NCBI RefSeq assembly: GCF_000022485.1
Contig: NC_012623.1
Span: forward strand, 558,001-622,000
Direction: 5' to 3'
DNA: 64,000 bases
Source: Sulfolobus islandicus Y.N.15.51
GTDB taxonomy: Archaea; Thermoproteota; Thermoprotei_A; Sulfolobales; Sulfolobaceae
Of the stretch, positions 1 through 64,000 are shown piece after piece. A program made the translations under genes and the position numbers. The notes beneath the pieces were generated by a model, which did no database searches, was not told the DNA's origin, and was given only the letters and a program-made list of their open reading frames with translations. The first letter of the stretch is position 1. Each line of letters begins with the position of its first letter.

Positions 1-2
1 AA

Positions 3-1019
3 CTACTAGAATTAGCATGTAATAAGGGATATAAGAAAGCATGCGAGCAAACAAAACCGGTCCTAGATCTGAAGAATTGGGATCCTAAGGTATGGGTAGG
101 AAAGGAGATATACAATTACAACATTGTCGATATAATCGGAGTTGGCGGCACAAGCTATATACTAAAGGGTGAAAAGGATGGGAATTTCTATGCCCTCAAG
201 GTACCTTTAATAAATTACTTAAATAACGTAATGGATTTAGTTGGAGAATCGTCCAAATTGATAGAACTTTCCACTAAATCCCCCTATATAGTTAGATTAT
301 ACGCAATTTATGCTGATCAGCTTGATGTAAAGGAAATCTTAGGAGGAAATTCAGAAATTTACTACAATAAACCACCGATGTTAGTAATTGAATTGATGAA
401 AGGCGGATCCATAAATGATGTAATAAATGTCAAAGAGTTAGTGAGGAGCGAATATTGGAGAAAAATAGTATTTATTGCTACAGCGAGGATTGCTGAAGCA
501 CTAGAGACCATACATTCCGAAGGCTACGTTCACTGTGATATTAAACCTCAAAACATATTGTTCAACGAGAAATTACCTCCTAACGCCAGACTAGCCTATG
601 ATAACTTGCAGAATGGTAAGATTATAGCTAAGTTAGCGGATTTAGGTTCTGCAGTCAGAGCTGGTGCAAAACCATTTAGTTATACTCCAGCATATGTACC
701 ATTTGACCTAGTTAAGTCAACTGCCTTTGGAGGAGTTTCCCCAATGGCTGATATATACGCATTAGGAGCTACTGTGTACAAATTATTAACTGGAGTCCCA
801 TTAAATACTAACGCAATGATAGAAGCTATAGATAAATTTGATGTTAGTAAGGATATGAGGTATTTGGATAATTCTTTATACAATACCAGGAATTTGGACT
901 TGCTAAGAAAGTACGTAGATAAAAATACTTATACCTTTATAGCGAAAATGGTGGATCAAGATCCTAATAAAAGGCCAACTAGTAAGGAAGTAAAGGAGTT
1001 TTTCTATTCCAAGATATAA
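3..1019 (+). CDS. Ser/Thr protein kinase, C-terminal part (5' end outside window)
   Basis: The reading frame is open from the left edge, so the first in-frame ATG (231) lies inside the kinase domain and is not the start. 338 residues are visible. The first ~20 (ACNKGYKKACEQT) resemble the end of a TPR/Sel1-like repeat. The eukaryotic-type kinase domain follows: glycine loop GVGGTSY (46-52), ATP lysine in YALKV (K66), catalytic loop HCDIKPQN (177-184), DLG instead of DFG (213-215), DIYALG, and the subdomain XI arginine in NKRPT. HCD replaces HRD, but the catalytic Asp, Lys and Asn are present, so it should be active. It is a paralogue of the complete TPR-kinase at 24016-26025, which shares the same C/G-rich linker pattern. 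Probably cytosolic signalling; substrate unknown. Gene order suggests SSO3182, from memory. Confidence 0.9.
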   Translation, partial: LLELACNKGYKKACEQTKPVLDLKNWDPKVWVGKEIYNYNIVDIIGVGGTSYILKGEKDGNFYALKVPLINYLNNVMDLVGESSKLIELSTKSPYIVRLYAIYADQLDVKEILGGNSEIYYNKPPMLVIELMKGGSINDVINVKELVRSEYWRKIVFIATARIAEALETIHSEGYVHCDIKPQNILFNEKLPPNARLAYDNLQNGKIIAKLADLGSAVRAGAKPFSYTPAYVPFDLVKSTAFGGVSPMADIYALGATVYKLLTGVPLNTNAMIEAIDKFDVSKDMRYLDNSLYNTRNLDLLRKYVDKNTYTFIAKMVDQDPNKRPTSKEVKEFFYSKI

Positions 1020-1035
1020 ATACTATTTAAGGAAC

Positions 1036-1428
1036 TTATTTAACGACTAAAACTGGAACATTGGACTTTGAAACTAAAGCATTCGACACACTTCCCAATA
1101 TGGCCTTCTTAATCCCTGTAAGCCCTCTACTACCAGTTACAATTAGACCGCATCCTATATTATTACAGTACTGTAATATTGAGTCAGCTACGTCATTACT
1201 TTCCAAAATTTTTTGCACTATCTTATAATCGCTAAGTTCACTTACTACCTCATCTTGCATTTGCTTTGCCCTTTGCTCACTCTGTATTATGACTTGTTCT
1301 GGACTTCTGGGTGCTTCTTTTACTATTGTAACTAGGTGTATTTCGTCTTCCTTTTTAATTAGATTTAATGCAAAAAATAAGGCATTTTTAGCATGATCTG
1401 AACCATCATATGCTACAACCACTTTCAT
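1036..1428 (-). CDS. Universal stress protein UspA family
   Basis: 130 residues, the normal length of a single-domain Usp. The N-terminal strand VVAYDGSDHAKNAL and the C-terminal nucleotide-binding motif GSRGLTG followed by GSVSNALV (G-2x-G-9x-G-S/T) are complete, indicating an ATP-binding dimeric Usp. It lies on the same strand as the upstream amino-acid permease, about 100 bp apart, and has its own TATA-like box, so it is probably a separate unit. Usp proteins often sit beside APC permeases in Sulfolobales, but a direct partnership here is only inferred. Confidence 0.92.
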   Translation of the reverse strand: MKVVVAYDGSDHAKNALFFALNLIKKEDEIHLVTIVKEAPRSPEQVIIQSEQRAKQMQDEVVSELSDYKIVQKILESNDVADSILQYCNNIGCGLIVTGSRGLTGIKKAILGSVSNALVSKSNVPVLVVK

Positions 1429-1451
1429 ATAGATAATTCTCTATCTACACT

Positions 1452-1463
1452 ATTTTAAAAATT
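1452..1463 (-). promoter_or_regulatory. TATA box of the uspA-like gene
   Basis: AATTTTTAAAAT on the minus strand lies 24-35 bp before the ATG, the spacing expected for a leaderless Sulfolobus transcript. An AGATA..TATCT inverted motif (about 1431-1446) lies between it and the start. Confidence 0.5.
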
Positions 1464-1526
1464 CCTATCATAGATATTAAAAAGTTTGTAGAAATAAGAT
1501 GGGTAAGTTAACCGTTAAGAAATATA

Positions 1527-2927
1527 TTAACGAACATTTAAAGCTTTTATCTTTTTAAGATATTCATCTATGGTTATTACATTATTATTTTCATCAACAA
1601 CTAGTGTTCCCGGAAATCCTTTTCTAGCTTTTAATATATACCAAGAAACCACAATACCAGCAAATACGGTGATCATTAAAAGCTGAACAATATCCATTTG
1701 TAGTACAGATTGAATATCTCCCCAAGAGTTTACTGCAGTTGCTGTAATGGGTATTACTATATTCGCTATTCCTAAACTATTTATCCTCCAGTAAAATACT
1801 GGAGCTCCGAAACCATCTAATATTCTACCTAGGAGCCACAATACTCCCTCAACTGCAGCTACCTCAGTGAAAGCCCCAGTAATACCTAATACAGAAACAG
1901 ATAACACTACAATCATGGCTGTTGAAATACCGATCATTGCAGTAGCTACCAATGGTTCTCCACTCCTATTAACTTTAGTAAAAATCTTAGGTGCTGCGTT
2001 TTCCCTTGCTAAATTAAATAGGATCCTAGCTGCCCCTATAGTTGTCCCTATATTAGACGCTAACAGACTATTAATTGATAGCATTAATGCTATATAAAAT
2101 GCGATTACTCCATATTTTATCATTTCTACGAATAATGGTTGATTCGAGTTAGCCAGACTATTTATCGTGCCGGGCCACAACACTATCATAGCGTAAGTTC
2201 CTAAAAACATGGAAATACCGCCTATGATTAGAGCTAACCACATTCCCTTAGATACATTCTCATGAGGATTCTTTGTCTCTTCGCCTAGGTAGGTAGCGGC
2301 TCCAGCTCCAGATATGCTTACAGTAGTTAGCACGTATGCTGTAGCCAGGTCTCCAAAATTCCTAAATTTAGGTACAAAATAATCGAAATGAATACCCTTA
2401 CTTAACGATAAGAAGAATAGTGAAATTAACAACGCTGCTTCAGCCGTAGCGCTTATGGTTACAACGTACCCTAGTAATTTTTTAACGTGAGTAAATGAAA
2501 TCAATGTAGGATAAGCTACACTAAAACCTATTATAGAATAAATTACCCAGCTTGGAATTATAATTCCCAAAATTTCAGATACCACTGATAAGATTGTATA
2601 AACTGCAATTACATTGACAACGTTTAAAAGTGTATAGGCTACCATCTCAGTAAGTGCTTCTAAAAACGCAAGTTTTTTACTTCTCCACGCTCCATAATTG
2701 AAGTTATAGTATCCTCCAGCAGATGCAAGCTTTTTAGTGTACATTGATAAGGTGTAAATCCATAAGGCACTTGTTAGTAAGGATAAAAATGTGGTGAATA
2801 TGACTGAAGATCCAGCATACAATATGGCTGCTGTAGTTGTTGAAACTACACTACCTAAAGGCGCTGTAACTGCCATTGCTTGAGCGTAAGTTTCCTTAAA
2901 CGATAAAACGGCTTTCTTAAGCTCCAT
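1527..2927 (-). CDS. APC superfamily amino-acid permease
   Basis: 466 residues with about 12 hydrophobic segments. The first helix carries APLGSVVSTTTAA and the central part has SISGAGAATYLGEETKNP, the APC-typical loop after TM6 with the conserved EE/TKNP pattern. It ends in a short hydrophilic tail. Cytoplasmic-membrane amino-acid or amine uptake is expected; the substrate cannot be read from sequence. The upstream region contains a clear TATA box and a perfect 13-bp palindrome, so expression is probably controlled. Two further APC permeases occur in the window (5374-6921 and 37627-38967). Confidence 0.9.
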   Translation of the reverse strand: MELKKAVLSFKETYAQAMAVTAPLGSVVSTTTAAILYAGSSVIFTTFLSLLTSALWIYTLSMYTKKLASAGGYYNFNYGAWRSKKLAFLEALTEMVAYTLLNVVNVIAVYTILSVVSEILGIIIPSWVIYSIIGFSVAYPTLISFTHVKKLLGYVVTISATAEAALLISLFFLSLSKGIHFDYFVPKFRNFGDLATAYVLTTVSISGAGAATYLGEETKNPHENVSKGMWLALIIGGISMFLGTYAMIVLWPGTINSLANSNQPLFVEMIKYGVIAFYIALMLSINSLLASNIGTTIGAARILFNLARENAAPKIFTKVNRSGEPLVATAMIGISTAMIVVLSVSVLGITGAFTEVAAVEGVLWLLGRILDGFGAPVFYWRINSLGIANIVIPITATAVNSWGDIQSVLQMDIVQLLMITVFAGIVVSWYILKARKGFPGTLVVDENNNVITIDEYLKKIKALNVR

Positions 2928-2957
2928 AGTATCTCCCTTTAAGCTTTACTGTCCTAA

Positions 2958-2970
2958 AAGTTTAAAAATT
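2958..2970 (-). promoter_or_regulatory. TATA box of the first APC permease
   Basis: Minus-strand AATTTTTAAACTT lies 31-43 bp before the ATG at 2927. A purine-rich GGGAG just before the ATG could serve as a ribosome-binding site on a short leader of about 8 nt. Confidence 0.5.
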
Positions 2971-2972
2971 TT

Positions 2973-2985
2973 CCCTAAATTAGGG
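2973..2985. promoter_or_regulatory. Candidate operator palindrome CCCTAAATTAGGG
   Basis: A perfect inverted repeat with 6-bp arms and one central base lies directly upstream of the TATA/BRE region of the permease. That is a typical position for an archaeal activator or repressor site. No regulator is assigned. Confidence 0.4.
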
Positions 2986-3126
2986 CAGAGAGTTTCATGA
3001 AAGCTTAAAAGACTTTCCCTTGAAAAGGTTAAAAATTGGCTTATAGGACTGCTAGAAAGCATTCAAATCAAAGACGATTAATTCTTACAAACACGTTTAA
3101 TAAAAGATTATAAGGGGAAAAATTAT

Positions 3127-3444
3127 TTATTTATTTATTTTCACAATTAACTCCAGATTTCTCTTTAAATCTTCAAATCGTATTTTCATTTCAGGTGGCA
3201 TTGGTTTCTTAGGAGAAATAGAATTTATAATTTCTAGAGATTTCCTAGCTTTCTCAACAGCAACGTTCTCGTTTTTATAAGCGTCATGATATGCCTCTCT
3301 AATTAACCTAATCGCTTCCCTCCACTTCTTTAAGTCATCCTCTGTTAATATCCCTTCCTTGATGTGATACATCTTTATATCGTCATCAACTAATGGGGCT
3401 TCATTATTTAGAACCTTCCATAAAACATTCTTCACATCTTCCAT
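3127..3444 (-). CDS. Small charged helical protein, unknown function
   Basis: 105 residues, rich in Lys/Glu and predicted mainly helical, with no membrane segment and no cysteines. I do not recognise a family. It lies 37 bp downstream of the DUF2299-like gene on the same strand, so it may belong to the 4868-to-3127 transcription unit with the 2-hydroxyacid dehydrogenase. The coding potential looks genuine: amphipathic pattern, an ATG start, and purine-biased codons like the neighbours. Confidence 0.7.
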   Translation of the reverse strand: MEDVKNVLWKVLNNEAPLVDDDIKMYHIKEGILTEDDLKKWREAIRLIREAYHDAYKNENVAVEKARKSLEIINSISPKKPMPPEMKIRFEDLKRNLELIVKINK

Positions 3445-3481
3445 ACGTTATAATCTAAAATAAAAAGTGGAATAAAAAGTC

Positions 3482-3973
3482 TCATGTGTATTTTAATGAA
3501 GTTTGTTGTTGGGGTTCATAAGGTCCAAATCTTTGGGTGAATTTCAACATTATACTAACGCCAGCATTTCTCACATCTAATAAAGTATTGATAAATTCGT
3601 TTGCGGTTAAGCCGTCTATAAATATTGGTTTAGATACTTGAATAACATTAGGAATTTCTTGATTTGGAGGTAGGGCTACGAAATCCACTCCATACCGTAA
3701 AGCTTCCAATTGTAAATCTATTATAAATTTGATTCTTTCCTCCCTATTTAGAGTCATTAAAGCACTGACATGAGATGGATGTATCCCTATTCCCATTGCT
3801 ATAATATAGAATTTTGAACTATCATTTACCCTCACCACACTAATAGTAGGCCCACCTTGCGGAGGTGTGGCAACAACGTGAAAGAATTCTTTAGCTTGAG
3901 GCGGTCTACTCGCAACTAGTCCTAATTCCTTTAACCAGTCCTCTATTTGTTTATCCATCGATTTGTCAAACAT
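3482..3973 (-). CDS. DUF2299-like archaeal protein
   Basis: 163 residues, soluble alpha/beta pattern, beginning IEDWLKELGLVASRPP and containing IIAMGIGIHPSHVSALMTL. The layout resembles the archaeal DUF2299 family, whose fold is similar to type III secretion chaperones. The family call is from memory and moderate. Its start overlaps the stop of the upstream dehydrogenase by 8 bp, implying translational coupling, but no functional link is known. Function is unknown. Confidence 0.65.
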   Translation of the reverse strand: MFDKSMDKQIEDWLKELGLVASRPPQAKEFFHVVATPPQGGPTISVVRVNDSSKFYIIAMGIGIHPSHVSALMTLNREERIKFIIDLQLEALRYGVDFVALPPNQEIPNVIQVSKPIFIDGLTANEFINTLLDVRNAGVSIMLKFTQRFGPYEPQQQTSLKYT

Positions 3974-4868
3974 AATCTTCCCTTCTTACTTCATTATCTG
4001 CAACTCCCTTATCTATATATTTTTTCACATTCAAACAAGCCATGAACATTGCCCTCTTCATTATGCTCTCATTACCATAAGCTCCAGCAGTGTGAAGCGT
4101 TCCAGTAAAGTTATCTAATTCCCATAGCTTTGTATTATAGAAATCCTCCTTACCGTTTTTTCTCCAAAATACATCAGTCCCAAACCTCACGTCTTGCCTC
4201 TCCTTAAGCAACCTATAAATACCTTCTTCATCCACTGTCTCACCTCTGCCTACATTAACAATTATAGCATTACGCTTTACATCTTTTAGTAGATCATAAT
4301 TTAAAAGACTCCTAGTTTGCTTGTTTAGAGGTAACGTATCGACAATTATATCAGCCTCTTTAATTTTCTCCCTTATCATTATCATTTCGTGCTTTTCGTC
4401 AAACCATTCAGGTTTTCTGAATGATCTGGAAATTCCTATTACATAATTTCTAAAAGCCGTTTTACCTATCCTGGCAACTTCAGACCCTATGCCACCACCA
4501 CCTAAAACCAACAACGTTTTTTCAGAAACGTCGTAAACTATAGTCCTCTTTTTTGTTCCCACACCTTTGGCTAATGCTAAAATTAGAGCCCAAGCGTGTT
4601 CAGCTACTGATAAAGAATAGGCACCGGCATTTGAGAATACTTTAACATGTGGAGGAACTATAGAGAAATTTAAATCATCAACTCCCGCTGAGAACGTTTG
4701 TATTACCTTAAGGTTAGGCATCTTATCTATGAGATCGCTATTTACTCTTCCTGGCCACGTTAGTAAGATCTCTGCATTTTTATAATCTTCTTCTGTTAGA
4801 TTTTCGTCTTTAATATTAATTATATTTTCGCACTCTTCAGGGACTTTTTCTGTAGATATTATCTTCAT
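3966..4868 (-). CDS. D-isomer-specific 2-hydroxyacid dehydrogenase
   Basis: 300 residues, slightly short for the family (310-330). The Rossmann motif LVLGGGGIGSEVARIG is near residue 115. The catalytic Arg lies in NVGRGETVD and the catalytic His in GTLHTAGAYGNES. These mark an NAD(P)H-dependent reduction of a 2-keto acid such as glyoxylate, hydroxypyruvate or phosphohydroxypyruvate. It lacks the ACT/regulatory domain of SerA, so a general hydroxyacid or glyoxylate reductase role is more likely. It is the first gene of a probable operon with the DUF2299-like gene. Confidence 0.85.
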   Translation of the reverse strand: MKIISTEKVPEECENIINIKDENLTEEDYKNAEILLTWPGRVNSDLIDKMPNLKVIQTFSAGVDDLNFSIVPPHVKVFSNAGAYSLSVAEHAWALILALAKGVGTKKRTIVYDVSEKTLLVLGGGGIGSEVARIGKTAFRNYVIGISRSFRKPEWFDEKHEMIMIREKIKEADIIVDTLPLNKQTRSLLNYDLLKDVKRNAIIVNVGRGETVDEEGIYRLLKERQDVRFGTDVFWRKNGKEDFYNTKLWELDNFTGTLHTAGAYGNESIMKRAMFMACLNVKKYIDKGVADNEVRREDYV

Positions 4869-4921
4869 AAACCCTACTTTACTTCATAGGTTTTTAATTT
4901 TTAATACAAGGAAAGTCATCT

Positions 4922-5037
4922 TCAGAAACCGCTAAGTTTCAAATTCTCTATTAGTTTTTTTCCCTCTTCAGTTATTTTGTATTTATCCCCAACACGCCTT
5001 ATTAATCCATGAGACTCCAATTTATTTAAGTAGATCC
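4922..5037 (-). pseudogene. C-terminal fragment of a small winged-helix regulator (partner of 7268-7394)
   Basis: On the minus strand the sequence reads RIYLNKLESHGLIRRVGD, then KYKITEEGKKLIENLKLSGF and stop. This is the recognition-helix end and wing of an MarR/PadR-like winged helix. It has no start: the frame is cut by the inverted-repeat element at 5038. The matching N-terminal half (…NVSRKSVRIY) is on the opposite strand at 7268-7394. Both halves carry the same 9 bp, GGATCTACT, at the break. Joining them through one copy gives an uninterrupted …SVRIYLNKLES… frame. Confidence 0.85.
5029..5037. repeat. 9-bp target duplication, copy 1 (inverted relative to copy 2)
   Basis: AGTAGATCC here is the exact reverse complement of GGATCTACT at 7386-7394. 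Both copies abut the outermost base of an element end. Nine bp is the usual target duplication of IS1-family elements. Its inverted orientation across the pair points to an inversion between them. Confidence 0.8.
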
Positions 5038-5154
5038 GAGAGTGTCGTTATTAAGCTACAAATGAGTAAATGAGCTTAGAAGGGCATAGGTAACGTTATA
5101 CTCTATAACGGATTACCTTTGTGACATAATTTATAGCTTAATATTGACACTTAT
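5038..5154. mobile_element. 117-bp MITE-like inverted-repeat element related to the IS at 7395
   Basis: The left end reads GAGAGTGTCGTTATTAAGCT and the right end, reverse complemented, ATAAGTGTCAATATTAAGCT. The imperfect terminal repeats extend about 22-26 bp and resemble the ends of the IS1-family element at 7395-8190 (shared AGTGTCG and TTAAGCTACAAAT). The centre is also a hairpin (AGGTAA..CGTTATA ctc TATAACGGATTACCT), so the whole element can fold back on itself. It has no coding capacity. The interior does not match the IS interior, so it is a MITE-type relative rather than a simple deletion of that copy. Confidence 0.75.
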
Positions 5155-5337
5155 CTCCGCACTCAAAAATCTTATAAGCTATGATTAATGCTGAAAACAC
5201 TAAAGAATAATGACTCAACATAAAGAGAAACTCATACCAAATTCCAGACCCTCATTAATTGGGTTTATAGTTACAATTAGAGGTATCAATGGTACTATTA
5301 GATTTTTGACTTTAAACTCCTCTCTTATAAGTTTCAT
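5155..5337 (-). pseudogene. N-terminal fragment of a DUF1404-like membrane protein (partner of 8191-8478)
   Basis: From an ATG at 5337 the minus strand reads MKLIREEFKVKNLIVPLIPL and then a hydrophobic stretch up to NEGLEFG. After a one-base frameshift it continues YEFLFMLSHYSLVFSALIIA YKIF and breaks at the element. Two membrane segments with a SHY/DHY-type motif resemble Sulfolobaceae DUF1404 proteins (from memory). The C-terminal half is on the plus strand beyond the IS at 8191. Both a frameshift and the breakpoint inactivate it. Confidence 0.65.
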
Positions 5338-5373
5338 AATTAAAAAAAATAGCTAATTTTATTTTAAAAAACT

Positions 5374-6921
5374 TTATTCGGGTGGTATTTCCTTGAATGC
5401 CAAATCTATATCAATACCTTTCCTTTTGTGAATAATCTTTGATATAATGTATATTAATGCACTAACAATAAGTGTCCCTATTACAAATACAGTTGTAATT
5501 AAGTTAGGTCCACTAGAAGTCATGAATCCGAAGTCTGAATTAGTAGCTGCCACATAAGTCAGATATGCGAAATAACCAGCCGAAATTAAACCTGCTATAG
5601 ATAATATATAATTTCTTTCTTTAATTCCAAATGCAATACCAGCTACACTTACCACGAGAAAATATAGGCTTCCTAGTATTGTAGCACCATAAAGGGAAAG
5701 TGCAGCGCCTATGGAAAATGCCGGAACTAAAAGCAACAGTAAAGTTAATGAGAGATCAAATACGTGAGCGTATACTGGTGAACCATGTTTATTAACCTCA
5801 CTGAACTTAGTCGGTAAAACTCTATCAAAGGACAATGCAAAAACGTATCTGGCAAATACTATAACACCGTAAGCAAGTATGTATATGTTCCATACTATTA
5901 GCCCTAATGCGATTATCCATTGTAATATTGGATTTGACGCTACAGCTATTGCAGCCGTCCAGAAGTTGTATAAAAAGGTTGGATAAGCTTCTAAGTTGAA
6001 ATTATAACCTCCAATTAAATCCATCTCAAGAAACGCTAATGTAACCAATATTCCAGTGAGTATTAAAGCTATTGGTAAGTTCCACTTTATGGTTTTCTTT
6101 CCTTTAAATTCAGCTGCAACTGCTGGTCCAGCTTGCATCCAAGGATATGTATATAACGCGAAGAACGGTAAGAGGAATAATGTAGCAGACCAAGATATCG
6201 AAGAAGGCAAAAATGATCCTCTAGATGAGGGAATAGTTACATTAAGATTATTAGCGGTTATTAGTGTTGAAATTTTCGAGTAAAAGTCACCTGAATTAAG
6301 CGCTAAAACTATCATTGCTAAGACTAACGTGGCCATTGAAAATATTCCCAACACTGATACTACTCTATACCCCCACTTAGCCCTAAATATGTTAAGGAGA
6401 ATTATTACTACGAAAACTAACGCCGAAATGCCATAAATTATTAAACTTTGTTGTAAGGTTGGTGTTACTGCATATGGGTCCACTATTATGTTGTTGGCTA
6501 TACTTAAGAGCGCAGGAGAGTGTTGATATTCACCTATTACTGTTAGGGCAGTGTTTATGGCGGAAGATGTGAAAAATGCTACTAGTGCGAAGTAAGCTGT
6601 AGATTCTATCATCACAGCCAGAGCCATTGTAGATCCTAAACCACCATTTAGGCTTCTCGAAATCCATATGTAATCTCCACCAGTTCTTGGAATTTTTGAC
6701 GTTAAAATTACATAAATTAATAATTGCGGTATAGCGAAAATAAAACCAATTAACGATGCTAACCATAACACTCCTCCTTGTTGTATATATGGTGATATTG
6801 ATTCAAATAGAGCTATTCCAGCTGACATATTGCCTATGTTAAGTGCAACTGCGTCCCATAACGATACATTCTTTATTAAACCGGAAGTCTCCCTTACGAA
6901 TATTTTGTTTTTGCTGCTCAC
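5374..6921 (-). CDS. APC superfamily amino-acid permease (within the inverted segment)
   Basis: 515 residues with 12 or more hydrophobic helices. It starts at GTG with a short hydrophilic N-terminus, then [20 protein letters not shown], a typical APC TM1 with the conserved small residues, and has a PRTGGDYIW motif after TM2. It is expected to import an amino acid or amine across the cytoplasmic membrane. It is intact although it lies between the two elements and was probably inverted as a unit. The promoter at 6943-6950 overlaps a TTTACTTA half-site that recurs as an 18-bp palindrome upstream, suggesting control by a local regulator. Confidence 0.9.
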
Positions 6922-6942
6922 ACGCTATCTTCTAAATTCCCC

Positions 6943-6950
6943 TATTTAAA
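6943..6950 (-). promoter_or_regulatory. TATA box of the APC permease at 5374
   Basis: TTTAAATA on the minus strand lies 22-29 bp before the GTG start at 6921, compatible with a leaderless transcript. The adjoining 6951-6958 TTTACTTA half-site covers the BRE position. Confidence 0.5.
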
Positions 6951-7012
6951 TTTACTTATCTATTGCAAAAGTATGATTAAATCCTTGTAGAAAATTTACT
7001 TACATAAGTAAA
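6951..7012. promoter_or_regulatory. Candidate operator: TTTACTTA half-site plus 18-bp palindrome
   Basis: TTTACTTACATAAGTAAA (6995-7012) is a perfect palindrome with 8-bp arms around CA. An additional direct TTTACTTA lies at 6951-6958, next to the permease TATA box. Three copies of one octamer in 62 bp upstream of a permease, with a regulator gene fragment on the other side, look like an operator cluster. Confidence 0.55.
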
Positions 7013-7236
7013 TGTTATAAGAATCTTCTCACTAATAAATTTTTCTTCCAAAATAACATGGTCAGCTCCATGTAAAAACCTAAAGAATTGGGAACAAGAG
7101 ATAAATATTATGCCTTATTCGTATTATCGATGGCTACCAAAAGATCAATATTATTTACCGTAACTATTACTCTATTTCATATAGGTTTGTTAATATCTAA
7201 ACATCATAATTATAGGTTCTCTAGCTGTCCGTTTTT

Positions 7237-7248
7237 AGCATATATTCC
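7237..7248 (+). promoter_or_regulatory. TATA box of the disrupted winged-helix gene
   Basis: AGCATATATTCC lies about 25 bp before the GTG at 7268, supporting that GTG as the original leaderless start of the regulator. Confidence 0.4.
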
Positions 7249-7267
7249 CTTAACTTCCGATTTTATA

Positions 7268-7394
7268 GTGGATACAAAATGTAGATATAACCTGCTCAAA
7301 ATTCTAGATTTGATTGAAGAAGCGGAAGATGGCTTAACAGTAGAATATATATCCACTAATCTAAATGTAAGTAGAAAATCTGTTAGGATCTACT
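7268..7394 (+). pseudogene. N-terminal fragment of the small winged-helix regulator (partner of 4922-5037)
   Basis: The frame reads (M)DTKCRYNLLKILDLIEEAED, then GLTVEYISTNLNVSRKSVRIY, the first helices and recognition-helix start of a winged-helix DNA-binding domain. It stops at a TGA created by the element at 7395. GTG 7268 is preferred as start because a TATA box lies 25 bp upstream; an in-frame TTG at 7088 would add about 60 residues of doubtful coding sequence. The rejoined protein would have 77 residues. The neighbouring permease and octamer operator suggest it once regulated that promoter. Confidence 0.8.
7386..7394. repeat. 9-bp target duplication, copy 2
   Basis: GGATCTACT immediately precedes the left end of the IS1-family element. 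The inverted counterpart lies at 5029-5037, not on the right side of this IS, where the flank is TCCACACTC. Confidence 0.8.
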
Positions 7395-8190
7395 GATAGT
7401 GTCGTCGTTAAGCTACAAATTCTGGGATTAACCTTCTCTCCCATAAGACTAGGGCTATGGAGTACATCATGGTGCGAATGCTCCTATTTACTGCCTTCGT
7501 TGCTCTCTTGAATCTAATTAGCCTATCCCTTAATGAGGAATGAAAGGACTCGTTCGGGTTAACTGGCGAGACAACCGTGTGGTCTTTCAACCAGAAGTAC
7601 AAGTTATAATCATCGCTCACCCATCTACCCTCGTCAGGCAAATACTTTTTGACCTCAAGGAAAGTACTCTCATCCCTATCCCCCACAGAGTAAATGAGGT
7701 AAACTCCCAGCTTCGTGTACACGTAACAAGTGAAAACCCACTTGTAAAAAGCCCTAGCATTCTTGTACAAGTAAGTCCACATCTCATCAACAACCTTAGC
7801 AACAACCTTACCCTTGACCAGCTCCTTAGCCCTACCCCACAACTCAACCAACTTCTCATGCTTTTTCCTACCATAACGCTTAATCCAAGTGAAAACAGTA
7901 CCAAGAGGTACGTTAAGCACCCTAGAAATAGCCCTCATACTCATACCATTAGCATACATTCTCAAAGCCTCCTCCCTCAACTTCCTAGAATGATGATGAT
8001 AACTAGCATCACCCAAGAAGTACTTACCACAATCCCTACACAAAAACTTCTGCCTACCCAAAGGCCTACCACACTTAACAACATGATGACTACCACAAGA
8101 GGGACAAGAAACGTCTTGCCTAAATACAGGCTTCCTACCCATAAGTAATACTCGTTATACAAATATAAATAACTTAACGACGACACTACC
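7395..8190 (-). mobile_element. IS1-family insertion sequence, 796 bp (ISC796-like)
   Basis: The ends are GATAGTGTCGTCGTTAAG on the left and, reverse complemented, GGTAGTGTCGTCGTTAAG on the right: 17 of 18 positions agree. The length of 796 bp equals that of ISC796 as I remember it. One complete transposase gene fills it on the minus strand. No matching direct target repeat surrounds it. The left flank instead pairs, inverted, with the flank of the element at 5038, which indicates rearrangement after insertion. Confidence 0.85.
7408..8142 (-). CDS. tnpA: IS1-family transposase
   Basis: 244 residues. An N-terminal zinc ribbon has Cys13, Cys16, Cys35 and Cys38 (CPSC…CRDC). A helix-turn-helix follows at about 55-90 (EEALRMYANGMSMRAISRVL). 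The DDE catalytic triad is plausible at D119 (VVDEMW), D177/D178 (VSDDYN) and E198 (NPNESFHSSLRDR), the last in the IS1-typical NxxE..S..R context. It is a single uninterrupted frame, unlike bacterial IS1, which needs frameshifting; this is normal for archaeal members. It appears intact and potentially active. Confidence 0.9.
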   Translation of the reverse strand: MGRKPVFRQDVSCPSCGSHHVVKCGRPLGRQKFLCRDCGKYFLGDASYHHHSRKLREEALRMYANGMSMRAISRVLNVPLGTVFTWIKRYGRKKHEKLVELWGRAKELVKGKVVAKVVDEMWTYLYKNARAFYKWVFTCYVYTKLGVYLIYSVGDRDESTFLEVKKYLPDEGRWVSDDYNLYFWLKDHTVVSPVNPNESFHSSLRDRLIRFKRATKAVNRSIRTMMYSIALVLWERRLIPEFVA

Positions 8191-8478
8191 TCCACACTCG
8201 GTGGGATATTGGTTGGATCTTATATACCGTTAATGAATACCTCCGTAAAACTGGGCTTATTAGTATTATGGATGACAGCTGATAGTGTAGTTTCAATCAT
8301 ACTAACAATCGAATGGCCCTATTATTCAAATTCCATTTACTCAATCTCACCTTGGCCATTGGACCAAGAAGTTTTAACAGCGGCACTGATGTTCCTCGTT
8401 ATGACAACGTTCTTCATAATTGCCCTTAGTGAAAATACTAAAATCGTCAACTTTCAAGCTTTTATAGTCTCCACGTAA
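8191..8478 (+). pseudogene. C-terminal fragment of a DUF1404-like membrane protein
   Basis: Starting directly at the IS end, the frame reads STLGGILVGSYIPLMN, then SVKLGLLVLWMTADSVVSII, and ends in FLVMTTFFIIALSENTKIV. The three hydrophobic segments and the MTADS motif match the C-terminal half of DUF1404-type proteins as I remember them. The first in-frame ATG (8230) lies within the first membrane segment, so no complete protein can be made. The N-terminal half is at 5155-5337 on the other strand. Its 3' end overlaps the oxidoreductase gene by 25 bp. Confidence 0.65.
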
Positions 8479-10196
8479 TCTATATTAATAATTGGAGTAT
8501 TACCGTACTTTCCCTTAGCAAAACCTATAATACTATTAATAGGCTTACCCTCAAGATCAAACAAGAAAGATTTATGAATGAAGAAAACTCCTCTCGGGAT
8601 TGAAGCATCCCTCTTAAACATAACCTTAACCTTACCGTAGTTTGTTGATAAATAACCTATTCCCTCAAATTCTGAATTATACACAATGCCCTTCTTATCA
8701 CCATAAATTTCCTTAAATTGACTATTAGTATAATTAGGATGAGAGGAAAAAACGATGATATTTCCATTAGGCTTCTTGAGCTTATCTGGAAGTGGTTTAA
8801 CTCTCACCTTACCTTCTGGATATTTAGGTAATAACTTTACGAATCCTTTAGTCTTTAGCTCTGTTACATTAACCCCAGTAGCTTTACCTATAGCCAGCCA
8901 CTCGTCCTCAGATATAACGTCGTCGTCAATTTCTAGTTTTACAGCCAACACTCTCATTAATTCGACCTCAGTAAAGCCTCTTTTAGGTAGGATTGGTTTA
9001 TTGTAAACTAGATAATTGTGCCAATAACTGTAGACGACATCCTCTTTCTCAAGATACGTAGGAGCAGGTAACACTACATTAGCTATCTTCGTAGTCTCAG
9101 ACCAATAAGGATCATGCACAACAAGAAATAATCTACCCTCCTTTACAGCCTCATATATTCTGTCAGACATTGGCAATGAATGTAAGGGATTAGAGTTCCA
9201 AACAAACATAAAAGTTATCCTACCCTCTTCAACCTCCTTGCCAACTTCTGCCATGCCTACAATTCTTGAAGGAGAGTACCTGTGCAGCCCTCTTAAATAT
9301 CTAAAATCTATTCCAAGTCCTTGAGAATTGGCATAGAAAAATCCCTTTTTCATCCCAATAAGTGCAGGTATTAATGAGATTAGTGAAATAGCGTCACCAC
9401 CGTTTATGCTCCTGCCTAGCGCAAATCCAATAATCGTTAAAGGTCTTCTATAATGATACATTTCAGCTAACTCATTAATTTTAGAAGAATCCAAACCAGT
9501 GGCCTCCTCGATTTCTTCATCCTTAAATGAAAAGACATATTCCCTTAATTCTTCTGGATCATCTAGGAGTGATAAATCAGCCCAGTTTCTCTCAAATAGT
9601 TTTTTCATGATCCCTATAGCCAAATACGCGTCACTTCCGGGTTTCACAATGTAGTATTTATTACTCCTTTTAGCTGTTTCAGATATTCTAACATCGATCG
9701 TTACCTTATACTTATCTTTAATCAAGTTCCAACCATGAATGAAACTAAATACTAATTCACTTCCCCATATGACAAATGAATCATATTTAGGGAAATCCTC
9801 TGGTAAAGCACCTATTGAATTACGATAATGTAACTTAATTGCCTCATGACCTTCTGAACTGCATATTGAGTAGTCAGTTGATGCAGCACCTATTACATTC
9901 CATAGTCTTGCCGGAAAATACCACGTCAATAGACCTTGGTTTCCATCATAGTCGACATGAAGAATTTCCTCTTTTTTCCGTTTTCTTATCTCCTTAACTA
10001 TTAAATCTAATGCCTTATCAATACTATTTGGCTTTCCTTCTATATAAACATTATCAATTCTATTCAACGAGTTCCTCTTTAAATCCGCTATACCCCTAGA
10101 ACATGTAAACCCATTAAAAGGAAATATATCGAGTGGTTTATGGGTATCGTCAAATATACAAGTGTCATAACAATCTCGCGTACAAGCGTGAACCAT
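8454..10196 (-). CDS. Molybdopterin oxidoreductase, DMSO reductase family
   Basis: 580 residues, short for the family but with the catalytic domains present. The N-terminus binds a 4Fe-4S cluster through C5, C9, C13 and C32 (CTRDCYDTC…TCSRG). [21 protein letters not shown] and [13 protein letters not shown] are typical molybdopterin-guanine-dinucleotide-binding regions, and the C-terminal ~110 residues form the MGD-binding barrel. There is no Tat signal, so it is cytoplasmic. It resembles FdhF/assimilatory-type enzymes of unknown substrate. No FeS or membrane-anchor subunit gene is adjacent. It shares a divergent promoter region with the guide RNA at 10229. Confidence 0.85.
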
Positions 10197-10206
10197 TATT
10201 TTATAA
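10196..10206 (+). promoter_or_regulatory. TATA box of the C/D box sRNA
   Basis: TATTTTATAAT lies 23-33 bp before the predicted sRNA start near 10229. It overlaps the first codon of the divergent oxidoreductase gene. Confidence 0.5.
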
Positions 10207-10217
10207 TGGGAAAATAC

Positions 10218-10227
10218 AGAATTTAAG
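10218..10227 (-). promoter_or_regulatory. TATA box of the molybdopterin oxidoreductase
   Basis: CTTAAATTCT on the minus strand lies 22-31 bp before the ATG at 10196, fitting a leaderless transcript. It is interleaved with the sRNA promoter. Confidence 0.4.
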
Positions 10228-10228
10228 T

Positions 10229-10285
10229 TTGAGTGAAGAGAGCGACCGTAGCTGAAATGTGACGAAATTCCTTTAAGCTGAAAAC
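10229..10285 (+). ncRNA. C/D box guide RNA, predicted to target 16S rRNA
   Basis: All four boxes occur with archaeal spacing: C GTGAAGA (10233-10239), 12-nt guide, D' CTGA (10252-10255), 3 nt, C' GTGACGA (10259-10265), 12-nt guide AATTCCTTTAAG, D CTGA (10278-10281). The D guide is fully complementary to CUUAAAGGAAUU, the highly conserved 16S rRNA segment near E. coli 910-921. The D-box-plus-five rule points to the second A of AAA, about A914 in E. coli numbering. The D' guide (GAGCGACCGTAG) would pair with CTACGGTCGCTC; its target was not identified. A TATA box lies about 28 bp upstream. The 3' end overlaps the convergent exchanger gene by roughly 13 bp. Confidence 0.85.
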
Positions 10286-11211
10286 CTTAGCAGAATTGCG
10301 ATTAGAATTGCGTAGATTCCAAATAGAGATAATCCTTCTTTGACTTTTATATTTCTATCCTTTATTATTCCTAAAGCCAATAGACTTGTAGCTAGTATTA
10401 GCAAAAGGTATAGTAGAGATGGTCTAAGACTAACTGTTTGAGAAATACCTATTATACCTAAGAGTAACGTCATGTTTTCCAATTTACTACCTATGAAATT
10501 CATTAATGCTGTGGTTACACTTGATGGTGAATCAGATATTAATTTTATTGCAGTCAAATTTTCTTCTAACTCTGCGGCAATAGGAGTTATTAGTATTGCG
10601 AGTATTAGTGGTGAGACATTAAACATACTTGCAATGCTACTTATAGTGGAAACCAAATACTTGGATGTAAAAATCAATGGTAAACCTCCTATTATAACGT
10701 AAATTAGTCCCTTTATTATATTGCCCTTATTCTTTCCATTTTTAGATATATTTCTGTAAGTTTTATATCTTCTATAAATATAGTATATATAAGGGGAAAG
10801 CAAAAAGAGACCTATATAATAGTTTAGCTTACCATATGCAACCGCTATACCTAAGATTATAACTGCTATAAGAAATGAGCTATATTCTATATTTATATCA
10901 TAATCTAAAGTAATAGTATTTGACTTATACTTTAGATAATAAAAAATAGAAACAAGCCCTATCCCTAAGGTAAGTAGCAATATGTTCCCGCCTAAAGCAG
11001 AACCTAATGCAATATCATAAAAACCGCTTAAGACGGCTTGAATTACAATAATAGTTTCCGGTAATGCGTTTATAAAGCCTAATATTAATCCCCCCGCTAT
11101 TCCTTTGCCGAAAGACCTCTCTAACTCTCGTGTCCCCTTAGCCATTAAAGTAGCTGACAATGCAACTAAAATAAGTAAGGCTATCAGCTGTAATATTAAA
11201 AACCATACCAA
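10273..11211 (-). CDS. Sodium/calcium exchanger-type membrane protein (CaCA superfamily)
   Basis: 312 residues with about 10 hydrophobic helices. Both alpha repeats are visible: [16 protein letters not shown] with [11 protein letters not shown] in the first half, and [14 protein letters not shown]-like [14 protein letters not shown] with [10 protein letters not shown] in the second. The acidic residues in each (E in ALPET, E in AAELEEN) are the ion-ligand positions of the family. It should exchange Ca2+ or another cation against Na+ or H+ in the cytoplasmic membrane. It is somewhat divergent, so ion specificity is uncertain. Confidence 0.82.
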
Positions 11212-11259
11212 CTTAATTAAAATTTATGTTTTACTTCCCTATAAGCTATAATTAAAAAA

Positions 11260-12789
11260 TTACAAGTATTCCCAAATACCTTTCCCTTTATAATTATAGA
11301 CTATTGATTTGTAGGCTGTTACATATTGAATTGTGTACCCAATACCCTCTCTACCAATTCCAGAATCCTTCCTTCCGCCAAATGGGAAGTAGCCAATTCC
11401 ATGTCTGGGATAGTCGTTTATATAAACAGCACCTACTTCTAAGAACCTTTGAAGCTTCCTAATCTTGTTTATGTCTTTTCCAAATATTGCTGCATCCAAT
11501 CCATATTTTCTACTATTGGAAATTTCTAAAGCCTCATCAATGTTTTTAACTTTAATTAAAAGCGCTGCAGACGCAAATACTTCCTTATTATAGAAGTACA
11601 TGTCTTTAAGGGTCTCTTTTGGCGCCTCTATTAATACTGGTTCAATATACGTAGGACCTAATCTCTTACCTCCAAATAGTATTTTCCCACCTTTTTCAAC
11701 AGCATCTTTTATAGCCTTTTCCCATTCATCTACTGTTTTTACGTCTATAACGGGTCCAACGGTCGTTGATGGATCCCTAGGATCTCCAACCTTAACTGAT
11801 TTTGTCAACTCTTTTACAAGCAAGTCTTTCAGTGTATCATACACTTCTTCTTCAACCAGAACTAACTTTACTGAATCACATCTTTGTCCAGTATAGCTTA
11901 TTATTCCAGTTGCTATTCTTTGCGCAGCCCATGCCAAATCCGCATCACTCAAAACTATTGCTGGATCTCCTCCTCCTAGTTCCATTATGAATTGTTTAAT
12001 TCCAGCGTTTCTTACTACCTCTTCTCCAGTTTCAGTACTTCCAGTTAATGATATCGCTTGAATCCTTTTGTCTCCAACTACCTTATTCATCTCTCTGCCG
12101 GGTAGAGTAATTATGGCAAACGAATCCTTCGGAAAACTCGCTAATTCCATAACCTTAGCTAGCATTAAGATGGGTAATGGAGTTGAAGATGGTGGTTTAA
12201 TAATTATTGCATTTCCAATTACAGTAGTGTAAACTATTTTATTTACAGTATCAAATAGGGGATAATTAAATGGCACAATGGAAAGAACAACTCCCACTGG
12301 TTCTTTTCTTACTACAGCTTCTGTCTCTAAAGTCTCTGAGCTCCAATCGCCAGGTACATAATCTCCTCTTGTTTCTTTGACGTCTAAATCTGCGCGTAAT
12401 AACCTCTCTATTGCAGCTTTGACTTCACCTTCTGCAGCAGTTCTTATTTTACCGTTGTTAATCATTAGCACATTAACGAAATCTTCCTTAAATTTATCCA
12501 ACAAAGATGCCATCTTCTTATATATGTCTAATCTCTTTTCCCCCGGTGTATCTCGTATAGTCCATCTTCCCTTTCTATATATGTGCTCTAGGGTATTATC
12601 TACTTGATTCCCGCTTAATTTAGGAATTTTTGCTATAACGTTTAAGTCAATTGGACTAATTACATCTTGCCACTCATCTCCACTAATCCACTGGCCTGCT
12701 AAATAAGCCTTAAAGTAAGATATTCCATCTTTTAGTTCATAGATTCCCGTAAGCTCCTTAGATTTTATCAACAATGAAGTTTTCTCCAT
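11260..12789 (-). CDS. gapN: Non-phosphorylating glyceraldehyde-3-phosphate dehydrogenase
   Basis: 509 residues, aldehyde dehydrogenase superfamily. It oxidises glyceraldehyde-3-phosphate irreversibly to 3-phosphoglycerate, bypassing GAPDH/PGK in the semi-phosphorylative Entner-Doudoroff branch. Active-site residues are N174 (PFNYP), K198 (IKPP), E270 (MELGGGDP) and C304 (GQRCDS); the NAD(P) motif is LTGSTETG (248-255). It follows KDG kinase with a 38-bp gap holding its own TATA box, so it can be transcribed separately from gad-kdgA-kdgK. The context makes the GapN assignment strong (S. solfataricus SSO3194 from memory). Confidence 0.93.
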
Positions 12790-12810
12790 AATATATAATC
12801 ATTAATGAAA

Positions 12811-12819
12811 AATTTAAAT
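12811..12819 (-). promoter_or_regulatory. TATA box of gapN
   Basis: ATTTAAATT lies 22-30 bp before the gapN ATG within the short gap after kdgK, indicating an independent leaderless transcript. Confidence 0.5.
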
Positions 12820-12827
12820 GTTAGGCT

Positions 12828-13778
<951 letters not shown>

Positions 13779-14663
13779 CTATTCTTTCAATATTTTAAGC
13801 TCTACAAGTTTAGCCCTTATACCCTCAACTTTCTTAATTAACTGTCTCTCTTCTTCCTCATCTAATGGGAATATTGGAGGTCTAGGATTTCCTAAATCGT
13901 ATCCTTGGAAGTACTTAGTTAGAACATAATTTGAAGATAAGCTCCCGAATATTCTAGATGCCTCTATTATCTCGTCATGAAGGAACTGTAACTTAAGTGC
14001 TTCATCAATTTTCCTTTCCATGGCTAATTTCTTAATTGACACAGTAACCTCAGGAAGATAGTTTGAACCAGCAGCAACGTTACCATCTAAACCCGTAGAA
14101 GCTACTGTGGCAATTAACATGTCAGATCCACTATACACTAGCATGTTGGGATTTAAACGCTTGTAATCTAAGGTGTGAATTATGTTTTCGATAGTGTCCT
14201 TTACTCCCGCGAAACAGCCTATCTCCTTAGCAATTTTTGCGTCTATATCTTTACCCGTAGCCGTTGGATAGTTATACAAATAAACAGGGTGTGGGGACAC
14301 TTCGCACAACATCTTAAAATACTTTATTAAGTGTCTTTCTGGCATTCTAGGGTAGTAATATGGGGCATATGAAGCTATGCCAACAATATCGAAATCCTTA
14401 CTTAACTTAGCTAATCTTATAGCATCGTCTAGATTTAATCCACCAACTTGAAATATTATCTTATTGGTAACGTCATAAACTACCTTTAGATTCTCTAACT
14501 TCTCCTCTGGAGATAGTGAGGGACCAAGACCAGTAGTACCGTTCACAAATAACTTATCTATCCCTTTCCTTATGAGATTCTCCGCATGTAGCGTTAACTT
14601 ATCCTTATCTATTCTATTATCTTTAGTAAATGGAGTTATGATTGGAGTTACGATCTCTGGCAT
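13779..14663 (-). CDS. kdgA: 2-keto-3-deoxy-(6-phospho)gluconate aldolase
   Basis: 294 residues from the ATG at 14663. A longer frame to 14687 exists but would overlap gad and adds 8 residues absent from the characterised enzyme. This class I (Schiff-base) aldolase of the DapA family cleaves KDG or KDPG to pyruvate and glyceraldehyde(-3-phosphate) and is stereochemically promiscuous. The Schiff-base Lys155 (GVKDTIEN), Tyr130 (YLYNYP) and the pyruvate-binding T43/T44 (NGTTGLGP) are all present. It starts 2 bp after the gad stop, so translation is probably coupled. Several substitutions versus the S. solfataricus P2 sequence as I remember it suggest a sister species. Confidence 0.96.
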   Translation of the reverse strand: MPEIVTPIITPFTKDNRIDKDKLTLHAENLIRKGIDKLFVNGTTGLGPSLSPEEKLENLKVVYDVTNKIIFQVGGLNLDDAIRLAKLSKDFDIVGIASYAPYYYPRMPERHLIKYFKMLCEVSPHPVYLYNYPTATGKDIDAKIAKEIGCFAGVKDTIENIIHTLDYKRLNPNMLVYSGSDMLIATVASTGLDGNVAAGSNYLPEVTVSIKKLAMERKIDEALKLQFLHDEIIEASRIFGSLSSNYVLTKYFQGYDLGNPRPPIFPLDEEEERQLIKKVEGIRAKLVELKILKE

Positions 14664-14665
14664 TT

Positions 14666-15853
14666 TCAGACACCGTAATTCTTCCAAGTTCCTTTAACAA
14701 CCCATACCGGTTCTTCAATTACATCTAATGGTATTGGTTCAGCTCTTAATTGCTCTATTATTTTTTCATTAATTGAAACACCTATACCGGGTTTATCTGG
14801 AACCTTAACATGACCTCCTTCAACTGGTGTTTCATTATACACTAAATCCCTTTTCCATTGAGGGAACCAATCATAGAAATTTTCAAGCAAATATAAGTTC
14901 TGTGTAACTGCACTTAGTTGTATTTCGACAGCATTCTGAATTGAACCAAAGGCGTTATGGAAAGCCACTTCTACGTCATTAGCTTCAGCTATCTTTATAA
15001 CGCTCTTACCTACTGTCACACCGCCTATATTAGTTAAATCTGGTTGCAATATGTTTACAAGACCTTCCTCAACGTAAAACGCGGCTTCCTTTTCACTTAG
15101 CAGCCTTTCTCCCAATGCAATCCTCAAATGAGTATTAGCTCTATACTTCCTTAAACCGATGATATCCTCATGATGTACCGGTTCCTCCATAAATCCTGGA
15201 TTGTATTTTTCTAACCTTTTCGCTATCATTATTGCGGAATTTGCATTAAACCTACCGTGATGCTCTATTAAAATATCGACGTTGTTACCAACTGCCTCCC
15301 TAACAGCCCTTACTCTCTCCTCAGCTTCTCTTAAACCTCTCTCGTCTATCCAATCGTAGTAGGGTCCAAATGGATCAAATTTTAGAGCCTTATATCCCGT
15401 TTTTACAATCTCTTTTGCCTTTTCTGCAAAGTCCTCTGGAGTTACAGAGTCTTGATACCATCCATTTGCATAGACTGGTACCCTATTCCTAACTTTTCCA
15501 CCTAATAACTTGTAGATTGGGGCTCCAAGCTCCTTTCCTATTATATCCCAAGAGGCTATATCAATTGCACTTACTGCAGTTGTTGATTCAAAAGACCTAG
15601 CTAAGTAGAAGTCTTGTTTATACCATTCATGATAGTTCTTCTCAACCTCTTCTACTTCTTTTCCTATATAACCCTTAGCAACTTGTTTAATAGCATTGTA
15701 TACGGATATAACTCTTAGTGTTGGTACAGCCTCGCCATATCCTACAGCTCCATTTTCCGTTATTATCCTTACAATAATCATCGTAGACGCCCAAGTTGCA
15801 CTACCTTTCTCTTTCGAGGTAAGTACTATTGGTTCTATTTCTCTGATTTTCAT
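14666..15853 (-). CDS. gad: D-gluconate dehydratase
   Basis: 395 residues, enolase superfamily (mandelate racemase subgroup). It dehydrates gluconate and galactonate to KDG/KDGal. Metal ligands are visible as E197 (LIEHHGRF), E223/E224 (FMEEP) and E249 (ALGERL). Acid/base residues are probably K in ALKFDPFG (about 156-158), H199 and H299 (AFHNAFG). It is the first gene of gad-kdgA-kdgK, with a TATA box 20-29 bp upstream of the ATG, so the operon transcript is leaderless. Confidence 0.95.
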
Positions 15854-15872
15854 AAACTATAATTTGGACAAC

Positions 15873-15882
15873 AAATATAAAC
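15873..15882 (-). promoter_or_regulatory. TATA box of the gad-kdgA-kdgK operon
   Basis: GTTTATATTT on the minus strand lies 20-29 bp before the gad ATG, in the 36-bp gap to the divergent gene at 15890. Confidence 0.6.
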
Positions 15883-15889
15883 TTGCATA

Positions 15890-16276
15890 ATGGCAAGACT
15901 CAGTGATAAGGATTTAATAAAATTTATAGGTTATATTATCCGAATCATTTTATTATTTGGAATAGGAGTACAAATGGTAATAACTATTTATGGTATAATA
16001 TCTAGCATATTTTCTCTAAATTTATTAGATTTGGTAAACGTAACTATAACTGGTCCATTACTAATTTTAGTATTAATAGAATTATACATTGCCGTAAACA
16101 GCTACTTGTCTGGAAAAGAAAGAAGTATAATCAACGTAATAGATGCTGGTATATCATTCTTCGTTAGAGAACTAATTCTTGAGCTGTTCTCCCAGAATTA
16201 CAACATTACTAACATATTGATAATAGCGGGCGTAGTTGGAATATTATCATTCTCTAGATTTATCGCAAATCGTTGA
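15890..16276 (+). CDS. Small membrane protein, PsiE-like
   Basis: 128 residues with four hydrophobic helices (about 10-35, 45-70, 85-105, 108-125). The order of helices with LIELYIAVNSYL and FFVRELILELF resembles the phosphate-starvation-inducible PsiE family, including its conserved R-E motif in the third helix. Function in archaea is unknown. It is divergent from gad with only 36 bp between, so a shared control region is possible. Its 3' end overlaps the decayed nuclease gene by 30 bp. Confidence 0.7.
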   Translation: MARLSDKDLIKFIGYIIRIILLFGIGVQMVITIYGIISSIFSLNLLDLVNVTITGPLLILVLIELYIAVNSYLSGKERSIINVIDAGISFFVRELILELFSQNYNITNILIIAGVVGILSFSRFIANR

Positions 16277-16630
16277 ACTAAGTTCTTTTAAATCACCCAC
16301 TATAAATAAATGAGATATTGCATTTTTGTTATCGCTACATCCAAATTTTTCTATGTATGCATTATTTTTACTTAATAACGAGGTTAGTTCTTTCTCCTCA
16401 ACATGCTTTATTGCAAATACTGCAATTGGTTCACAAACTCTTGTTAAGTAGTTAATATGTCAAATGATATTTGTTCTTATTTTTATTCAAATGCCTACTT
16501 ATATGCCTACTACAAGATCTTCCACATGATCCAACATACGCATAAGCACTCTTCCTTATTAAAACTCCATACCCTTAGTCCTTACAATAACATCGGTCTT
16601 GCATTCAATTAATAGAACGTAACTTTTCAT
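16247..16630 (-). pseudogene. Decayed Uri-type (DUF123, GIY-YIG-like) nuclease gene
   Basis: Three minus-strand segments in different frames line up with the DUF123/COG1833 family. They are [20 protein letters not shown] from an ATG at 16630; then LIRKSAYAYVGSCGRSCSRH with ISRHLNKNKNKYH, matching the family's YVGSA..GL..RI.RH block; then YLTRVCEPIAVFAIK and EKFGCSDNKNAISHLFIVGD, matching the family's GFGSSDC..SHLF. At least two frameshifts separate them, and the family cysteine after SSD is lost. The start codon overlaps the upstream gene's stop (ATGA). No other gene lies in the 350-bp gap. Confidence 0.75.
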
Positions 16631-17226
16631 AGAACCGGTCTTCTTCTTAAATGTTTACCCCCTTGACCTTTAAATCTCTCTTCCTCCCACACATTTCCTC
16701 TTTCATGATATCCTCTTTCCTCCCAATATCCGTCAACATAATCCTTTATGAACTCAATTTCTGTTAACCACTTTGCGCTTTTCCACGCATATAAATGAGG
16801 AATTATTGGTCTAGCTGGAAAACCATGCTTTAAAGGTAACTTTTCCCCATTCATAAACAATGCGACAATTACATTATCCTTTAATACATCCTCATAGGGT
16901 ATTATTGATGTATAACCGTCTAGACTGTAGAACATGACCCAATTCACATCCTTTTTCACCTTAGCAGTCTCAATCAATAATTTAAATGGAATTCCCTCCC
17001 ATTTAACGCTCTTTATCGACCAACCAGTTACACAATGGAAATCCTCGATTATTTCCCTTCTTGGCAATTTCATTAATTCGTCATATGTAAATGAGAGAGA
17101 ATTCTCTACCTCCCCACTTACTTTTAACCTATATGATTCTAAGTTAACTTCTGGTATACCAAACTCAGCATAGACAATAAAATTCTTTATATATTTTTGA
17201 TTTGGTGGTTTCTGAACTTCTTCCAT
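16627..17226 (-). CDS. Sulfite-oxidase-fold molybdoenzyme (YedY/MsrP-like)
   Basis: 199 residues with the SUOX-type molybdopterin domain only. The molybdenum ligand Cys65 lies in [10 protein letters not shown] and is followed by [12 protein letters not shown]. The [19 protein letters not shown] segment matches the conserved family block. There is no Tat or Sec signal, so it is cytoplasmic, unlike bacterial MsrP, and it has no dimerisation domain. A reductase or oxidase role on a small sulfur or methionine sulfoxide substrate is only inferred. It overlaps the decayed Uri gene start by 4 bp, so the two once formed an operon. Confidence 0.85.
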
Positions 17227-17275
17227 AATTATTGTTGCAAAACTACGTTTAAAAAATTGTGTTAGAGATATTTAG

Positions 17276-19024
17276 TCATGAATTCTTAATCGCGTTTAAC
17301 TCTCTCTTATACGCGTCTATAATACCATCGTATGTAACAATTCCTAAAAGTTTCCCCTTATCCACAACCGCAACCCATCTAGCTTTGTTAGTAGCCATTA
17401 CCTCCAACGCATGTTCCAATGTGGAGGTTAAGGATACTGAAGGAGAACCTCTGGTTATATATTTTCCCAGCGAGTCTTCAGGGTTAGCCCTTTCCAAATC
17501 TCTTAGATACACTACTCCAAGAAACCTATTATCGTAATTTACCACGGGTAGGCTCATGAAATTATTCTCAAGCATTATTTGTATAGCCTTTCCTACTTTA
17601 TCATCAGTGTAAGCCTTAATATCTCTCAATTCACACTTTTCCACACGTACGGTCTCCATTAATGGAGTTTCATATTCAGCTTTGTGAGCTGGAGAGTCTC
17701 TTCTGGTTGGCAATTGAGAAATATATATCGTATTGTTTCCGGAAACTAAATAGGAAATTGCTACGGCAATCATGGCTCCAGGCAGTAATTGGAGACTTGA
17801 GGTCATTTCAGTAACCATTATTAAAACTGATAATGGAACCTTCCCTGCACCTGCAAAGAAGCTCATCATGCCAATGATAACAAATGGGGCTATGGTAGGT
17901 ACAATGTTTGGGAATAAGTAATGGAACAATAACCCGACACTTGTACCTATATATGCCCCTATAAATAAACCGGGAGCAAAAACTCCACCACTACCTCCAG
18001 AACCTATAGAAAACGAAGTGCCTAAAATCTTTAAAAACGGTAATATTACTAATAATATGATTGTAGGGATAAGCGGAGAATATAATGTGAAAAACTTTTC
18101 ATACTCAACCAAGTTAATCCAGCCATAACCTGTTCCAAGAATCTCTGGGGCCAATAATGCAATTAAACCAGTAATAAGTCCACCTATTGCTGGCTTTACA
18201 TGATTAGGTATTCGTAATTTTTTGAAAAGTGAATTAACTCCATAGAAGGTTTTAGGATATAGTATTGCCATCAAACCAGAAACTAGTCCTAGGACCGCAT
18301 ACATTGGCAATCTGAGCGGATCAAAAGTACCAGTATAATAACCAAATACTGGAGTGAAACCAAATATGCTTCCGAATATGGTATAACCTATTGCTGAAGC
18401 TACTAATGCAGGATATATTACTTCTGGCTCTAGATCCCTTCTATATAGGATTTCAGCTGCTAAGATTGCACCTCCAATTGGTGTTTTAAAAATTGTACCT
18501 ATTCCAGCTCCAATCCCTACTGCTAAGGCCCTTCTCCTATCCTCTGGACTGAGATGGAGTAAATCAGCAATAACTGAACCTACGCCAGCTGAAAATTGCG
18601 CAGTTGGGCCTTCTCTTCCTGCACTACCACCAGAACCTATAGTAATTGCTGAAGCTATTATCTTAACTGGGATAACTACCCATCTAACCTTGCCTTGAAA
18701 ATAATGATAGGCCTTTATTGCAGCATCTGTACCATGTCCCTCAGCTTCCGGAGCGAATGTGTAGACTATTATTCCAGAAATTAATCCTCCAATTGCAGTA
18801 GATATGGGTATAAGAAGATAATTTCCAGGATGAAAGATGAAATTTAATGTTCCTCCCTCGCCAAGCGGTCTAGGATAACTCATTCCAATAAAATGAAACA
18901 GAAATATATCTTCGAACAAGTGTAATAACAAATAAAATGTAGTCGCAGCCAATCCTGCTACAACACCTAAAAATATTCCAAGGATGAACCACTTCTCGAA
19001 ATAAGGTAATGAGGATAAGTTCAT
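17276..19024 (-). CDS. CLC-family chloride channel/antiporter with two CBS domains
   Basis: 582 residues. The CLC signature GREGP (136-140) carries the gating glutamate E138; [17 protein letters not shown] holds the GxFxP filter motif; about 10-12 membrane helices precede residue 440. A tandem CBS pair occupies about 465-580 ([19 protein letters not shown]…; [16 protein letters not shown]…), a likely nucleotide-sensing cytoplasmic module. The gating Glu suggests Cl-/H+ exchange is possible; the proton glutamate cannot be assigned by eye. Monocistronic. Confidence 0.92.
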
Positions 19025-19136
19025 ACAATGGTATAGAAGGGATACGAACTAAAAAATTTGTCTAAGTATGGAATGAGTACCATTATTCTCAATCTACGTT
19101 TTTTAAGTCTATAATTACATTCAATCCTAAGTAAAG

Positions 19137-19146
19137 TTTTTTAATA
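19137..19146 (+). promoter_or_regulatory. TATA box of acs
   Basis: TTTTTTAATA lies 29-38 bp before the ATG at 19175. A second AT-rich stretch (19160-19167) is too close to the start to serve a leaderless mRNA. Confidence 0.4.
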
Positions 19147-19174
19147 TCTTACAAACAGATTTATATGATACCAT

Positions 19175-21133
19175 ATGGAACAAGAAATTACAGAGAATAT
19201 TAAAGAAATAGAGGAAAAGGTAGATTATAATATAAGACTTTACAAGGAGATTTATAGGGAAAGTATAGAAAATCCAAGTAAATTCTGGAGTAAACTAGCT
19301 GAGGAATTGATTGACTGGTTTGAGCCCTGGAAAGAAACCTTTACGCAAGAAATTCTTACAAAGTGGTTCGTCGGGGGAAAATTGAATGCTAGCTATAATG
19401 CAATCGATAGACATTTGAACAGTAGTAAGAAGTTTAAGGCTGCGATAATTTGGGAATCCGAAAAGGGTGAGAGAAAAGTACTTATTTATCAAGATTTATT
19501 TTACGAGGTAAATAGATGGGCCAATGCGTTAAAGCAATTAGGTGTACAAAAAGGTGATAGGGTTACAATTTACATGCCTTTAACCCCAGAAGGAGTTATA
19601 TCAATGTTAGCTTGTGCGAGAATAGGTGCAATTCACAGTGTAGTCTTTGCAGGTTTTGGTTCACAAGCATTAGCTGATAGAATTGCGGATGCCCAATCGA
19701 AGGTTGTAATTACTGCAGATGGGTATTATAGAAAAGGTAGGCTGGTAGAGCTTAAGAAGACTGTTGATGGGGCACTATCAAAATTACAGAATAATCCAGT
19801 AAAGAATGTTATAGTATTTAGGAGAAGTGGAACAGAAACACCATTTAAAGAAGGAAGAGATATATATTTCGATGAAATAGGGAAGTACAGATATGTTGAA
19901 CCAGAACCAGTAGATGCTAGTCATCCGTTATTTATCCTTTATACTTCTGGAACTACAGGGAAACCTAAGGGTATAGTTCATTCCACTGGTGGATATTTGG
20001 TAGGTACTGCAGCCATGTTGTTATGGAGTTATGGGTTAAGTCAAGAAAACGACGTGTTATTCAATACTTCAGATATTGGATGGATTGTAGGACATTCATA
20101 CATTACTTACTCACCGCTCGTGATGGGTAGAAGTGTGATAATATATGAGAGTGTACCCGATTACCCATATCCCGATAAATGGGCTGAGCTAATTGAGAAA
20201 TATAAGGCTACTACTTTTGGTACTTCTGCGACGTTCTTAAGGTATTTAATGAAGTATGGTGAAGAGTACATTAAAGCTCATGATTTATCCTCACTTAGAA
20301 TAATGGTGACAAACGGGGAACCCCTAAACTATGCTCCATGGAAATATGGGTTAGAAGTAATAGGTAAGGGTAAGGTGTTCATGTCACACCAATGGTGGCA
20401 AACCGAAACTGGAGCGCCAAATCTTGGTTACATGCCAGGATATCCAATCTTCTTAACAATGAAGTCTGGACCCGCATCTGGATTCCCATTGCCAGGAAAT
20501 AAAATAAAGGTAGTTGATGAAAACGGAAATCTTGTCAAGCCTAGAGAGAGAGGTTACTTAATAATGGAACCACCATTCCCACCATCAATGATGATAGGTA
20601 TGTGGAATGATGAGGACAATGAGAGAATTATAAAGACTTACTTCAGTAAGTTCCCCAATGTGTACTATACTGGAGACTTTGCCATGATAGATGAAGATGG
20701 GTATGTATGGGTATCTGGAAGGGCAGATGAGACGTTAAAAATAGCTGGACACAGAATAGGAGCTGGTGAAGTAGAGTCAGCAATAACTTCACACCCAGCA
20801 GTAGCTGAAGCAGCTGTAATAGGTATTCCAGATCCCGTAAAAGGAGAGACCGCTCACGCATTCGTTGTATTAAAGCAAGGATATCATCCCGGCAATGAAT
20901 TGGCTAAGAGCATAAACGAACATGTAAAGAAGGTTATGGGACCAATTGTAATATTAGAGGTACATTTTGTTAACGCGTTGCCTAAAACTAGGTCTGGTAA
21001 GGTAATGAGAAGAGTGATAAAAGCAGTTATGATGGGCTCTGCTGTGGGAGATATCTCTACATTAGAAGATGAAGCTTCAATGGAAGAAATTAAAAAAGCT
21101 ATAGAAGCGTTAAGGAGTCAGTTAAACCCATGA
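19175..21133 (+). CDS. acs: Acetyl-CoA synthetase (AMP-forming)
   Basis: 652 residues, full length. It activates acetate (or propionate) with ATP and CoA to acyl-CoA and AMP. Motifs: P-loop [11 protein letters not shown] (256-266), [11 protein letters not shown] acyl/AMP pocket, the hinge and A8 region [22 protein letters not shown], and the C-terminal catalytic lysine K609 in [10 protein letters not shown], the usual acetylation site. Convergent with the glucose dehydrogenase gene, the two stop regions overlapping by 12 bp. From the WWQTE motif acetyl or propionyl substrates are both possible. Confidence 0.94.
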
Positions 21134-22204
21134 AATTATTGTCTTTATTTCTCCTCTAGGTTTTGTATATAATATTTCTGAGGCCTCCTCCGGCTTAACT
21201 ACTCTAGTTATCATTTTATTTAATACATTTGGATATCTATATTTCCAGATTGTAAGGTAATTTACACCCTCTTCGAAGTCCCTCTTACTAGCGTTAACGC
21301 TCCCAAACAATAAAACGTTATTTTCAACAAGATATGTTATTAAATCAGCATTTACCTCAAACTTCTCTCCACCAGTAGTGCCGAACAATATAACAGCTGA
21401 GTTTTTGTTTAACTTATTCATTAAAGGAATAAATGCTGATGGATATCCAGAAGTGTCAATAAGTACATCTATTACATAAGGTAATTGACCCTTAGTAGTG
21501 TTTATAAATTTAGCGTTAATCTTCTCTATAATCTCAGCCTCAGTGGGAAAAGGATCTCTCTTATTTAAAACGAATGTGTTAAAACCTTGAACGGAGAATA
21601 TTAGCGAAAAAAGGAGACCTATTGGCCCAGATCCCACTACTGCAACGTTTTTACAACCATAACTGCCATCCTTACACCACCATATCATTCTCCTTTGCGT
21701 TAACATTAGCTCATTATAAGCCTTTACTACATTGGAAAGAGGTTCGAGCAAAACTGCGATATCAACTATTTCATACGGTATTCTAACTAAATAACTTGTA
21801 TTATCTATATAAAATTCTCTCATAAAGCCATCTAATCCTCTTATGCCAGCTTCCACGAATTCACCTGTTTCACAAAAATCTTGCCTTCCGGCTAGGCAAT
21901 TGGAACACTTTCCGCATCCCCTTCTAACAATCGAAACAACATAATCCCCTTTACTTAAACCTTGTACATTGGATCCCTTATCGATTACTTGACCTAGATT
22001 TTCATGTCCTAATACTAGACTGTTTTTCCCTGTGGGTGGACGTGAGAATTTAAGTAAGCCAGAAACAATACCACGATCAGTTCCGCAAATACCATTTGCT
22101 ATTGTCTTAATTAAAACTTCATTTCCATTTAATGATCGATCTATATCACTTATCTCTTTAACTTCTACTCCTTTATTAGGTGGATGAACAACTAATGCCT
22201 TCAT
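21122..22204 (-). CDS. gdh-2: Glucose dehydrogenase 2, zinc-dependent MDR family
   Basis: 360 residues. Catalytic zinc ligands are C40 (GICGTDRG) and H67/E68 (GHENLG); structural zinc cysteines are C97, C100, C103 and C111 ([15 protein letters not shown]). The Rossmann motif [12 protein letters not shown] is followed by LNKRDP, whose basic residues favour NADP+. The overall pattern is the Sulfolobus/Thermoplasma glucose dehydrogenase type that oxidises aldoses to lactones, feeding gluconate dehydratase. From memory it corresponds to SSO3204 (GDH-2). Its own TATA box is present. Aldose preference is inferred from the orthologue. Confidence 0.88.
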
Positions 22205-22224
22205 AGAAATATAGCTACAGCTAG

Positions 22225-22234
22225 ATTTTTAAAT
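22225..22234 (-). promoter_or_regulatory. TATA box of glucose dehydrogenase 2
   Basis: TTTAAAAATC on the minus strand lies 21-30 bp before the ATG and is embedded in the near-palindrome AGATTTTTAAATCT. Confidence 0.5.
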
Positions 22235-22522
22235 CTAAGAGAGCATCTATGAATCTTTCAATTATCTAAAATATACGTTCGGTTATCTTACGTATAAAAC
22301 TGTAAGCATCCAATATTTATCATGACGTTATAACTGAAAGCCTTGATAAGGAAAGTCATCAATTTTTTCCTAATACTTTATTAAAATTTAGTTTTTATTA
22401 ATAATTAAATCTAAATATCTAACCTTTCCTGCGTTGAGGGTTTTCCATCATCTATCTGGGTTTAATATCTAAGGACCATTTATTTCATCTTGAGATTTTC
22501 CACCAAATTCATCATACACACA

Positions 22523-22533
22523 TATTTATAAAG
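22523..22533 (+). promoter_or_regulatory. TATA box of the four-CBS protein
   Basis: TATTTATAAAG lies 22-32 bp before the GTG at 22555, supporting that GTG as a leaderless start. Confidence 0.6.
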
Positions 22534-22554
22534 TAAAGGTAACAAATAATAAAT

Positions 22555-23388
22555 GTGAATATAGAGACTTTAATGATAAGAAATCCACCAATATTATCCA
22601 AAGAAGATAGATTAGGTTTAGCGTTTAAGAGAATAAATGAGGGAGGTATCGGTAGAATAATTATAGCAAATGAAAAAATAGAAGGACTGTTAACCACTAG
22701 AGACCTCCTATCTACCGTAGAATCGTATTGCAAAGATAATTGTAGCCAAGGTGATCTCTATCGTATTTCTACTACTCCAGTAATAGATTATATGACCCCT
22801 AATCCCGTTACAGTTTACAATACTACCGATGAGTTTACTGCATTAAACATAATGGTTACAAGGAATTTTGGATCATTGCCAGTTGTTGATATAAACGATA
22901 AACCAGTAGGAATAATAACAGAGAGAGAATTTTTACTACTCTACAAGGATCTGGATGAGATCTTTCCCGTAAAGGTTTTCATGTCAACTAAGGTTAGAAC
23001 TATTTATAAGGATGTGAGATTGGATCAAGCAGTTAGATTGATGTTAAGAAGGGGATTTAGGAGATTGCCAGTCATTGATGATGATAACAAGGTAGTTGGA
23101 ATAATAACTGTAGTTAATGCTATTAGACAGTTAGCTAAAGCAGTGGATAAATTAGATCCAGATTACTTCTATAATAAGGCAGTGAAGGACGTTATGGTCA
23201 CAAACTTAGTGACTATTGATGAGCTAGCTTCAGTGAATAGGGCAGCCGCAGAGATGATTGTAAAGAGAATAGGCTCGCTGCTTATACTGAACAAGGATAA
23301 TACTATAAAAGGTATAATTACTGAGAGGGATTTGTTAATAGCTGTACATCATATTCTAGTTATGGAGAAATTTAAGGAAAAACTTTAA
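22555..23388 (+). CDS. Four-CBS-domain protein
   Basis: 277 residues made only of four CBS motifs: about 5-60 (the most degenerate), 75-130 (VIDYMTPNPVTV…VGIITEREF), 138-195 (VFMSTKVRTIY…VVGIITVVNAI) and 210-270 (VMVTNLVTID…KGIITERDLL). CBS pairs bind adenosyl ligands such as AMP, ATP or SAM and act as energy sensors. With no attached enzyme it must act on a partner, which is not identifiable here. GTG start chosen because the TATA box is 26 bp upstream. Monocistronic or followed by ridA, whose own TATA-like box lies in the 24-bp gap. Confidence 0.88.
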   Translation: MNIETLMIRNPPILSKEDRLGLAFKRINEGGIGRIIIANEKIEGLLTTRDLLSTVESYCKDNCSQGDLYRISTTPVIDYMTPNPVTVYNTTDEFTALNIMVTRNFGSLPVVDINDKPVGIITEREFLLLYKDLDEIFPVKVFMSTKVRTIYKDVRLDQAVRLMLRRGFRRLPVIDDDNKVVGIITVVNAIRQLAKAVDKLDPDYFYNKAVKDVMVTNLVTIDELASVNRAAAEMIVKRIGSLLILNKDNTIKGIITERDLLIAVHHILVMEKFKEKL

Positions 23389-23412
23389 ACTATTTTCGAT
23401 TTAGTAATCCAC

Positions 23413-23793
23413 ATGAAGGAAATAGTTTTCACGGATAAAGCTCCTAGGCCAATAGGTCCATATTCTCAAGGAGTAAAAGTAGGAGACGTGCTTTACGTAT
23501 CTGGACAAATCCCAGTAGATCCTAATACAAATGAAATAGTAGGTAAAAATATAGAAGAGCAGACAATTAGAGTTATCGAAAACATAAAAGCTATTCTAGA
23601 ATCAGCTGGTTATATGCTAGATGACGTTGTAATGTCATTTGTATATCTAAAAGATATAAAGGATTTCCAAAGATTCAATGAAGTTTACTCAAAATATTTC
23701 AGTAAAAGTCCTCCCGCTAGAGTTACTATAGAAGTTTCAAGATTACCAAGAGACGCATTAATAGAGATAAGTGTTATAGCTCAGAAGGGTTAA
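23413..23793 (+). CDS. ridA: RidA/YjgF reactive-imine deaminase family protein
   Basis: 126 residues, the exact family length. [26 protein letters not shown], and the C-terminal [20 protein letters not shown], with the active-site Arg (PAR) and Glu, are all present. It therefore probably hydrolyses enamine/imine intermediates released by PLP enzymes, to keto acid and ammonia. It acts in the cytosol as a trimer in known members. Relevant PLP partners are plausible nearby (28743 aminotransferase) but not operonic. The stop overlaps the small convergent gene at 23790 by 4 bp. Confidence 0.92.
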
Positions 23794-23978
23794 GAAAAAA
23801 TCTTTTTCAATAGCTTTTCTACATGTGGGCACTCTAGATCGAATAGATTATGATTCCCGTGTTCAACGCAGCTTGCTTGGATTGGTTTACCTTCTAATAG
23901 AACAACGCTAGCTTCGTCGTCCTCCCATATCGTATATGCTAGTCCTTCGAACACTTTCCTAGCCATTGGCTCTATCAT
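23790..23978 (-). CDS. Small Cys/His protein, possible metal binding
   Basis: 62 residues beginning [20 protein letters not shown]. The centre carries [19 protein letters not shown]: two cysteines and three histidines in 18 residues, which could bind zinc. It resembles small conserved Sulfolobales proteins, but I do not recognise a family. It precedes the TPR-kinase gene by 37 bp on the opposite side of ridA, and both read on the minus strand, though it lies downstream of the kinase. Unknown function. Confidence 0.65.
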
Positions 23979-24015
23979 TCTTTTTCACCGACTCTTTTAT
24001 TTTATATAACTGTCA

Positions 24016-26025
24016 TCAATAGCTTATAAGCTTTTCTGCTTCACTGTTCGAATTATTAATGTCTATGTTATAATCTTCAATCAAAATTTCTTCCAGTTTC
24101 CTGTTTATCTCTAACATACCAACTTCGCCCTTTAGCCCACTCATTATAAGGTCCTTAAATTCCACTGGTACATAATCAAGTCTTGGTGCTGCTTTATGAA
24201 AATCGTCCAAGGCTTGTTTTCTTTTCTCTGGATTCTTTACTGCTTCCTCAATTTCATTTTCTAACCATTCTGGGTATGGAAAGTTATTGGTTAGAGATAC
24301 GTAAAGGGATACTGTAAACGAGTAAACGTCGAACATAGTTTCGGCTTTATTCCCGAATCTCTGTAAGGGATGGGCATAATAGGGAGTATAATGCATTACT
24401 GGAGTACCTATTTTTACCGATGAACCTAGATCAGATAGTTTAGGTACAACTTCAAAATTAAGTAAAGAATTTAGCGCATCTTCTCCGTACCTAGGTAGCT
24501 TCTTATTGAACAGAATATTAGATGGTTTTATGTCACAATGCGTATACCCTTCCTTATGAACTTCGATAACGGCTTTTGCGAGTTTAGAGAACACGAATGC
24601 AACTACTTGAGGCCACTTGACGGAATGACGTAATGCAGAATACTCTTGATCGACTAAGACTGACCTTAAGTCACCCCCTTCCATATATTCCATTATTATT
24701 GCGGGTGGAGAACTAAAGTAATCTGTCCAATTCTCATCTAGAAAACTAGCAAATATTTTAACTAAGTATTCAGATCTCTTCGAGATTTCTTGCATTTTAG
24801 CAACTTCATAAAGCATTTCTATAAAAGTATATTCCTTCTTCATCACTTTCATAGCATACTTCCTACCATTCCTCTCAACTAATAATACATAACCCATACC
24901 ACCATTTCCCAACAATTGTTTTACTTCGTATCCATAGAGCACATAACCTAACCAAGCTGCAGCATCAAAGGGCTCTGGTACGTAAAGCTTATACGATCTA
25001 ATCTTCATACACGCATCAATTATCCCTTCCCTACACGCATAGAGGAACTCTCTTTCAGCTTGAGATGGGGCATTTAAACCCTCTAAAGCTAATCCTTTTA
25101 TGTATGCGGAACCGGCATTCCGCTTAACCCTTTCCGCCTTCTCAATAACCTCTAATGCCTCCTTATATTTCTCACTACTTATAAGAGACCATGCGTATAG
25201 CAACAGATTATGGAACGTAGGTACTCTTTTAACAGCTTCCTCGAAGTATTTTACAGCATCATCAAACTTCCTCTTGTTAACGAAATACCAGCCTAATTCA
25301 ATAAGTGGTGCGTCATACGTTGGTAACATCTTAACAGAGTCTATTAAGAGTTTCACGTTTCCCTCTTTCTTATACTCCTCAATAATTGAGTTTACCTTAC
25401 CTCTGATCTTATTCTCCAACTCCCTATACTTCTCTTCAGACAGAAATGAGTAAATCTTTAAGGCCTCCAATTCCTCTCCTATTTTCTCCATACATTGAGC
25501 TACTGCTAAGGAAACCTCTGGGTCAGAAACTCTCAGTTCCTTATAATATTTTACTGCATCCTCACATTTCTCAAATTTGACTAAAGATAAAATAGAATGA
25601 TTTACTATGCTAGGGTCATTCCTAAAATTGTCTAATGCATATAGTGCAACCCTATAGTCCCTTTCTATAGCTTCTATTATCTCAGTTTTAGAACCTAATG
25701 CTATAGGTATCCCATGTATAATCATGTATGGAAAGTTTAATTTAGGATTAGGGACATTTCCAAAATATGCGTATATAGTATTACCGTTTTCAAACAAATA
25801 GATATTCAAATTATCTATTTTTTCCTTCAATATTGCTTGTGTAACTACACTGAAGTCACTTACTCTCACCACCTTATAATCGTATAAAACTTTTACCTTA
25901 CCTGCGTCATAAATAACACCGTAACCTATCACGTCATCTCTAGTCTTTATCTTACCATCAAAAGGCCTAATTATACCATCAACGTATAAATATTTCTGAT
26001 CATCTAACTGTAATACTAACTGCAC
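24016..26025 (-). CDS. TPR-containing Ser/Thr protein kinase
   Basis: 669 residues. Residues 1-115 form a beta-rich N-terminal domain; 120-345 are helical TPR-like repeats (e.g. KFDDAVKYFEEAVKRVP at 253-269); the kinase domain covers 365-650. Glycine loop GNGGMGY (373-379), K393 (YAMKVM), E407, catalytic loop HCDIKPSN (496-503) and DLG (532-534) are intact, with HCD in place of HRD as in the paralogue at the left edge. No membrane segment is evident. The TPR part probably recruits substrates. Matches S. solfataricus SSO3207 by memory of gene order. Confidence 0.92.
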   Translation of the reverse strand: MQLVLQLDDQKYLYVDGIIRPFDGKIKTRDDVIGYGVIYDAGKVKVLYDYKVVRVSDFSVVTQAILKEKIDNLNIYLFENGNTIYAYFGNVPNPKLNFPYMIIHGIPIALGSKTEIIEAIERDYRVALYALDNFRNDPSIVNHSILSLVKFEKCEDAVKYYKELRVSDPEVSLAVAQCMEKIGEELEALKIYSFLSEEKYRELENKIRGKVNSIIEEYKKEGNVKLLIDSVKMLPTYDAPLIELGWYFVNKRKFDDAVKYFEEAVKRVPTFHNLLLYAWSLISSEKYKEALEVIEKAERVKRNAGSAYIKGLALEGLNAPSQAEREFLYACREGIIDACMKIRSYKLYVPEPFDAAAWLGYVLYGYEVKQLLGNGGMGYVLLVERNGRKYAMKVMKKEYTFIEMLYEVAKMQEISKRSEYLVKIFASFLDENWTDYFSSPPAIIMEYMEGGDLRSVLVDQEYSALRHSVKWPQVVAFVFSKLAKAVIEVHKEGYTHCDIKPSNILFNKKLPRYGEDALNSLLNFEVVPKLSDLGSSVKIGTPVMHYTPYYAHPLQRFGNKAETMFDVYSFTVSLYVSLTNNFPYPEWLENEIEEAVKNPEKRKQALDDFHKAAPRLDYVPVEFKDLIMSGLKGEVGMLEINRKLEEILIEDYNIDINNSNSEAEKLISY

Positions 26026-26170
26026 ATTAACTCTGTTTAAAGGAATATCTTAAGTAACTTAAATCATATAATACCTCATGTTCAAAACGAGTTCATGTTA
26101 TAGCAAGATTATGGACACCACACTTTTTATATCTTTTAAAACGGTTTCTATTCATTTCAAAGTTTCCAAG

Positions 26171-26971
26171 TTATTTAGATTTGGAAATTCTCTCATAATC
26201 CTCGTCACTTAAATTCCATCCTAAAGCTCCCAAGATCTCATCAATATGATCTTTACTCGATGCCTTAGGTATTGGTATCGATCTCCTCATAAGGTAGTTT
26301 AATGCCACTTGAACAGAAGTTCTGTTATATTTTCGTCCGATCTCATCTAATATCTTGTTGTTCTTGATATTTCCTCTAGCGAGAGGAGAATAGGCTATTA
26401 GTTTTATATTATTCCTTTCACAGAACGGTATAACATCCTTTTCTGCGCTTTTATTCTCAACATTGTACTCTATTTCATTTGCAACTATTTCATATTTTTT
26501 AGTTAACGACATGGCCTCTTCTAAAAGTTTGACATCAAAATTGCTCACTCCAATACAATTTACAATGCCTTGATCTACCAATTCCTCCATTGCCCTTATA
26601 CTTTCCTCTAAAGGTACTGAGGAATTTGGCCAATGGATTAAATATAGATCAATATACTTTGAGTTGAGCCTTCTTAGACTATTTTTAGCAGATCTTATTA
26701 AATCATCATATCTCAAGTGATTAGACCATACCTTGGTTATAATGAAAATTCCATCTCTATCTAAATCTTGTATAGATTTTCCAACTAGTTCTTCAGAATG
26801 CCCTCCACCGTACATTTCCGCAGTATCGATAACGTTTATTCCCTTACTTATTACATACTTTAATATCTCGATATAATAGGAATCCATAGAATAATCTGGA
26901 TTCCAGTAACCTCCGCCAATTTTCCAGGTCCCAAACCCAATTTGCGATATCTCTTTGTTACATAACTTCAT
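26171..26971 (-). CDS. Aldo/keto reductase
   Basis: 266 residues, TIM-barrel AKR. The catalytic tetrad is D49, Y54 (DTAEMYGGGHSE), K80 (IITKVW) and H113 (LIHWPNS). The NADPH site is in IPKASSKDHIDEILGA. It reduces small aldehydes or ketones in the cytosol; substrate unknown. It starts 2 bp after the stop of the thiamine-diphosphate enzyme, and a GGTGAGG Shine-Dalgarno lies in the last codons of that gene, so the two are co-translated. The pair may generate and then reduce an aldehyde or acyloin. Confidence 0.9.
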   Translation of the reverse strand: MKLCNKEISQIGFGTWKIGGGYWNPDYSMDSYYIEILKYVISKGINVIDTAEMYGGGHSEELVGKSIQDLDRDGIFIITKVWSNHLRYDDLIRSAKNSLRRLNSKYIDLYLIHWPNSSVPLEESIRAMEELVDQGIVNCIGVSNFDVKLLEEAMSLTKKYEIVANEIEYNVENKSAEKDVIPFCERNNIKLIAYSPLARGNIKNNKILDEIGRKYNRTSVQVALNYLMRRSIPIPKASSKDHIDEILGALGWNLSDEDYERISKSK

Positions 26972-26973
26972 AA

Positions 26974-28587
26974 TTACCTCACCTTATCCACTATAACTTG
27001 AATCACAGCTATTTTATTCTCTTTTCTCACTTTCTCTAAACCCCTTATTAAGGCAGACTTAATCTCCCAAGGATCCTCAACTAGTTCATAGTAGCCATGA
27101 AAAGCTTCAACAGTCTTTCCGATCTCGAATCTCTTATCAAAATCTGCTCCGGGATAGTACCTTTTACTTTTTGCCAAACCCTCAGGGAAAACCTCATCTA
27201 CTGCCTCAGCTGACGCTAACCAACCACCGTTGTCAAAAATCACAACCATTGTAGGATACTTTGAGGACACGTAATAATAGGCTTCTGGAACGCCAAATAT
27301 GAAGGAACCATCACCTGTAGTGATAAGTACGTCCTTATTAGTAGCCATTTTATACCCAACTCCAGCTCCTAATGCAAGGCCTAGATAACCTATGGATAAG
27401 TCAGCAAAATAAGAACCAAATTCGTTTAGCTTAGCATATCTAGGATTAAACTGATATTCATTAAATATCGCTAAATTATACTCAGAAGCAACATTCCCGA
27501 TTTCATACGATAAGTACTTAGGATGAATTGATTTCCTATCTTTTAACCTCTCAATCTCTTGCTTCTTATATTCTTCCTGCCTTATCTTTAGCTCTCTAAT
27601 TTCATCATAGCTCTTTGCTCTTATTGAGATATAATCAAAGAAGTTGCTGGGAATGGATTGTATACATAGATCACATCTAAAACCGTAGTATGGAATATAA
27701 GAATATGAAGGTTCTACATCAACCTTAATTATTGGGATATCTAAATCAATTTTCTTAGGAAAATATGGCACTTCAGCCTCCACTACTAATAATAAATCAG
27801 CATTTCGTAAATCAAATCTATCCAAGGCCATTGCCCCATTACTGGGATAATTCAAAACCTCCCCAGCATAATTGAGAACTGGAATATTGTAACTATCTGC
27901 AAATCTCCTTAGGGACTCAAACCATTCTTTTCTCCTTCCAGCCCTCCACGTGATAATTACCGGTCTTTCAGACTTTTCCAGCATCTCCTTAGCTTTGTTG
28001 ATTTTCTCTGGCGAAGGTGCGGGTTCATAATAGTCCATTGGTATTCTCTTAACTTCATTAACTTCTTGAATGCTTACCTCTCTTGGCAATACAAGATATA
28101 CTGGACCTCTAGGTTCACTCATCATTATCTGGATTGCTCTAGATATTGCTGCTGGTATCTGATCAGCCATCCTAATTTCAAAATCATACTTAACATATTG
28201 CCTTACCAATTCTCCTTGATCCCTAGCCTCTTGCGTCCAATGAATTCTCAAGTTCCTGCTTGCAGTACTACCTTTCTCAGTATATGGACTCCTTCCCGCA
28301 ATAACTAAAAGTGGTATTCTAGAAGTATACGCACTCATTATACCTCCTAACGCGTTTGCAGTCCCGGGTGTAGTGTGAACTGCAACTGCACTTAGCTTAT
28401 TGCCCAGTGCATAACCTATTGCGGTCGAAATTGCGGTAATCTCGTGGGGTACTATTTCAAAATCTGGCAAGCTAGGATCTTCAACTTTAGCCTCTATTAA
28501 TGAAGCGTAATCCGTGCCAGATACTATAAATATCTTATTAATTCCACTTTCTTTAAGCAGAGATAAGAATATCTTTCCCGCATTCAT
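26974..28587 (-). CDS. Thiamine-diphosphate-dependent enzyme (acetolactate synthase/benzoylformate decarboxylase-like)
   Basis: 537 residues from the ATG at 28587, preferred over an ATG at 28605 because a TATA box then lies 19-29 bp upstream and the family N-terminus starts with MNAGKIFLSLLKE. The Pyr domain carries the activating glutamate E49 (IVPHEITA); the C-terminal PP domain has TTGDGSFIFGVPEA and FDNGGW, the Mg/ThDP motif. The three-domain order is that of ILVB-like enzymes. Carboligase or 2-oxoacid decarboxylase activity is expected. It is not near ilvN, so it is probably not the biosynthetic acetolactate synthase. Coupled to the downstream aldo/keto reductase. Confidence 0.85.
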   Translation of the reverse strand: MNAGKIFLSLLKESGINKIFIVSGTDYASLIEAKVEDPSLPDFEIVPHEITAISTAIGYALGNKLSAVAVHTTPGTANALGGIMSAYTSRIPLLVIAGRSPYTEKGSTASRNLRIHWTQEARDQGELVRQYVKYDFEIRMADQIPAAISRAIQIMMSEPRGPVYLVLPREVSIQEVNEVKRIPMDYYEPAPSPEKINKAKEMLEKSERPVIITWRAGRRKEWFESLRRFADSYNIPVLNYAGEVLNYPSNGAMALDRFDLRNADLLLVVEAEVPYFPKKIDLDIPIIKVDVEPSYSYIPYYGFRCDLCIQSIPSNFFDYISIRAKSYDEIRELKIRQEEYKKQEIERLKDRKSIHPKYLSYEIGNVASEYNLAIFNEYQFNPRYAKLNEFGSYFADLSIGYLGLALGAGVGYKMATNKDVLITTGDGSFIFGVPEAYYYVSSKYPTMVVIFDNGGWLASAEAVDEVFPEGLAKSKRYYPGADFDKRFEIGKTVEAFHGYYELVEDPWEIKSALIRGLEKVRKENKIAVIQVIVDKVR

Positions 28588-28605
28588 ATCTTGATATTTT
28601 ATCAT

Positions 28606-28616
28606 GAATATAAAAT
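28606..28616 (-). promoter_or_regulatory. TATA box of the ThDP enzyme operon
   Basis: TTTTATATTC on the minus strand is centred about 25 bp before the ATG at 28587, which decides between the two possible starts. Confidence 0.45.
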
Positions 28617-28712
28617 ACTATCTTTTACTCCAAAGAAAATATTAAATGGTGTTAATTTATTGTTTACGATAAATGAATACTCTGCCTTGTTACTTTAAGA
28701 ATTTAGGAAAAA

Positions 28713-28722
28713 TTAATATATT
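28713..28722 (+). promoter_or_regulatory. TATA box of the class III aminotransferase
   Basis: TTAATATATT lies 21-30 bp before the ATG at 28743. Confidence 0.45.
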
Positions 28723-28742
28723 ATAAGTTCGAATTTTAAACT

Positions 28743-29999
28743 ATGAGTAAGAAAGTAGACGAGTTAGTAAAAGAGGATCAAGAATATTTGATGCAATCCT
28801 TTAGGAGATGGTATCCATTCGCCATAGACCGTGGTTCTGGTGCTATAGTCTACGATATCGAGGGAAAGGAGTACATAGACTTTAACGCGGGGATAGGAGT
28901 AGTAGCATTAGGTCACAAAAACGAGAAGATCATTAGTGCAGTAAAGGAGCAAATGGAGAAGTTTTTCCATTATAGTCTTACAGATTTTTATTATGAAATT
29001 GCAGTAGAAGTAGCTAAAAGATTAAGCTCCTTAATGCCATTCTCAGCTAAGGTATTTTATACCAACAGTGGTACTGAAAGTGTTGAAGCGGCAATAAAGA
29101 TAGCTAGAGGGCATACGAGACGACAATGGATTATAGGTTTCATTAATTCCTTTCACGGAAGAACTCTAGGTTCCTTAGCCTTTACCTCAAGTAAAGCTAT
29201 CCAAAGGAAGTCCTTCTCTCCTCTTCTACCATCGACGTATTTGATCCCATATCCAGATAAGAGAGATCCCTTATGTAAAGAGGATTGCACTGAAACGTTA
29301 TTGGGATTTATAGAGGACTGGATTTTCAAGAAGGTAGTTGATCCTAATGAAATAGCCGCTTTTATTGCTGAGCCTATACAAGGAGAAGGTGGGGTTATTG
29401 TACCTCCTAAGGATTTCTTTTATAAATTAAATAATTTACTTAAGAAATTTGGAATCTTACTTATCCTTGACGAGGTACAAACTGGAATCGGAAGAACGGG
29501 TAAAATGTTCGCATTTGAACACTTCAACGTAACACCGGATTTAGTGTGTTTAGCTAAGGCATTAGGTGGAGGACTTCCACTCGGCGCAGTTATTGGAAGA
29601 AAGGAGATCATGGATTTACCTCCAGGATCTCACGCAAACACTTTTGGAGGAAATCCATTAGCATTGGCTGCAGCAAAGGTTATTTTAGAAGAGGTTCCGA
29701 AACTTTTAGACCATGTGAGTAGTATAGGCAAGAAAATTATTGAGGAATTGAAAGATACTAGATCACCTTACTTATACGATGTTAGAGGATTAGGTCTTCT
29801 CATAGGTGCTGAGTTAAGAAAAGATAATAAGCCATTTGTCGAAGGTCTAGAAAAAGTGTTATATAATTCCTTTAGAAGAGGTGTATTAGCAATAGGTGCT
29901 GGAGAGTCTGTGGTTAGAATAGAACCCCCATTGATAATAGAGGAAGATTTGGCTTTAAAAGGTACTAGAATATTAATAGAAGAAATAGAAAAACTTTAA
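28743..29999 (+). CDS. Class III aminotransferase (4-aminobutyrate/ornithine type)
   Basis: 418 residues. The PLP lysine is K272 (CLAKALGGGLPLG), D243 (LILDEVQTGIGRTG) contacts the pyridine nitrogen, and TNSGTESVEAAIK (107-119) binds the phosphate. The long GABA-aminotransferase-like insertion at about 165-190 contains CKEDC, two cysteines possibly from an Fe-S or disulfide site seen in GABA aminotransferases. It transfers an omega-amino group to 2-oxoglutarate; GABA, ornithine or acetylornithine are all possible. Its stop overlaps the convergent membrane gene by 4 bp. Confidence 0.9.
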   Translation: MSKKVDELVKEDQEYLMQSFRRWYPFAIDRGSGAIVYDIEGKEYIDFNAGIGVVALGHKNEKIISAVKEQMEKFFHYSLTDFYYEIAVEVAKRLSSLMPFSAKVFYTNSGTESVEAAIKIARGHTRRQWIIGFINSFHGRTLGSLAFTSSKAIQRKSFSPLLPSTYLIPYPDKRDPLCKEDCTETLLGFIEDWIFKKVVDPNEIAAFIAEPIQGEGGVIVPPKDFFYKLNNLLKKFGILLILDEVQTGIGRTGKMFAFEHFNVTPDLVCLAKALGGGLPLGAVIGRKEIMDLPPGSHANTFGGNPLALAAAKVILEEVPKLLDHVSSIGKKIIEELKDTRSPYLYDVRGLGLLIGAELRKDNKPFVEGLEKVLYNSFRRGVLAIGAGESVVRIEPPLIIEEDLALKGTRILIEEIEKL

Positions 30000-30388
30000 C
30001 TTCTCTTATCCACAAGGATTAGTACTAACGATAATACTATTAGGATTGCATCAAGTGCTAAGGAGATATCGACATAATAGTTAAATGGGAGTTTCTTTCC
30101 TACGAATAATGCTGGTCCTAATCTAGTCTCGCTAAGTAATGCTAAGTCGATGGCATAAAATGCAGTAATTAATGGATAGCTATACTTTATTCCTTGAATT
30201 ATTAAGACCGCTGCTATTATGGCTAATGCCGACGTAAAACCAAAGAATGTATCGTAAATCATTGTTGCAGTTGAATTAGGCAATATTGCATGTGTTAGTA
30301 CCATGTGAACTCCTGCCCATAGTGCAGATAGTATTGCAGTTGTCCATCTTAATGTTAGCTTAGCAATTCCAACTTCTTTTTCCGCCAT
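29996..30388 (-). CDS. Four-helix membrane protein, unknown function
   Basis: 130 residues with four hydrophobic helices and short polar ends. One histidine pair (VHMVLTHAILP) sits in the first periplasmic-side loop. I do not recognise the family. It is divergent from the heme A synthase-like gene with a 124-bp gap, and conserved His in helix 1-2 could in principle bind heme, but that is only a thought from context. Leaderless promoter at 30405-30414. Confidence 0.7.
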   Translation of the reverse strand: MAEKEVGIAKLTLRWTTAILSALWAGVHMVLTHAILPNSTATMIYDTFFGFTSALAIIAAVLIIQGIKYSYPLITAFYAIDLALLSETRLGPALFVGKKLPFNYYVDISLALDAILIVLSLVLILVDKRS

Positions 30389-30404
30389 TGATTACTTTTT
30401 CCAC

Positions 30405-30414
30405 AAAGATATAA
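30405..30414 (-). promoter_or_regulatory. TATA box of the 29996 membrane gene
   Basis: CTATTTATAT on the minus strand lies 17-26 bp before the ATG at 30388. Confidence 0.4.
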
Positions 30415-30483
30415 ATAGAATTTTTCCCAAATCTATTATTGTTTTGAAACATATTTACCAGATGTTAACTACAAGCTAAAAGA

Positions 30484-30493
30484 GATTTTTAAG
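30484..30493 (+). promoter_or_regulatory. TATA box of the heme A synthase-like gene
   Basis: GATTTTTAAG lies 20-29 bp before the first ATG at 30513. Confidence 0.45.
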
Positions 30494-30512
30494 GTATAAA
30501 ATCACTATTAGA

Positions 30513-31301
30513 ATGATGATTTTAACTTACCTTTCAGCACTTGAGACAATATTGGCTGGAACAACGATAGTTTTTGGTGGAATAGTAGAAGGCTATGGAT
30601 ATGGCTTATCACTAGGAACTAATTGGCCATATACGCATGATATAATGCAATTGGCTGCAAAAAAAGATCCTGAGGCAATACACAGAATTTTAGCTACGTT
30701 AGTCGGAATTTTTTCTCTTGCTATATTAATAATCCGTCCCTCACTTATATCAATAATTGGATTTGTGTCCGTAGTTTTTACAGCACTTTTAGGTATGGCG
30801 ACACTATATGTACTAGCTGGTAAGCTACCTTCAATATTCCAGGGATTGCATGACATAGCAGCTTATACGACTTTCGTATCTTATTTTCTCATTATGTTAC
30901 AAGGATTGGGAATGTTTAAATTGGATATAGTGTCCTTTCTGATTAGCGCGATAGTTCCTCCACACTTTTTATACTTCGTTATCTTCATGGGAGGTGTAGT
31001 AACTGGGACTAGGAGAATGAAACTAAAGATAGGCAGACCTTGGGAAAAAGATAAGGAGAGAAACCCATGGTTACAAGCTGCATGGGTAATTCACGGTATT
31101 GTGTCGTTAATCTTCATTATTGCTGTAGTCCTACTACACTACTGGTTAACATTAATTTTCACAGCTTTAGAAATAATTGTTGGCTTATGGGTATGGGATT
31201 CTAGCAATAGAAATCCATTAAAGCCCGGCATGTCTATTGGATTACATCAACTATTCTCGATTCTCGTGGTAGTGGCAATTATACTGAATAGCATCAGTTG
31301 A
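30513..31301 (+). CDS. Heme A synthase-like (CtaA/COX15) membrane protein
   Basis: 262 residues with about eight membrane helices. Four histidines sit at the positions expected in CtaA/COX15: EAIHRILATLVG (helix 2), FQGLHDIAAYTTF (helix 4), WVIHGIVSLIF (helix 6) and GLHQLFSILVV (helix 8), with the E..HR motif preserved. In CtaA these ligate the two hemes and the enzyme oxidises the heme O methyl group. The loops are shorter than in bacterial CtaA, and the similarity is by motif, so it could be a related cytochrome. Monocistronic. Confidence 0.7.
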   Translation: MMILTYLSALETILAGTTIVFGGIVEGYGYGLSLGTNWPYTHDIMQLAAKKDPEAIHRILATLVGIFSLAILIIRPSLISIIGFVSVVFTALLGMATLYVLAGKLPSIFQGLHDIAAYTTFVSYFLIMLQGLGMFKLDIVSFLISAIVPPHFLYFVIFMGGVVTGTRRMKLKIGRPWEKDKERNPWLQAAWVIHGIVSLIFIIAVVLLHYWLTLIFTALEIIVGLWVWDSSNRNPLKPGMSIGLHQLFSILVVVAIILNSIS

Positions 31302-31316
31302 GGTGCATCCATTCAC

Positions 31317-33629
31317 CTATTCATATTGTTGTGAACTCATCACATCCTTTAATGTTAGACCTACCTTACTATCAGCGGTTAAGTTATAATATTTTTGCAT
31401 TATTTTTGATATAGCAGAATATATTAATTCATATATATGTGTCCTATTACTATCAAGTATAGTAGACACATAACTCCATGGCTTACCTTGAATAACTTTA
31501 GCAATTAACACCAATTCTTCATCTTGAGTCAAACCCCAATCTCTTTCTCCATCCCAGAAATACTTTAATGTTAACATATGTATTCCATCAGCTGAGGATT
31601 CATATGGACTTACACCTTGAAGAAATGAGATAGTTTTGTCTAATAGTATTGGATTCACATCAACGGTCTTATGAGCAACACTACTTCCTTTTAATATTAA
31701 CCTAACTACTTCAGGGTTCATATTAAAGTACACATCGTGTAAGGTGTTAAGGAGCTTTTCTTTTAACATATACACAGATATTTTTACAATCTTCGTTGCT
31801 ATATCACTTATAGGTCTAATAACAACAACTGGGTAATCACCTAATTTCTCATTTTTCTTTGGTGATATATGAACTGGGGCAAAGCCGTTCTTTATCCAGA
31901 AATTTAGAACTTTTTGATCAGACATAAAAGAAGAACCTACCCAGTCCATTCCTTTATCCTTAGCCTCTTCATATATCATTTTTAATAGCTCACTACCAAA
32001 TCCCTTATCTTGAAGTTCTGAAGCAACGGCAATTCTAACAATCCTCCACCCTCTTAATCTAGCAAAATCCTTAATCCTAACGTGCTTTATAATTCTGTCA
32101 GGTATTAGATCACCATCAAACGTACCACCTTTTAAAGCAATATCTACCATATTGTCAGAAAGTTCACCTTCTTCAGCTATTTGACAAGCCGCAACGTATG
32201 AGTTCTCCCCTATCCGTATGGCCTTTATCTTATGATGAACGCCATCCAACATTATCATTAAGTCATCTGGATTATTTTTGTAGTGAGCTGTTACCATTAT
32301 TCCGTAAATTGCTCTTAATTTGATATCATCGTTGGCTAGTTCAGATTTATCCACATCTTCATAAATCATTGTATGATTAAGATATTGTGGTTCTGAAGGT
32401 TCTGCGTCAAGTAATAACGTGTCGTAGAGCCACTTTTCTATTGGATCTCCATTTGCATATCTTAAAGGCTGTTCTATATTTATCCATTTAACCCTAATCC
32501 TTTTACTTTCAATTAATCTTCTTAAATATCTAAGAAAAGCCTTGTTAGAACCCTCATATCCATGTACTGTAGTTACTAGCGCCACCTTTTTCCAAGCTCT
32601 TAGCGCTAAATCTATATAATTGATGCCTAAGGCTGCGGCTTCATCTACGATTAAAAGCTCACCATCATCTTCAATCGCTGCGTCCGGTGGAACATACTCT
32701 ACCTTGAAATAATCACCTCTTAATGTCTTTATATGTCCGGTATCACTAACTTTTACTGACAGCTCTTCACCTAAAACTTTTAAACCTAATTTAGCAAACA
32801 ACATTACTTGAGATGCGCTAGCTATTGATGGAGCAGTAACTATTACTCTAATGCTTTTCCCTTTTCTTTCCCTAAGCTTTTCTATTAGCCCCGCTATAGA
32901 TAATCCAGTAGCTGCACTTTTTCCTCTGCCCCTAGCAGCTGTTAAAACTAAAGCTCTTTGCCCTCCACTTAATAAATAAGTGAAATTCTCTATAACTCTG
33001 TTTTGATCCTCACTTAGTGATAATTCGTGAATTTCTCTTGGCATTACGGGATTTCTTGGTACTTTCTTCTCTGATTTTAGCATTATGTTACCGGAAAATG
33101 GCTTAGAAACATATCCGTTAGCATCAACGATAAATATCCCTTCATGCTCATACAATTTTCTTTTGAACCTCTTCTCATATTCGTCTAAAACTAAACCGTT
33201 TCTCACTATTGAAGTTCTAAAAGCCTTATCTTTAGTTAGATTATTTGTATAAATTATTATTAAACCTCCACCTCTAGCAAGATCAACAAGTCTACCTATG
33301 TTAATTGGCTGAAAGTTATCTATAGTATCCAATATGACCAAATCATAAGTATTACCTAGGTAATATTCAGCATTAGCGTAATCGATATCATCAAATTTAG
33401 AGAAATATTCTTTTATAGTCTTCATCCTCTCTTTAGAACCACTTGCCCAAGGTACGAAACCATACGCTACTGAAGGATCTTGTTTAAATTTAAGAAATAG
33501 ATTTATAATTTCCTTGACATAATCTAGATAATCCTCCCTTTCTATGTAAACTAAGTTCCTATAATATCTAATATTACCGTCTTCAAATGCCTTTATTATT
33601 TGATCATAAAACTGTTCTTTATTTACCAT
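31317..33629 (-). CDS. tmcA: tRNA(Met) cytidine acetyltransferase
   Basis: 770 residues, full-length TmcA/Nat10 family. The DUF1726 N-terminal domain (about 1-180) is followed by the RNA helicase-like ATPase with Walker A TAARGRGKSAATG (230-242) and Walker B LLIVDEAAALG. Next is a GNAT acetyltransferase domain (about 450-600, ELQDKGFGSELL acetyl-CoA motif) and a C-terminal tRNA-binding region. It makes N4-acetylcytidine with acetyl-CoA and ATP; archaeal members also modify rRNA broadly. It starts 3 bp after the MazG-like gene stop in a three-gene operon. Confidence 0.93.
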   Translation of the reverse strand: MVNKEQFYDQIIKAFEDGNIRYYRNLVYIEREDYLDYVKEIINLFLKFKQDPSVAYGFVPWASGSKERMKTIKEYFSKFDDIDYANAEYYLGNTYDLVILDTIDNFQPINIGRLVDLARGGGLIIIYTNNLTKDKAFRTSIVRNGLVLDEYEKRFKRKLYEHEGIFIVDANGYVSKPFSGNIMLKSEKKVPRNPVMPREIHELSLSEDQNRVIENFTYLLSGGQRALVLTAARGRGKSAATGLSIAGLIEKLRERKGKSIRVIVTAPSIASASQVMLFAKLGLKVLGEELSVKVSDTGHIKTLRGDYFKVEYVPPDAAIEDDGELLIVDEAAALGINYIDLALRAWKKVALVTTVHGYEGSNKAFLRYLRRLIESKRIRVKWINIEQPLRYANGDPIEKWLYDTLLLDAEPSEPQYLNHTMIYEDVDKSELANDDIKLRAIYGIMVTAHYKNNPDDLMIMLDGVHHKIKAIRIGENSYVAACQIAEEGELSDNMVDIALKGGTFDGDLIPDRIIKHVRIKDFARLRGWRIVRIAVASELQDKGFGSELLKMIYEEAKDKGMDWVGSSFMSDQKVLNFWIKNGFAPVHISPKKNEKLGDYPVVVIRPISDIATKIVKISVYMLKEKLLNTLHDVYFNMNPEVVRLILKGSSVAHKTVDVNPILLDKTISFLQGVSPYESSADGIHMLTLKYFWDGERDWGLTQDEELVLIAKVIQGKPWSYVSTILDSNRTHIYELIYSAISKIMQKYYNLTADSKVGLTLKDVMSSQQYE

Positions 33630-33632
33630 TGC

Positions 33633-33878
33633 TTACAATTTATACTTCTTCTTTAAAGCTTCTTCTATGTCTATACCTTTTAAGTTAGCTATCGATACTG
33701 TCCAAGCTATAACATCCGCTAATTCCTCTTGTATAGAATCTGAATCGTTAGATAGAAGTGCTTCAGCTAATTCTCCTACTTCCTCTACCAACCACGTGAA
33801 TGTAGCGTAAATGCCCCTTTGTGAATCTTTTTCAAAATACATTTCTTTCATCTTGGACTGTAGTTCCTTAAGTTCCAA
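33633..33878 (-). CDS. MazG-like nucleotide pyrophosphohydrolase
   Basis: 81 residues, a single MazG-type helical half. The Mg2+-binding glutamates are in EEVGELAEAL (E32, E33, E36) and EELADV (E51, E52, D55), the EExxE…ExxD pattern. It hydrolyses (d)NTPs to NMP and pyrophosphate, probably as a dimer or tetramer. It overlaps the upstream gene (33868) by 11 bp and directly precedes tmcA, so it is translationally coupled to an RNA-modification enzyme. The house-cleaning substrate is unknown. Confidence 0.88.
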   Translation of the reverse strand: MELKELQSKMKEMYFEKDSQRGIYATFTWLVEEVGELAEALLSNDSDSIQEELADVIAWTVSIANLKGIDIEEALKKKYKL

Positions 33879-34257
33879 GTCCGATTTCCCTCCGCATCAC
33901 TCTTATCTCATCATCAGAAAAAGTTAGTCTTAACTTAATCTTCTCGTTAAAGTTCTCATCGACAAAATGTATGTTAATCCATTTCTTTCGTGAAACATTC
34001 TCAACAAATTTAGTATCTACTGAATATTCGACGGTTAGTGGATTTGAAGGATCATCCATGATTATATGCCTAAAAATTACTTCTCTACCCTCCTTATCTA
34101 TTTCAAATAATACCTCAACATTGGCATTTTTAGGATAATCACTGGTCATGCATACTACTGAATCATTACAGCACGTGAGACATACGCCCTCATTTAGATT
34201 ATTCTTAACTTCTTCTGGAAGTTCCATGATGGGGATGGATATTTTTATGTTTGCCAA
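33868..34257 (-). CDS. Unknown protein with N-terminal cysteine cluster
   Basis: 129 residues, mainly beta strands. NEGVCLTCCNDSVVCMTSD places four cysteines within 13 residues near the N-terminus, a possible metal or Fe-S site. The remainder is a charged beta-rich domain without a recognised motif. It is the first gene of the operon with the MazG-like gene and tmcA and is divergent from the gamma-glutamyltranspeptidase gene with 14 bp between, so the promoters must overlap coding sequence. Function unknown. Confidence 0.75.
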   Translation of the reverse strand: MANIKISIPIMELPEEVKNNLNEGVCLTCCNDSVVCMTSDYPKNANVEVLFEIDKEGREVIFRHIIMDDPSNPLTVEYSVDTKFVENVSRKKWINIHFVDENFNEKIKLRLTFSDDEIRVMRREIGLGT

Positions 34258-34271
34258 ACTATTAAATAATT

Positions 34272-35711
34272 ATGCCTTCCGCAGTAGGTAAAAAAGTCGT
34301 CACAACGCAAAACTACATAGCAAGTTACGTAGGAGCTAAGGTTTTAGAAGAAGGGGGAAACGCATTCGATGCAGCTATAGCAATAAGTGCTACCTTATCA
34401 GTGGTGATACCACATACTAGTGGTCTTGGAGGTGATGGATTTTTATTGGCCAAAACACCAGAGGGTTTAATAGCGTATAACGCATCTGGCTGGGCTCCTA
34501 AGGAATTGAAAGTAGAGAAAATAGACAACGACAGAAGTCCACTTACCGTAGTAGTTCCAGGATTGATAGACCTATGGGAATTCATTTATGAAAATTACGC
34601 CTCGAAATCGTTAAACGAATTACTTAACTCTGCAATTTCATTAGCAACAAATGGCTTTATGGTGGGAAGAGGGTTACATCACGCAATAGTAAGTTCATTC
34701 AAATTATCAGATGATTGGAATAGAATTTATGGCAATAAAAGGTTTGGAGATGAAATAAGACTCAAGGGAATTGCTAGGGTTTTGAAGGAGATTGCAAAAG
34801 ATCCTAGAAACTTTTATGATGGAAAAATAGCGGAAGAACTAACTAATGGATTAAGAGAAAGAGGGGTACCAATGAGTTATGAAGACTTCAGTGAATTTCG
34901 TGGCGAAATTATTAGCCCAGTAAAAATGAAATACAAGGACTTTACGCTATATGAGTTACCGCCAAATACTCAAGGAATAACTACATTAGAATTACTCAAA
35001 ATGGTTGAGATTACTGAACTAAACAAATTGCCTTTCAATGACGTAAGGAGAATAAATGATCATGTACGATTAAGTGCATTAGCTTACGCTGATAGAAATA
35101 AATATATTGCTGATCCAAAATTTGTGAATGTACCAATAGAGATGTTATTATCAGAGAAATACATTGCAAATAAGGTTGCTGAGTATGGATTCGAGGTAAA
35201 AGTAGACGTCACTGGAGATACGACGTTTTTCGCCGTTTCTGATGGTGAGAATGAAATTGGATTTATACAGAGTCTATTTTATCCCTTCGGTTCTGGGATA
35301 GTAGTAAACGATATACCATTTAATAATAGAGGCGCAGGATTTTCTGAGGGAAATAACAAACCAGAACCTAGGAAGAGACCCTTACATACCCTTTCTATAC
35401 TAATGGCTGAGAAGGAAGATGAGAGAGTCTTTATTGGTTGTGCAGGCGGAGATCTAAGACCCCAAATTCACGCTGAAGTATTTGAGTATTATGCGGATTA
35501 TAATATGGAAATTGATGAGGCCGTTCAAGCACCTAGATTCATGTATTTAGGAAATAAGGTTGTTGCTGAAAAGAGATTAGGTGTTCCAGCCACACAGACA
35601 GATTATTATTCGCCAGAGGTGGGGATAGTACAAGCCCTAAAGTATAAGATGGGAAGATATATTGGAGTTGCTGATATTAGAAGTGAAGGAGTAGTATTAC
35701 CCGTTAAATAA
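34272..35711 (+). CDS. Gamma-glutamyltranspeptidase-like Ntn hydrolase
   Basis: 479 residues, shorter than typical GGT (about 550) and lacking a signal peptide, so cytoplasmic. The autoprocessing/nucleophile threonine is probably T317 in TGDTTFFAVSD, corresponding to the family NTTHYSVVD. NRGAGF, KPLHTLS-like RPLHTLSILM and the CAGGDLRPQ block (family GSPGG) are recognisable. It should cleave gamma-glutamyl bonds or a related amide. Archaeal members of unclear physiology include GGT-like cephalosporin acylases; Sulfolobus lacks glutathione, so the true substrate is open. Confidence 0.85.
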   Translation: MPSAVGKKVVTTQNYIASYVGAKVLEEGGNAFDAAIAISATLSVVIPHTSGLGGDGFLLAKTPEGLIAYNASGWAPKELKVEKIDNDRSPLTVVVPGLIDLWEFIYENYASKSLNELLNSAISLATNGFMVGRGLHHAIVSSFKLSDDWNRIYGNKRFGDEIRLKGIARVLKEIAKDPRNFYDGKIAEELTNGLRERGVPMSYEDFSEFRGEIISPVKMKYKDFTLYELPPNTQGITTLELLKMVEITELNKLPFNDVRRINDHVRLSALAYADRNKYIADPKFVNVPIEMLLSEKYIANKVAEYGFEVKVDVTGDTTFFAVSDGENEIGFIQSLFYPFGSGIVVNDIPFNNRGAGFSEGNNKPEPRKRPLHTLSILMAEKEDERVFIGCAGGDLRPQIHAEVFEYYADYNMEIDEAVQAPRFMYLGNKVVAEKRLGVPATQTDYYSPEVGIVQALKYKMGRYIGVADIRSEGVVLPVK

Positions 35712-35907
35712 CTCGAATTACTCCTTATTAGTCATTAGAAGGTTAAATGGCAATAATTTATATCATTCTTAGGAAACTATTAACGTCATTAACATGACAT
35801 CTCCTAAACCACTTCTCTTTTTTAGGGACTATACTTTCCATCTCGCCAATCATCTCACATTGAGGGTTTTCTTGAGAGTCTTAGAATTATTTCTAACTGA
35901 GGAGAAA
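35712..35907. other. Intergenic region without recognised gene
   Basis: 196 bp between two convergent stops. It contains TTGAGGGTTTTC at about 35862, also seen at about 22436, but no open frame, tRNA or complete C/D box RNA was recognised. Confidence 0.35.
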
Positions 35908-36804
35908 TTAAAAATCTAGCACGTTAATATCACATCCCGCTTGTTTAAAGGCTAAAAGAAGAGCACCTTGCTCCGGTTCGTGTTCTGCAACTATACTCCT
36001 TATATTATTACTGTCTAGATAACTTCTGAAGAAACTGAAATATATTGGTGAGCTGAACATCCCGCCTTTAAGGTATATCTTATCAACACCTATTTTCACC
36101 GCCATTTTAACAGCGTCACTAGCAAGTTCGAAAGCCGCACTTTTCAGTATGTTTAAAGCTATTTCATCCCCCTCATTGGCTGCCTCATCTACTATTTTTG
36201 ATAATGACGCAATCTCTTTAACCTTATGCCCCTCATGATAAGCCCACTTGATGAGATCGTCAAGATTGTTTATATTTAAACTTCTCATGATCTTCTCAGC
36301 TATTAAAGTCTTATTCATTCTTCCATCTAACATTTTTCCGAAAGCTCTTAGTGCCTCTCTTCCTATCCAATAAGCTGAACCTTCGTCAGCTATTAACCAT
36401 CCTAGACCACCAAATCGAACTCTCCTATTACCATCATAGCCAACTATGACGCTTCCAGTACCAGCTATGGCTATAACACCGGGATTTCCTCTAGTTTCAG
36501 CATAGAGCGCTACAAAACCATCATGATCAATATAGACGTCCTTTGCAACAAGTCTCAGCGCTTCTGACATTACGTTATAATCATATTTAGAATCTATTCC
36601 TGCTAATCCTATATAAGCCACGTCGGGTTTCATACCTTTTGTGGCTAATAAAATAGCCTTGTTAACGTTTTTTACAGTCTCTTCAACACCTACGTTATGA
36701 AAATTTGCAGGCCCAGCTAGACCTTTTCCTAAAAAAGACCCACTACAAGTATAGGCTATTGCGCTTGTTTTACTTCCTCCGCCATCTACTCCAACAAGTA
36801 TCAT
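35908..36804 (-). CDS. ATP-dependent sugar kinase (BadF/BcrA ATPase family hexokinase)
   Basis: 298 residues from the ATG at 36804, chosen over an in-frame TTG one codon earlier. The actin-like ATPase fold shows phosphate-1 VGVDGGGSKTS, the adenosine region AIAGTGSVIVGYDG and GGLGWLIADEGSAYWIGREAL. The closest characterised relative I recall is the broad-specificity hexokinase of S. tokodaii, which phosphorylates glucose, mannose, glucosamine and GlcNAc. It lies 16 bp downstream of a nucleotidyltransferase, consistent with making a sugar phosphate for activation to a nucleotide sugar. Confidence 0.87.
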   Translation of the reverse strand: MILVGVDGGGSKTSAIAYTCSGSFLGKGLAGPANFHNVGVEETVKNVNKAILLATKGMKPDVAYIGLAGIDSKYDYNVMSEALRLVAKDVYIDHDGFVALYAETRGNPGVIAIAGTGSVIVGYDGNRRVRFGGLGWLIADEGSAYWIGREALRAFGKMLDGRMNKTLIAEKIMRSLNINNLDDLIKWAYHEGHKVKEIASLSKIVDEAANEGDEIALNILKSAAFELASDAVKMAVKIGVDKIYLKGGMFSSPIYFSFFRSYLDSNNIRSIVAEHEPEQGALLLAFKQAGCDINVLDF

Positions 36805-36820
36805 CAAATATATTTTGTTG

Positions 36821-37582
36821 TTAAAGAAATTTAAATGAATAGTTTAATGCGTCAAGATAGCTTTTAGGATCTCCCACATTCAACCATTTTTCATCTTCAT
36901 TCATTTCTAACGCATAAACTTCTTTACCATCTAGCAACAAGTTATGTATTCCATAAGTCAATTCTATCTCTTTACCTTCTTCAACATTAATTTGTTTCAA
37001 CGCACTAAATATACTAGGCTTAAAAATATAAACCGCTGCTATAGCTAAATTAGATTTTGGATGTAATGGCTTTTCTTCGGCGTCAATTACCTTATATAAT
37101 TTATGACCATCATATACCCCTTTATCTTGGATAGTTACCACACCGTATCTACTAGGATTTTCAACTCTTCTCACGAAAAGTACAGCATCTGGACTTACTT
37201 CATCAAATAGCAATTTAAGCGAATCGTATCCTTTAGTTAGAACGCCATCGTCTGCATGAACGAAAAATGGCTCATTGGATGAGAAGTCCTCTGCTCTTAA
37301 TACAGCGTCACCAAATCCCTTAGGCATATCTTGGAATACAAAGGTTGGTGTTCTATCGAATAAGTATTGCATTAGTAACATTCCGTTTCTTCCTACTACA
37401 ATACAAAATTTTTCAATACCTACCTTGTTCAATGAATCCATTATTAAATCTATAACTGGTCTAGTTACCTTACCTCCGTTTTCGGTGACGAATAAAGGAA
37501 GTAATGCCTTGGGTAATACACTCGTTATATGTTTCATCCTACTACCTTTTCCAGCAGATGTGATTACGGCTTTTTTAAGCAT
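36821..37582 (-). CDS. Sugar-1-phosphate nucleotidyltransferase
   Basis: 253 residues from the ATG at 37582 (a TTG one codon earlier is possible). The Rossmann-like motif SAGKGSRMKH…PKALLPLF is the nucleotide-binding signature of glucose-1-phosphate thymidylyl-/uridylyltransferases. FVHADDGVL carries the metal-binding Asp, and VIDAEEKP is conserved. It makes an NDP-sugar for glycosylation or storage. It has no C-terminal left-handed helix, so no acetyltransferase activity is predicted. First gene of the operon with the hexokinase, TATA box at 37605-37614. Confidence 0.88.
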   Translation of the reverse strand: MLKKAVITSAGKGSRMKHITSVLPKALLPLFVTENGGKVTRPVIDLIMDSLNKVGIEKFCIVVGRNGMLLMQYLFDRTPTFVFQDMPKGFGDAVLRAEDFSSNEPFFVHADDGVLTKGYDSLKLLFDEVSPDAVLFVRRVENPSRYGVVTIQDKGVYDGHKLYKVIDAEEKPLHPKSNLAIAAVYIFKPSIFSALKQINVEEGKEIELTYGIHNLLLDGKEVYALEMNEDEKWLNVGDPKSYLDALNYSFKFL

Positions 37583-37604
37583 CAATTGATATTAAAATTT
37601 TCAC

Positions 37605-37614
37605 ATTATATAAA
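37605..37614 (-). promoter_or_regulatory. TATA box of the nucleotidyltransferase-hexokinase operon
   Basis: TTTATATAAT lies 23-32 bp before the ATG at 37582, in the 44-bp gap after the permease stop. Confidence 0.5.
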
Positions 37615-37626
37615 CTCATTGCAAAC

Positions 37627-38967
37627 CTATTCTTCTTCCTCATTTTCCTCTTCTATCATACTTAACGTCTCCGCTGCTAGAAAACCTATTATTATGAATG
37701 ACATAAAGATATATACTTCTATAGGAGATGCAGAAGATATAGAATTCACTAGCTCAAATACACTGAATATTACAGCAGAAATCCCAATTATAATTTGCAA
37801 CAGTCTCTTTCTAAACTTTTTAATTGAAATTTTTATTAACGAGAAATTAGCCGCTACGTGTACAAACAGACTTGAAAACAATGCTATAGTTCCTAGGACT
37901 CCAAATGCAAGAAATGGATTATTTATAAAATATAAACCTAAAAGTGAAGTCAAAAAGTATAATAGGACTGACAATACCACAGCGTTAGTAGGACCTTTGT
38001 AACTTTCAAACTTGCTGAAAACTTTAGGTAAGAGATTAGTATAAGACATTGCGAAGATTGTCCTAGACGTTGCTATTATAAAGCCTAAACTACCTAAGAT
38101 ACCATCGTTTATAGCTGCAAATAAAACAAATATAAACGTAATAAGACCAAATTTATTTTCTATTAGATGCAAAATATCAACATTATTTGCAGATATCTTA
38201 TAGAATAATAAATGATCACCTATTGCATAAATATCGAATGCAGCTAGCAATCCTCCTAGTAAGATAACTGTTATAATTGCTCTACTGATTGTCTTTTTAG
38301 CATCTTTAGCTTCGCCAGAAACTGGTGTTATTGACCCATATCCAGTAGGTATACTGGAACCGAATAGAATAGCATATGCTAAAGTTCCTAGGCTTACATG
38401 AAAGGATAATGGATTATACAAGTGAAATCCAGTAGAGCTTAAAAATACTATTGCAAGAATAGTCATAATACCTATTTCTAACAAGCTTGTAAAAACAGCG
38501 TACTTTGTACTAATCTTTATACCCATTATGGCAAACAAGGATGCAATCGATAATAGACCTAGCCCTATTATCCATGGATTTACCCCTAAAATATGATAGA
38601 TTATGTACGTAGTTCCAAAAACATATGCAACACCGTATGTAGTTGAATACAGTACATAGAGCCATCCAGTCTCGAAACCTAAACGCTTTGTTAAAGAATA
38701 GAATGCGTATGTATAATAACCACCAGCTTTGGTAAATCTTTTTGAAAGTTCATAAACTACAAATCCATTTAATAAGACTAGTAGGGTACCTAAGATAATA
38801 GCTATTGGAGCTAAGAAGCCGGCAATAATAAACGCCTCTACACCATATGTCAGAATACTCAGAAAGGGTGCTTGAGAACCCATTGAAAGGAAAACGATAT
38901 CAATAAAGCCTAAATGTCTTTTTGGTTCTTGGCTTTGTTGAGCTTTGCTGAGTGACGAAGTACTCAT
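37627..38967 (-). CDS. APC superfamily permease
   Basis: 446 residues with 12 hydrophobic helices. [16 protein letters not shown] begins TM1 and [14 protein letters not shown] follows TM2, both APC-like. [20 protein letters not shown], with EAKDAKK, is the loop after TM6. It ends in an acidic tail (EEENEEEE). Amino-acid or polyamine transport is expected, but the substrate is unknown. This is the third APC permease in the window. Confidence 0.88.
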
Positions 38968-39025
38968 CCGAAAATCACTTTTCTACGACTATTATTTAAA
39001 CTCTTTCCCTTATATAGGTAAAAAA

Positions 39026-40144
39026 TTACTTTAGAATATTTATCTTTTTAACTAGTCTAAATAATGACACTACTACGTACGTATCAGCTACTGGCATGAA
39101 ATCGGTTACGTAAAAACTGAAGAGAGTGTGATTTCCTAGGAAATACACAATTACAAATCCTATCCACATAGTCCAAGCCCACATTGTAGTGGTTATCATC
39201 TTGCTGTCCCTAAATATAAAAGCGAGTGGAGTTGTGATTATCCATAGTATTAAGACATAAGGATTAGTATTGGCGTATAAGTTGTAACCAAGGTAGAAAG
39301 AATGAATATTTAAAAACCAATCCCATGGCGTTGAAATTTGAGAAGTTGCCGTTAATGTAATATGACCATTAGTAATGTCCCATGACGCGCTATGGATCAC
39401 AGTAGCGTCTAGCCATGCTTTGACTCCACCATAATAAGCTATTAACGGTGTAGAGAATAAAACATAAATCAAAATTGGTAATCCTATACCATAGATTGCT
39501 CTTTTCTTAACATTATTTGAAATTTCCCCTAAATAGTATAGAAACGGAAATATTAGAACATAAGCTGATTCCTTTGACAACATAGCCAACGCTAACGCTA
39601 AACTAGCCCATAATGGTTTATCCTTTAATAGAAAATAAAGAGATAATAGACTAAAGAAGGATACGTAAATTTCAAGAAGTCCTATCCCGTGAAGAGACCA
39701 CACATTAGGATCTAATGCAATGAGAAGACTAGAAAGTATTCCGGCAAGGTTACCTAAAATTCCATTCCCGATCATTTTTTTAGCAAGAAAATAACCTACT
39801 ATAAGCATTAAATCGCCTAGAATCCAACTTGGTAATCTCCAGGCTATTGGATAGTACCCAATAAAGTAGATGAAAACTGCCATAATGTACTTAGCTAAAG
39901 GAGGATGCTCTGGGTTAATATATGTTTGAATATTCTGCTCATTCGGATACCCTATATTTATCATTGGTGGAGGAGTTACATGAAAGACCAATTTTAACAT
40001 GTTATAGGCAGCGGTAGGGTACCATACCTCATCTCCTATATAGGAGTTAATGGACGAAAACGTAATTATTGTTTCATAAGTATATACTGAAATAAGCACG
40101 ACCAATGCCAAATAAAAGAAAAAGTTTATCCATTTTAATTGCAT
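39026..40144 (-). CDS. PMT-like membrane glycosyltransferase (GT39/GT-C fold)
   Basis: 372 residues from the ATG at 40144; an in-frame TTG at 40150 is an alternative. About 9-10 membrane helices. The first extracellular loop carries the catalytic-type [13 protein letters not shown] and [11 protein letters not shown] (DE and HPP), characteristic of dolichyl-phosphate-mannose protein mannosyltransferases and related GT-C enzymes. It should transfer sugar from a polyprenyl-phosphate donor on the outer face. It follows the aldolase gene by about 10 bp on the same strand, with AAAGG 8 nt before the ATG. Confidence 0.82.
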
Positions 40145-40154
40145 AAACAAGCCT

Positions 40155-40973
40155 TTACTTCAAAATTTTTAAAGCTTCTCCAATATCTAAATTTTCATGA
40201 ACAACCTTCGATATTGCTTTGGCTAGCTTATCTGGTTCATCTGCTTGCCATAAATTCCTACCTACAGTTACACCCTTAGCTCCAGCCTCTAGAGCATCTC
40301 GCAACATCTTTAAGAATTCCTCATTGGTGTTGGTTTTTGGACCTCCTCTAATTAGGATCGGGCTAAACGCTACGTTTACGACTTGTCTAAATGACTCCTT
40401 ACTTCCCGTATAGTCAACTTTTAGGATATCAGCACCTATTTCTGATGCTAATCTAGTCACATACTTTACGAGATCTAGTTCTTTTACTGAATCTGGATTA
40501 TCTTTTGTAACATATAGGGGTTCTATGATAAACGGTATCCCATAATCATTAGCTTCTTTCCTTAAGGAACCCAAAGCACTCAAATTATACCCCTCTACTA
40601 TATCGCTCCCATAGCCAACTACAAGATACGTAACTACAGCGTCTGCTCCAATATTAATCGCGTCCTTTACTGTATAAATACTCGCATAGTAACCTTCATT
40701 ATAGACCTTGTATTTTTGCCTCCATACATTCGCAGTATCCAATCTAGCAATTAACATGGGTGAACCTCTTGAGAAGAAATTTTCCTTAACTAGCTTAACC
40801 ATAGCGGGAGTCATTTGCAAGGCGTCTGGACCATTCTTAGCAATTTTGGCAACAACTTCAATCGGGTTTTCTATTCCCTTTAATGGTCCCATTACCAATC
40901 CGTGATCTAGTGCCACGACAAATGCTCTACCTTTCTCGAACAACCTAGCCATCCGAATTTCTGAACCAACCAT
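40155..40973 (-). CDS. fba: Fructose-bisphosphate aldolase, archaeal class I (DhnA type)
   Basis: 272 residues, TIM barrel. The Schiff-base lysine is K185 in [10 protein letters not shown], with [13 protein letters not shown] (18-30) and [16 protein letters not shown] as phosphate-binding and conserved family blocks. It cleaves and condenses FBP from DHAP and glyceraldehyde-3-phosphate. In Sulfolobus, which has no complete Embden-Meyerhof flux, the likely role is gluconeogenic or in ribulose/pentose supply. It lies between a flippase and a PMT-like gene and is apparently co-transcribed with them. Confidence 0.9.
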
Positions 40974-40983
40974 ATAAAGTAGA

Positions 40984-42456
40984 TTAAACTCTTTGCTTAA
41001 ATTCTCTTATAATCGCTATTACTAACCTTCTACCGTATGGGTTAAAAGCGTAATTATATAGTGTAAAGATCGAAATTATCATTATAGCATATATACCCAT
41101 CGCAAGAAAACTTACTGGCCTATAAACCACTGATAAGGGCAAACTAAGTGCACCTAAGCCTAATGGTACCAGAAATTCTTTAACTGGGAAATTAAACTTG
41201 TAAATTTGTCTACAAGCTCTATAGGAAGTAAACAGCATTGAGAATGAATTAATTATTATCCCGATACTCATGAAGGCTGCTAATAAATAAGGTGAGTAAG
41301 AGGAGAAGAGGTAAATCAGCAACGTGGAAATTCCTAAACCTAACAATGAAAAAAGCAAATTGGAAGTAGTCAGCTTAAATAGGTGACCTTTGAATTCATT
41401 CTTAGATTCTACTGATAGAGTAGGATCAGCCATTGTTATACCTTGATAGAAGATATTATAGAAACCTCTTATGAAATTTGAAAAAGTAAGTATATAGAGA
41501 GAGAAAATAGCAGCTGTATACTCAGGTCTTAGTTTGTATAAAAGCCCATAGCCATCTATGTAAATAAGAATTAAAAATAGACTACCTACTATTGAGTAAA
41601 GTTTAATGGCATCACTAATTATAGATGGATTCTTATCTTCAGCCAACTTAGCCATTAGACCAGTATATATTGCTTGTGACCAAATCTGGACATTACTAAC
41701 TATAATGGCAGACTCAAAATATGCTACTACTAAATCTGATTTTACGATAGCCAGAGTAATCCATACTATTGACGCTTCTAGAATATATTGAATATAATTC
41801 GCTATATACACCACTGCTTTTCTAACAGCCGAAAAAGCTACCTTAAAGTCAATCTTGAGATTAGCTCTTATGAAGAATAAATTGAATAATATTTGAGCAA
41901 GATAGCCTATGCTATAAGCTAGGATTACTGCCAGAATCGAAAGATTAAATAGGAACATGAATACAATCCCCGAAACTAATCTCAGAACTTGAAAGATTAA
42001 TGCGGAAATTCCAATTATCTTGGGTGTTCTTCCTTGAGCTATTGAATTCGTTACAGTCAGCAAGTAGGTTAAAATAATTAGCGATATTGCAGAATAGAAA
42101 TAAATAGGAACATTGAGCTTAGTTAAAGAAATGTAGTATGGGACTAAAAGGGCAAAAACTAAACCTGATATAATTCCTGCTATCAAGTTAGTTATTACTA
42201 TTCCACCAACATTCTTCCTTTCTGCAGAATATCTTGACGTTATTAATGAGAATAGATTTGCGGGTATTGTAAAATAGCCTATTGTGAAAACATACAAGGT
42301 TTGCCAAGTAGCAAAATAAATAATACCATAGGGAGGATTCGACAGATACCTTGCAACTAATAACGTGAAGATAAATGAAATAGGCGCCCCTAAAGTCCTT
42401 GTTAGTAAGTTAATAATACCTATTCTTGTTACTCTTACACTCTCTTTTTTATCCAC
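40984..42456 (-). CDS. Polysaccharide/lipid-linked oligosaccharide flippase (MOP superfamily)
   Basis: 490 residues with 14 hydrophobic helices. The N-terminus LTRTLGAPISFIFTLLVARYLS matches the Wzx/PST-type first helix, with GIIYFATWQTLYV in the second. It probably flips a lipid-linked glycan across the membrane for S-layer or pilin glycosylation. The downstream PMT-like glycosyltransferase (39026) makes a glycosylation context plausible. The aldolase gene starts 10 bp after its stop, so they form one transcription unit. Confidence 0.85.
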   Translation of the reverse strand: MDKKESVRVTRIGIINLLTRTLGAPISFIFTLLVARYLSNPPYGIIYFATWQTLYVFTIGYFTIPANLFSLITSRYSAERKNVGGIVITNLIAGIISGLVFALLVPYYISLTKLNVPIYFYSAISLIILTYLLTVTNSIAQGRTPKIIGISALIFQVLRLVSGIVFMFLFNLSILAVILAYSIGYLAQILFNLFFIRANLKIDFKVAFSAVRKAVVYIANYIQYILEASIVWITLAIVKSDLVVAYFESAIIVSNVQIWSQAIYTGLMAKLAEDKNPSIISDAIKLYSIVGSLFLILIYIDGYGLLYKLRPEYTAAIFSLYILTFSNFIRGFYNIFYQGITMADPTLSVESKNEFKGHLFKLTTSNLLFSLLGLGISTLLIYLFSSYSPYLLAAFMSIGIIINSFSMLFTSYRACRQIYKFNFPVKEFLVPLGLGALSLPLSVVYRPVSFLAMGIYAIMIISIFTLYNYAFNPYGRRLVIAIIREFKQRV

Positions 42457-42540
42457 ATTTTTACGTATTAAAAATAAAGTATTTATAGTCTATCGAGTCA
42501 AAAAGATTTGACGCGATCTTAAATCAAATTAACAAAGTTG

Positions 42541-42930
42541 TTAGCCTTCTAAAATATCATCTATCGCCCGCGCAATATCTCTTATAGATATTATTCCCCT
42601 TAAGTTTCCATCATGATCAATAACTGGTAAATGTCTAATATTATATGTCCTCATAAGGCTTAATGCCCCAGTTATCGGTGAATCTTCCTTGATAGTTATA
42701 AGGGAAGCAGTCATTATCTCTTCTGCTTTTACATCTAAACTTTTACCTTTTCCAATGGCCCTAACTACATCGCGTTCCGTTATTATGCCAATAGGTTTCC
42801 CATTATCTACTACAATTACTGAGCCTACGTTATTATCTGTCATTATTCTAGTTACTTCTCTAAGTACAGTGTTTTTACTTACCGTTACTACATTACTTTT
42901 CATATATTCTCTTACAAATTCTTCTTTCAT
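42541..42930 (-). CDS. Two-CBS-domain protein
   Basis: 129 residues made of a single CBS pair: VREYMKSNVVTVS…IGIITERDVVRAI (7-63) and IMTASLITIKED…LRGIISIRDIARAI (72-125). Such stand-alone Bateman modules bind adenine nucleotides and act as regulators. No enzymatic partner is adjacent. Divergent from htpX; promoters of both genes are visible in the 107-bp gap. Confidence 0.9.
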   Translation of the reverse strand: MKEEFVREYMKSNVVTVSKNTVLREVTRIMTDNNVGSVIVVDNGKPIGIITERDVVRAIGKGKSLDVKAEEIMTASLITIKEDSPITGALSLMRTYNIRHLPVIDHDGNLRGIISIRDIARAIDDILEG

Positions 42931-42951
42931 ATTTACTATTGTTGATAAAAA

Positions 42952-42965
42952 AGATAATATAAGTT
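42952..42965 (-). promoter_or_regulatory. TATA box of the two-CBS protein
   Basis: AAACTTATATTATC on the minus strand lies 22-35 bp before the ATG at 42930. Confidence 0.5.
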
Positions 42966-43005
42966 TAGGTTATGCTCTCACTAATTCCATTTGCGTGTAA
43001 TGAAA

Positions 43006-43017
43006 AATAATATAAAC
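43006..43017 (+). promoter_or_regulatory. TATA box of htpX
   Basis: AATAATATAAAC lies 21-32 bp before the ATG at 43038, an ideal leaderless position. Confidence 0.6.
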
Positions 43018-43037
43018 TCCCCGCAAGAAAATAACAT

Positions 43038-44018
43038 ATGAATTGGGAAGTAGTAAAATTAAGATTAAATATGGCGTTAGCAACTCTAGGAATTGTTTTA
43101 CTAGGATTTGCATTAGCATTAGCGGTTGCTGATTATGCATTCGGAGCACAATTTGGTGTGGGATTAATGTTATCTATCTTAATGTTCATATTCTTCCTTA
43201 ACATTATTCAGTGGCTATTTGGGCCATATATGATAAACTGGGCATACAGAACAGTAGAAGTAACCCCTACTGATCCAGTTTACGGATGGTTATACAGTAC
43301 AGTAGCCGAAGTTGCAAAGTATAATGGATTTAGAGATGTTCCAAAAGTGTATATCGCTGATGTACCATTCCCTAATGCTTTCGCATATGGAAGTCCAATA
43401 GCCGGTAAAAGAATAGCCTTTACATTACCAATATTAAAATTACTAAATAGGGATGAAATAATGGCCGTTGCAGGGCATGAACTGGGACATCTAAAGCATA
43501 GAGATGTAGAATTGCTAATGGCTGTAGGTCTAATTCCAGCTTTAATTTATTACTTAGGTTGGTGGATATTCTGGGGAGGAATGTTCGGTGGTGGAGGAGG
43601 AAATGGCAGAGGAAATAATGGAGGATTACTTTTCTTAATAGGAATTGCAATGATGGCAGTAAGCTTCGTTTTCCAACTACTCGTACTATCTATAAATAGA
43701 ATGAGAGAAGCCTATGCTGATGTTAATTCAGCCTTAACAGTACCAGGTGGAAAAGAGAACTTACAATTAGCCTTAGCTAAACTAACACTTTCAATGGATC
43801 CCGGGGCATTAGAGAAATTTAAGAAAAAGAGTACTACCAATCAAATGGCTAGTATGCTATTCTTCACCAACGCCATTGAAGAAGTTCCAACATGGAATGC
43901 TAGAGAGCTAGTGGAGATTTGGAAGACTACAAAGGTTCCATGGTATGCTGAAATATTTATGGATCATCCACATCCTGCAAAAAGAATTCAATTACTTGAA
44001 AAAGTTTCTAAATACTAA
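43038..44018 (+). CDS. htpX: M48 membrane zinc metalloprotease HtpX
   Basis: 326 residues. Two N-terminal membrane helices (about 12-33, 42-62) precede the zinc motif HELGH (147-151) in VAGHELGHLKHRD, followed by two more helices (about 160-180, 195-215) and the third zinc ligand Glu in REAYADVNSA. A glycine-rich loop GGMFGGGGGNGRGNNGG (about 178-194) is unusual. It degrades misfolded membrane proteins. Its stop codon abuts the stop of the convergent GMP synthase gene with no spacer. Confidence 0.93.
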   Translation: MNWEVVKLRLNMALATLGIVLLGFALALAVADYAFGAQFGVGLMLSILMFIFFLNIIQWLFGPYMINWAYRTVEVTPTDPVYGWLYSTVAEVAKYNGFRDVPKVYIADVPFPNAFAYGSPIAGKRIAFTLPILKLLNRDEIMAVAGHELGHLKHRDVELLMAVGLIPALIYYLGWWIFWGGMFGGGGGNGRGNNGGLLFLIGIAMMAVSFVFQLLVLSINRMREAYADVNSALTVPGGKENLQLALAKLTLSMDPGALEKFKKKSTTNQMASMLFFTNAIEEVPTWNARELVEIWKTTKVPWYAEIFMDHPHPAKRIQLLEKVSKY

Positions 44019-45122
44019 TCACTCAAACTCGATAGTTGCAGGTGGTTTAGAAGTAACATCATAAAGTACTTCCTTTACATTAGGTATTTTTTGTAATATT
44101 TCAGAACTAATTTTCTCTAGGACTTCTTTAGGTATTCTAGCATAATCTGCAGTCATGAAGTCTTCCGTAATTACTGCCCTTATTGCAATGCTGTATTTCC
44201 CATTACTCCTTTCATCCAAGGAACATAATACGTGGGTAATATCATATTTAACCAGAGTATCGACAAAGCTTTTCGCTGCATTAATATCACTACACTCAAC
44301 TTTTGCTATATTGCCATAAGCCCTAACGTCACCCTTAACACCAGTTGCCCTTGCCTTATATAAAAATGCATCAATACCGTCCAAAATTACAAAATTACCA
44401 TCAGATTCAAAAGAAACCGCAAAGTATTGTGAATAATTAAAGGGATCTAAATATTTTTCAACTATGTCATTAGCTTCTCTTACTACTTCTAACTTCTCCC
44501 TAGTCAGTTTTCCAATTGTCCTTACTAGGAGGCCAGGACCAGGGAACGGCTGCCTCTCTGAAATTTCCTTAGGTAATTTAAGATATCTAGCTAGTTCTCT
44601 GACCTCATTCTTATATAGGTCTGCCAACGGCTCAATTAATGTAAAGCCCCATTCTTTCTCTGTATCTATACCTATTTGAACTAAGACATTGTGCTGTGTC
44701 TTTATTCCGCCTTGTGTTTCTACCCAATCGGCTGCTATGGTTCCTTGCATTAAATACTTTGCATTGAACTTTCTCATTAATGATGAAATAGAAGAATAGA
44801 ACAGTTCTCTAAATTTCTTCCTTTTCGCTTCAGCTTCTTCCATTCCCTCAATCTCAGAAGTGAATGTCTCCCTCTCGTCCACTACGATAAGGTTAGGTAA
44901 GACATTACTTAAATAAGCTTTAATTTTCTCAGCTTCATTTTTCCTTAAAAATCCAGTATCTATTAAAACGGGAATTACTTTGTTACCCAACAAATTATAA
45001 GCCAGAACTGCAGCTGTAGTACTATCTACACCACCACTTACTGCAGCTAAAACTCTCTCATTACCTACCTTCTGTTTCAGCTGTGGTCCTATTTCCTTAA
45101 CGAACGAAGCAGGATCAAACAT
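44019..45122 (-). CDS. guaA: GMP synthase subunit B (ATP-pyrophosphatase)
   Basis: 367 residues. The PP-loop SGGVDSTT (29-36) activates XMP with ATP, and the C-terminal part (from about 200: [13 protein letters not shown]) is the GMP synthase dimerisation domain. No amidotransferase domain is fused, as usual in archaea, where subunit A is encoded elsewhere; it is not in this window. The product is GMP from XMP plus ammonia. Ends directly against the htpX stop; 17 bp downstream of the cobyric acid synthase gene. Confidence 0.94.
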
Positions 45123-45139
45123 TAGTTAAGACTAAAAAT

Positions 45140-46537
45140 TCATTGCTTATAAATTTCGACTATTTCGTCAATATGTAAATATTTCCTTAAAAATTGCTCT
45201 ACACGAATTGCTTGTTGTTGGATCTCGTCTACCATTGATAGTGAGTAAATATTAATATTAAACTCCTTCAGTAATTTTTTCATTCCTTCAGAAAATAAGC
45301 TTCCGTGTACACTTAAGCCAATAATACTATCCTTTCTTGCCCCATCCTCAACACTTACTTTTTCACCATTCCTCACGGTTATTTTAAGTAAGGGCTTTTC
45401 GTCCACATACTTTACTACTCCCCTTCTAATTTCATAACCATCTATTTTGCCATATTCTGAAACACCAGAACTAATGGAAACTACCTTAGCCTTGCCATAG
45501 TGTATGTTAACATCAAATACTCCTAAACCCTCATATTCTATAGGATATCCCGCCTCAATTCCATAAGGATCTATAAGCTTTTTACCTAAAATTTGAAAAC
45601 CACCGCAAATACCTAAAATTCCCCTAGTCTTTTGCCTTAGATATTCCACGAACCCATTCTCTACCAACCATTTTAACGATTCTAGAGTATTCCTACTACC
45701 CGGTAAAATTACCAGATCAGCCTTCACAATTTCTTTAGGCTTTTTCACAAAGGATACATGAGCATTAGACTTAGCTAAGGCATACAATTCGTTAAAATTG
45801 CTCATATAAGGATAGGCTATTATGGCAACTTCAACATCACCTTCACCAAAATTGTAAATATTCATGGAGTCCTCTGGCATTATCGGGACTTCGCTGAGAA
45901 AAGGCAAATAACCTAAGTATTTCATACCTGTTTTCTCTTCAAGCCATTTTATAGCATCATACAGAAACTTTTCATCTCCTCTGAATTTATTAATAATGAA
46001 TCCTTTCAATTTCTCTCTGATAGATTGGGGAAGCATCATATAAGTGCCATAACCAGACGCAAATGCACCTCCCCTATCAATATCTAATACTAGAATTGCT
46101 GGAATTCCCTTATCTTTCATTACTTTTATTGCTGTAATATCCTTATCAATAAAATTTGGTTCTCCTATGCCTCCAGCTGCTTCTATTACAACATTACTTG
46201 ATAGGAATTGTGAGATTTTTTGCCACAACGTGTTGGTTGCTAAATTATAATACTCATTGCCACTCATAATACCAAGTGAGTTTCCCATAAAGATTACTTC
46301 AAGGCCCTTACCCATTGGCTTGAGCAAAATTGGGTTCATATGCCTTTCTGGTCTTATTCCAGCCCCCCATGCTTGGTAAGCTTGTATGAAGGCTATTTCT
46401 CCACCATCCCAAGTTGAAATGCTATTTAAAGACATATTCTGAATTTTAAGTGGTTTTGCATTTAGAATTCTAACTAGTCCAGTGGTTACAAATGACTTAC
46501 CTGAATCACTCATGGTTGAGGCTACTATTATTGACAC
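45140..46537 (-). CDS. cbiP: Cobyric acid synthase (glutamine-hydrolysing)
   Basis: 465 residues, GTG start. The N-terminal ATPase has STMSDSGKSFVTTGLVRI (7-24), a DethiobiotinS-type P-loop, and AAGGIGEPN. The C-terminal class I amidotransferase has the nucleophile Cys in GILGICGGFQILG and His in VHGSL. It amidates adenosylcobyrinic a,c-diamide at four positions to cobyric acid. It is divergent from cobS/cbiB with a 35-bp gap, forming a cobalamin late-assembly locus. Confidence 0.93.
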   Translation of the reverse strand: MSIIVASTMSDSGKSFVTTGLVRILNAKPLKIQNMSLNSISTWDGGEIAFIQAYQAWGAGIRPERHMNPILLKPMGKGLEVIFMGNSLGIMSGNEYYNLATNTLWQKISQFLSSNVVIEAAGGIGEPNFIDKDITAIKVMKDKGIPAILVLDIDRGGAFASGYGTYMMLPQSIREKLKGFIINKFRGDEKFLYDAIKWLEEKTGMKYLGYLPFLSEVPIMPEDSMNIYNFGEGDVEVAIIAYPYMSNFNELYALAKSNAHVSFVKKPKEIVKADLVILPGSRNTLESLKWLVENGFVEYLRQKTRGILGICGGFQILGKKLIDPYGIEAGYPIEYEGLGVFDVNIHYGKAKVVSISSGVSEYGKIDGYEIRRGVVKYVDEKPLLKITVRNGEKVSVEDGARKDSIIGLSVHGSLFSEGMKKLLKEFNINIYSLSMVDEIQQQAIRVEQFLRKYLHIDEIVEIYKQ

Positions 46538-46572
46538 TTAATCATATCAACTTGGCCAATAAATAAATCCAC

Positions 46573-47334
46573 ATGCGATTAAAAGGAGTACTTGCATTAT
46601 TCTCGTTTTTTACCGCAATACCAATAAAGAGCAATGCGTCTTTGGAGGAAATTGCAGAATACTCCTACATATCGCCACTAATTATTGGCATATCGTTGGC
46701 ATTAATAGAGAGTGCAGTGTATGTTCTCTTATATAGAATTCTTGAAGCTCTTGCTGGGATAGTATTGTTAGGTGTAGTAGAATTGCTTAGGGGATTTAAT
46801 CATCTAGATGGTTTATTGGACTTAGGAGACGCATTGATGATAAAAGGAGATAGGGAGAGGAAGATAAAGGCATTAAAGGACGTTGAAATAGGTTCTGGAG
46901 GAATAGGTTTACTTTTAGTATACCTATCAATTCAAATAGTGGCTTTATTAAAGCTAGGCTTCTCATTCTACACTATATTCCATCTGATATCATCTAACGT
47001 ACTCTCGATGACAATAGGGCTTTATATACTTTCAACCATAAGTCCAATTCCAGAAAGTAATCTTGGGAAAATCTTTCATAATAAATTGAAAGGAAAGTCT
47101 ACGGTATTACTTTTGGAATTAATTCCGTTTATTTCATTATACAATATAATAGTTTTCCTAGTGTTCTACATGATAATGCATAAGATATGTAGATCGCTTG
47201 GAGGTTCCTCAGGTGATATAGCCGGGGCTTCAATAACTCTTTCCTTTCCACTATTCCTATTAACCAATGAGATAACCAATTTAAATTACTCACTATTATC
47301 TATCTTGTGTTATTTGTTCTTGCACTTGCATTGA
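46573..47334 (+). CDS. cobS: Adenosylcobinamide-GDP ribazoletransferase
   Basis: 253 residues, 6-7 membrane helices. The metal-binding motif [14 protein letters not shown] with D79, D83 and D86 is the CobS/CobV signature, and GSGGIGLL follows. It joins adenosylcobinamide-GDP to alpha-ribazole (phosphate) in the membrane. Its 3' end overlaps cbiB by 28 bp, implying coupled translation. Confidence 0.93.
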
Positions 47335-48224
47335 TATGGGATCTAACAATTTCAGAACCGCCTATTTACATACATCCTGTAGTTTGGACTGGAAAAATAT
47401 CGGAAGCACTAATCAAACCCTACAAGGGCTATTCTTACGGAGTTCTCTTATGGATAATGTCGGTTTTACCCCCATTATTTATTTTCGTGTACTTACCAGT
47501 AGAAGCACCAATTCCAATTTACCTTAATCTAATAATCTTAGCGTTTTCGTTGAAAACGACATTTTCGATTAAAATGCTCTACGATATTGTAAAAAAGGGA
47601 TCAAGGTTGGATGAGCAAGCTAGGTATTATGCACAACAGATTGTCAGAAGGGATTTAAGTAAAAGTGATAAAGGCCATATAGCTTCTGCATTAATCGAAT
47701 CACTATTTGAGAGCACTGTTGACGGGATAGCTTCTCCAATTTTCTGGTTTCTTATCTTTGGAATTTTCGGAGCAATGTTACAAAGACTTGCAAATACAAT
47801 GGACAGCATGGTAGGATATAAGACTCCGGAGCTTAGAAAAGAGGGTTGGTTCTCAGCTAAAATTGACACTATACTCAATTACATCCCAGCTAGGCTAACT
47901 GGAATGATAATGCTTACATCTGGTTTTATCTTGGGACTTAACGTGAAACAAGGATGGAAAACACTTAGGGAGGCAAAAATGGAAAGTATAAATGCTAAAT
48001 ACCCAATAGCTATTGCTGCAGGTTTACTAAATGTAAGTTTAGAAAAGGTTGGTCACTATAGAATAGGCAATGGAAATTTGCCAGACGAAAAAGATGTTAA
48101 AAATGCGCTAAAATTATTTAAATTAAGTTTAATCTTGTACTTTCTCCTCATCCTAACTATATATTATTACCTTTATGGCATTTCCCTCCTTAGCTACCCT
48201 TACGGCCTCATTGAACTCATCTAA
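47307..48224 (+). CDS. cbiB: Adenosylcobinamide-phosphate synthase
   Basis: 305 residues with about 5 membrane helices. Family features: [17 protein letters not shown] at the N-terminus, then [24 protein letters not shown] and [11 protein letters not shown]. It condenses adenosylcobyric acid with aminopropanol (phosphate). It overlaps cobS by 28 bp upstream, and its last 72 bp overlap the convergent alcohol dehydrogenase gene, a large 3' overlap in both coding frames. Confidence 0.92.
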
Positions 48225-49169
48225 CGGGAATCTATGTGTTATCAGCTTAGTTACATCAATCTTCTTGTTAGCTATTATAGACAGTGCTTCCTTTGTGTCC
48301 TCCTCTACAGCAGCATTACTGGGAATTATTGAAATTTCGTTATTTAAGAGATCACTAATGTCATAATTAAGTATCGTCCCCTTATATGGTACTCCAAATA
48401 ACAAAACTCTACCACCCTTTCTAGTAGCATTAAGACCAGAGATTATTGCAGAGGGAGATCCAGAGGCAATTATAGTAACATCCGCACCTCTTCCATCAGT
48501 TAATTTCTTAACTTCATCAACCACACTAACTTTCTTCACATTAAGCGAATAATCAATACCTACCTTATATCCAAATTCGACTCTGAACTCACTTACATCT
48601 GATGCTATAACGACTCCCGCATTATTTACCTTAGCCATCATTGCGTGTAATAATCCCATAGGGCCTACTCCAACGATAAAAACTATATCATCCTTGTTAA
48701 TCATTACTCTCCTTTGCGCTCTAATAACGGTAGCCAAGGGTTCTATAAATGCCCCTTCTTCAAAGCTCACATTGTCTGATAGCTTTAATATTCCGCCTCG
48801 TACAACATTCCAAGCTGGAACTCTGAAGTACTCCGAAAATCCACCAGGATCTAAGTTGGTTTTTCTATAATATGGACACATGGTTGGACTTCCCTTTTTA
48901 CAATAGTAGCATTCATAACATGGAACGTGATGGTGTGCAAAAACCCTATCTCCAGGCTTTAACCAATCAACCGTGGATTCTTGGATTATTCCAGCTGGTT
49001 CATGGCCTAATATTGGTTGCGATGCAGTGTATTGTCCACAAATCTTCTCTATGTCAGTACCACACAATCCACAAGCCTTCATTTTAACTAATACGTCACC
49101 TTGATGTAATTTAGGTAATGGCAGCTCTCTTATTGCGACCTTTCCATTTTCAATAACTACGCTTTTCAT
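48153..49169 (-). CDS. Zinc-dependent alcohol/polyol dehydrogenase (MDR family)
   Basis: 338 residues from the ATG at 49169. A longer frame from 49190 adds seven residues, but a TATA box at 49190-49199 covers it, so the shorter, leaderless form is preferred. Zinc ligands: C in ACGLCGTDIE, HE in GHEPAG, and four structural Cys in CYECYYCKKGSPTMC. The Rossmann motif is VGVGPMGLLHAMMA with ASDVSEFR, whose Asp favours NAD+. Sorbitol/threonine dehydrogenase-like, substrate unknown. Overlaps cbiB by 72 bp at its 3' end. Confidence 0.88.
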   Translation of the reverse strand: MKSVVIENGKVAIRELPLPKLHQGDVLVKMKACGLCGTDIEKICGQYTASQPILGHEPAGIIQESTVDWLKPGDRVFAHHHVPCYECYYCKKGSPTMCPYYRKTNLDPGGFSEYFRVPAWNVVRGGILKLSDNVSFEEGAFIEPLATVIRAQRRVMINKDDIVFIVGVGPMGLLHAMMAKVNNAGVVIASDVSEFRVEFGYKVGIDYSLNVKKVSVVDEVKKLTDGRGADVTIIASGSPSAIISGLNATRKGGRVLLFGVPYKGTILNYDISDLLNNEISIIPSNAAVEEDTKEALSIIANKKIDVTKLITHRFPLDEFNEAVRVAKEGNAIKVIIYS

Positions 49170-49189
49170 ATGTGAGAATTCCTCCACCA

Positions 49190-49199
49190 TTTTAAAAAG
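49190..49199 (-). promoter_or_regulatory. TATA box deciding the start of the alcohol dehydrogenase gene
   Basis: CCTTTTTAAA on the minus strand lies 21-30 bp before the ATG at 49169 and would coincide with the transcript start if translation began at 49190. Confidence 0.5.
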
Positions 49200-49231
49200 G
49201 AATATATGGTAATACTTACGTTATATTAATT

Positions 49232-49780
49232 GTGGATTTAATTATTACTTTCGGTTTACTCACACTGGTTATTTTGCTTGAATTCGTCGTAGTACCAGCA
49301 ATAGTGCTTAAAAGAGTAACAAAATTTTCCACCCTTTATGATTATCCTATATATATTGTAAACTCTAATGAAGTAAATGCGTACTCTCTGAACTCGGTTT
49401 GGGGAAAATTTATCGTTATAACTAGGGGATTGGTAAATGAAGAAGATGAGGAGCATGTTAGAGCAGCTATCATGCATGAACTTGGACATTTAAAGCTAAA
49501 TCATCACGTTAAAATGAGCCTTTATATTATTTCGGTAATCATAGCCTTCACCTATCTTCTTAATTTAAATTTATTTGTATTGATTCCTTTTGGGCTTTTC
49601 GCCTTGTTTATGCAAAGATATTTCCAGAGGAGATTTGAGTTGAGTGCGGATAAGTTTGCCTTGAGGTTTACCAATAGAAGATTATTAGAAGATTTAATAA
49701 CTAAATATGATGTGAAAGAAACTACGTTTTTATCTACACATCCAAATATTCACGTAAGGCTTAAAAACATCGACCAATAG
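49232..49780 (+). CDS. Short M48-family metalloprotease
   Basis: 182 residues, GTG start. One N-terminal membrane helix (about 2-25), the zinc motif HELGH (82-86) in IMHELGHLKLNHH, two further helices (about 95-125), and the downstream Glu ligand in RFELSADKFAL. It is about half the length of HtpX, a minimal M48B/M56-like form. Membrane proteolysis is likely. It lies 8 bp before the molybdenum hydroxylase gene, so they may be co-transcribed, but no functional link is evident. Confidence 0.85.
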   Translation: MDLIITFGLLTLVILLEFVVVPAIVLKRVTKFSTLYDYPIYIVNSNEVNAYSLNSVWGKFIVITRGLVNEEDEEHVRAAIMHELGHLKLNHHVKMSLYIISVIIAFTYLLNLNLFVLIPFGLFALFMQRYFQRRFELSADKFALRFTNRRLLEDLITKYDVKETTFLSTHPNIHVRLKNIDQ

Positions 49781-49788
49781 ATTAATTT

Positions 49789-51921
49789 GTGTACGTTGGT
49801 AAACCCATCAAGCGAATTGAAGATCCTAAATTCTTAACCGGAGGCTCAACATACGTTGATGATATAGAATTTCCAGGAACGTTATTTGTGGCATTTCTTA
49901 GATCTGTTAAACCACATGCAAAAATAAAAATAAAGAAGAACCATAACGGCATATTCACCGGTGAGGATATAAATCCGGGTAGTGATTTTCCCATACCGGT
50001 CGAGGAGACTACTTACGTTGGCCAACCGCTAGCAATGGTGGTAGGAAGAGATAGATATGAGGCTTATGACTTATTAGAAAGTATAGAAATGGAGTATGAG
50101 GAATTACCTTACGTTATTGATCCACAAGAGGCTTTAAAGAATGATGTAAAAGTTTACAGTAAGAAGGAGTCTAATATTTACGAGTATAAGAAATGGGAAG
50201 CGGGAAACGTTGAACAAAGTCTTAGAGAGGCTGACCTAGTAATTAATGGAGAGTTATATAACCAAAGAGTAATAGCGAATCCCTTAGAAACAAGGGGTGT
50301 CTTAGCTTACTTTGATGGTAATAGATTAAATGTATGGTCATCTACCCAATCGTCCCATTATCTAAGAAGAAACCTCATAAATTTTCTAGGAATTGATAAC
50401 ATAAGAGTGATTCAGCCTGATGTGGGAGGAGCGTTTGGGAGTAAAATTATAGCTCATCCGGAGGAATATGCCATATCTAAGCTAGCCTTAAAATTGAAGA
50501 GGCCACTAAAATGGATACCCACGCGCTCCGAGGAAATACAGAGCGCTGGTCATGGAAGAGATAAGAGATTAAGGTTTAAGGTTGGAGTAAAGAGAGACGG
50601 TACGATACTAGGTATAGAGGGTACTTTAATTGCTGATTTGGGTGCGCCTTATCCAGACGCAAACGATGACGAAATAGGTAATGTTCACAGTACAGTTAGA
50701 ATGATGTTGGGACCTTATAGGATTCAAAACATAAGGATTGAGCATTACGCAGTAAACACCAATAAGGCACCAACTCAGTCGTATAGGGGAGCTGGTAGGC
50801 CGGAAGCCACATATTTTATAGAGAGAATAATTAACATAATTTCGTTGGAACTAGGAAAGGATGAATTTGATATAAGGGAAAAGAATTTGATTCGAGAATT
50901 ACCATACAAGAACGCCTTAGGTATAACCTATGATACCGGCGATTATGTGGGACTACTAAATAAAGCAAGAGAATATTATCAGAGGTTGAAAAATGAAGCT
51001 AATGTGAATGAGTGCGTAGGTTCAAGCATGTATGTAGAGATAACAGCATTTGGTCCTTGGGAGACAGCTAGAGTTCTAGCTAAAAGTGATGGAAAAATTA
51101 TGATAATAACTGGTAGTGGTCCACATGGACAAGGTGATGGAACTGCCTTTGCTCAAATAGTAGCTGATGTTTTAGAGGTAACAATAGAGAACATTGAGGT
51201 TAGATGGGGAGATACCGATATAATTTCAGATGGAATCGGAACTTGGGGAAGTAGAACATTAACAATTGGAGGCTCAGCGATATATAAGGCTGCCGAAGAA
51301 TTAAGGAGAAGACTAATTGAGGTTAGCGCAAAAATGCTAAATGCAGATACGGAAGAGATAGAATATAAAAATGGCGTACTTTTTCATAAGAAGAGTGGTA
51401 AGAGTGTTACTATTAAGGAGGTAATACAGAACGCCTATTCAATGGGATACTCCTTAGATGTAACTTATGTCTATAACGTGGCTAAACCAGGTTACACTGT
51501 ACCCTATGGGGTTCATATGGCATTAGTTAAGGTAGATAAGGAGACTGGAAGCGTAAGAGTGAAAAAATATATCGCACTTGACGATGTGGGAAAAGTTGTA
51601 AATCCATTACTTGCGGAAGGTCAGATAGTTGGCGGAGCGGTGCAAGGGATAGGGCAAGCGATATATGAAGGAGCAATATACGGCAAGGAGGGATACTTAC
51701 TAAATTCAAACCTAACCGACTATGGGTTCCCGACTGCAGTAGAAGTCCCAAGGATTGAATGGCATTACATAGAAAAGGGGTTCTCAAGTCACCCTACTAA
51801 TTCTAAAGGAATAGGCGAGGCTGGAGCTATTGCATCAACTCCTGCAGTAATAAATGCGATAGAAAAGTGTACCGGAAAAAGAATAGTCAACATTCCTCCA
51901 AAACCAGAAGAGGTTATTTAA
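49789..51921 (+). CDS. Molybdenum hydroxylase large subunit (xanthine dehydrogenase/aldehyde oxidoreductase family)
   Basis: 710 residues, GTG start. Two-domain architecture: the hammerhead (about 1-110, VGKPIKRIEDPKFLTGG) and the molybdopterin-binding domain. Conserved blocks QPDVGGAFGSK, SYRGAGRPEATYF, GSGPHGQGDGTAFAQI and the catalytic glutamate E677 in KGIGEAGAIASTP are intact. It should oxidise an aldehyde or N-heterocycle with water as oxygen donor. The FAD (CoxM) and 2Fe-2S (CoxS) subunit genes that usually accompany it are not in the window, so its electron partner must be encoded elsewhere. Followed after 3 bp by a PUA-domain gene. Confidence 0.9.
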   Translation: MYVGKPIKRIEDPKFLTGGSTYVDDIEFPGTLFVAFLRSVKPHAKIKIKKNHNGIFTGEDINPGSDFPIPVEETTYVGQPLAMVVGRDRYEAYDLLESIEMEYEELPYVIDPQEALKNDVKVYSKKESNIYEYKKWEAGNVEQSLREADLVINGELYNQRVIANPLETRGVLAYFDGNRLNVWSSTQSSHYLRRNLINFLGIDNIRVIQPDVGGAFGSKIIAHPEEYAISKLALKLKRPLKWIPTRSEEIQSAGHGRDKRLRFKVGVKRDGTILGIEGTLIADLGAPYPDANDDEIGNVHSTVRMMLGPYRIQNIRIEHYAVNTNKAPTQSYRGAGRPEATYFIERIINIISLELGKDEFDIREKNLIRELPYKNALGITYDTGDYVGLLNKAREYYQRLKNEANVNECVGSSMYVEITAFGPWETARVLAKSDGKIMIITGSGPHGQGDGTAFAQIVADVLEVTIENIEVRWGDTDIISDGIGTWGSRTLTIGGSAIYKAAEELRRRLIEVSAKMLNADTEEIEYKNGVLFHKKSGKSVTIKEVIQNAYSMGYSLDVTYVYNVAKPGYTVPYGVHMALVKVDKETGSVRVKKYIALDDVGKVVNPLLAEGQIVGGAVQGIGQAIYEGAIYGKEGYLLNSNLTDYGFPTAVEVPRIEWHYIEKGFSSHPTNSKGIGEAGAIASTPAVINAIEKCTGKRIVNIPPKPEEVI

Positions 51922-51924
51922 TTC

Positions 51925-52383
51925 ATGCAAAGGCATATTATGTCATCTAAGGATGCTAAGATCTTCATTAACAAGATAAAAGAGAAATATAATATTGACA
52001 TTTCAAATGCAAAATTAGAGGTAGGCAAGGAGAAAAAGGAAACGTGGTACTATGTAAACGATATTTTAGCTTTCTTTGACGACTTGATTCCCACACTTTG
52101 TGCAATAATGAAACTAAAGATCAGTCTCCCTTACGTAATTATAGATGAGGGAGCTGTAAGAGCGGTCAGTAAAGGAGCTGATCTTTTCGCCCCTGGTATA
52201 GTAGAATATGGTTGCGAATGCAAAGAGAATGATATTATTTTGGCTAAAACCAAGACAAATCAACCTGTTGCCGTACTAAGAGTTTTAATGTCAAAGGATA
52301 AGGCTCTGGTTGAAAAGAGGGGAAAATTCGCTATTAATCTCCACCATGTAGGAGATACGATATGGGAGATGTGTAATGGCTAA
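51925..52383 (+). CDS. Archaeal PUA-domain RNA-binding protein
   Basis: 152 residues. The C-terminal PUA domain (about 70-150: YVIIDEGAVRAVSKGADLFA and IVLAKTKTN-like block) is preceded by an archaeal pre-PUA region (about 1-65). Such stand-alone proteins bind RNA, probably tRNA or rRNA; similar small PUA proteins act in translation. It starts 3 bp after the molybdenum hydroxylase stop and overlaps the following glycosyltransferase by 8 bp, a tightly packed unit. Exact target unknown. Confidence 0.85.
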   Translation: MQRHIMSSKDAKIFINKIKEKYNIDISNAKLEVGKEKKETWYYVNDILAFFDDLIPTLCAIMKLKISLPYVIIDEGAVRAVSKGADLFAPGIVEYGCECKENDIILAKTKTNQPVAVLRVLMSKDKALVEKRGKFAINLHHVGDTIWEMCNG

Positions 52384-53077
52384 CTTTTCTATCGTTATAC
52401 CCACTTATAATGAAAGGGACAATATCGTAAAATTAGTTGAGGAGATAAAAAAGATAGTACCGTATACCTCGAGGATCCTCATTGTAGACGATAATAGTCC
52501 AGATGGAACTGCATTAATATTGCAAGACTTAAACATCCATAATCTAACTGTGTTAGTAAGATATGATGAAAGGGGTCTGGGATCAGCAATAAGATATGGA
52601 ATTAAAAAGGCAATAGAACTGAAATCAGACTTCATAGTTACAATGGATGCGGACTTTAGTCATGACCCAAAATATTTACCAGAAATGATGAAAATTGCCT
52701 TAAATGAAAATTACGATCTAGTCATAGGTTCTAGATATGTAAAGGGGGGTGGGATAGAAAATTGGCCCTTTAGTAGGAGAATTATAAGTAGGGGAGCCAA
52801 TTATCTATTTAAGTTGGTATCACATTCGCCTATTAACGATAATACCTCAAATTATAGAATATATTCACGTAAAGCAGCGTTATTGGCGTTAGAATGTGAT
52901 ACCACAAACGGCTATGAATTTCAAATATGCTCCATATTCAAGATTATAAGAAATAATCTCACGTTTAAGGAGTATCCCATTATTTTCGTAGATAGGAAAA
53001 CTGGAAAAAGCAAACTAGATTTTAGAGAAATTTTAAATTGGTTCCTTTATATAGTTAAGCTTTCCCTTTCTTCTTGA
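52376..53077 (+). CDS. Polyprenyl-phosphate glycosyltransferase, DPM1-like (GT2)
   Basis: 233 residues, soluble GT-A fold without membrane anchor. SIVIPTYNERDNI (4-16), VDDNSPDGT and VTMDADFSHDP (the DxD) are the dolichol-phosphate mannose/glucose synthase signature, and KTGKSKLD is conserved. It makes polyprenyl-phosphate mannose (or glucose), the donor type used by PMT-like enzymes such as the one at 39026. Overlaps the PUA gene start by 8 bp. Confidence 0.9.
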   Translation: MANFSIVIPTYNERDNIVKLVEEIKKIVPYTSRILIVDDNSPDGTALILQDLNIHNLTVLVRYDERGLGSAIRYGIKKAIELKSDFIVTMDADFSHDPKYLPEMMKIALNENYDLVIGSRYVKGGGIENWPFSRRIISRGANYLFKLVSHSPINDNTSNYRIYSRKAALLALECDTTNGYEFQICSIFKIIRNNLTFKEYPIIFVDRKTGKSKLDFREILNWFLYIVKLSLSS

Positions 53078-53375
53078 GTTTTTCTAACTCTCCTTTAATC
53101 GCTTCTATCTCCTTCTTAAGTAATGTTATCTCGTTCTCATGATTCTCCAAGGTTTTTAACAATTTCTCGCTGTCTGGATGTTCTACCTTATGTTCCTTAA
53201 GTCTTATATTACCATCTTGATCCATATCAACTAGTCCTAGTCTTTGTAGTTCTCTAGCGTAACCCTTGGCAGTCTTTGGAGATACTTTTATTTCTAGAGC
53301 GAGATCCTTTACATTTATACTACCCTTGTTTTTTAGAATATTTACTATATCTTGAAGCCTAGGAGTAAGTTCCAT
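53055..53375 (-). CDS. Winged-helix regulator with C-terminal coiled coil
   Basis: 106 residues. Residues 1-65 form a helix-turn-helix domain (LQDIVNILKNKGSINVKDLA with LEIKVSPKTAKGYARELQRL) and wing. Residues 70-105 form a Leu-rich coiled coil (LENHENEITLLKKEIEAIKG) that probably dimerises it. Convergent overlap of 23 bp with the glycosyltransferase gene. It is divergent from the cyclodeaminase-like gene with a 60-bp gap, so that operon is a candidate target. Confidence 0.85.
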   Translation of the reverse strand: MELTPRLQDIVNILKNKGSINVKDLALEIKVSPKTAKGYARELQRLGLVDMDQDGNIRLKEHKVEHPDSEKLLKTLENHENEITLLKKEIEAIKGELEKLKKKGKA

Positions 53376-53435
53376 ATATAATAGCTAATCATAGAATCTC
53401 TTTTAAATATAAAGTCATATCAAATTAAGAGAGAA

Positions 53436-54392
53436 TTGACACTACTACTAAAAGAGAATGATGTAATAAATTTACTGGATTACAAACAAATTTATGAGTC
53501 ATTATTAAACGCATTTTTACTTTTTGATAATAAACTAGCAATAAATTTAGAAAGAAGTAGAATATCATTTCACGGAACTACTCTTACGTTTCAAGCTGCA
53601 GCTATGGAAAACTATATGGGATACAAAACTTTCATTTCAAGTAGCCATTTAACGTTCTTATATGATACCGCCGGTAATTTCCTAAGCATAATAGAGTCCG
53701 ATAGGCTCTCACAAGTTAGAACTGCTGTATTGTCAATACTTGCAACAGACTATATATATGGAGACTTCTCCTCACTAGGAGTAATTGGTTTGGGAAAGTA
53801 TGGTCTAGCAATTGTAGAGATTGTAAGTCAACTAAGGAAAGGAATTAAAATTAATATCTTTACCCCCTCCCAACAAAGAATGGAAAAAGCTTTAGCCATA
53901 TTTAGGAGTGAAGGTATAGATGTTTCGCCTAAAGATTCTATTAAAAAGATTTGTGAAGAAAGTGAAGTTATAACAACAATAACTAAGGCTAAGGATCCAT
54001 TTTTGAAATTAGAATACGTAAATCATAAAAGAATACACATTAATGCAATGGGTTCTAATATACCAGAAAAGATTGAGATTTTCCCAGAGGTAATAAAAGC
54101 GTCAAATTTGATTGTAGTTGAAGAATTAGAGCAGAGTTTAAAAGAATCTGGAGAGTTGGTCATTGCAAAGAAAATGGGAATGCTAGATATGAGTAAGATA
54201 ACTCTCTTGTCGTCAATACTATCTAGAAGGATTAATGTAGCCAGAGAGGGAATAACAATCTTCAAATCTGTAGGTATAGGTCTTGAAGATTTAGCAGTAA
54301 GTAGACTTATCTATGAAAAAGCTTTAAGCAAGGGTTTAGGTACTGAAATAGAGGTAAAAGGAGTTTGGTATCGAGAATCGGAAAAGAAATAG
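53436..54392 (+). CDS. Ornithine cyclodeaminase/mu-crystallin family protein
   Basis: 318 residues, TTG start. The dimer-forming N-terminal domain includes ERSRISFHGTTLTFQAAAM, with the conserved Arg, and the Rossmann motif is LGVIGLGKYGLAIVEIV. The SDRLSQVRTAVLSILATDYI block is family-typical. Members act as NAD(P)-dependent ornithine cyclodeaminase, alanine dehydrogenase or ketimine reductase; the conserved ornithine-specific Asp cannot be fixed by eye. It overlaps the aminotransferase by 28 bp, suggesting a shared amine catabolic route. Confidence 0.85.
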   Translation: MTLLLKENDVINLLDYKQIYESLLNAFLLFDNKLAINLERSRISFHGTTLTFQAAAMENYMGYKTFISSSHLTFLYDTAGNFLSIIESDRLSQVRTAVLSILATDYIYGDFSSLGVIGLGKYGLAIVEIVSQLRKGIKINIFTPSQQRMEKALAIFRSEGIDVSPKDSIKKICEESEVITTITKAKDPFLKLEYVNHKRIHINAMGSNIPEKIEIFPEVIKASNLIVVEELEQSLKESGELVIAKKMGMLDMSKITLLSSILSRRINVAREGITIFKSVGIGLEDLAVSRLIYEKALSKGLGTEIEVKGVWYRESEKK

Positions 54393-55507
54393 AGATTTCA
54401 CCAGTTGAATTAGGATCGCAAATAGCCAAAAGAGTTAAAATTAACATGGCCAGCGGGACGCCAGATCCTAGTAAAATGCCCTTAAAGGAAATAGAAGAAG
54501 CGTATAACGAAGTTCTGAACGAACTAGGTTCGAAGGTATTATTTTACCCTGGAGCTGGAGGACAAGACGAACTTATAAGAGAAATAAAAGACAAATTCCT
54601 ACCTCTTTTAAACTTGAACAAGAGAAAAGGTGAAAGAATAGTTGTTACAAGCGGAGCACAACATGCAATGGAATTATTAGGCAAATACTTCCTAGAGAAC
54701 GATGTTATAGCTGTTGAGAATCCAACCTTCATAGAAACTTTTAACGCGCTAAAATTCAGAAGTTCATCTGTAATTCCAATATCGTTAGATTCGTCCGGAA
54801 TTAACGTTAATGAACTCGAAACCCTACTGAAAATTGTTAAAATTAAATTGTTATATGTTATTCCAAATTGTCACAATCCAGCTGGAGTTAACATGTCCGA
54901 ATGTAAAAGAAAGACATTAGTAGAACTGGCCGAAAAATACGATTTCTACATTATAGAAGATGATCCATATAGGCCAATAGCTGGAGAAATTCCAAATCCA
55001 ATAAAGAACTACGACAATACCGGTAGAGTAATATACGTAAGTAGTTTCAGTAAAATAATAGCACCGGGGTTAAGAGTAGGATTTCTCGTAGCAAAGGAAG
55101 ATATAGCTGAAAAAATTAGCTTAATGGAACAATTGGACTTCTCTACATCAACCATAAACCAATATGTAGTAGCCAGATTGCTAAGAAAAGGGATTATAAC
55201 TGAGAGATCAAAGGAGCTTTATGAACATTATAAGATTAAAATGAGAGCATTAATAGACTCCCTTAAAGATAAAGGATTAGACAAGTTTAACGAGCCTAAG
55301 TGTGGTTTCTTTCTTCTCCTGGATGTAGGTAGAGATAGTTGGAACGTTTTCCATAAGGCCGTGGAGAAAGGTCTAAGTTTTGTTCCAGCAAAGCCTTTCT
55401 TTTTAAGGGGAGGAGATACAATGGTTAGACTAAGTGTTTCAGTGGCAACTAAGGAAGAAATAATTGAGGGAGTCAGAATCCTTAATGAAGTCATAAGAAA
55501 CAGTTAG
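54365..55507 (+). CDS. Class I aminotransferase (LysN/2-aminoadipate-like)
   Basis: 380 residues, TTG start within the preceding gene. The PLP lysine is in YVSSFSKIIAPGLRVGF (about residue 230), with EDDPYRPI and IPNCHNPAGVN as cofactor-binding motifs and the C-terminal FFLLLDVG. The fold-type I subgroup resembles 2-aminoadipate/branched or aromatic aminotransferases. Coupled to the cyclodeaminase-like gene, so its substrate may be a basic or long-chain amino acid. The stop overlaps the convergent 55504 gene by 4 bp. Confidence 0.9.
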   Translation: MVSRIGKEIEISPVELGSQIAKRVKINMASGTPDPSKMPLKEIEEAYNEVLNELGSKVLFYPGAGGQDELIREIKDKFLPLLNLNKRKGERIVVTSGAQHAMELLGKYFLENDVIAVENPTFIETFNALKFRSSSVIPISLDSSGINVNELETLLKIVKIKLLYVIPNCHNPAGVNMSECKRKTLVELAEKYDFYIIEDDPYRPIAGEIPNPIKNYDNTGRVIYVSSFSKIIAPGLRVGFLVAKEDIAEKISLMEQLDFSTSTINQYVVARLLRKGIITERSKELYEHYKIKMRALIDSLKDKGLDKFNEPKCGFFLLLDVGRDSWNVFHKAVEKGLSFVPAKPFFLRGGDTMVRLSVSVATKEEIIEGVRILNEVIRNS

Positions 55508-55869
55508 CCAAAGACCACTTCTTCTACCTTAGAAATGAAATCCTTTACTTGATTCTCATAAAACGGAATGTCGTCTTGATCCACATTCCCACTTAAATAG
55601 CAATCATAATGTAATGTTAACCCTAAGCTCCAATAATATTCTACCCAATCTCCTAATATGTTAGATAATTCCTTTACAACCTCGTTTCTTGGTTTATATT
55701 GTAAAGAGAAGTAATAAGTGAGGAGTTTTATTCCAGCATTTATTGCCTCATACAACATTTCGCATACTACTATTGGAGAATTAACTGTACTACTGAGATC
55801 ATAATAGAATTTTGATGTTGAAATGAAATATGTGTAGAACTCCTTTTTAGGCTCATTTACTGTTTCCAC
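55504..55869 (-). CDS. PaREP1/HEPN-like helical protein
   Basis: 121 residues, all-helical. IVVCEMLYEAINAGIKLLTYYF with a WVEYYWS helix resembles the PaREP1/HEPN group of small helical archaeal proteins, often nucleotide or RNA related and sometimes part of toxin-antitoxin pairs. The HEPN RxxxxH motif is not evident and no MNT nucleotidyltransferase partner is adjacent, so a toxin role is not supported. Function unknown. Confidence 0.55.
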   Translation of the reverse strand: METVNEPKKEFYTYFISTSKFYYDLSSTVNSPIVVCEMLYEAINAGIKLLTYYFSLQYKPRNEVVKELSNILGDWVEYYWSLGLTLHYDCYLSGNVDQDDIPFYENQVKDFISKVEEVVFG

Positions 55870-55961
55870 GATATTATACTTGTACTGTATTATTTTAAAA
55901 AGTAAGCGTCGCGCTACTACACTTTAATAACAGAGAATAAGGAAAAAATATATGAAATAGA

Positions 55962-56315
55962 ATGAAGTTAATTTACTTTTCACTTATCTTGACTGCAGTA
56001 TCTCTATTGGTAGGAAGTATAATGCTATTGAATTTTGTACCGCGAATTTTCACAGTTGGTACATTAGTTATTGTGGTATTTCTAATTATATCTTTATTTT
56101 TGATTAATAAATATAATTTTTTAAAATATATATTATTCATTTTAGCAATATTAGCTATTATTATCTCATCTTCTTCCGGAGCACATATACAAGCTTTTAG
56201 AGAGTTTGGCCAATCGTTATATATCACAGCACTGGATATTTTAATGATCTTGGGTTTCTATGTAGGGCCCATCTTATATATAATAGCACTCCTTAGAGAT
56301 AATTTAAAAAGGTAA
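55962..56315 (+). CDS. Four-helix membrane protein, unknown function
   Basis: 117 residues with four hydrophobic helices (about 4-24, 28-47, 50-68, 88-110). There is a short SSSGAHIQAFREFGQ loop between the third and fourth helices. No recognised family. It precedes the AAA-associated-domain and VIT1-like genes by 20 bp, so it may belong to that transcript. Confidence 0.65.
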   Translation: MKLIYFSLILTAVSLLVGSIMLLNFVPRIFTVGTLVIVVFLIISLFLINKYNFLKYILFILAILAIIISSSSGAHIQAFREFGQSLYITALDILMILGFYVGPILYIIALLRDNLKR

Positions 56316-56335
56316 GATTACTATAATTTTACTCT

Positions 56336-56806
56336 GTGGAAATTATAGATCCGCATGCGAGAGTAGCAGATTTGGTAGGACTCTTGTACTCTTTGGAAAA
56401 CACGTTTAATGGAAAGACGGACCTATATATGTTAGAAAAGGAGATGGAAGTAGATTTGGACGATCTAATGCCAATAGTATATACAGCAAATTCCTTAGGT
56501 TTCATAACAGTAGGTGAGGGAGACATAATAATAACTGACAAAGGTATGGAATTCCTTAAGTCAAATCTCAAAAGAAGGAAGGAAATCATCAGAGATTCCA
56601 TAAAGAAAATTGAACCGTTTAAAACTACTCTAGAATTGAAGTATTTTACAATAGAAGAATTGAAATATATTCTTGAAAAGAAAGGAATCCAAGTTTATAA
56701 TAGCCCAGAGGGTCTTTACGATTTACAAATAACTTTAGTGGAATGGGGGGTCTATTCAGGATTACTGAAAAAGGAAGGAGACAAGTTTATTGTAGTTACG
56801 ACTTAG
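56336..56806 (+). CDS. Stand-alone AAA-associated C-terminal domain protein
   Basis: 156 residues, GTG start. ARVADLVGLLYSLENTFNGK, YMLEKEMEVDLDDLMPIVYT and IITDKGMEFL match the helical domain that normally follows nitrate/sulfonate ABC ATPases. Here there is no ABC ATPase attached or adjacent, so it may act as a regulator or winged-helix-like adaptor. It is followed 4 bp later by the VIT1/CCC1-like gene, suggesting metal-linked control. Confidence 0.75.
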   Translation: MEIIDPHARVADLVGLLYSLENTFNGKTDLYMLEKEMEVDLDDLMPIVYTANSLGFITVGEGDIIITDKGMEFLKSNLKRRKEIIRDSIKKIEPFKTTLELKYFTIEELKYILEKKGIQVYNSPEGLYDLQITLVEWGVYSGLLKKEGDKFIVVTT

Positions 56807-56810
56807 CGTA

Positions 56811-57596
56811 ATGCTAGAGAAGTATATAAATATATTAAACAAGAAGAGTCTTATGAAACAAGAAAAGGGAGAGGAACTCGTTCATTATATTCATGAAGCT
56901 GACACTTTTAGGACTAAAGTCTTTGGTATACAAGATGGTCTAATAGGAGTAGGTGCAATAGTGTTAGGAGCTGCCGGATTTTCACACGACGCAATTGCAG
57001 TATTGGTAGCTGGTTTAATTGCAACGATTGGCCAAGCGTTTTCAATGGGTATTGGAGAGTATATAAGCACAAGAGTTAGAATGCAAGTAATTCAGAACGA
57101 GATAAGAAAGGAAAAATACCAGTTGAGAAATTTCCCAGATATGGAAAAACAAGAGTTGGTTGAATTTTATATTAAGAAGGGCTTCAATAAGGAGGTTTCA
57201 GAAAAAATAGCAGATTACTTACTAAAAAATGAGGATGTAGCCTTAGAAGAGATGCTAATGCATGAACTTAAAGTATTTCCAGAAGAATTCGATAGCCCAA
57301 TTAGGCTTGGCTTCCTCATGTCCTTTTATTTGATAATAGGAGGCCTCATACCAATATTACCATTTGCAATAGGCGCCTACTTTAGGCAATCCGAGTTCAA
57401 CTTTGCGTTAATCACATCAATATTACTAGTGATTATAACTCTTGGAATATTTGGCGTATTAGGCACTAAGTACACTGGATTAAGCAAACATAGAGGAGCC
57501 CTAGAGCAAATAGGTACTGGACTAATCGCACTTATGGGAAGCTATGTAGCTGGAATGGTATTAGCACACTTTATACCTGTTTCATATTTACCTTAA
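56811..57596 (+). CDS. VIT1/CCC1-family iron/manganese transporter
   Basis: 261 residues. [19 protein letters not shown] is the family's first helix signature, and [13 protein letters not shown], with the E/S metal-transport motif, is in the second. A hydrophilic metal-binding-type domain (about 90-165, helix with EEMLMHEL) links helices 2 and 3, followed by three more helices. It exports or compartmentalises Fe2+/Mn2+. Convergent with the UPF0282 gene, overlapping by 4 bp. Confidence 0.88.
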
Positions 57597-58519
57597 CCTT
57601 CTCCTGCACTTAATAAATTAGCTAATCCTCTAGGTATCCTGGCTGGCCTATTATCCTCCTTAAATAACTCTTTTCTTCTTGCTTCCAATATTAATGGCTC
57701 TAAATTTAAATACTCAGCAGCAGTAGTCACTCTTACGCCTAAGTCCTTAGCGATATCATAAACTGGTTTTAAAACTTCAGCGTAGTTAATGTCCCTTAGG
57801 ACGTGATGATCAATAATTACTGTTTCAAGTCCATTCTTGACTATTTCCTCCATATTCCTAATTGACTTTTCTAGTTCTTCTTCTTTTAACACCCTACCTA
57901 AAAGATAACTTAGAGGGCCATCAATTATAATAGTTTTTGGCATCTTTTCCTTTGTGAACTTTAAATGTACATCTTTTGGGGCTCCTTCTATATCAGAAGT
58001 AAATATTACTGTCGAGTCCTTATCACTTATCGCAACTTGAATTACATAGCCTAATCTTTCATCGGCACCATGTGGAACTGCTGGAGAAAAGGAGATAGTA
58101 GTATGACCAAGCTCTAATGTCTTACCATCTGCTATTTCTATTTTACTTGGTTTATCTTTTATAGATCGCAGGAACCTAGGAGCCCTCCTATATTTTTGGC
58201 TATTATTTATCATATTTTGAGGATCTTTTATAAATACTAACTTATTCTTGTAGATATCCGTTGGTATAACGTATCCAGGGTCATGATGATCATAATGATA
58301 ATGAGACACTATTATTACATCAACATCTTTTGCAACATCTACTAAAACCTTAGCCAATTCCGTTAGTCTATCCACTTCTCTCTGATGAGGTGGAAGATTA
58401 TATCTTCTTGGGGCTAAGGAAATAGCAGGGTCTACTAGAACTCTAAGGTCTTTAGTTTCTATTAAGGTTGCTTGAGATCTTACACCTAAACTTTCAAACG
58501 CTATTGGTGTAATTTTCAT
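57593..58519 (-). CDS. UPF0282-family metallo-beta-lactamase-fold protein
   Basis: 308 residues. The metal motif [10 protein letters not shown] (71-80) gives HxHxDH ligands, and the fold continues with FSPAVPHG and IIDHHVLRD, second-site histidines. The start [20 protein letters not shown] is family-typical. A hydrolase acting on an unknown phosphoester or lactone is expected. Overlaps the VIT1-like stop by 4 bp. Confidence 0.87.
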
Positions 58520-58546
58520 TTAAAAATACCTTTATCTTATATGCGA

Positions 58547-58798
58547 TTAAAATCTAATAGTAGAAATGTCTAGTGTAATTTCCCTTAAATCTTTCCTTAC
58601 GTTTTCTATGTCCATTTTAGTCATCCTGATTCCGTAGTTGGTCCTTTTCTTTTCTATATATTTACCTAGCCCATATATCGTAAACCCAGATATGGTAGTT
58701 ATGTGAAATGGGTCGTCTAGGCCAAGAGCTATAAATCTTCCTACTCCTTGAATTACTCTACCCCGTGGCTCATAATCGCCCAATAACTCCTTAAACAT
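58547..58798 (-). CDS. Small conserved protein, unknown
   Basis: 83 residues, alpha/beta: GRVIQGVGRFIALGLDDPFH with TTISGFTIYGLG. No cysteines or membrane helix. I do not recognise it. It lies upstream of UPF0282 by 27 bp on the same strand and is divergent from the glycosyltransferase at 58897. Confidence 0.65.
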   Translation of the reverse strand: MFKELLGDYEPRGRVIQGVGRFIALGLDDPFHITTISGFTIYGLGKYIEKKRTNYGIRMTKMDIENVRKDLREITLDISTIRF

Positions 58799-58896
58799 AT
58801 ATACATTATTGACTTCTAAGATTAAAAGAGATTAGGACATCAGAAGAGTATGACAATAAACAAAAAATATATTATTAGAGATGGGTATGAAAAATA

Positions 58897-60078
58897 ATGC
58901 TGGAAATTCTGCTAATAACGTTAAGTGGTATAGTATCTTCATGGACTGTGTATAATGGCATACTATCAATAGTTGGCGTAGCATGGAAACCATTTGAAAG
59001 TAAAAATCATAGTGGAATAACCTTTAGTCTGATAGTTCCGGTTAAAAATGAGGAAAGAGTACTTCCTAGGTTATTAGATCGACTTGTAAATCTAGAATAT
59101 GATAAATCTAAATACGAAATAATTGTAGTGGAAGATGGATCAACTGATAGAACTGTCCAAATCTGTAAAGAATATGAGGCAAAGTATAACAACCTTGTAA
59201 GATGTTATAGTCTTCCAAGAGCTAATGTACCAAATGGGAAAAGTAGAGCATTAAACTTTGCCTTAAGTATCAGTAAGGGAGAAATTATCGGTATATTCGA
59301 TGGAGATACAGTACCAAGATTAGATATTTTAGAGTATGTTGAACCGAAATTTGGGGATAGTAATATTGGTGCTGTTCAAGGAAAGTTAATTCCAATAAAT
59401 GTAAGGGAAAGTATAACCAGTAGATTAGCAGCCATCGAGGAATTGATATATGAATATTCGATAGCTGGAAGAGCTAAGATGGGTCTCTTTGTGCCAATAG
59501 AAGGAACTTGTTCTTTCATAAGGAAAAGTTTGATAATGGAATTAGGAGGATGGAATGAACATTCTCTAACTGAAGATTTAGATATTAGCCTTAAAATTGT
59601 AAATAAAGGCTATAGGATTATTTATTCCCCAACCACTATCAGTTGGAGGGAAGTTCCAGCTAGTTTGAGAGTTTTGATTAGACAAAGGTTAAGATGGTAT
59701 AGGGGACATTTAGAAGTACCTTTTGGTAAGCTTAGAAAGATCGATCTAAAAGTAATAGATGGAATGCTAATAGTACTTACACCATTCTTCATGGTCTTAA
59801 ATCTTGTGAACTATTCTCTAGTATTAGTATACTCTTCATCCCTATACATTGTCGCAGCCGGCTTAGTTTCTTTGGCCTCTCTGCTTTCGTTAATACTTAT
59901 AATCTTAATAGCAAGAAGACACATGATAGAGTATTTCTATATGATTCCTTCGTTCGTTTATATGAACTTTATTGTAGCGCTAAACTTCACTGCAATATTT
60001 TTAGAGTTAATGAGAGCACCGAGAGTGTGGATAAAGACTGAAAGAAGTACCAAGGTTACGGGGGAGGTTATAGGATGA
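58897..60078 (+). CDS. Membrane-anchored family 2 glycosyltransferase
   Basis: 393 residues. One N-terminal helix (1-22), then GT-A domain: SLIVPVKNEERVLP (45-58), VEDGSTDRT, the DxD IFDGDTVPR, TEDLDIS and the processive-type QRLRWYRG (QxxRW). Three or four C-terminal helices (about 285-375) follow. The pattern is that of cellulose/hyaluronan synthase-like enzymes, so it probably extends an extracellular or membrane glycan. A TATA-like AAAATATATTA at about 58865 precedes it. It overlaps the Cas4-family gene by 4 bp (ATGA). Confidence 0.88.
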   Translation: MLEILLITLSGIVSSWTVYNGILSIVGVAWKPFESKNHSGITFSLIVPVKNEERVLPRLLDRLVNLEYDKSKYEIIVVEDGSTDRTVQICKEYEAKYNNLVRCYSLPRANVPNGKSRALNFALSISKGEIIGIFDGDTVPRLDILEYVEPKFGDSNIGAVQGKLIPINVRESITSRLAAIEELIYEYSIAGRAKMGLFVPIEGTCSFIRKSLIMELGGWNEHSLTEDLDISLKIVNKGYRIIYSPTTISWREVPASLRVLIRQRLRWYRGHLEVPFGKLRKIDLKVIDGMLIVLTPFFMVLNLVNYSLVLVYSSSLYIVAAGLVSLASLLSLILIILIARRHMIEYFYMIPSFVYMNFIVALNFTAIFLELMRAPRVWIKTERSTKVTGEVIG

Positions 60079-60683
60079 TAACTGAGTTTCTACTAAAAAA
60101 GAAATTAGAAGAACAGTTAAGCCATGTAAAGGAAGAGAATACTATATATGTAACAGATTTGGTAAAATGCCCCAGAAAAGTAAAATATGAGAGCGAATAT
60201 AAAGAGCTCGCAATTTCTCAAGTTTATGCACCTTCAGCTATTTTAGGAGACATATTACATCTTGGCCTTGAAAATTTATTAAAGGAAAACTTTACTGCAG
60301 AAGCTGAAGTTGAGACTCAGAGAGAGATTCAAGTTGAAGGTAGAGTTTACAAAATTAAGGGAAAGGCTGATGCAATAATCAAAAATAGTAGCGGTGAAAG
60401 TATAATAATTGAGATAAAAACTTCTAGGAGCGATAAAGGACTACCTTTAATTCACCACAAGATGCAACTACAAATATATTTATGGTTATTTAATACAAAA
60501 AAGGGGATATTAATCTACATAACTCCAGATAGGATTGCGGAATATGAAATAAATGAACCTTTAGATGAAGCAACAATAGTAAGACTTGCAGAGGATACAA
60601 TAACGTTAAGGAACTCGCCTAGATTCAATTGGGAGTGCAAATATTGTATATTTTCCGTCATTTGTCCAGCCAAACTAACCTAA
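60075..60683 (+). CDS. cas4: Cas4-family PD-(D/E)XK nuclease with 4Fe-4S cluster
   Basis: 202 residues. Cluster cysteines C32 (DLVKCPRKV) and three C-terminal ones (CKYCIFSVIC, about 187-196); RecB motifs H62, D99 (GKADA), E113 and K115 (IIEIKTSR), and QxxxY in MQLQIYLW. Length and residues agree with the characterised 5'-3' exonuclease SSO0001 as I remember it. No CRISPR array or other cas gene lies in the window. It overlaps the upstream glycosyltransferase gene by 4 bp, so it is a solo member in a non-CRISPR operon; a role in spacer acquisition cannot be inferred from position. Confidence 0.92.
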   Translation: MITEFLLKKKLEEQLSHVKEENTIYVTDLVKCPRKVKYESEYKELAISQVYAPSAILGDILHLGLENLLKENFTAEAEVETQREIQVEGRVYKIKGKADAIIKNSSGESIIIEIKTSRSDKGLPLIHHKMQLQIYLWLFNTKKGILIYITPDRIAEYEINEPLDEATIVRLAEDTITLRNSPRFNWECKYCIFSVICPAKLT

Positions 60684-60714
60684 AATTAATATTTTTTATC
60701 GGTATAGTTAAATT

Positions 60715-61917
60715 GTGCACACTAGACCAGTAGTAGCCACAATAGCTGGTAGTGACAGTGGAGGAGGTGCTGGATTACAAGCTGATCTAAAGACGTTTAC
60801 TGCATTGGGAGTTTTTGGTACAACAATAATAACCGGTTTAACCGCACAGAATACAAAAGCAGTAACAAAAGTATTAGAGATACCACCAGATTTCATTGAA
60901 GCTCAGTTTGATGCAGTTTGTCAAGATTTACGACCATCTCACGCAAAAACAGGTATGCTAGCTTCAGGTAAAATAATAGAACTTGTGCTAAGAAAGATTA
61001 AGGAATATCAAATAAAACTAGTTTTAGATCCCGTAATGGTTGCGAAATCTGGATCGCTATTAATAACGGAGGACATCTCAGAACAAATAAGAAAAGCGAT
61101 GAGAGAGGCTATAATTTCTACTCCCAATAGATATGAAGCTGAGATAATAGCCAATACCAAGATTAATAGTCAAGATGATGTTATAAAAACTGCAAGAGAA
61201 ATATATTCTAAATACGGGAACGTGGTTGTTAAGGGATTTAATGGAGTAGATTATGCTATAATTGACGGAGAGGAAATAGAGTTAAAAGGAGATTACATTG
61301 GCACTAAAAACACGCATGGTAGTGGAGACGTATTTTCTGCCTCCATAACTGCATATCTCGCCTTAGGATACAAACTTAGGGATGCAGTAATTAGAGCTAA
61401 AAGATTTACTTCATTAACAATTAAATACGGTTTAGACTTAGGAGGAGGATATGGACCAGTTGACCCGTTTGCTCCTGTAGAGTCTATAGTAAAGAGAGAA
61501 GAAGGAAGAAATGAGCTAGAAAACTTACTTTGGTTCTTAGAGTCTAATCTCAACATTACACTTAAGCTAATTAACGATACTTCTAAAGTAAATGTGGCAT
61601 ATATGACAAATTATAATGACGTGTTAAGTTTAGCTGGGGGGTTGATAAAATATTTAGAGAAAATAAAGATTGACGGACCAATACTTAATAACGTAAGTAA
61701 TGAGATAACTAAGATCATGAGAGAAACATCTAGTGAAAAAATAGGGATATTATTACCGTTAACTGATAAAATACTAGATGCAGCGGAAAAAGGTAAAATA
61801 AAATTGAGTAAAAGTGGTATTAATGGTGACGCGATATTACGGGATAATATGGTATTAGTCGTGGGTAAGGATAAGGATGATTTAATAAGAAAGCTAAAAG
61901 AGGTAGTCCTAGGTTGA
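60715..61917 (+). CDS. thiDN: Bifunctional hydroxymethylpyrimidine kinase / thiamine-phosphate synthase ThiDN
   Basis: 400 residues, GTG start. The N-terminal ThiD domain (1-265, ribokinase fold) has [30 protein letters not shown] and GSGD ([12 protein letters not shown]). The C-terminal ThiN domain (about 270-400) replaces bacterial ThiE and joins HMP-PP with the thiazole. The fusion is typical of archaea. Its TTGA stop/start overlap with the following PfkB kinase couples their translation. Confidence 0.93.
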
Positions 61918-62795
61918 TAGCTGTAGTAGGAAGTTATAACGTTGATGTAATACTGAGAGTAAGTAAAATACCGGAAATTGGAGAAACGGTAATAGCTGAT
62001 GAGGTATACATAACTCACGGAGGGAAGGGCTCAAACCAAGCAGTATCAGCTTCAAGATTAGGAAGTCATGTTAAAATAATCGCTGCAGTGGGAGATGATA
62101 AGCATGGAACGAATGCAATTGAATTCTGGAAATCGGAAAATATTGACGTATCTAAAGTTAAGATAAAGAATGGTATAAACACTGGCACTGCATATATATT
62201 CGTTGACAAGAAAGGAAGAAATATCATTGTCGTAAACAGAGGCGCTAACTACAACTTGTCAGAAGACGATTTAAATAATAGTCTTGAGGGCGATATATTG
62301 TTAATACAATTGGAAATAAGAGAAAACGTAGTTAAAAAGGCTGCAAAGGAGTTTAACGGAATAAAAATACTTAATCCCGCGCCAGCAAACCTTAAAGATA
62401 CTGAAATCTTGTCATTAGTAGATATTATAACACCTAATGAAATAGAGTTTAAAGAGTTAGTAAATACTGATGATTTTGAGTATGGCTTAAATGTATTACT
62501 AAAGAAAGTAAAAAAGGCAGTTATAGTTACGTTAGGGGAAAGAGGAGCTTTATTAGCAACTAGGGATGGAAAAAAGGTACTTATACCATCTCCTAAAGTA
62601 AACGTTATAGATGAAACGGGAGCTGGAGATGTATTTAACGCAGCACTTTCCGTCTATTTGGAAAAGGGATTCGATCTTGAGACCGCAGTTGAATATGCAA
62701 ATAAGGTTGCAGCACTTTCCGTAACTAAGATAGGAGCTTTAGGACCAAAATTAGATGAGGTGAGAAAATTCCTTGAGGAAATCGATAACGAGTAA
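61914..62795 (+). CDS. PfkB-family carbohydrate/nucleoside kinase (ribokinase-like)
   Basis: 293 residues, TTG start in the overlap TTGA. The ribokinase signature GGKGSNQAVSASRLG (sugar and dimer region) and the C-terminal DETGAGDVFNAALS with D239 as base are present. RbsK-like ribose or nucleoside phosphorylation is expected; archaeal relatives include cytidine/inosine kinases. Translationally coupled with thiDN, so a salvage of thiazole alcohol or ribose for thiamine is conceivable but not shown. Confidence 0.88.
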   Translation: MIAVVGSYNVDVILRVSKIPEIGETVIADEVYITHGGKGSNQAVSASRLGSHVKIIAAVGDDKHGTNAIEFWKSENIDVSKVKIKNGINTGTAYIFVDKKGRNIIVVNRGANYNLSEDDLNNSLEGDILLIQLEIRENVVKKAAKEFNGIKILNPAPANLKDTEILSLVDIITPNEIEFKELVNTDDFEYGLNVLLKKVKKAVIVTLGERGALLATRDGKKVLIPSPKVNVIDETGAGDVFNAALSVYLEKGFDLETAVEYANKVAALSVTKIGALGPKLDEVRKFLEEIDNE

Positions 62796-62885
62796 AAGAA
62801 AAAGTAATAGAAAAGGGAAGGAGGAACATTGCACTACAAGTTTTTGTGATTTGGATTTTGTAGATATAACGGAGCGTGACGACAT
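62796..62885. other. Short gap before the RNase Z gene
   Basis: 90 bp with purine-rich sequence and no recognisable gene or RNA. A GGAGCG before the GTG start at 62886 could act as a ribosome-binding site. Confidence 0.35.
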
Positions 62886-63572
62886 GTGAAAATAACTTTT
62901 ATTGGAACAGGTGCTGGTTCTAGCTTAGGGTTAAAAAGGGTTAAATCCAGTATACTAATCAACGATAAAGTACTTCTTGATTTAGGACCTGGGGCTGAGT
63001 TAAGACTGGAAGATATGAGTACACATCCAAAGGCCCTCTTTATTACTCATTTGCACGTCGATCATTTTAATGGAGTTTTCGATTATTTAGTCCAAAGGAA
63101 AATAAGACAAATTCCGGATTTGGAAATCTACTCTACTAAAGGTTTCTTAGAAGTGCTAAACTCATACATTAGAGTAGGAAATAATATTTCAGCTAAAGTA
63201 TACGAAAGCGATTTACCCAGAGGTAAAATTGACGATATGGAAATATATTCGATTCAAGCTTGTCACTCGATATATGCTGTTAGTTATATTATAAGTGATG
63301 GTAATACCAAGGTATTATATACTGGCGACACTAAAGAGCCTTGTAATACCATTCTAGAAAACGTAAAAGATGTAGATTTGATTATTCATGAAACGACTTG
63401 TATGAATGACTGTAGTGCTTGGGGACATACTTCAATCAAACAAATATTTGAATTGTTTAGTAATAAGAGAATTATTGCCACTCATATTCCAGTTGAAATT
63501 GAAGAAAAAATAATAAGCTTCGCTAATAATAAAATAATTATTGCTTCTGATGGGTTGTCATTAAATGTGTAG
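62886..63572 (+). CDS. RNase Z-type metallo-beta-lactamase
   Basis: 228 residues, GTG start, short for tRNase Z (about 290-310). The zinc motif THLHVDHFNG (54-63: H55, H57, D59, H60) is intact, with the downstream YTGDTKEPCNTI (Asp) and ETTCMNDCSAWGHTS (His). TGAGSSLGLKR begins the protein as in RNase Z. The exosite arm region looks reduced. It is either a short tRNA 3'-processing enzyme or an RNase Z-like hydrolase. The stop overlaps the next gene. Confidence 0.82.
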   Translation: MKITFIGTGAGSSLGLKRVKSSILINDKVLLDLGPGAELRLEDMSTHPKALFITHLHVDHFNGVFDYLVQRKIRQIPDLEIYSTKGFLEVLNSYIRVGNNISAKVYESDLPRGKIDDMEIYSIQACHSIYAVSYIISDGNTKVLYTGDTKEPCNTILENVKDVDLIIHETTCMNDCSAWGHTSIKQIFELFSNKRIIATHIPVEIEEKIISFANNKIIIASDGLSLNV

Positions 63573-64000
63573 AATTCTGGCTTTTCACACTAAGGCCGAA
63601 ATTTCAAAAAAATATGTCAACGCATTAATAAAGGCGAGTAGAAATGATATTTTCTCTAAATATGGTAGCCATCCTGATGGATGGGGTCTAAGTGTGTTTC
63701 TCAAGAAAAATGATAAGTGGAAGGTAATTTATTATAGATCAGAAGATCCAATATTTGAAGATCCTAACTTTAATTATTTAATTGATATTGCCAAGGGAGA
63801 AGAGATAATTGGAATTATTCATGCAAGAAAAGCCGGTAGAAAATTTCTTACTGGAGTATCTCATGCTCATCCCTATTACGTAAGGGCAAACATTTATGAT
63901 CTCTACTTTGCTCATAATGGTTCAGTTAGTAGAACGAGCTTCAAGGATAATAATAGGCCATTTACTGATAGTTATCTAATTCTGGAGGAGATAAAGACAT
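63565..64000 (+). CDS. Class II glutamine amidotransferase, N-terminal part (3' end outside window)
   Basis: ATG at 63565 overlaps the RNase Z stop by 8 bp; the frame is open to the edge (145 codons). Cys2 (MCRILAFHTK) is the N-terminal nucleophile of the Ntn amidotransferase fold. HPDGWGLS, IIHARKAG and YFAHNGSVS are the glutamine-binding motifs. It resembles YafJ/GAT-II stand-alone domains. Activity and acceptor partner are unknown. Confidence 0.85.
   Translation, partial: MCRILAFHTKAEISKKYVNALIKASRNDIFSKYGSHPDGWGLSVFLKKNDKWKVIYYRSEDPIFEDPNFNYLIDIAKGEEIIGIIHARKAGRKFLTGVSHAHPYYVRANIYDLYFAHNGSVSRTSFKDNNRPFTDSYLILEEIKT

Follow-up and report, generated by a model that had tools for sequence, protein, structure and literature searches.

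A putative two-part purine-regulon operator in Sulfolobaceae and an HTH-phosphoribosyltransferase as its candidate reader

The permease locus and its rearrangement

In the window (the whole 64-kb stretch of Sulfolobus islandicus Y.N.15.51 DNA analysed here), an intact gene for an APC-family permease is preceded by a cluster of octamers, on the other side of which lies the 5' half of a broken winged-helix gene (Table 1). The initial annotation had described three copies of the octamer TTTACTTA, and these were confirmed on the sequence at 6951-6958 (+), 6995-7002 (+) and 7005-7012 (-). The first copy adjoins the permease TATA box, as had been claimed, TATTTAAA on the forward strand reading TTTAAATA on the permease strand. 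The other two had been described as the arms of a perfect 18-bp palindrome, a description that needs correction because the centre is not self-complementary: arms of 9 bp flank a non-complementary CA. The permease is probably leaderless, as the spacing from the TATA box to the GTG (6921) leaves no space for a leader.

The octamers are real and clustered beyond chance. The trio within 62 bp was found in none of 300 Markov-simulated windows, and TTTACTTANNTAAGTAAA was likewise present in 0/300. The lone octamer was not enriched within the 64-kb window, with 11 matches against a shuffle mean of 9.1 and at least 11 matches in 29 of 100 shuffles.

Table 1. Features of the permease locus, in window coordinates.
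Feature	Position	Strand	Remark
3' part of winged-helix gene	4925..5038	-	now 2 kb from the 5' half, opposite orientation
IS-derived remnant, about 126 bp	5039..5164		ends resemble IS ends; other end of inverted segment
Inverted segment (permease, operator and 5' winged-helix half)	5165..7392		relative to nearest relative G013
APC-family permease (AA_permease_2), 515 aa	5374..6921	-	intact
Permease TATA box TTTAAATA	6943..6950	-	predicted from sequence
Second, promoter-proximal half-site TAAGTAAA (third octamer)	6951..6958	-	BRE position beside TATA box
Main operator palindrome ATTTACTTA-CA-TAAGTAAAT	6994..7013		core TTTAC-N8-GTAAA 6995-7012; conserved upstream of family permeases
5' half of broken winged-helix gene	7130..7393	+	apparent N-terminal membrane segment and wHTH
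IS element, IS1-like	7395..8188		terminal inverted repeats GATAGTGTCGTCGTTAAG / CTTAACGACGACACTA
IS transposase	7408..8142	-	

Compared with G013, a 2.2-kb segment is inverted with respect to the DNA on either side; the IS element marks one end of it and the IS-like remnant the other (5039-8188 overall). The transposase scored 22.9 bits against the IS1 transposase model PF03400, for which the cut-off is 24.1. Judged from this arrangement, the inversion likely arose by recombination between inverted IS copies. The statement in the initial annotation that the divergent winged-helix gene was broken by the element therefore holds in part: its fragment is indeed broken beside the IS, but by an inversion rather than a simple insertion. 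The operator and promoter were undamaged and moved with the permease as one piece.

In six genus mates, the winged-helix gene is intact, with ORFs of 123-137 aa, and is divergent from the permease in all six. The protein contains a winged-helix domain (PF14947, 5e-10) and what appears to be an N-terminal membrane segment. Between the operator and this gene lies a genus-conserved TTAATAAAT-like element (7033-7042), possibly a further TATA box or a small transcript.

Conservation, target genes and layout of the operator

The six genus mates all retain the palindrome ahead of the permease (in one with a single mismatch), while its flanks diverge and permease identity ranges from 98 to 79%; the TATA-adjoining octamer reads TTTACTT[AG] in 6/6. 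Gene content suggests that this genus is Saccharolobus. In most permease orthologues of the family the site lies 62-85 bp before the start, and a second similar repeat is often found about 44 bp nearer the gene; no good palindrome match was found in the permease upstream regions of L027-L030 and L034-L036. The strict pattern TTTACWTRNNYAWGTAAA yielded 70 sites in 30 of 31 family genomes, compared with 2 sites for the reversed pattern in the same 31 genomes. Outside the family but within the same order, the strict site is rare (15/166 genomes). Conservation of the octamers upstream of orthologous permeases had been proposed as the check on their role; it extends across the family and supports the octamers as a putative permease operator.

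The initial annotation raised the possibility that the divergent winged-helix protein controlled the permease. This protein as a dedicated permease regulator, with the operator now orphaned, draws on its winged-helix domain and on its intact, divergent gene in all six genus mates, but the gene was seen next to the permease in the window's genus alone, and orthologous permeases keep the operator in other genera, where other genes occupy its place at the nine loci read. Moreover, the palindrome is about 117 bp from the winged-helix gene start and also occurs before purC and purT (see below). We thus consider this model very improbable; the winged-helix gene may have a minor local role within the genus.

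All 70 strict sites were read with their flanks, and the genes behind them were classed against reference genes, with identities assigned by Pfam and NCBIfam (SAICAR_synt/purC, PRK09288/PurT_C, GMP_synt_C and Xan_ur_permease). APC permeases, comprising orthologues and paralogues, follow 24 of the sites, purC 16 and purT 13, while two each precede guaA (synthase subunit) and an NCS2 (xanthine/uracil-type) permease. Altogether, 57/70 sites stand before an APC permease, purC, purT, guaA or NCS2, and 33/70 before the latter four alone. The remainder comprise three sites before FMN reductase, four before single other genes (helicase, ABC, PIG-L and ACS, one each, without a second half-site) and six with no reference gene behind them. 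One permease site, in G005, has the permease on one side and purB on the other. Because the sites precede APC permeases, purC, purT, guaA and a xanthine/uracil-type permease, the element is almost certainly a purine-regulon operator. We infer that the APC permease, which is thereby tied to purine metabolism across the family, has a purine-related substrate.

In the genome of the window itself, a loose TTTAC-N8-GTAAA search returned 14 sites (control, 5), two of which are purine-linked: the window's permease site and one 54 bp before purC. A permease paralogue at 90840 has a one-mismatch site upstream, and the one- and two-mismatch sites of this genome lie mostly within ORFs.

To examine the layout of the operator, all 140 flanks of the 70 sites were aligned on the palindrome, with 200 shuffles as control. 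At an offset of 39 or 40 bp beyond the site, GTAAW was present in 44/140 flanks, against a shuffle maximum of 8 and 5 flanks for the next best adjacent offset pair; in the window, TAAGTAAA follows the main site at 39 bp on the permease side. Counted at offsets 36-44 in either direction, the second half-site is present at 22/24 permease, 11/16 purC and 12/13 purT sites and is lacking at the guaA, NCS2 and FMN-reductase sites. A half-site 44-45 bp from the main site thus accompanies 45/53 permease, purC and purT promoters versus 1/17 others, indicating that the operator is bipartite, although these counts are not independent events because the 70 sites are related by descent. The stronger point is that the spacing is common to three unrelated gene classes. 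The third octamer of the permease region is the second half-site of this bipartite operator.

The octamers might instead be mere BRE/TATA core-promoter elements in AT-rich DNA. The archaeal BRE has the consensus RNWAAW, which TAAGTAAA directly upstream of TTTAAATA fits, and the lone octamer is, as noted above, not enriched in the window. However, about 45 bp separate the 18-bp palindrome from the TATA box below it, and its occurrence far exceeds that of controls. By eye, the half-site precedes the TATA box in the permease promoter but follows it in those of purC and purT. Since the half-site keeps a constant 44-45 bp from the palindrome but changes sides of the TATA box between these promoters, it is not simply a BRE, and a pure core-promoter explanation is hardly credible.

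Several gene arrangements recur around the sites. At 16/16 purC sites, a tRNA-binding-domain protein is encoded divergently from purC with the operator in common (L094, L098, L103, L108, L118, L124 and others). A 200-aa ORF (L090:1661-2260 and equivalents), for which no Pfam match was found, ends at the purT operator in 12/13 purT loci. In L100, L106 and L113, from two genera, the strict palindrome lies 5-8 bp before the FMN reductase gene and has no second half-site. A divergent gene for a molybdenum hydroxylase large subunit shares the permease site in L122, L127, L130, L134, L031 and L032; xanthine dehydrogenase was considered as a permease partner and rejected, as HMMs gave glyceraldehyde dehydrogenase alpha as the nearest model at six permease sites.

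A candidate HTH-phosphoribosyltransferase regulator

Phosphoribosyltransferase (PRTase)-fold regulators control purines in Gram-positive bacteria, and we therefore surveyed the PRTase-domain proteins of the window's genome for a candidate regulator. One of the eight, a protein of 246 aa, has an HTH-like N-terminal extension. Its gene is intact (G000:C1:844327-845064) and lies 280 kb from the permease operator. With this candidate intact in the genome, and with operator and permease inverted together, the earlier idea that the operator is orphaned is not borne out.

The HTH-PRTase has homologues in 29/31 family genomes (the other two genomes are 79% and 71% complete) and relatives in 173/197 genomes of the order, including those 29. 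Its PRTase domain (PF00156, 4.5e-14) contains the PRPP-binding loop, and D193, D194, G199 and T201 are invariant in 41 sequences. No Pfam HTH match was found for the own-genome protein at E 0.1; its AlphaFold model (pLDDT 91.9) has an all-helical N-terminus, and the N-terminus of the G081 protein matches HTH_3 (2.6e-6). Foldseek placed adenine PRTase enzymes above B. subtilis PurR, which was in the top 50, and superposition of both domains on PurR was poor (rmsd about 9-11). When the sequence was compared with PDB molecules, B. subtilis PurR came second (3e-10). The nearest named family is the NCBIfam model 'adenine phosphoribosyltransferase' PRK08558, whose alignment spans nearly the whole length of the HTH-PRTase, with scores of 176 and 156.6 bits that do not reach the cut-off of 184. 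Because of this nearest model, the protein may be, or also be, an enzyme.

Gene neighbourhoods outside the family link the candidate to purine genes. G081, a genome of another family, has its HTH-PRTase gene divergent from purC-purS-purQ, with purB behind (purS and purQ identified by eye); a strict site falls in the gap, 63 bp from the HTH-PRTase gene and 74 bp from purC. In G187, where the HTH-PRTase gene and purC are arranged in the same way, the gap holds a site with two mismatches. Among the 30 best-scoring HTH-PRTase loci, which are a non-random sample, the adjoining gene is purC, purB or one for a PnrA-like lipoprotein at 13 and encodes a PRPP synthetase at another 4 (17/30), the neighbours being HMM-confirmed in L208, L210, L214 (purC just under the cut-off), L219, L226, L230 and L237 and otherwise assigned by eye.

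Within the family, the 29 HTH-PRTase loci have no strict site of their own; the best matches have two mismatches and fall inside the coding region in 4/29 loci (L172, L177, L178 and L180). Outside the family, 14 loci with the site were read (all but the site of one genome and a second site in another place); seven are purine-linked and seven are not, and co-occurrence of the protein and the site is loose there because many genomes have the protein but few the strict site. Owing to the family genes lacking a strict site of their own and to this rarity, we rate the HTH-PRTase as a quite probable, though still putative, reader of the operator.

Alternatively, the purine regulon and its bipartite operator could depend on another reader, such as a TetR-, MarR- or Lrp-type transcription factor, and the HTH-PRTase could be a salvage enzyme whose HTH is decorative. 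The strict operator missing from the family HTH-PRTase genes and the adenine PRTase model nearest to the protein would fit this view. Against it, the site lies between the HTH-PRTase gene and purC in G081, the gene adjoins purine and PRPP-synthetase genes in other families, and B. subtilis PurR works by just this logic, joining a PRTase sensor to a DNA-binding domain. Sulfolobus regulators that bind semi-palindromes, some with extra half-sites, are again compatible with another reader: in the available excerpts, YtrASa (PMC6746942) and FadRSa (PMC6449355) of Sulfolobus acidocaldarius are described with short semi-palindromes, with accessory half-sites for YtrASa. They are unlike the purine operator in the small number of loci targeted (two targets and four genomic sites) and in the genes concerned, with no purine-gene target in those excerpts (PMC6746942, PMC6449355). 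Weighing these points, we regard a different reader as rather unlikely.

Proposed mechanism and relation to known systems

Our preferred reading, to which we assign a probability of about 0.74, is that Sulfolobaceae have a bipartite purine-regulon operator that is most likely read by a trans-acting HTH-PRTase sensing PRPP and/or purine nucleotides. The operator would combine the 18-bp inverted repeat TTTAC-N8-GTAAA with a weaker half-site that falls within the core promoter, 44-45 bp closer to the gene, and its targets would be the APC permease, purC and purT and, in some genera, guaA, purB or the xanthine/uracil-type permease. With one HTH-PRTase dimer on the palindrome, a further pair of subunits would sit on the promoter-proximal half-site, at a distance of about four helical turns, where it would cover the BRE/TATA or start region and block TBP/TFB or polymerase. 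The genes would thus be kept low when purines are plentiful, and a rise in PRPP would cause release. We infer the binding by HTH-PRTase, its ligand and repression rather than activation; activation may apply instead, particularly where the palindrome stands alone (guaA, NCS2), as Lactococcus PurR acts as an activator.

As modelled, the HTH-PRTase resembles Bacillus PurR by fold and logic and is no orthologue by model score. Like the candidate, B. subtilis PurR (PDB 1p4a, 1o57, 7rmw) has an N-terminal DNA-binding domain and a C-terminal PRTase domain with a PRPP loop, and it targets purine biosynthesis and transport genes through inverted-repeat sites in tandem. The candidate differs in not reaching the purR_Bsub model (57.5 and 54.2 bits versus 258.7) and in its HTH, which in the G081 protein is of Cro/XRE (HTH_3) type, whereas PurR has a winged helix. 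The operators differ as well: PurR uses PurBoxes, while here TTTAC-N8-GTAAA is combined with a half-site 44-45 bp away in an archaeal core promoter. GfcR of haloarchaea is a PyrE-like transcription factor of HTH-PRTase fold that controls sugar degradation, not purines; its NCBIfam model NF045507 was not reached by the HTH-PRTase either (27.8 versus 300 bits). Gelfand, Koonin and Mironov reportedly predicted, in 2000, a regulon of purine biosynthesis and transport in Pyrococcus, which is also a computational archaeal purine regulon but belongs to another phylum. In Halobacterium, the available excerpt describes purine genes under TrmB-independent control and no PurR homologue by sequence (PMC3794607).

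Our search of the open-access (PMC) literature found no description of a Sulfolobales purine operator or HTH-PRTase regulator. For archaeal purine control, a largely open field, the present analysis supplies a defined operator, the genes it precedes and a single candidate regulator, and operator and candidate are testable in laboratory strains of Sulfolobus acidocaldarius or S. islandicus. If the preferred reading is true, the PRTase-based PurR of Gram-positive bacteria would have a parallel in archaea; the reading also points to a regulatory role for proteins whose closest family is 'adenine phosphoribosyltransferase PRK08558'. A broader proposal, to which we give even odds, is that Sulfolobaceae, and probably more of their order, possess a PRPP-sensing purine regulon whose HTH-PRTase arose independently of Bacillus PurR, with a Cro/XRE-like HTH in place of the winged helix. 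Through the fixed spacing of the two-part operator, a single protein assembly would span the upstream palindrome and the core promoter, and the APC permease would be an unrecognised importer of purines or purine precursors.

A separate observation concerns HTH-PRTase loci outside the family. In L219, L221, L225, L226 and L228, the HTH-PRTase gene is followed by the PnrA-like lipoprotein gene, and a TTGAT-N8-ATCAA-like repeat, seen by eye, lies between them, just before the lipoprotein gene. This repeat, a weak lead, has the same 5-8-5 layout as the operator with other arms.
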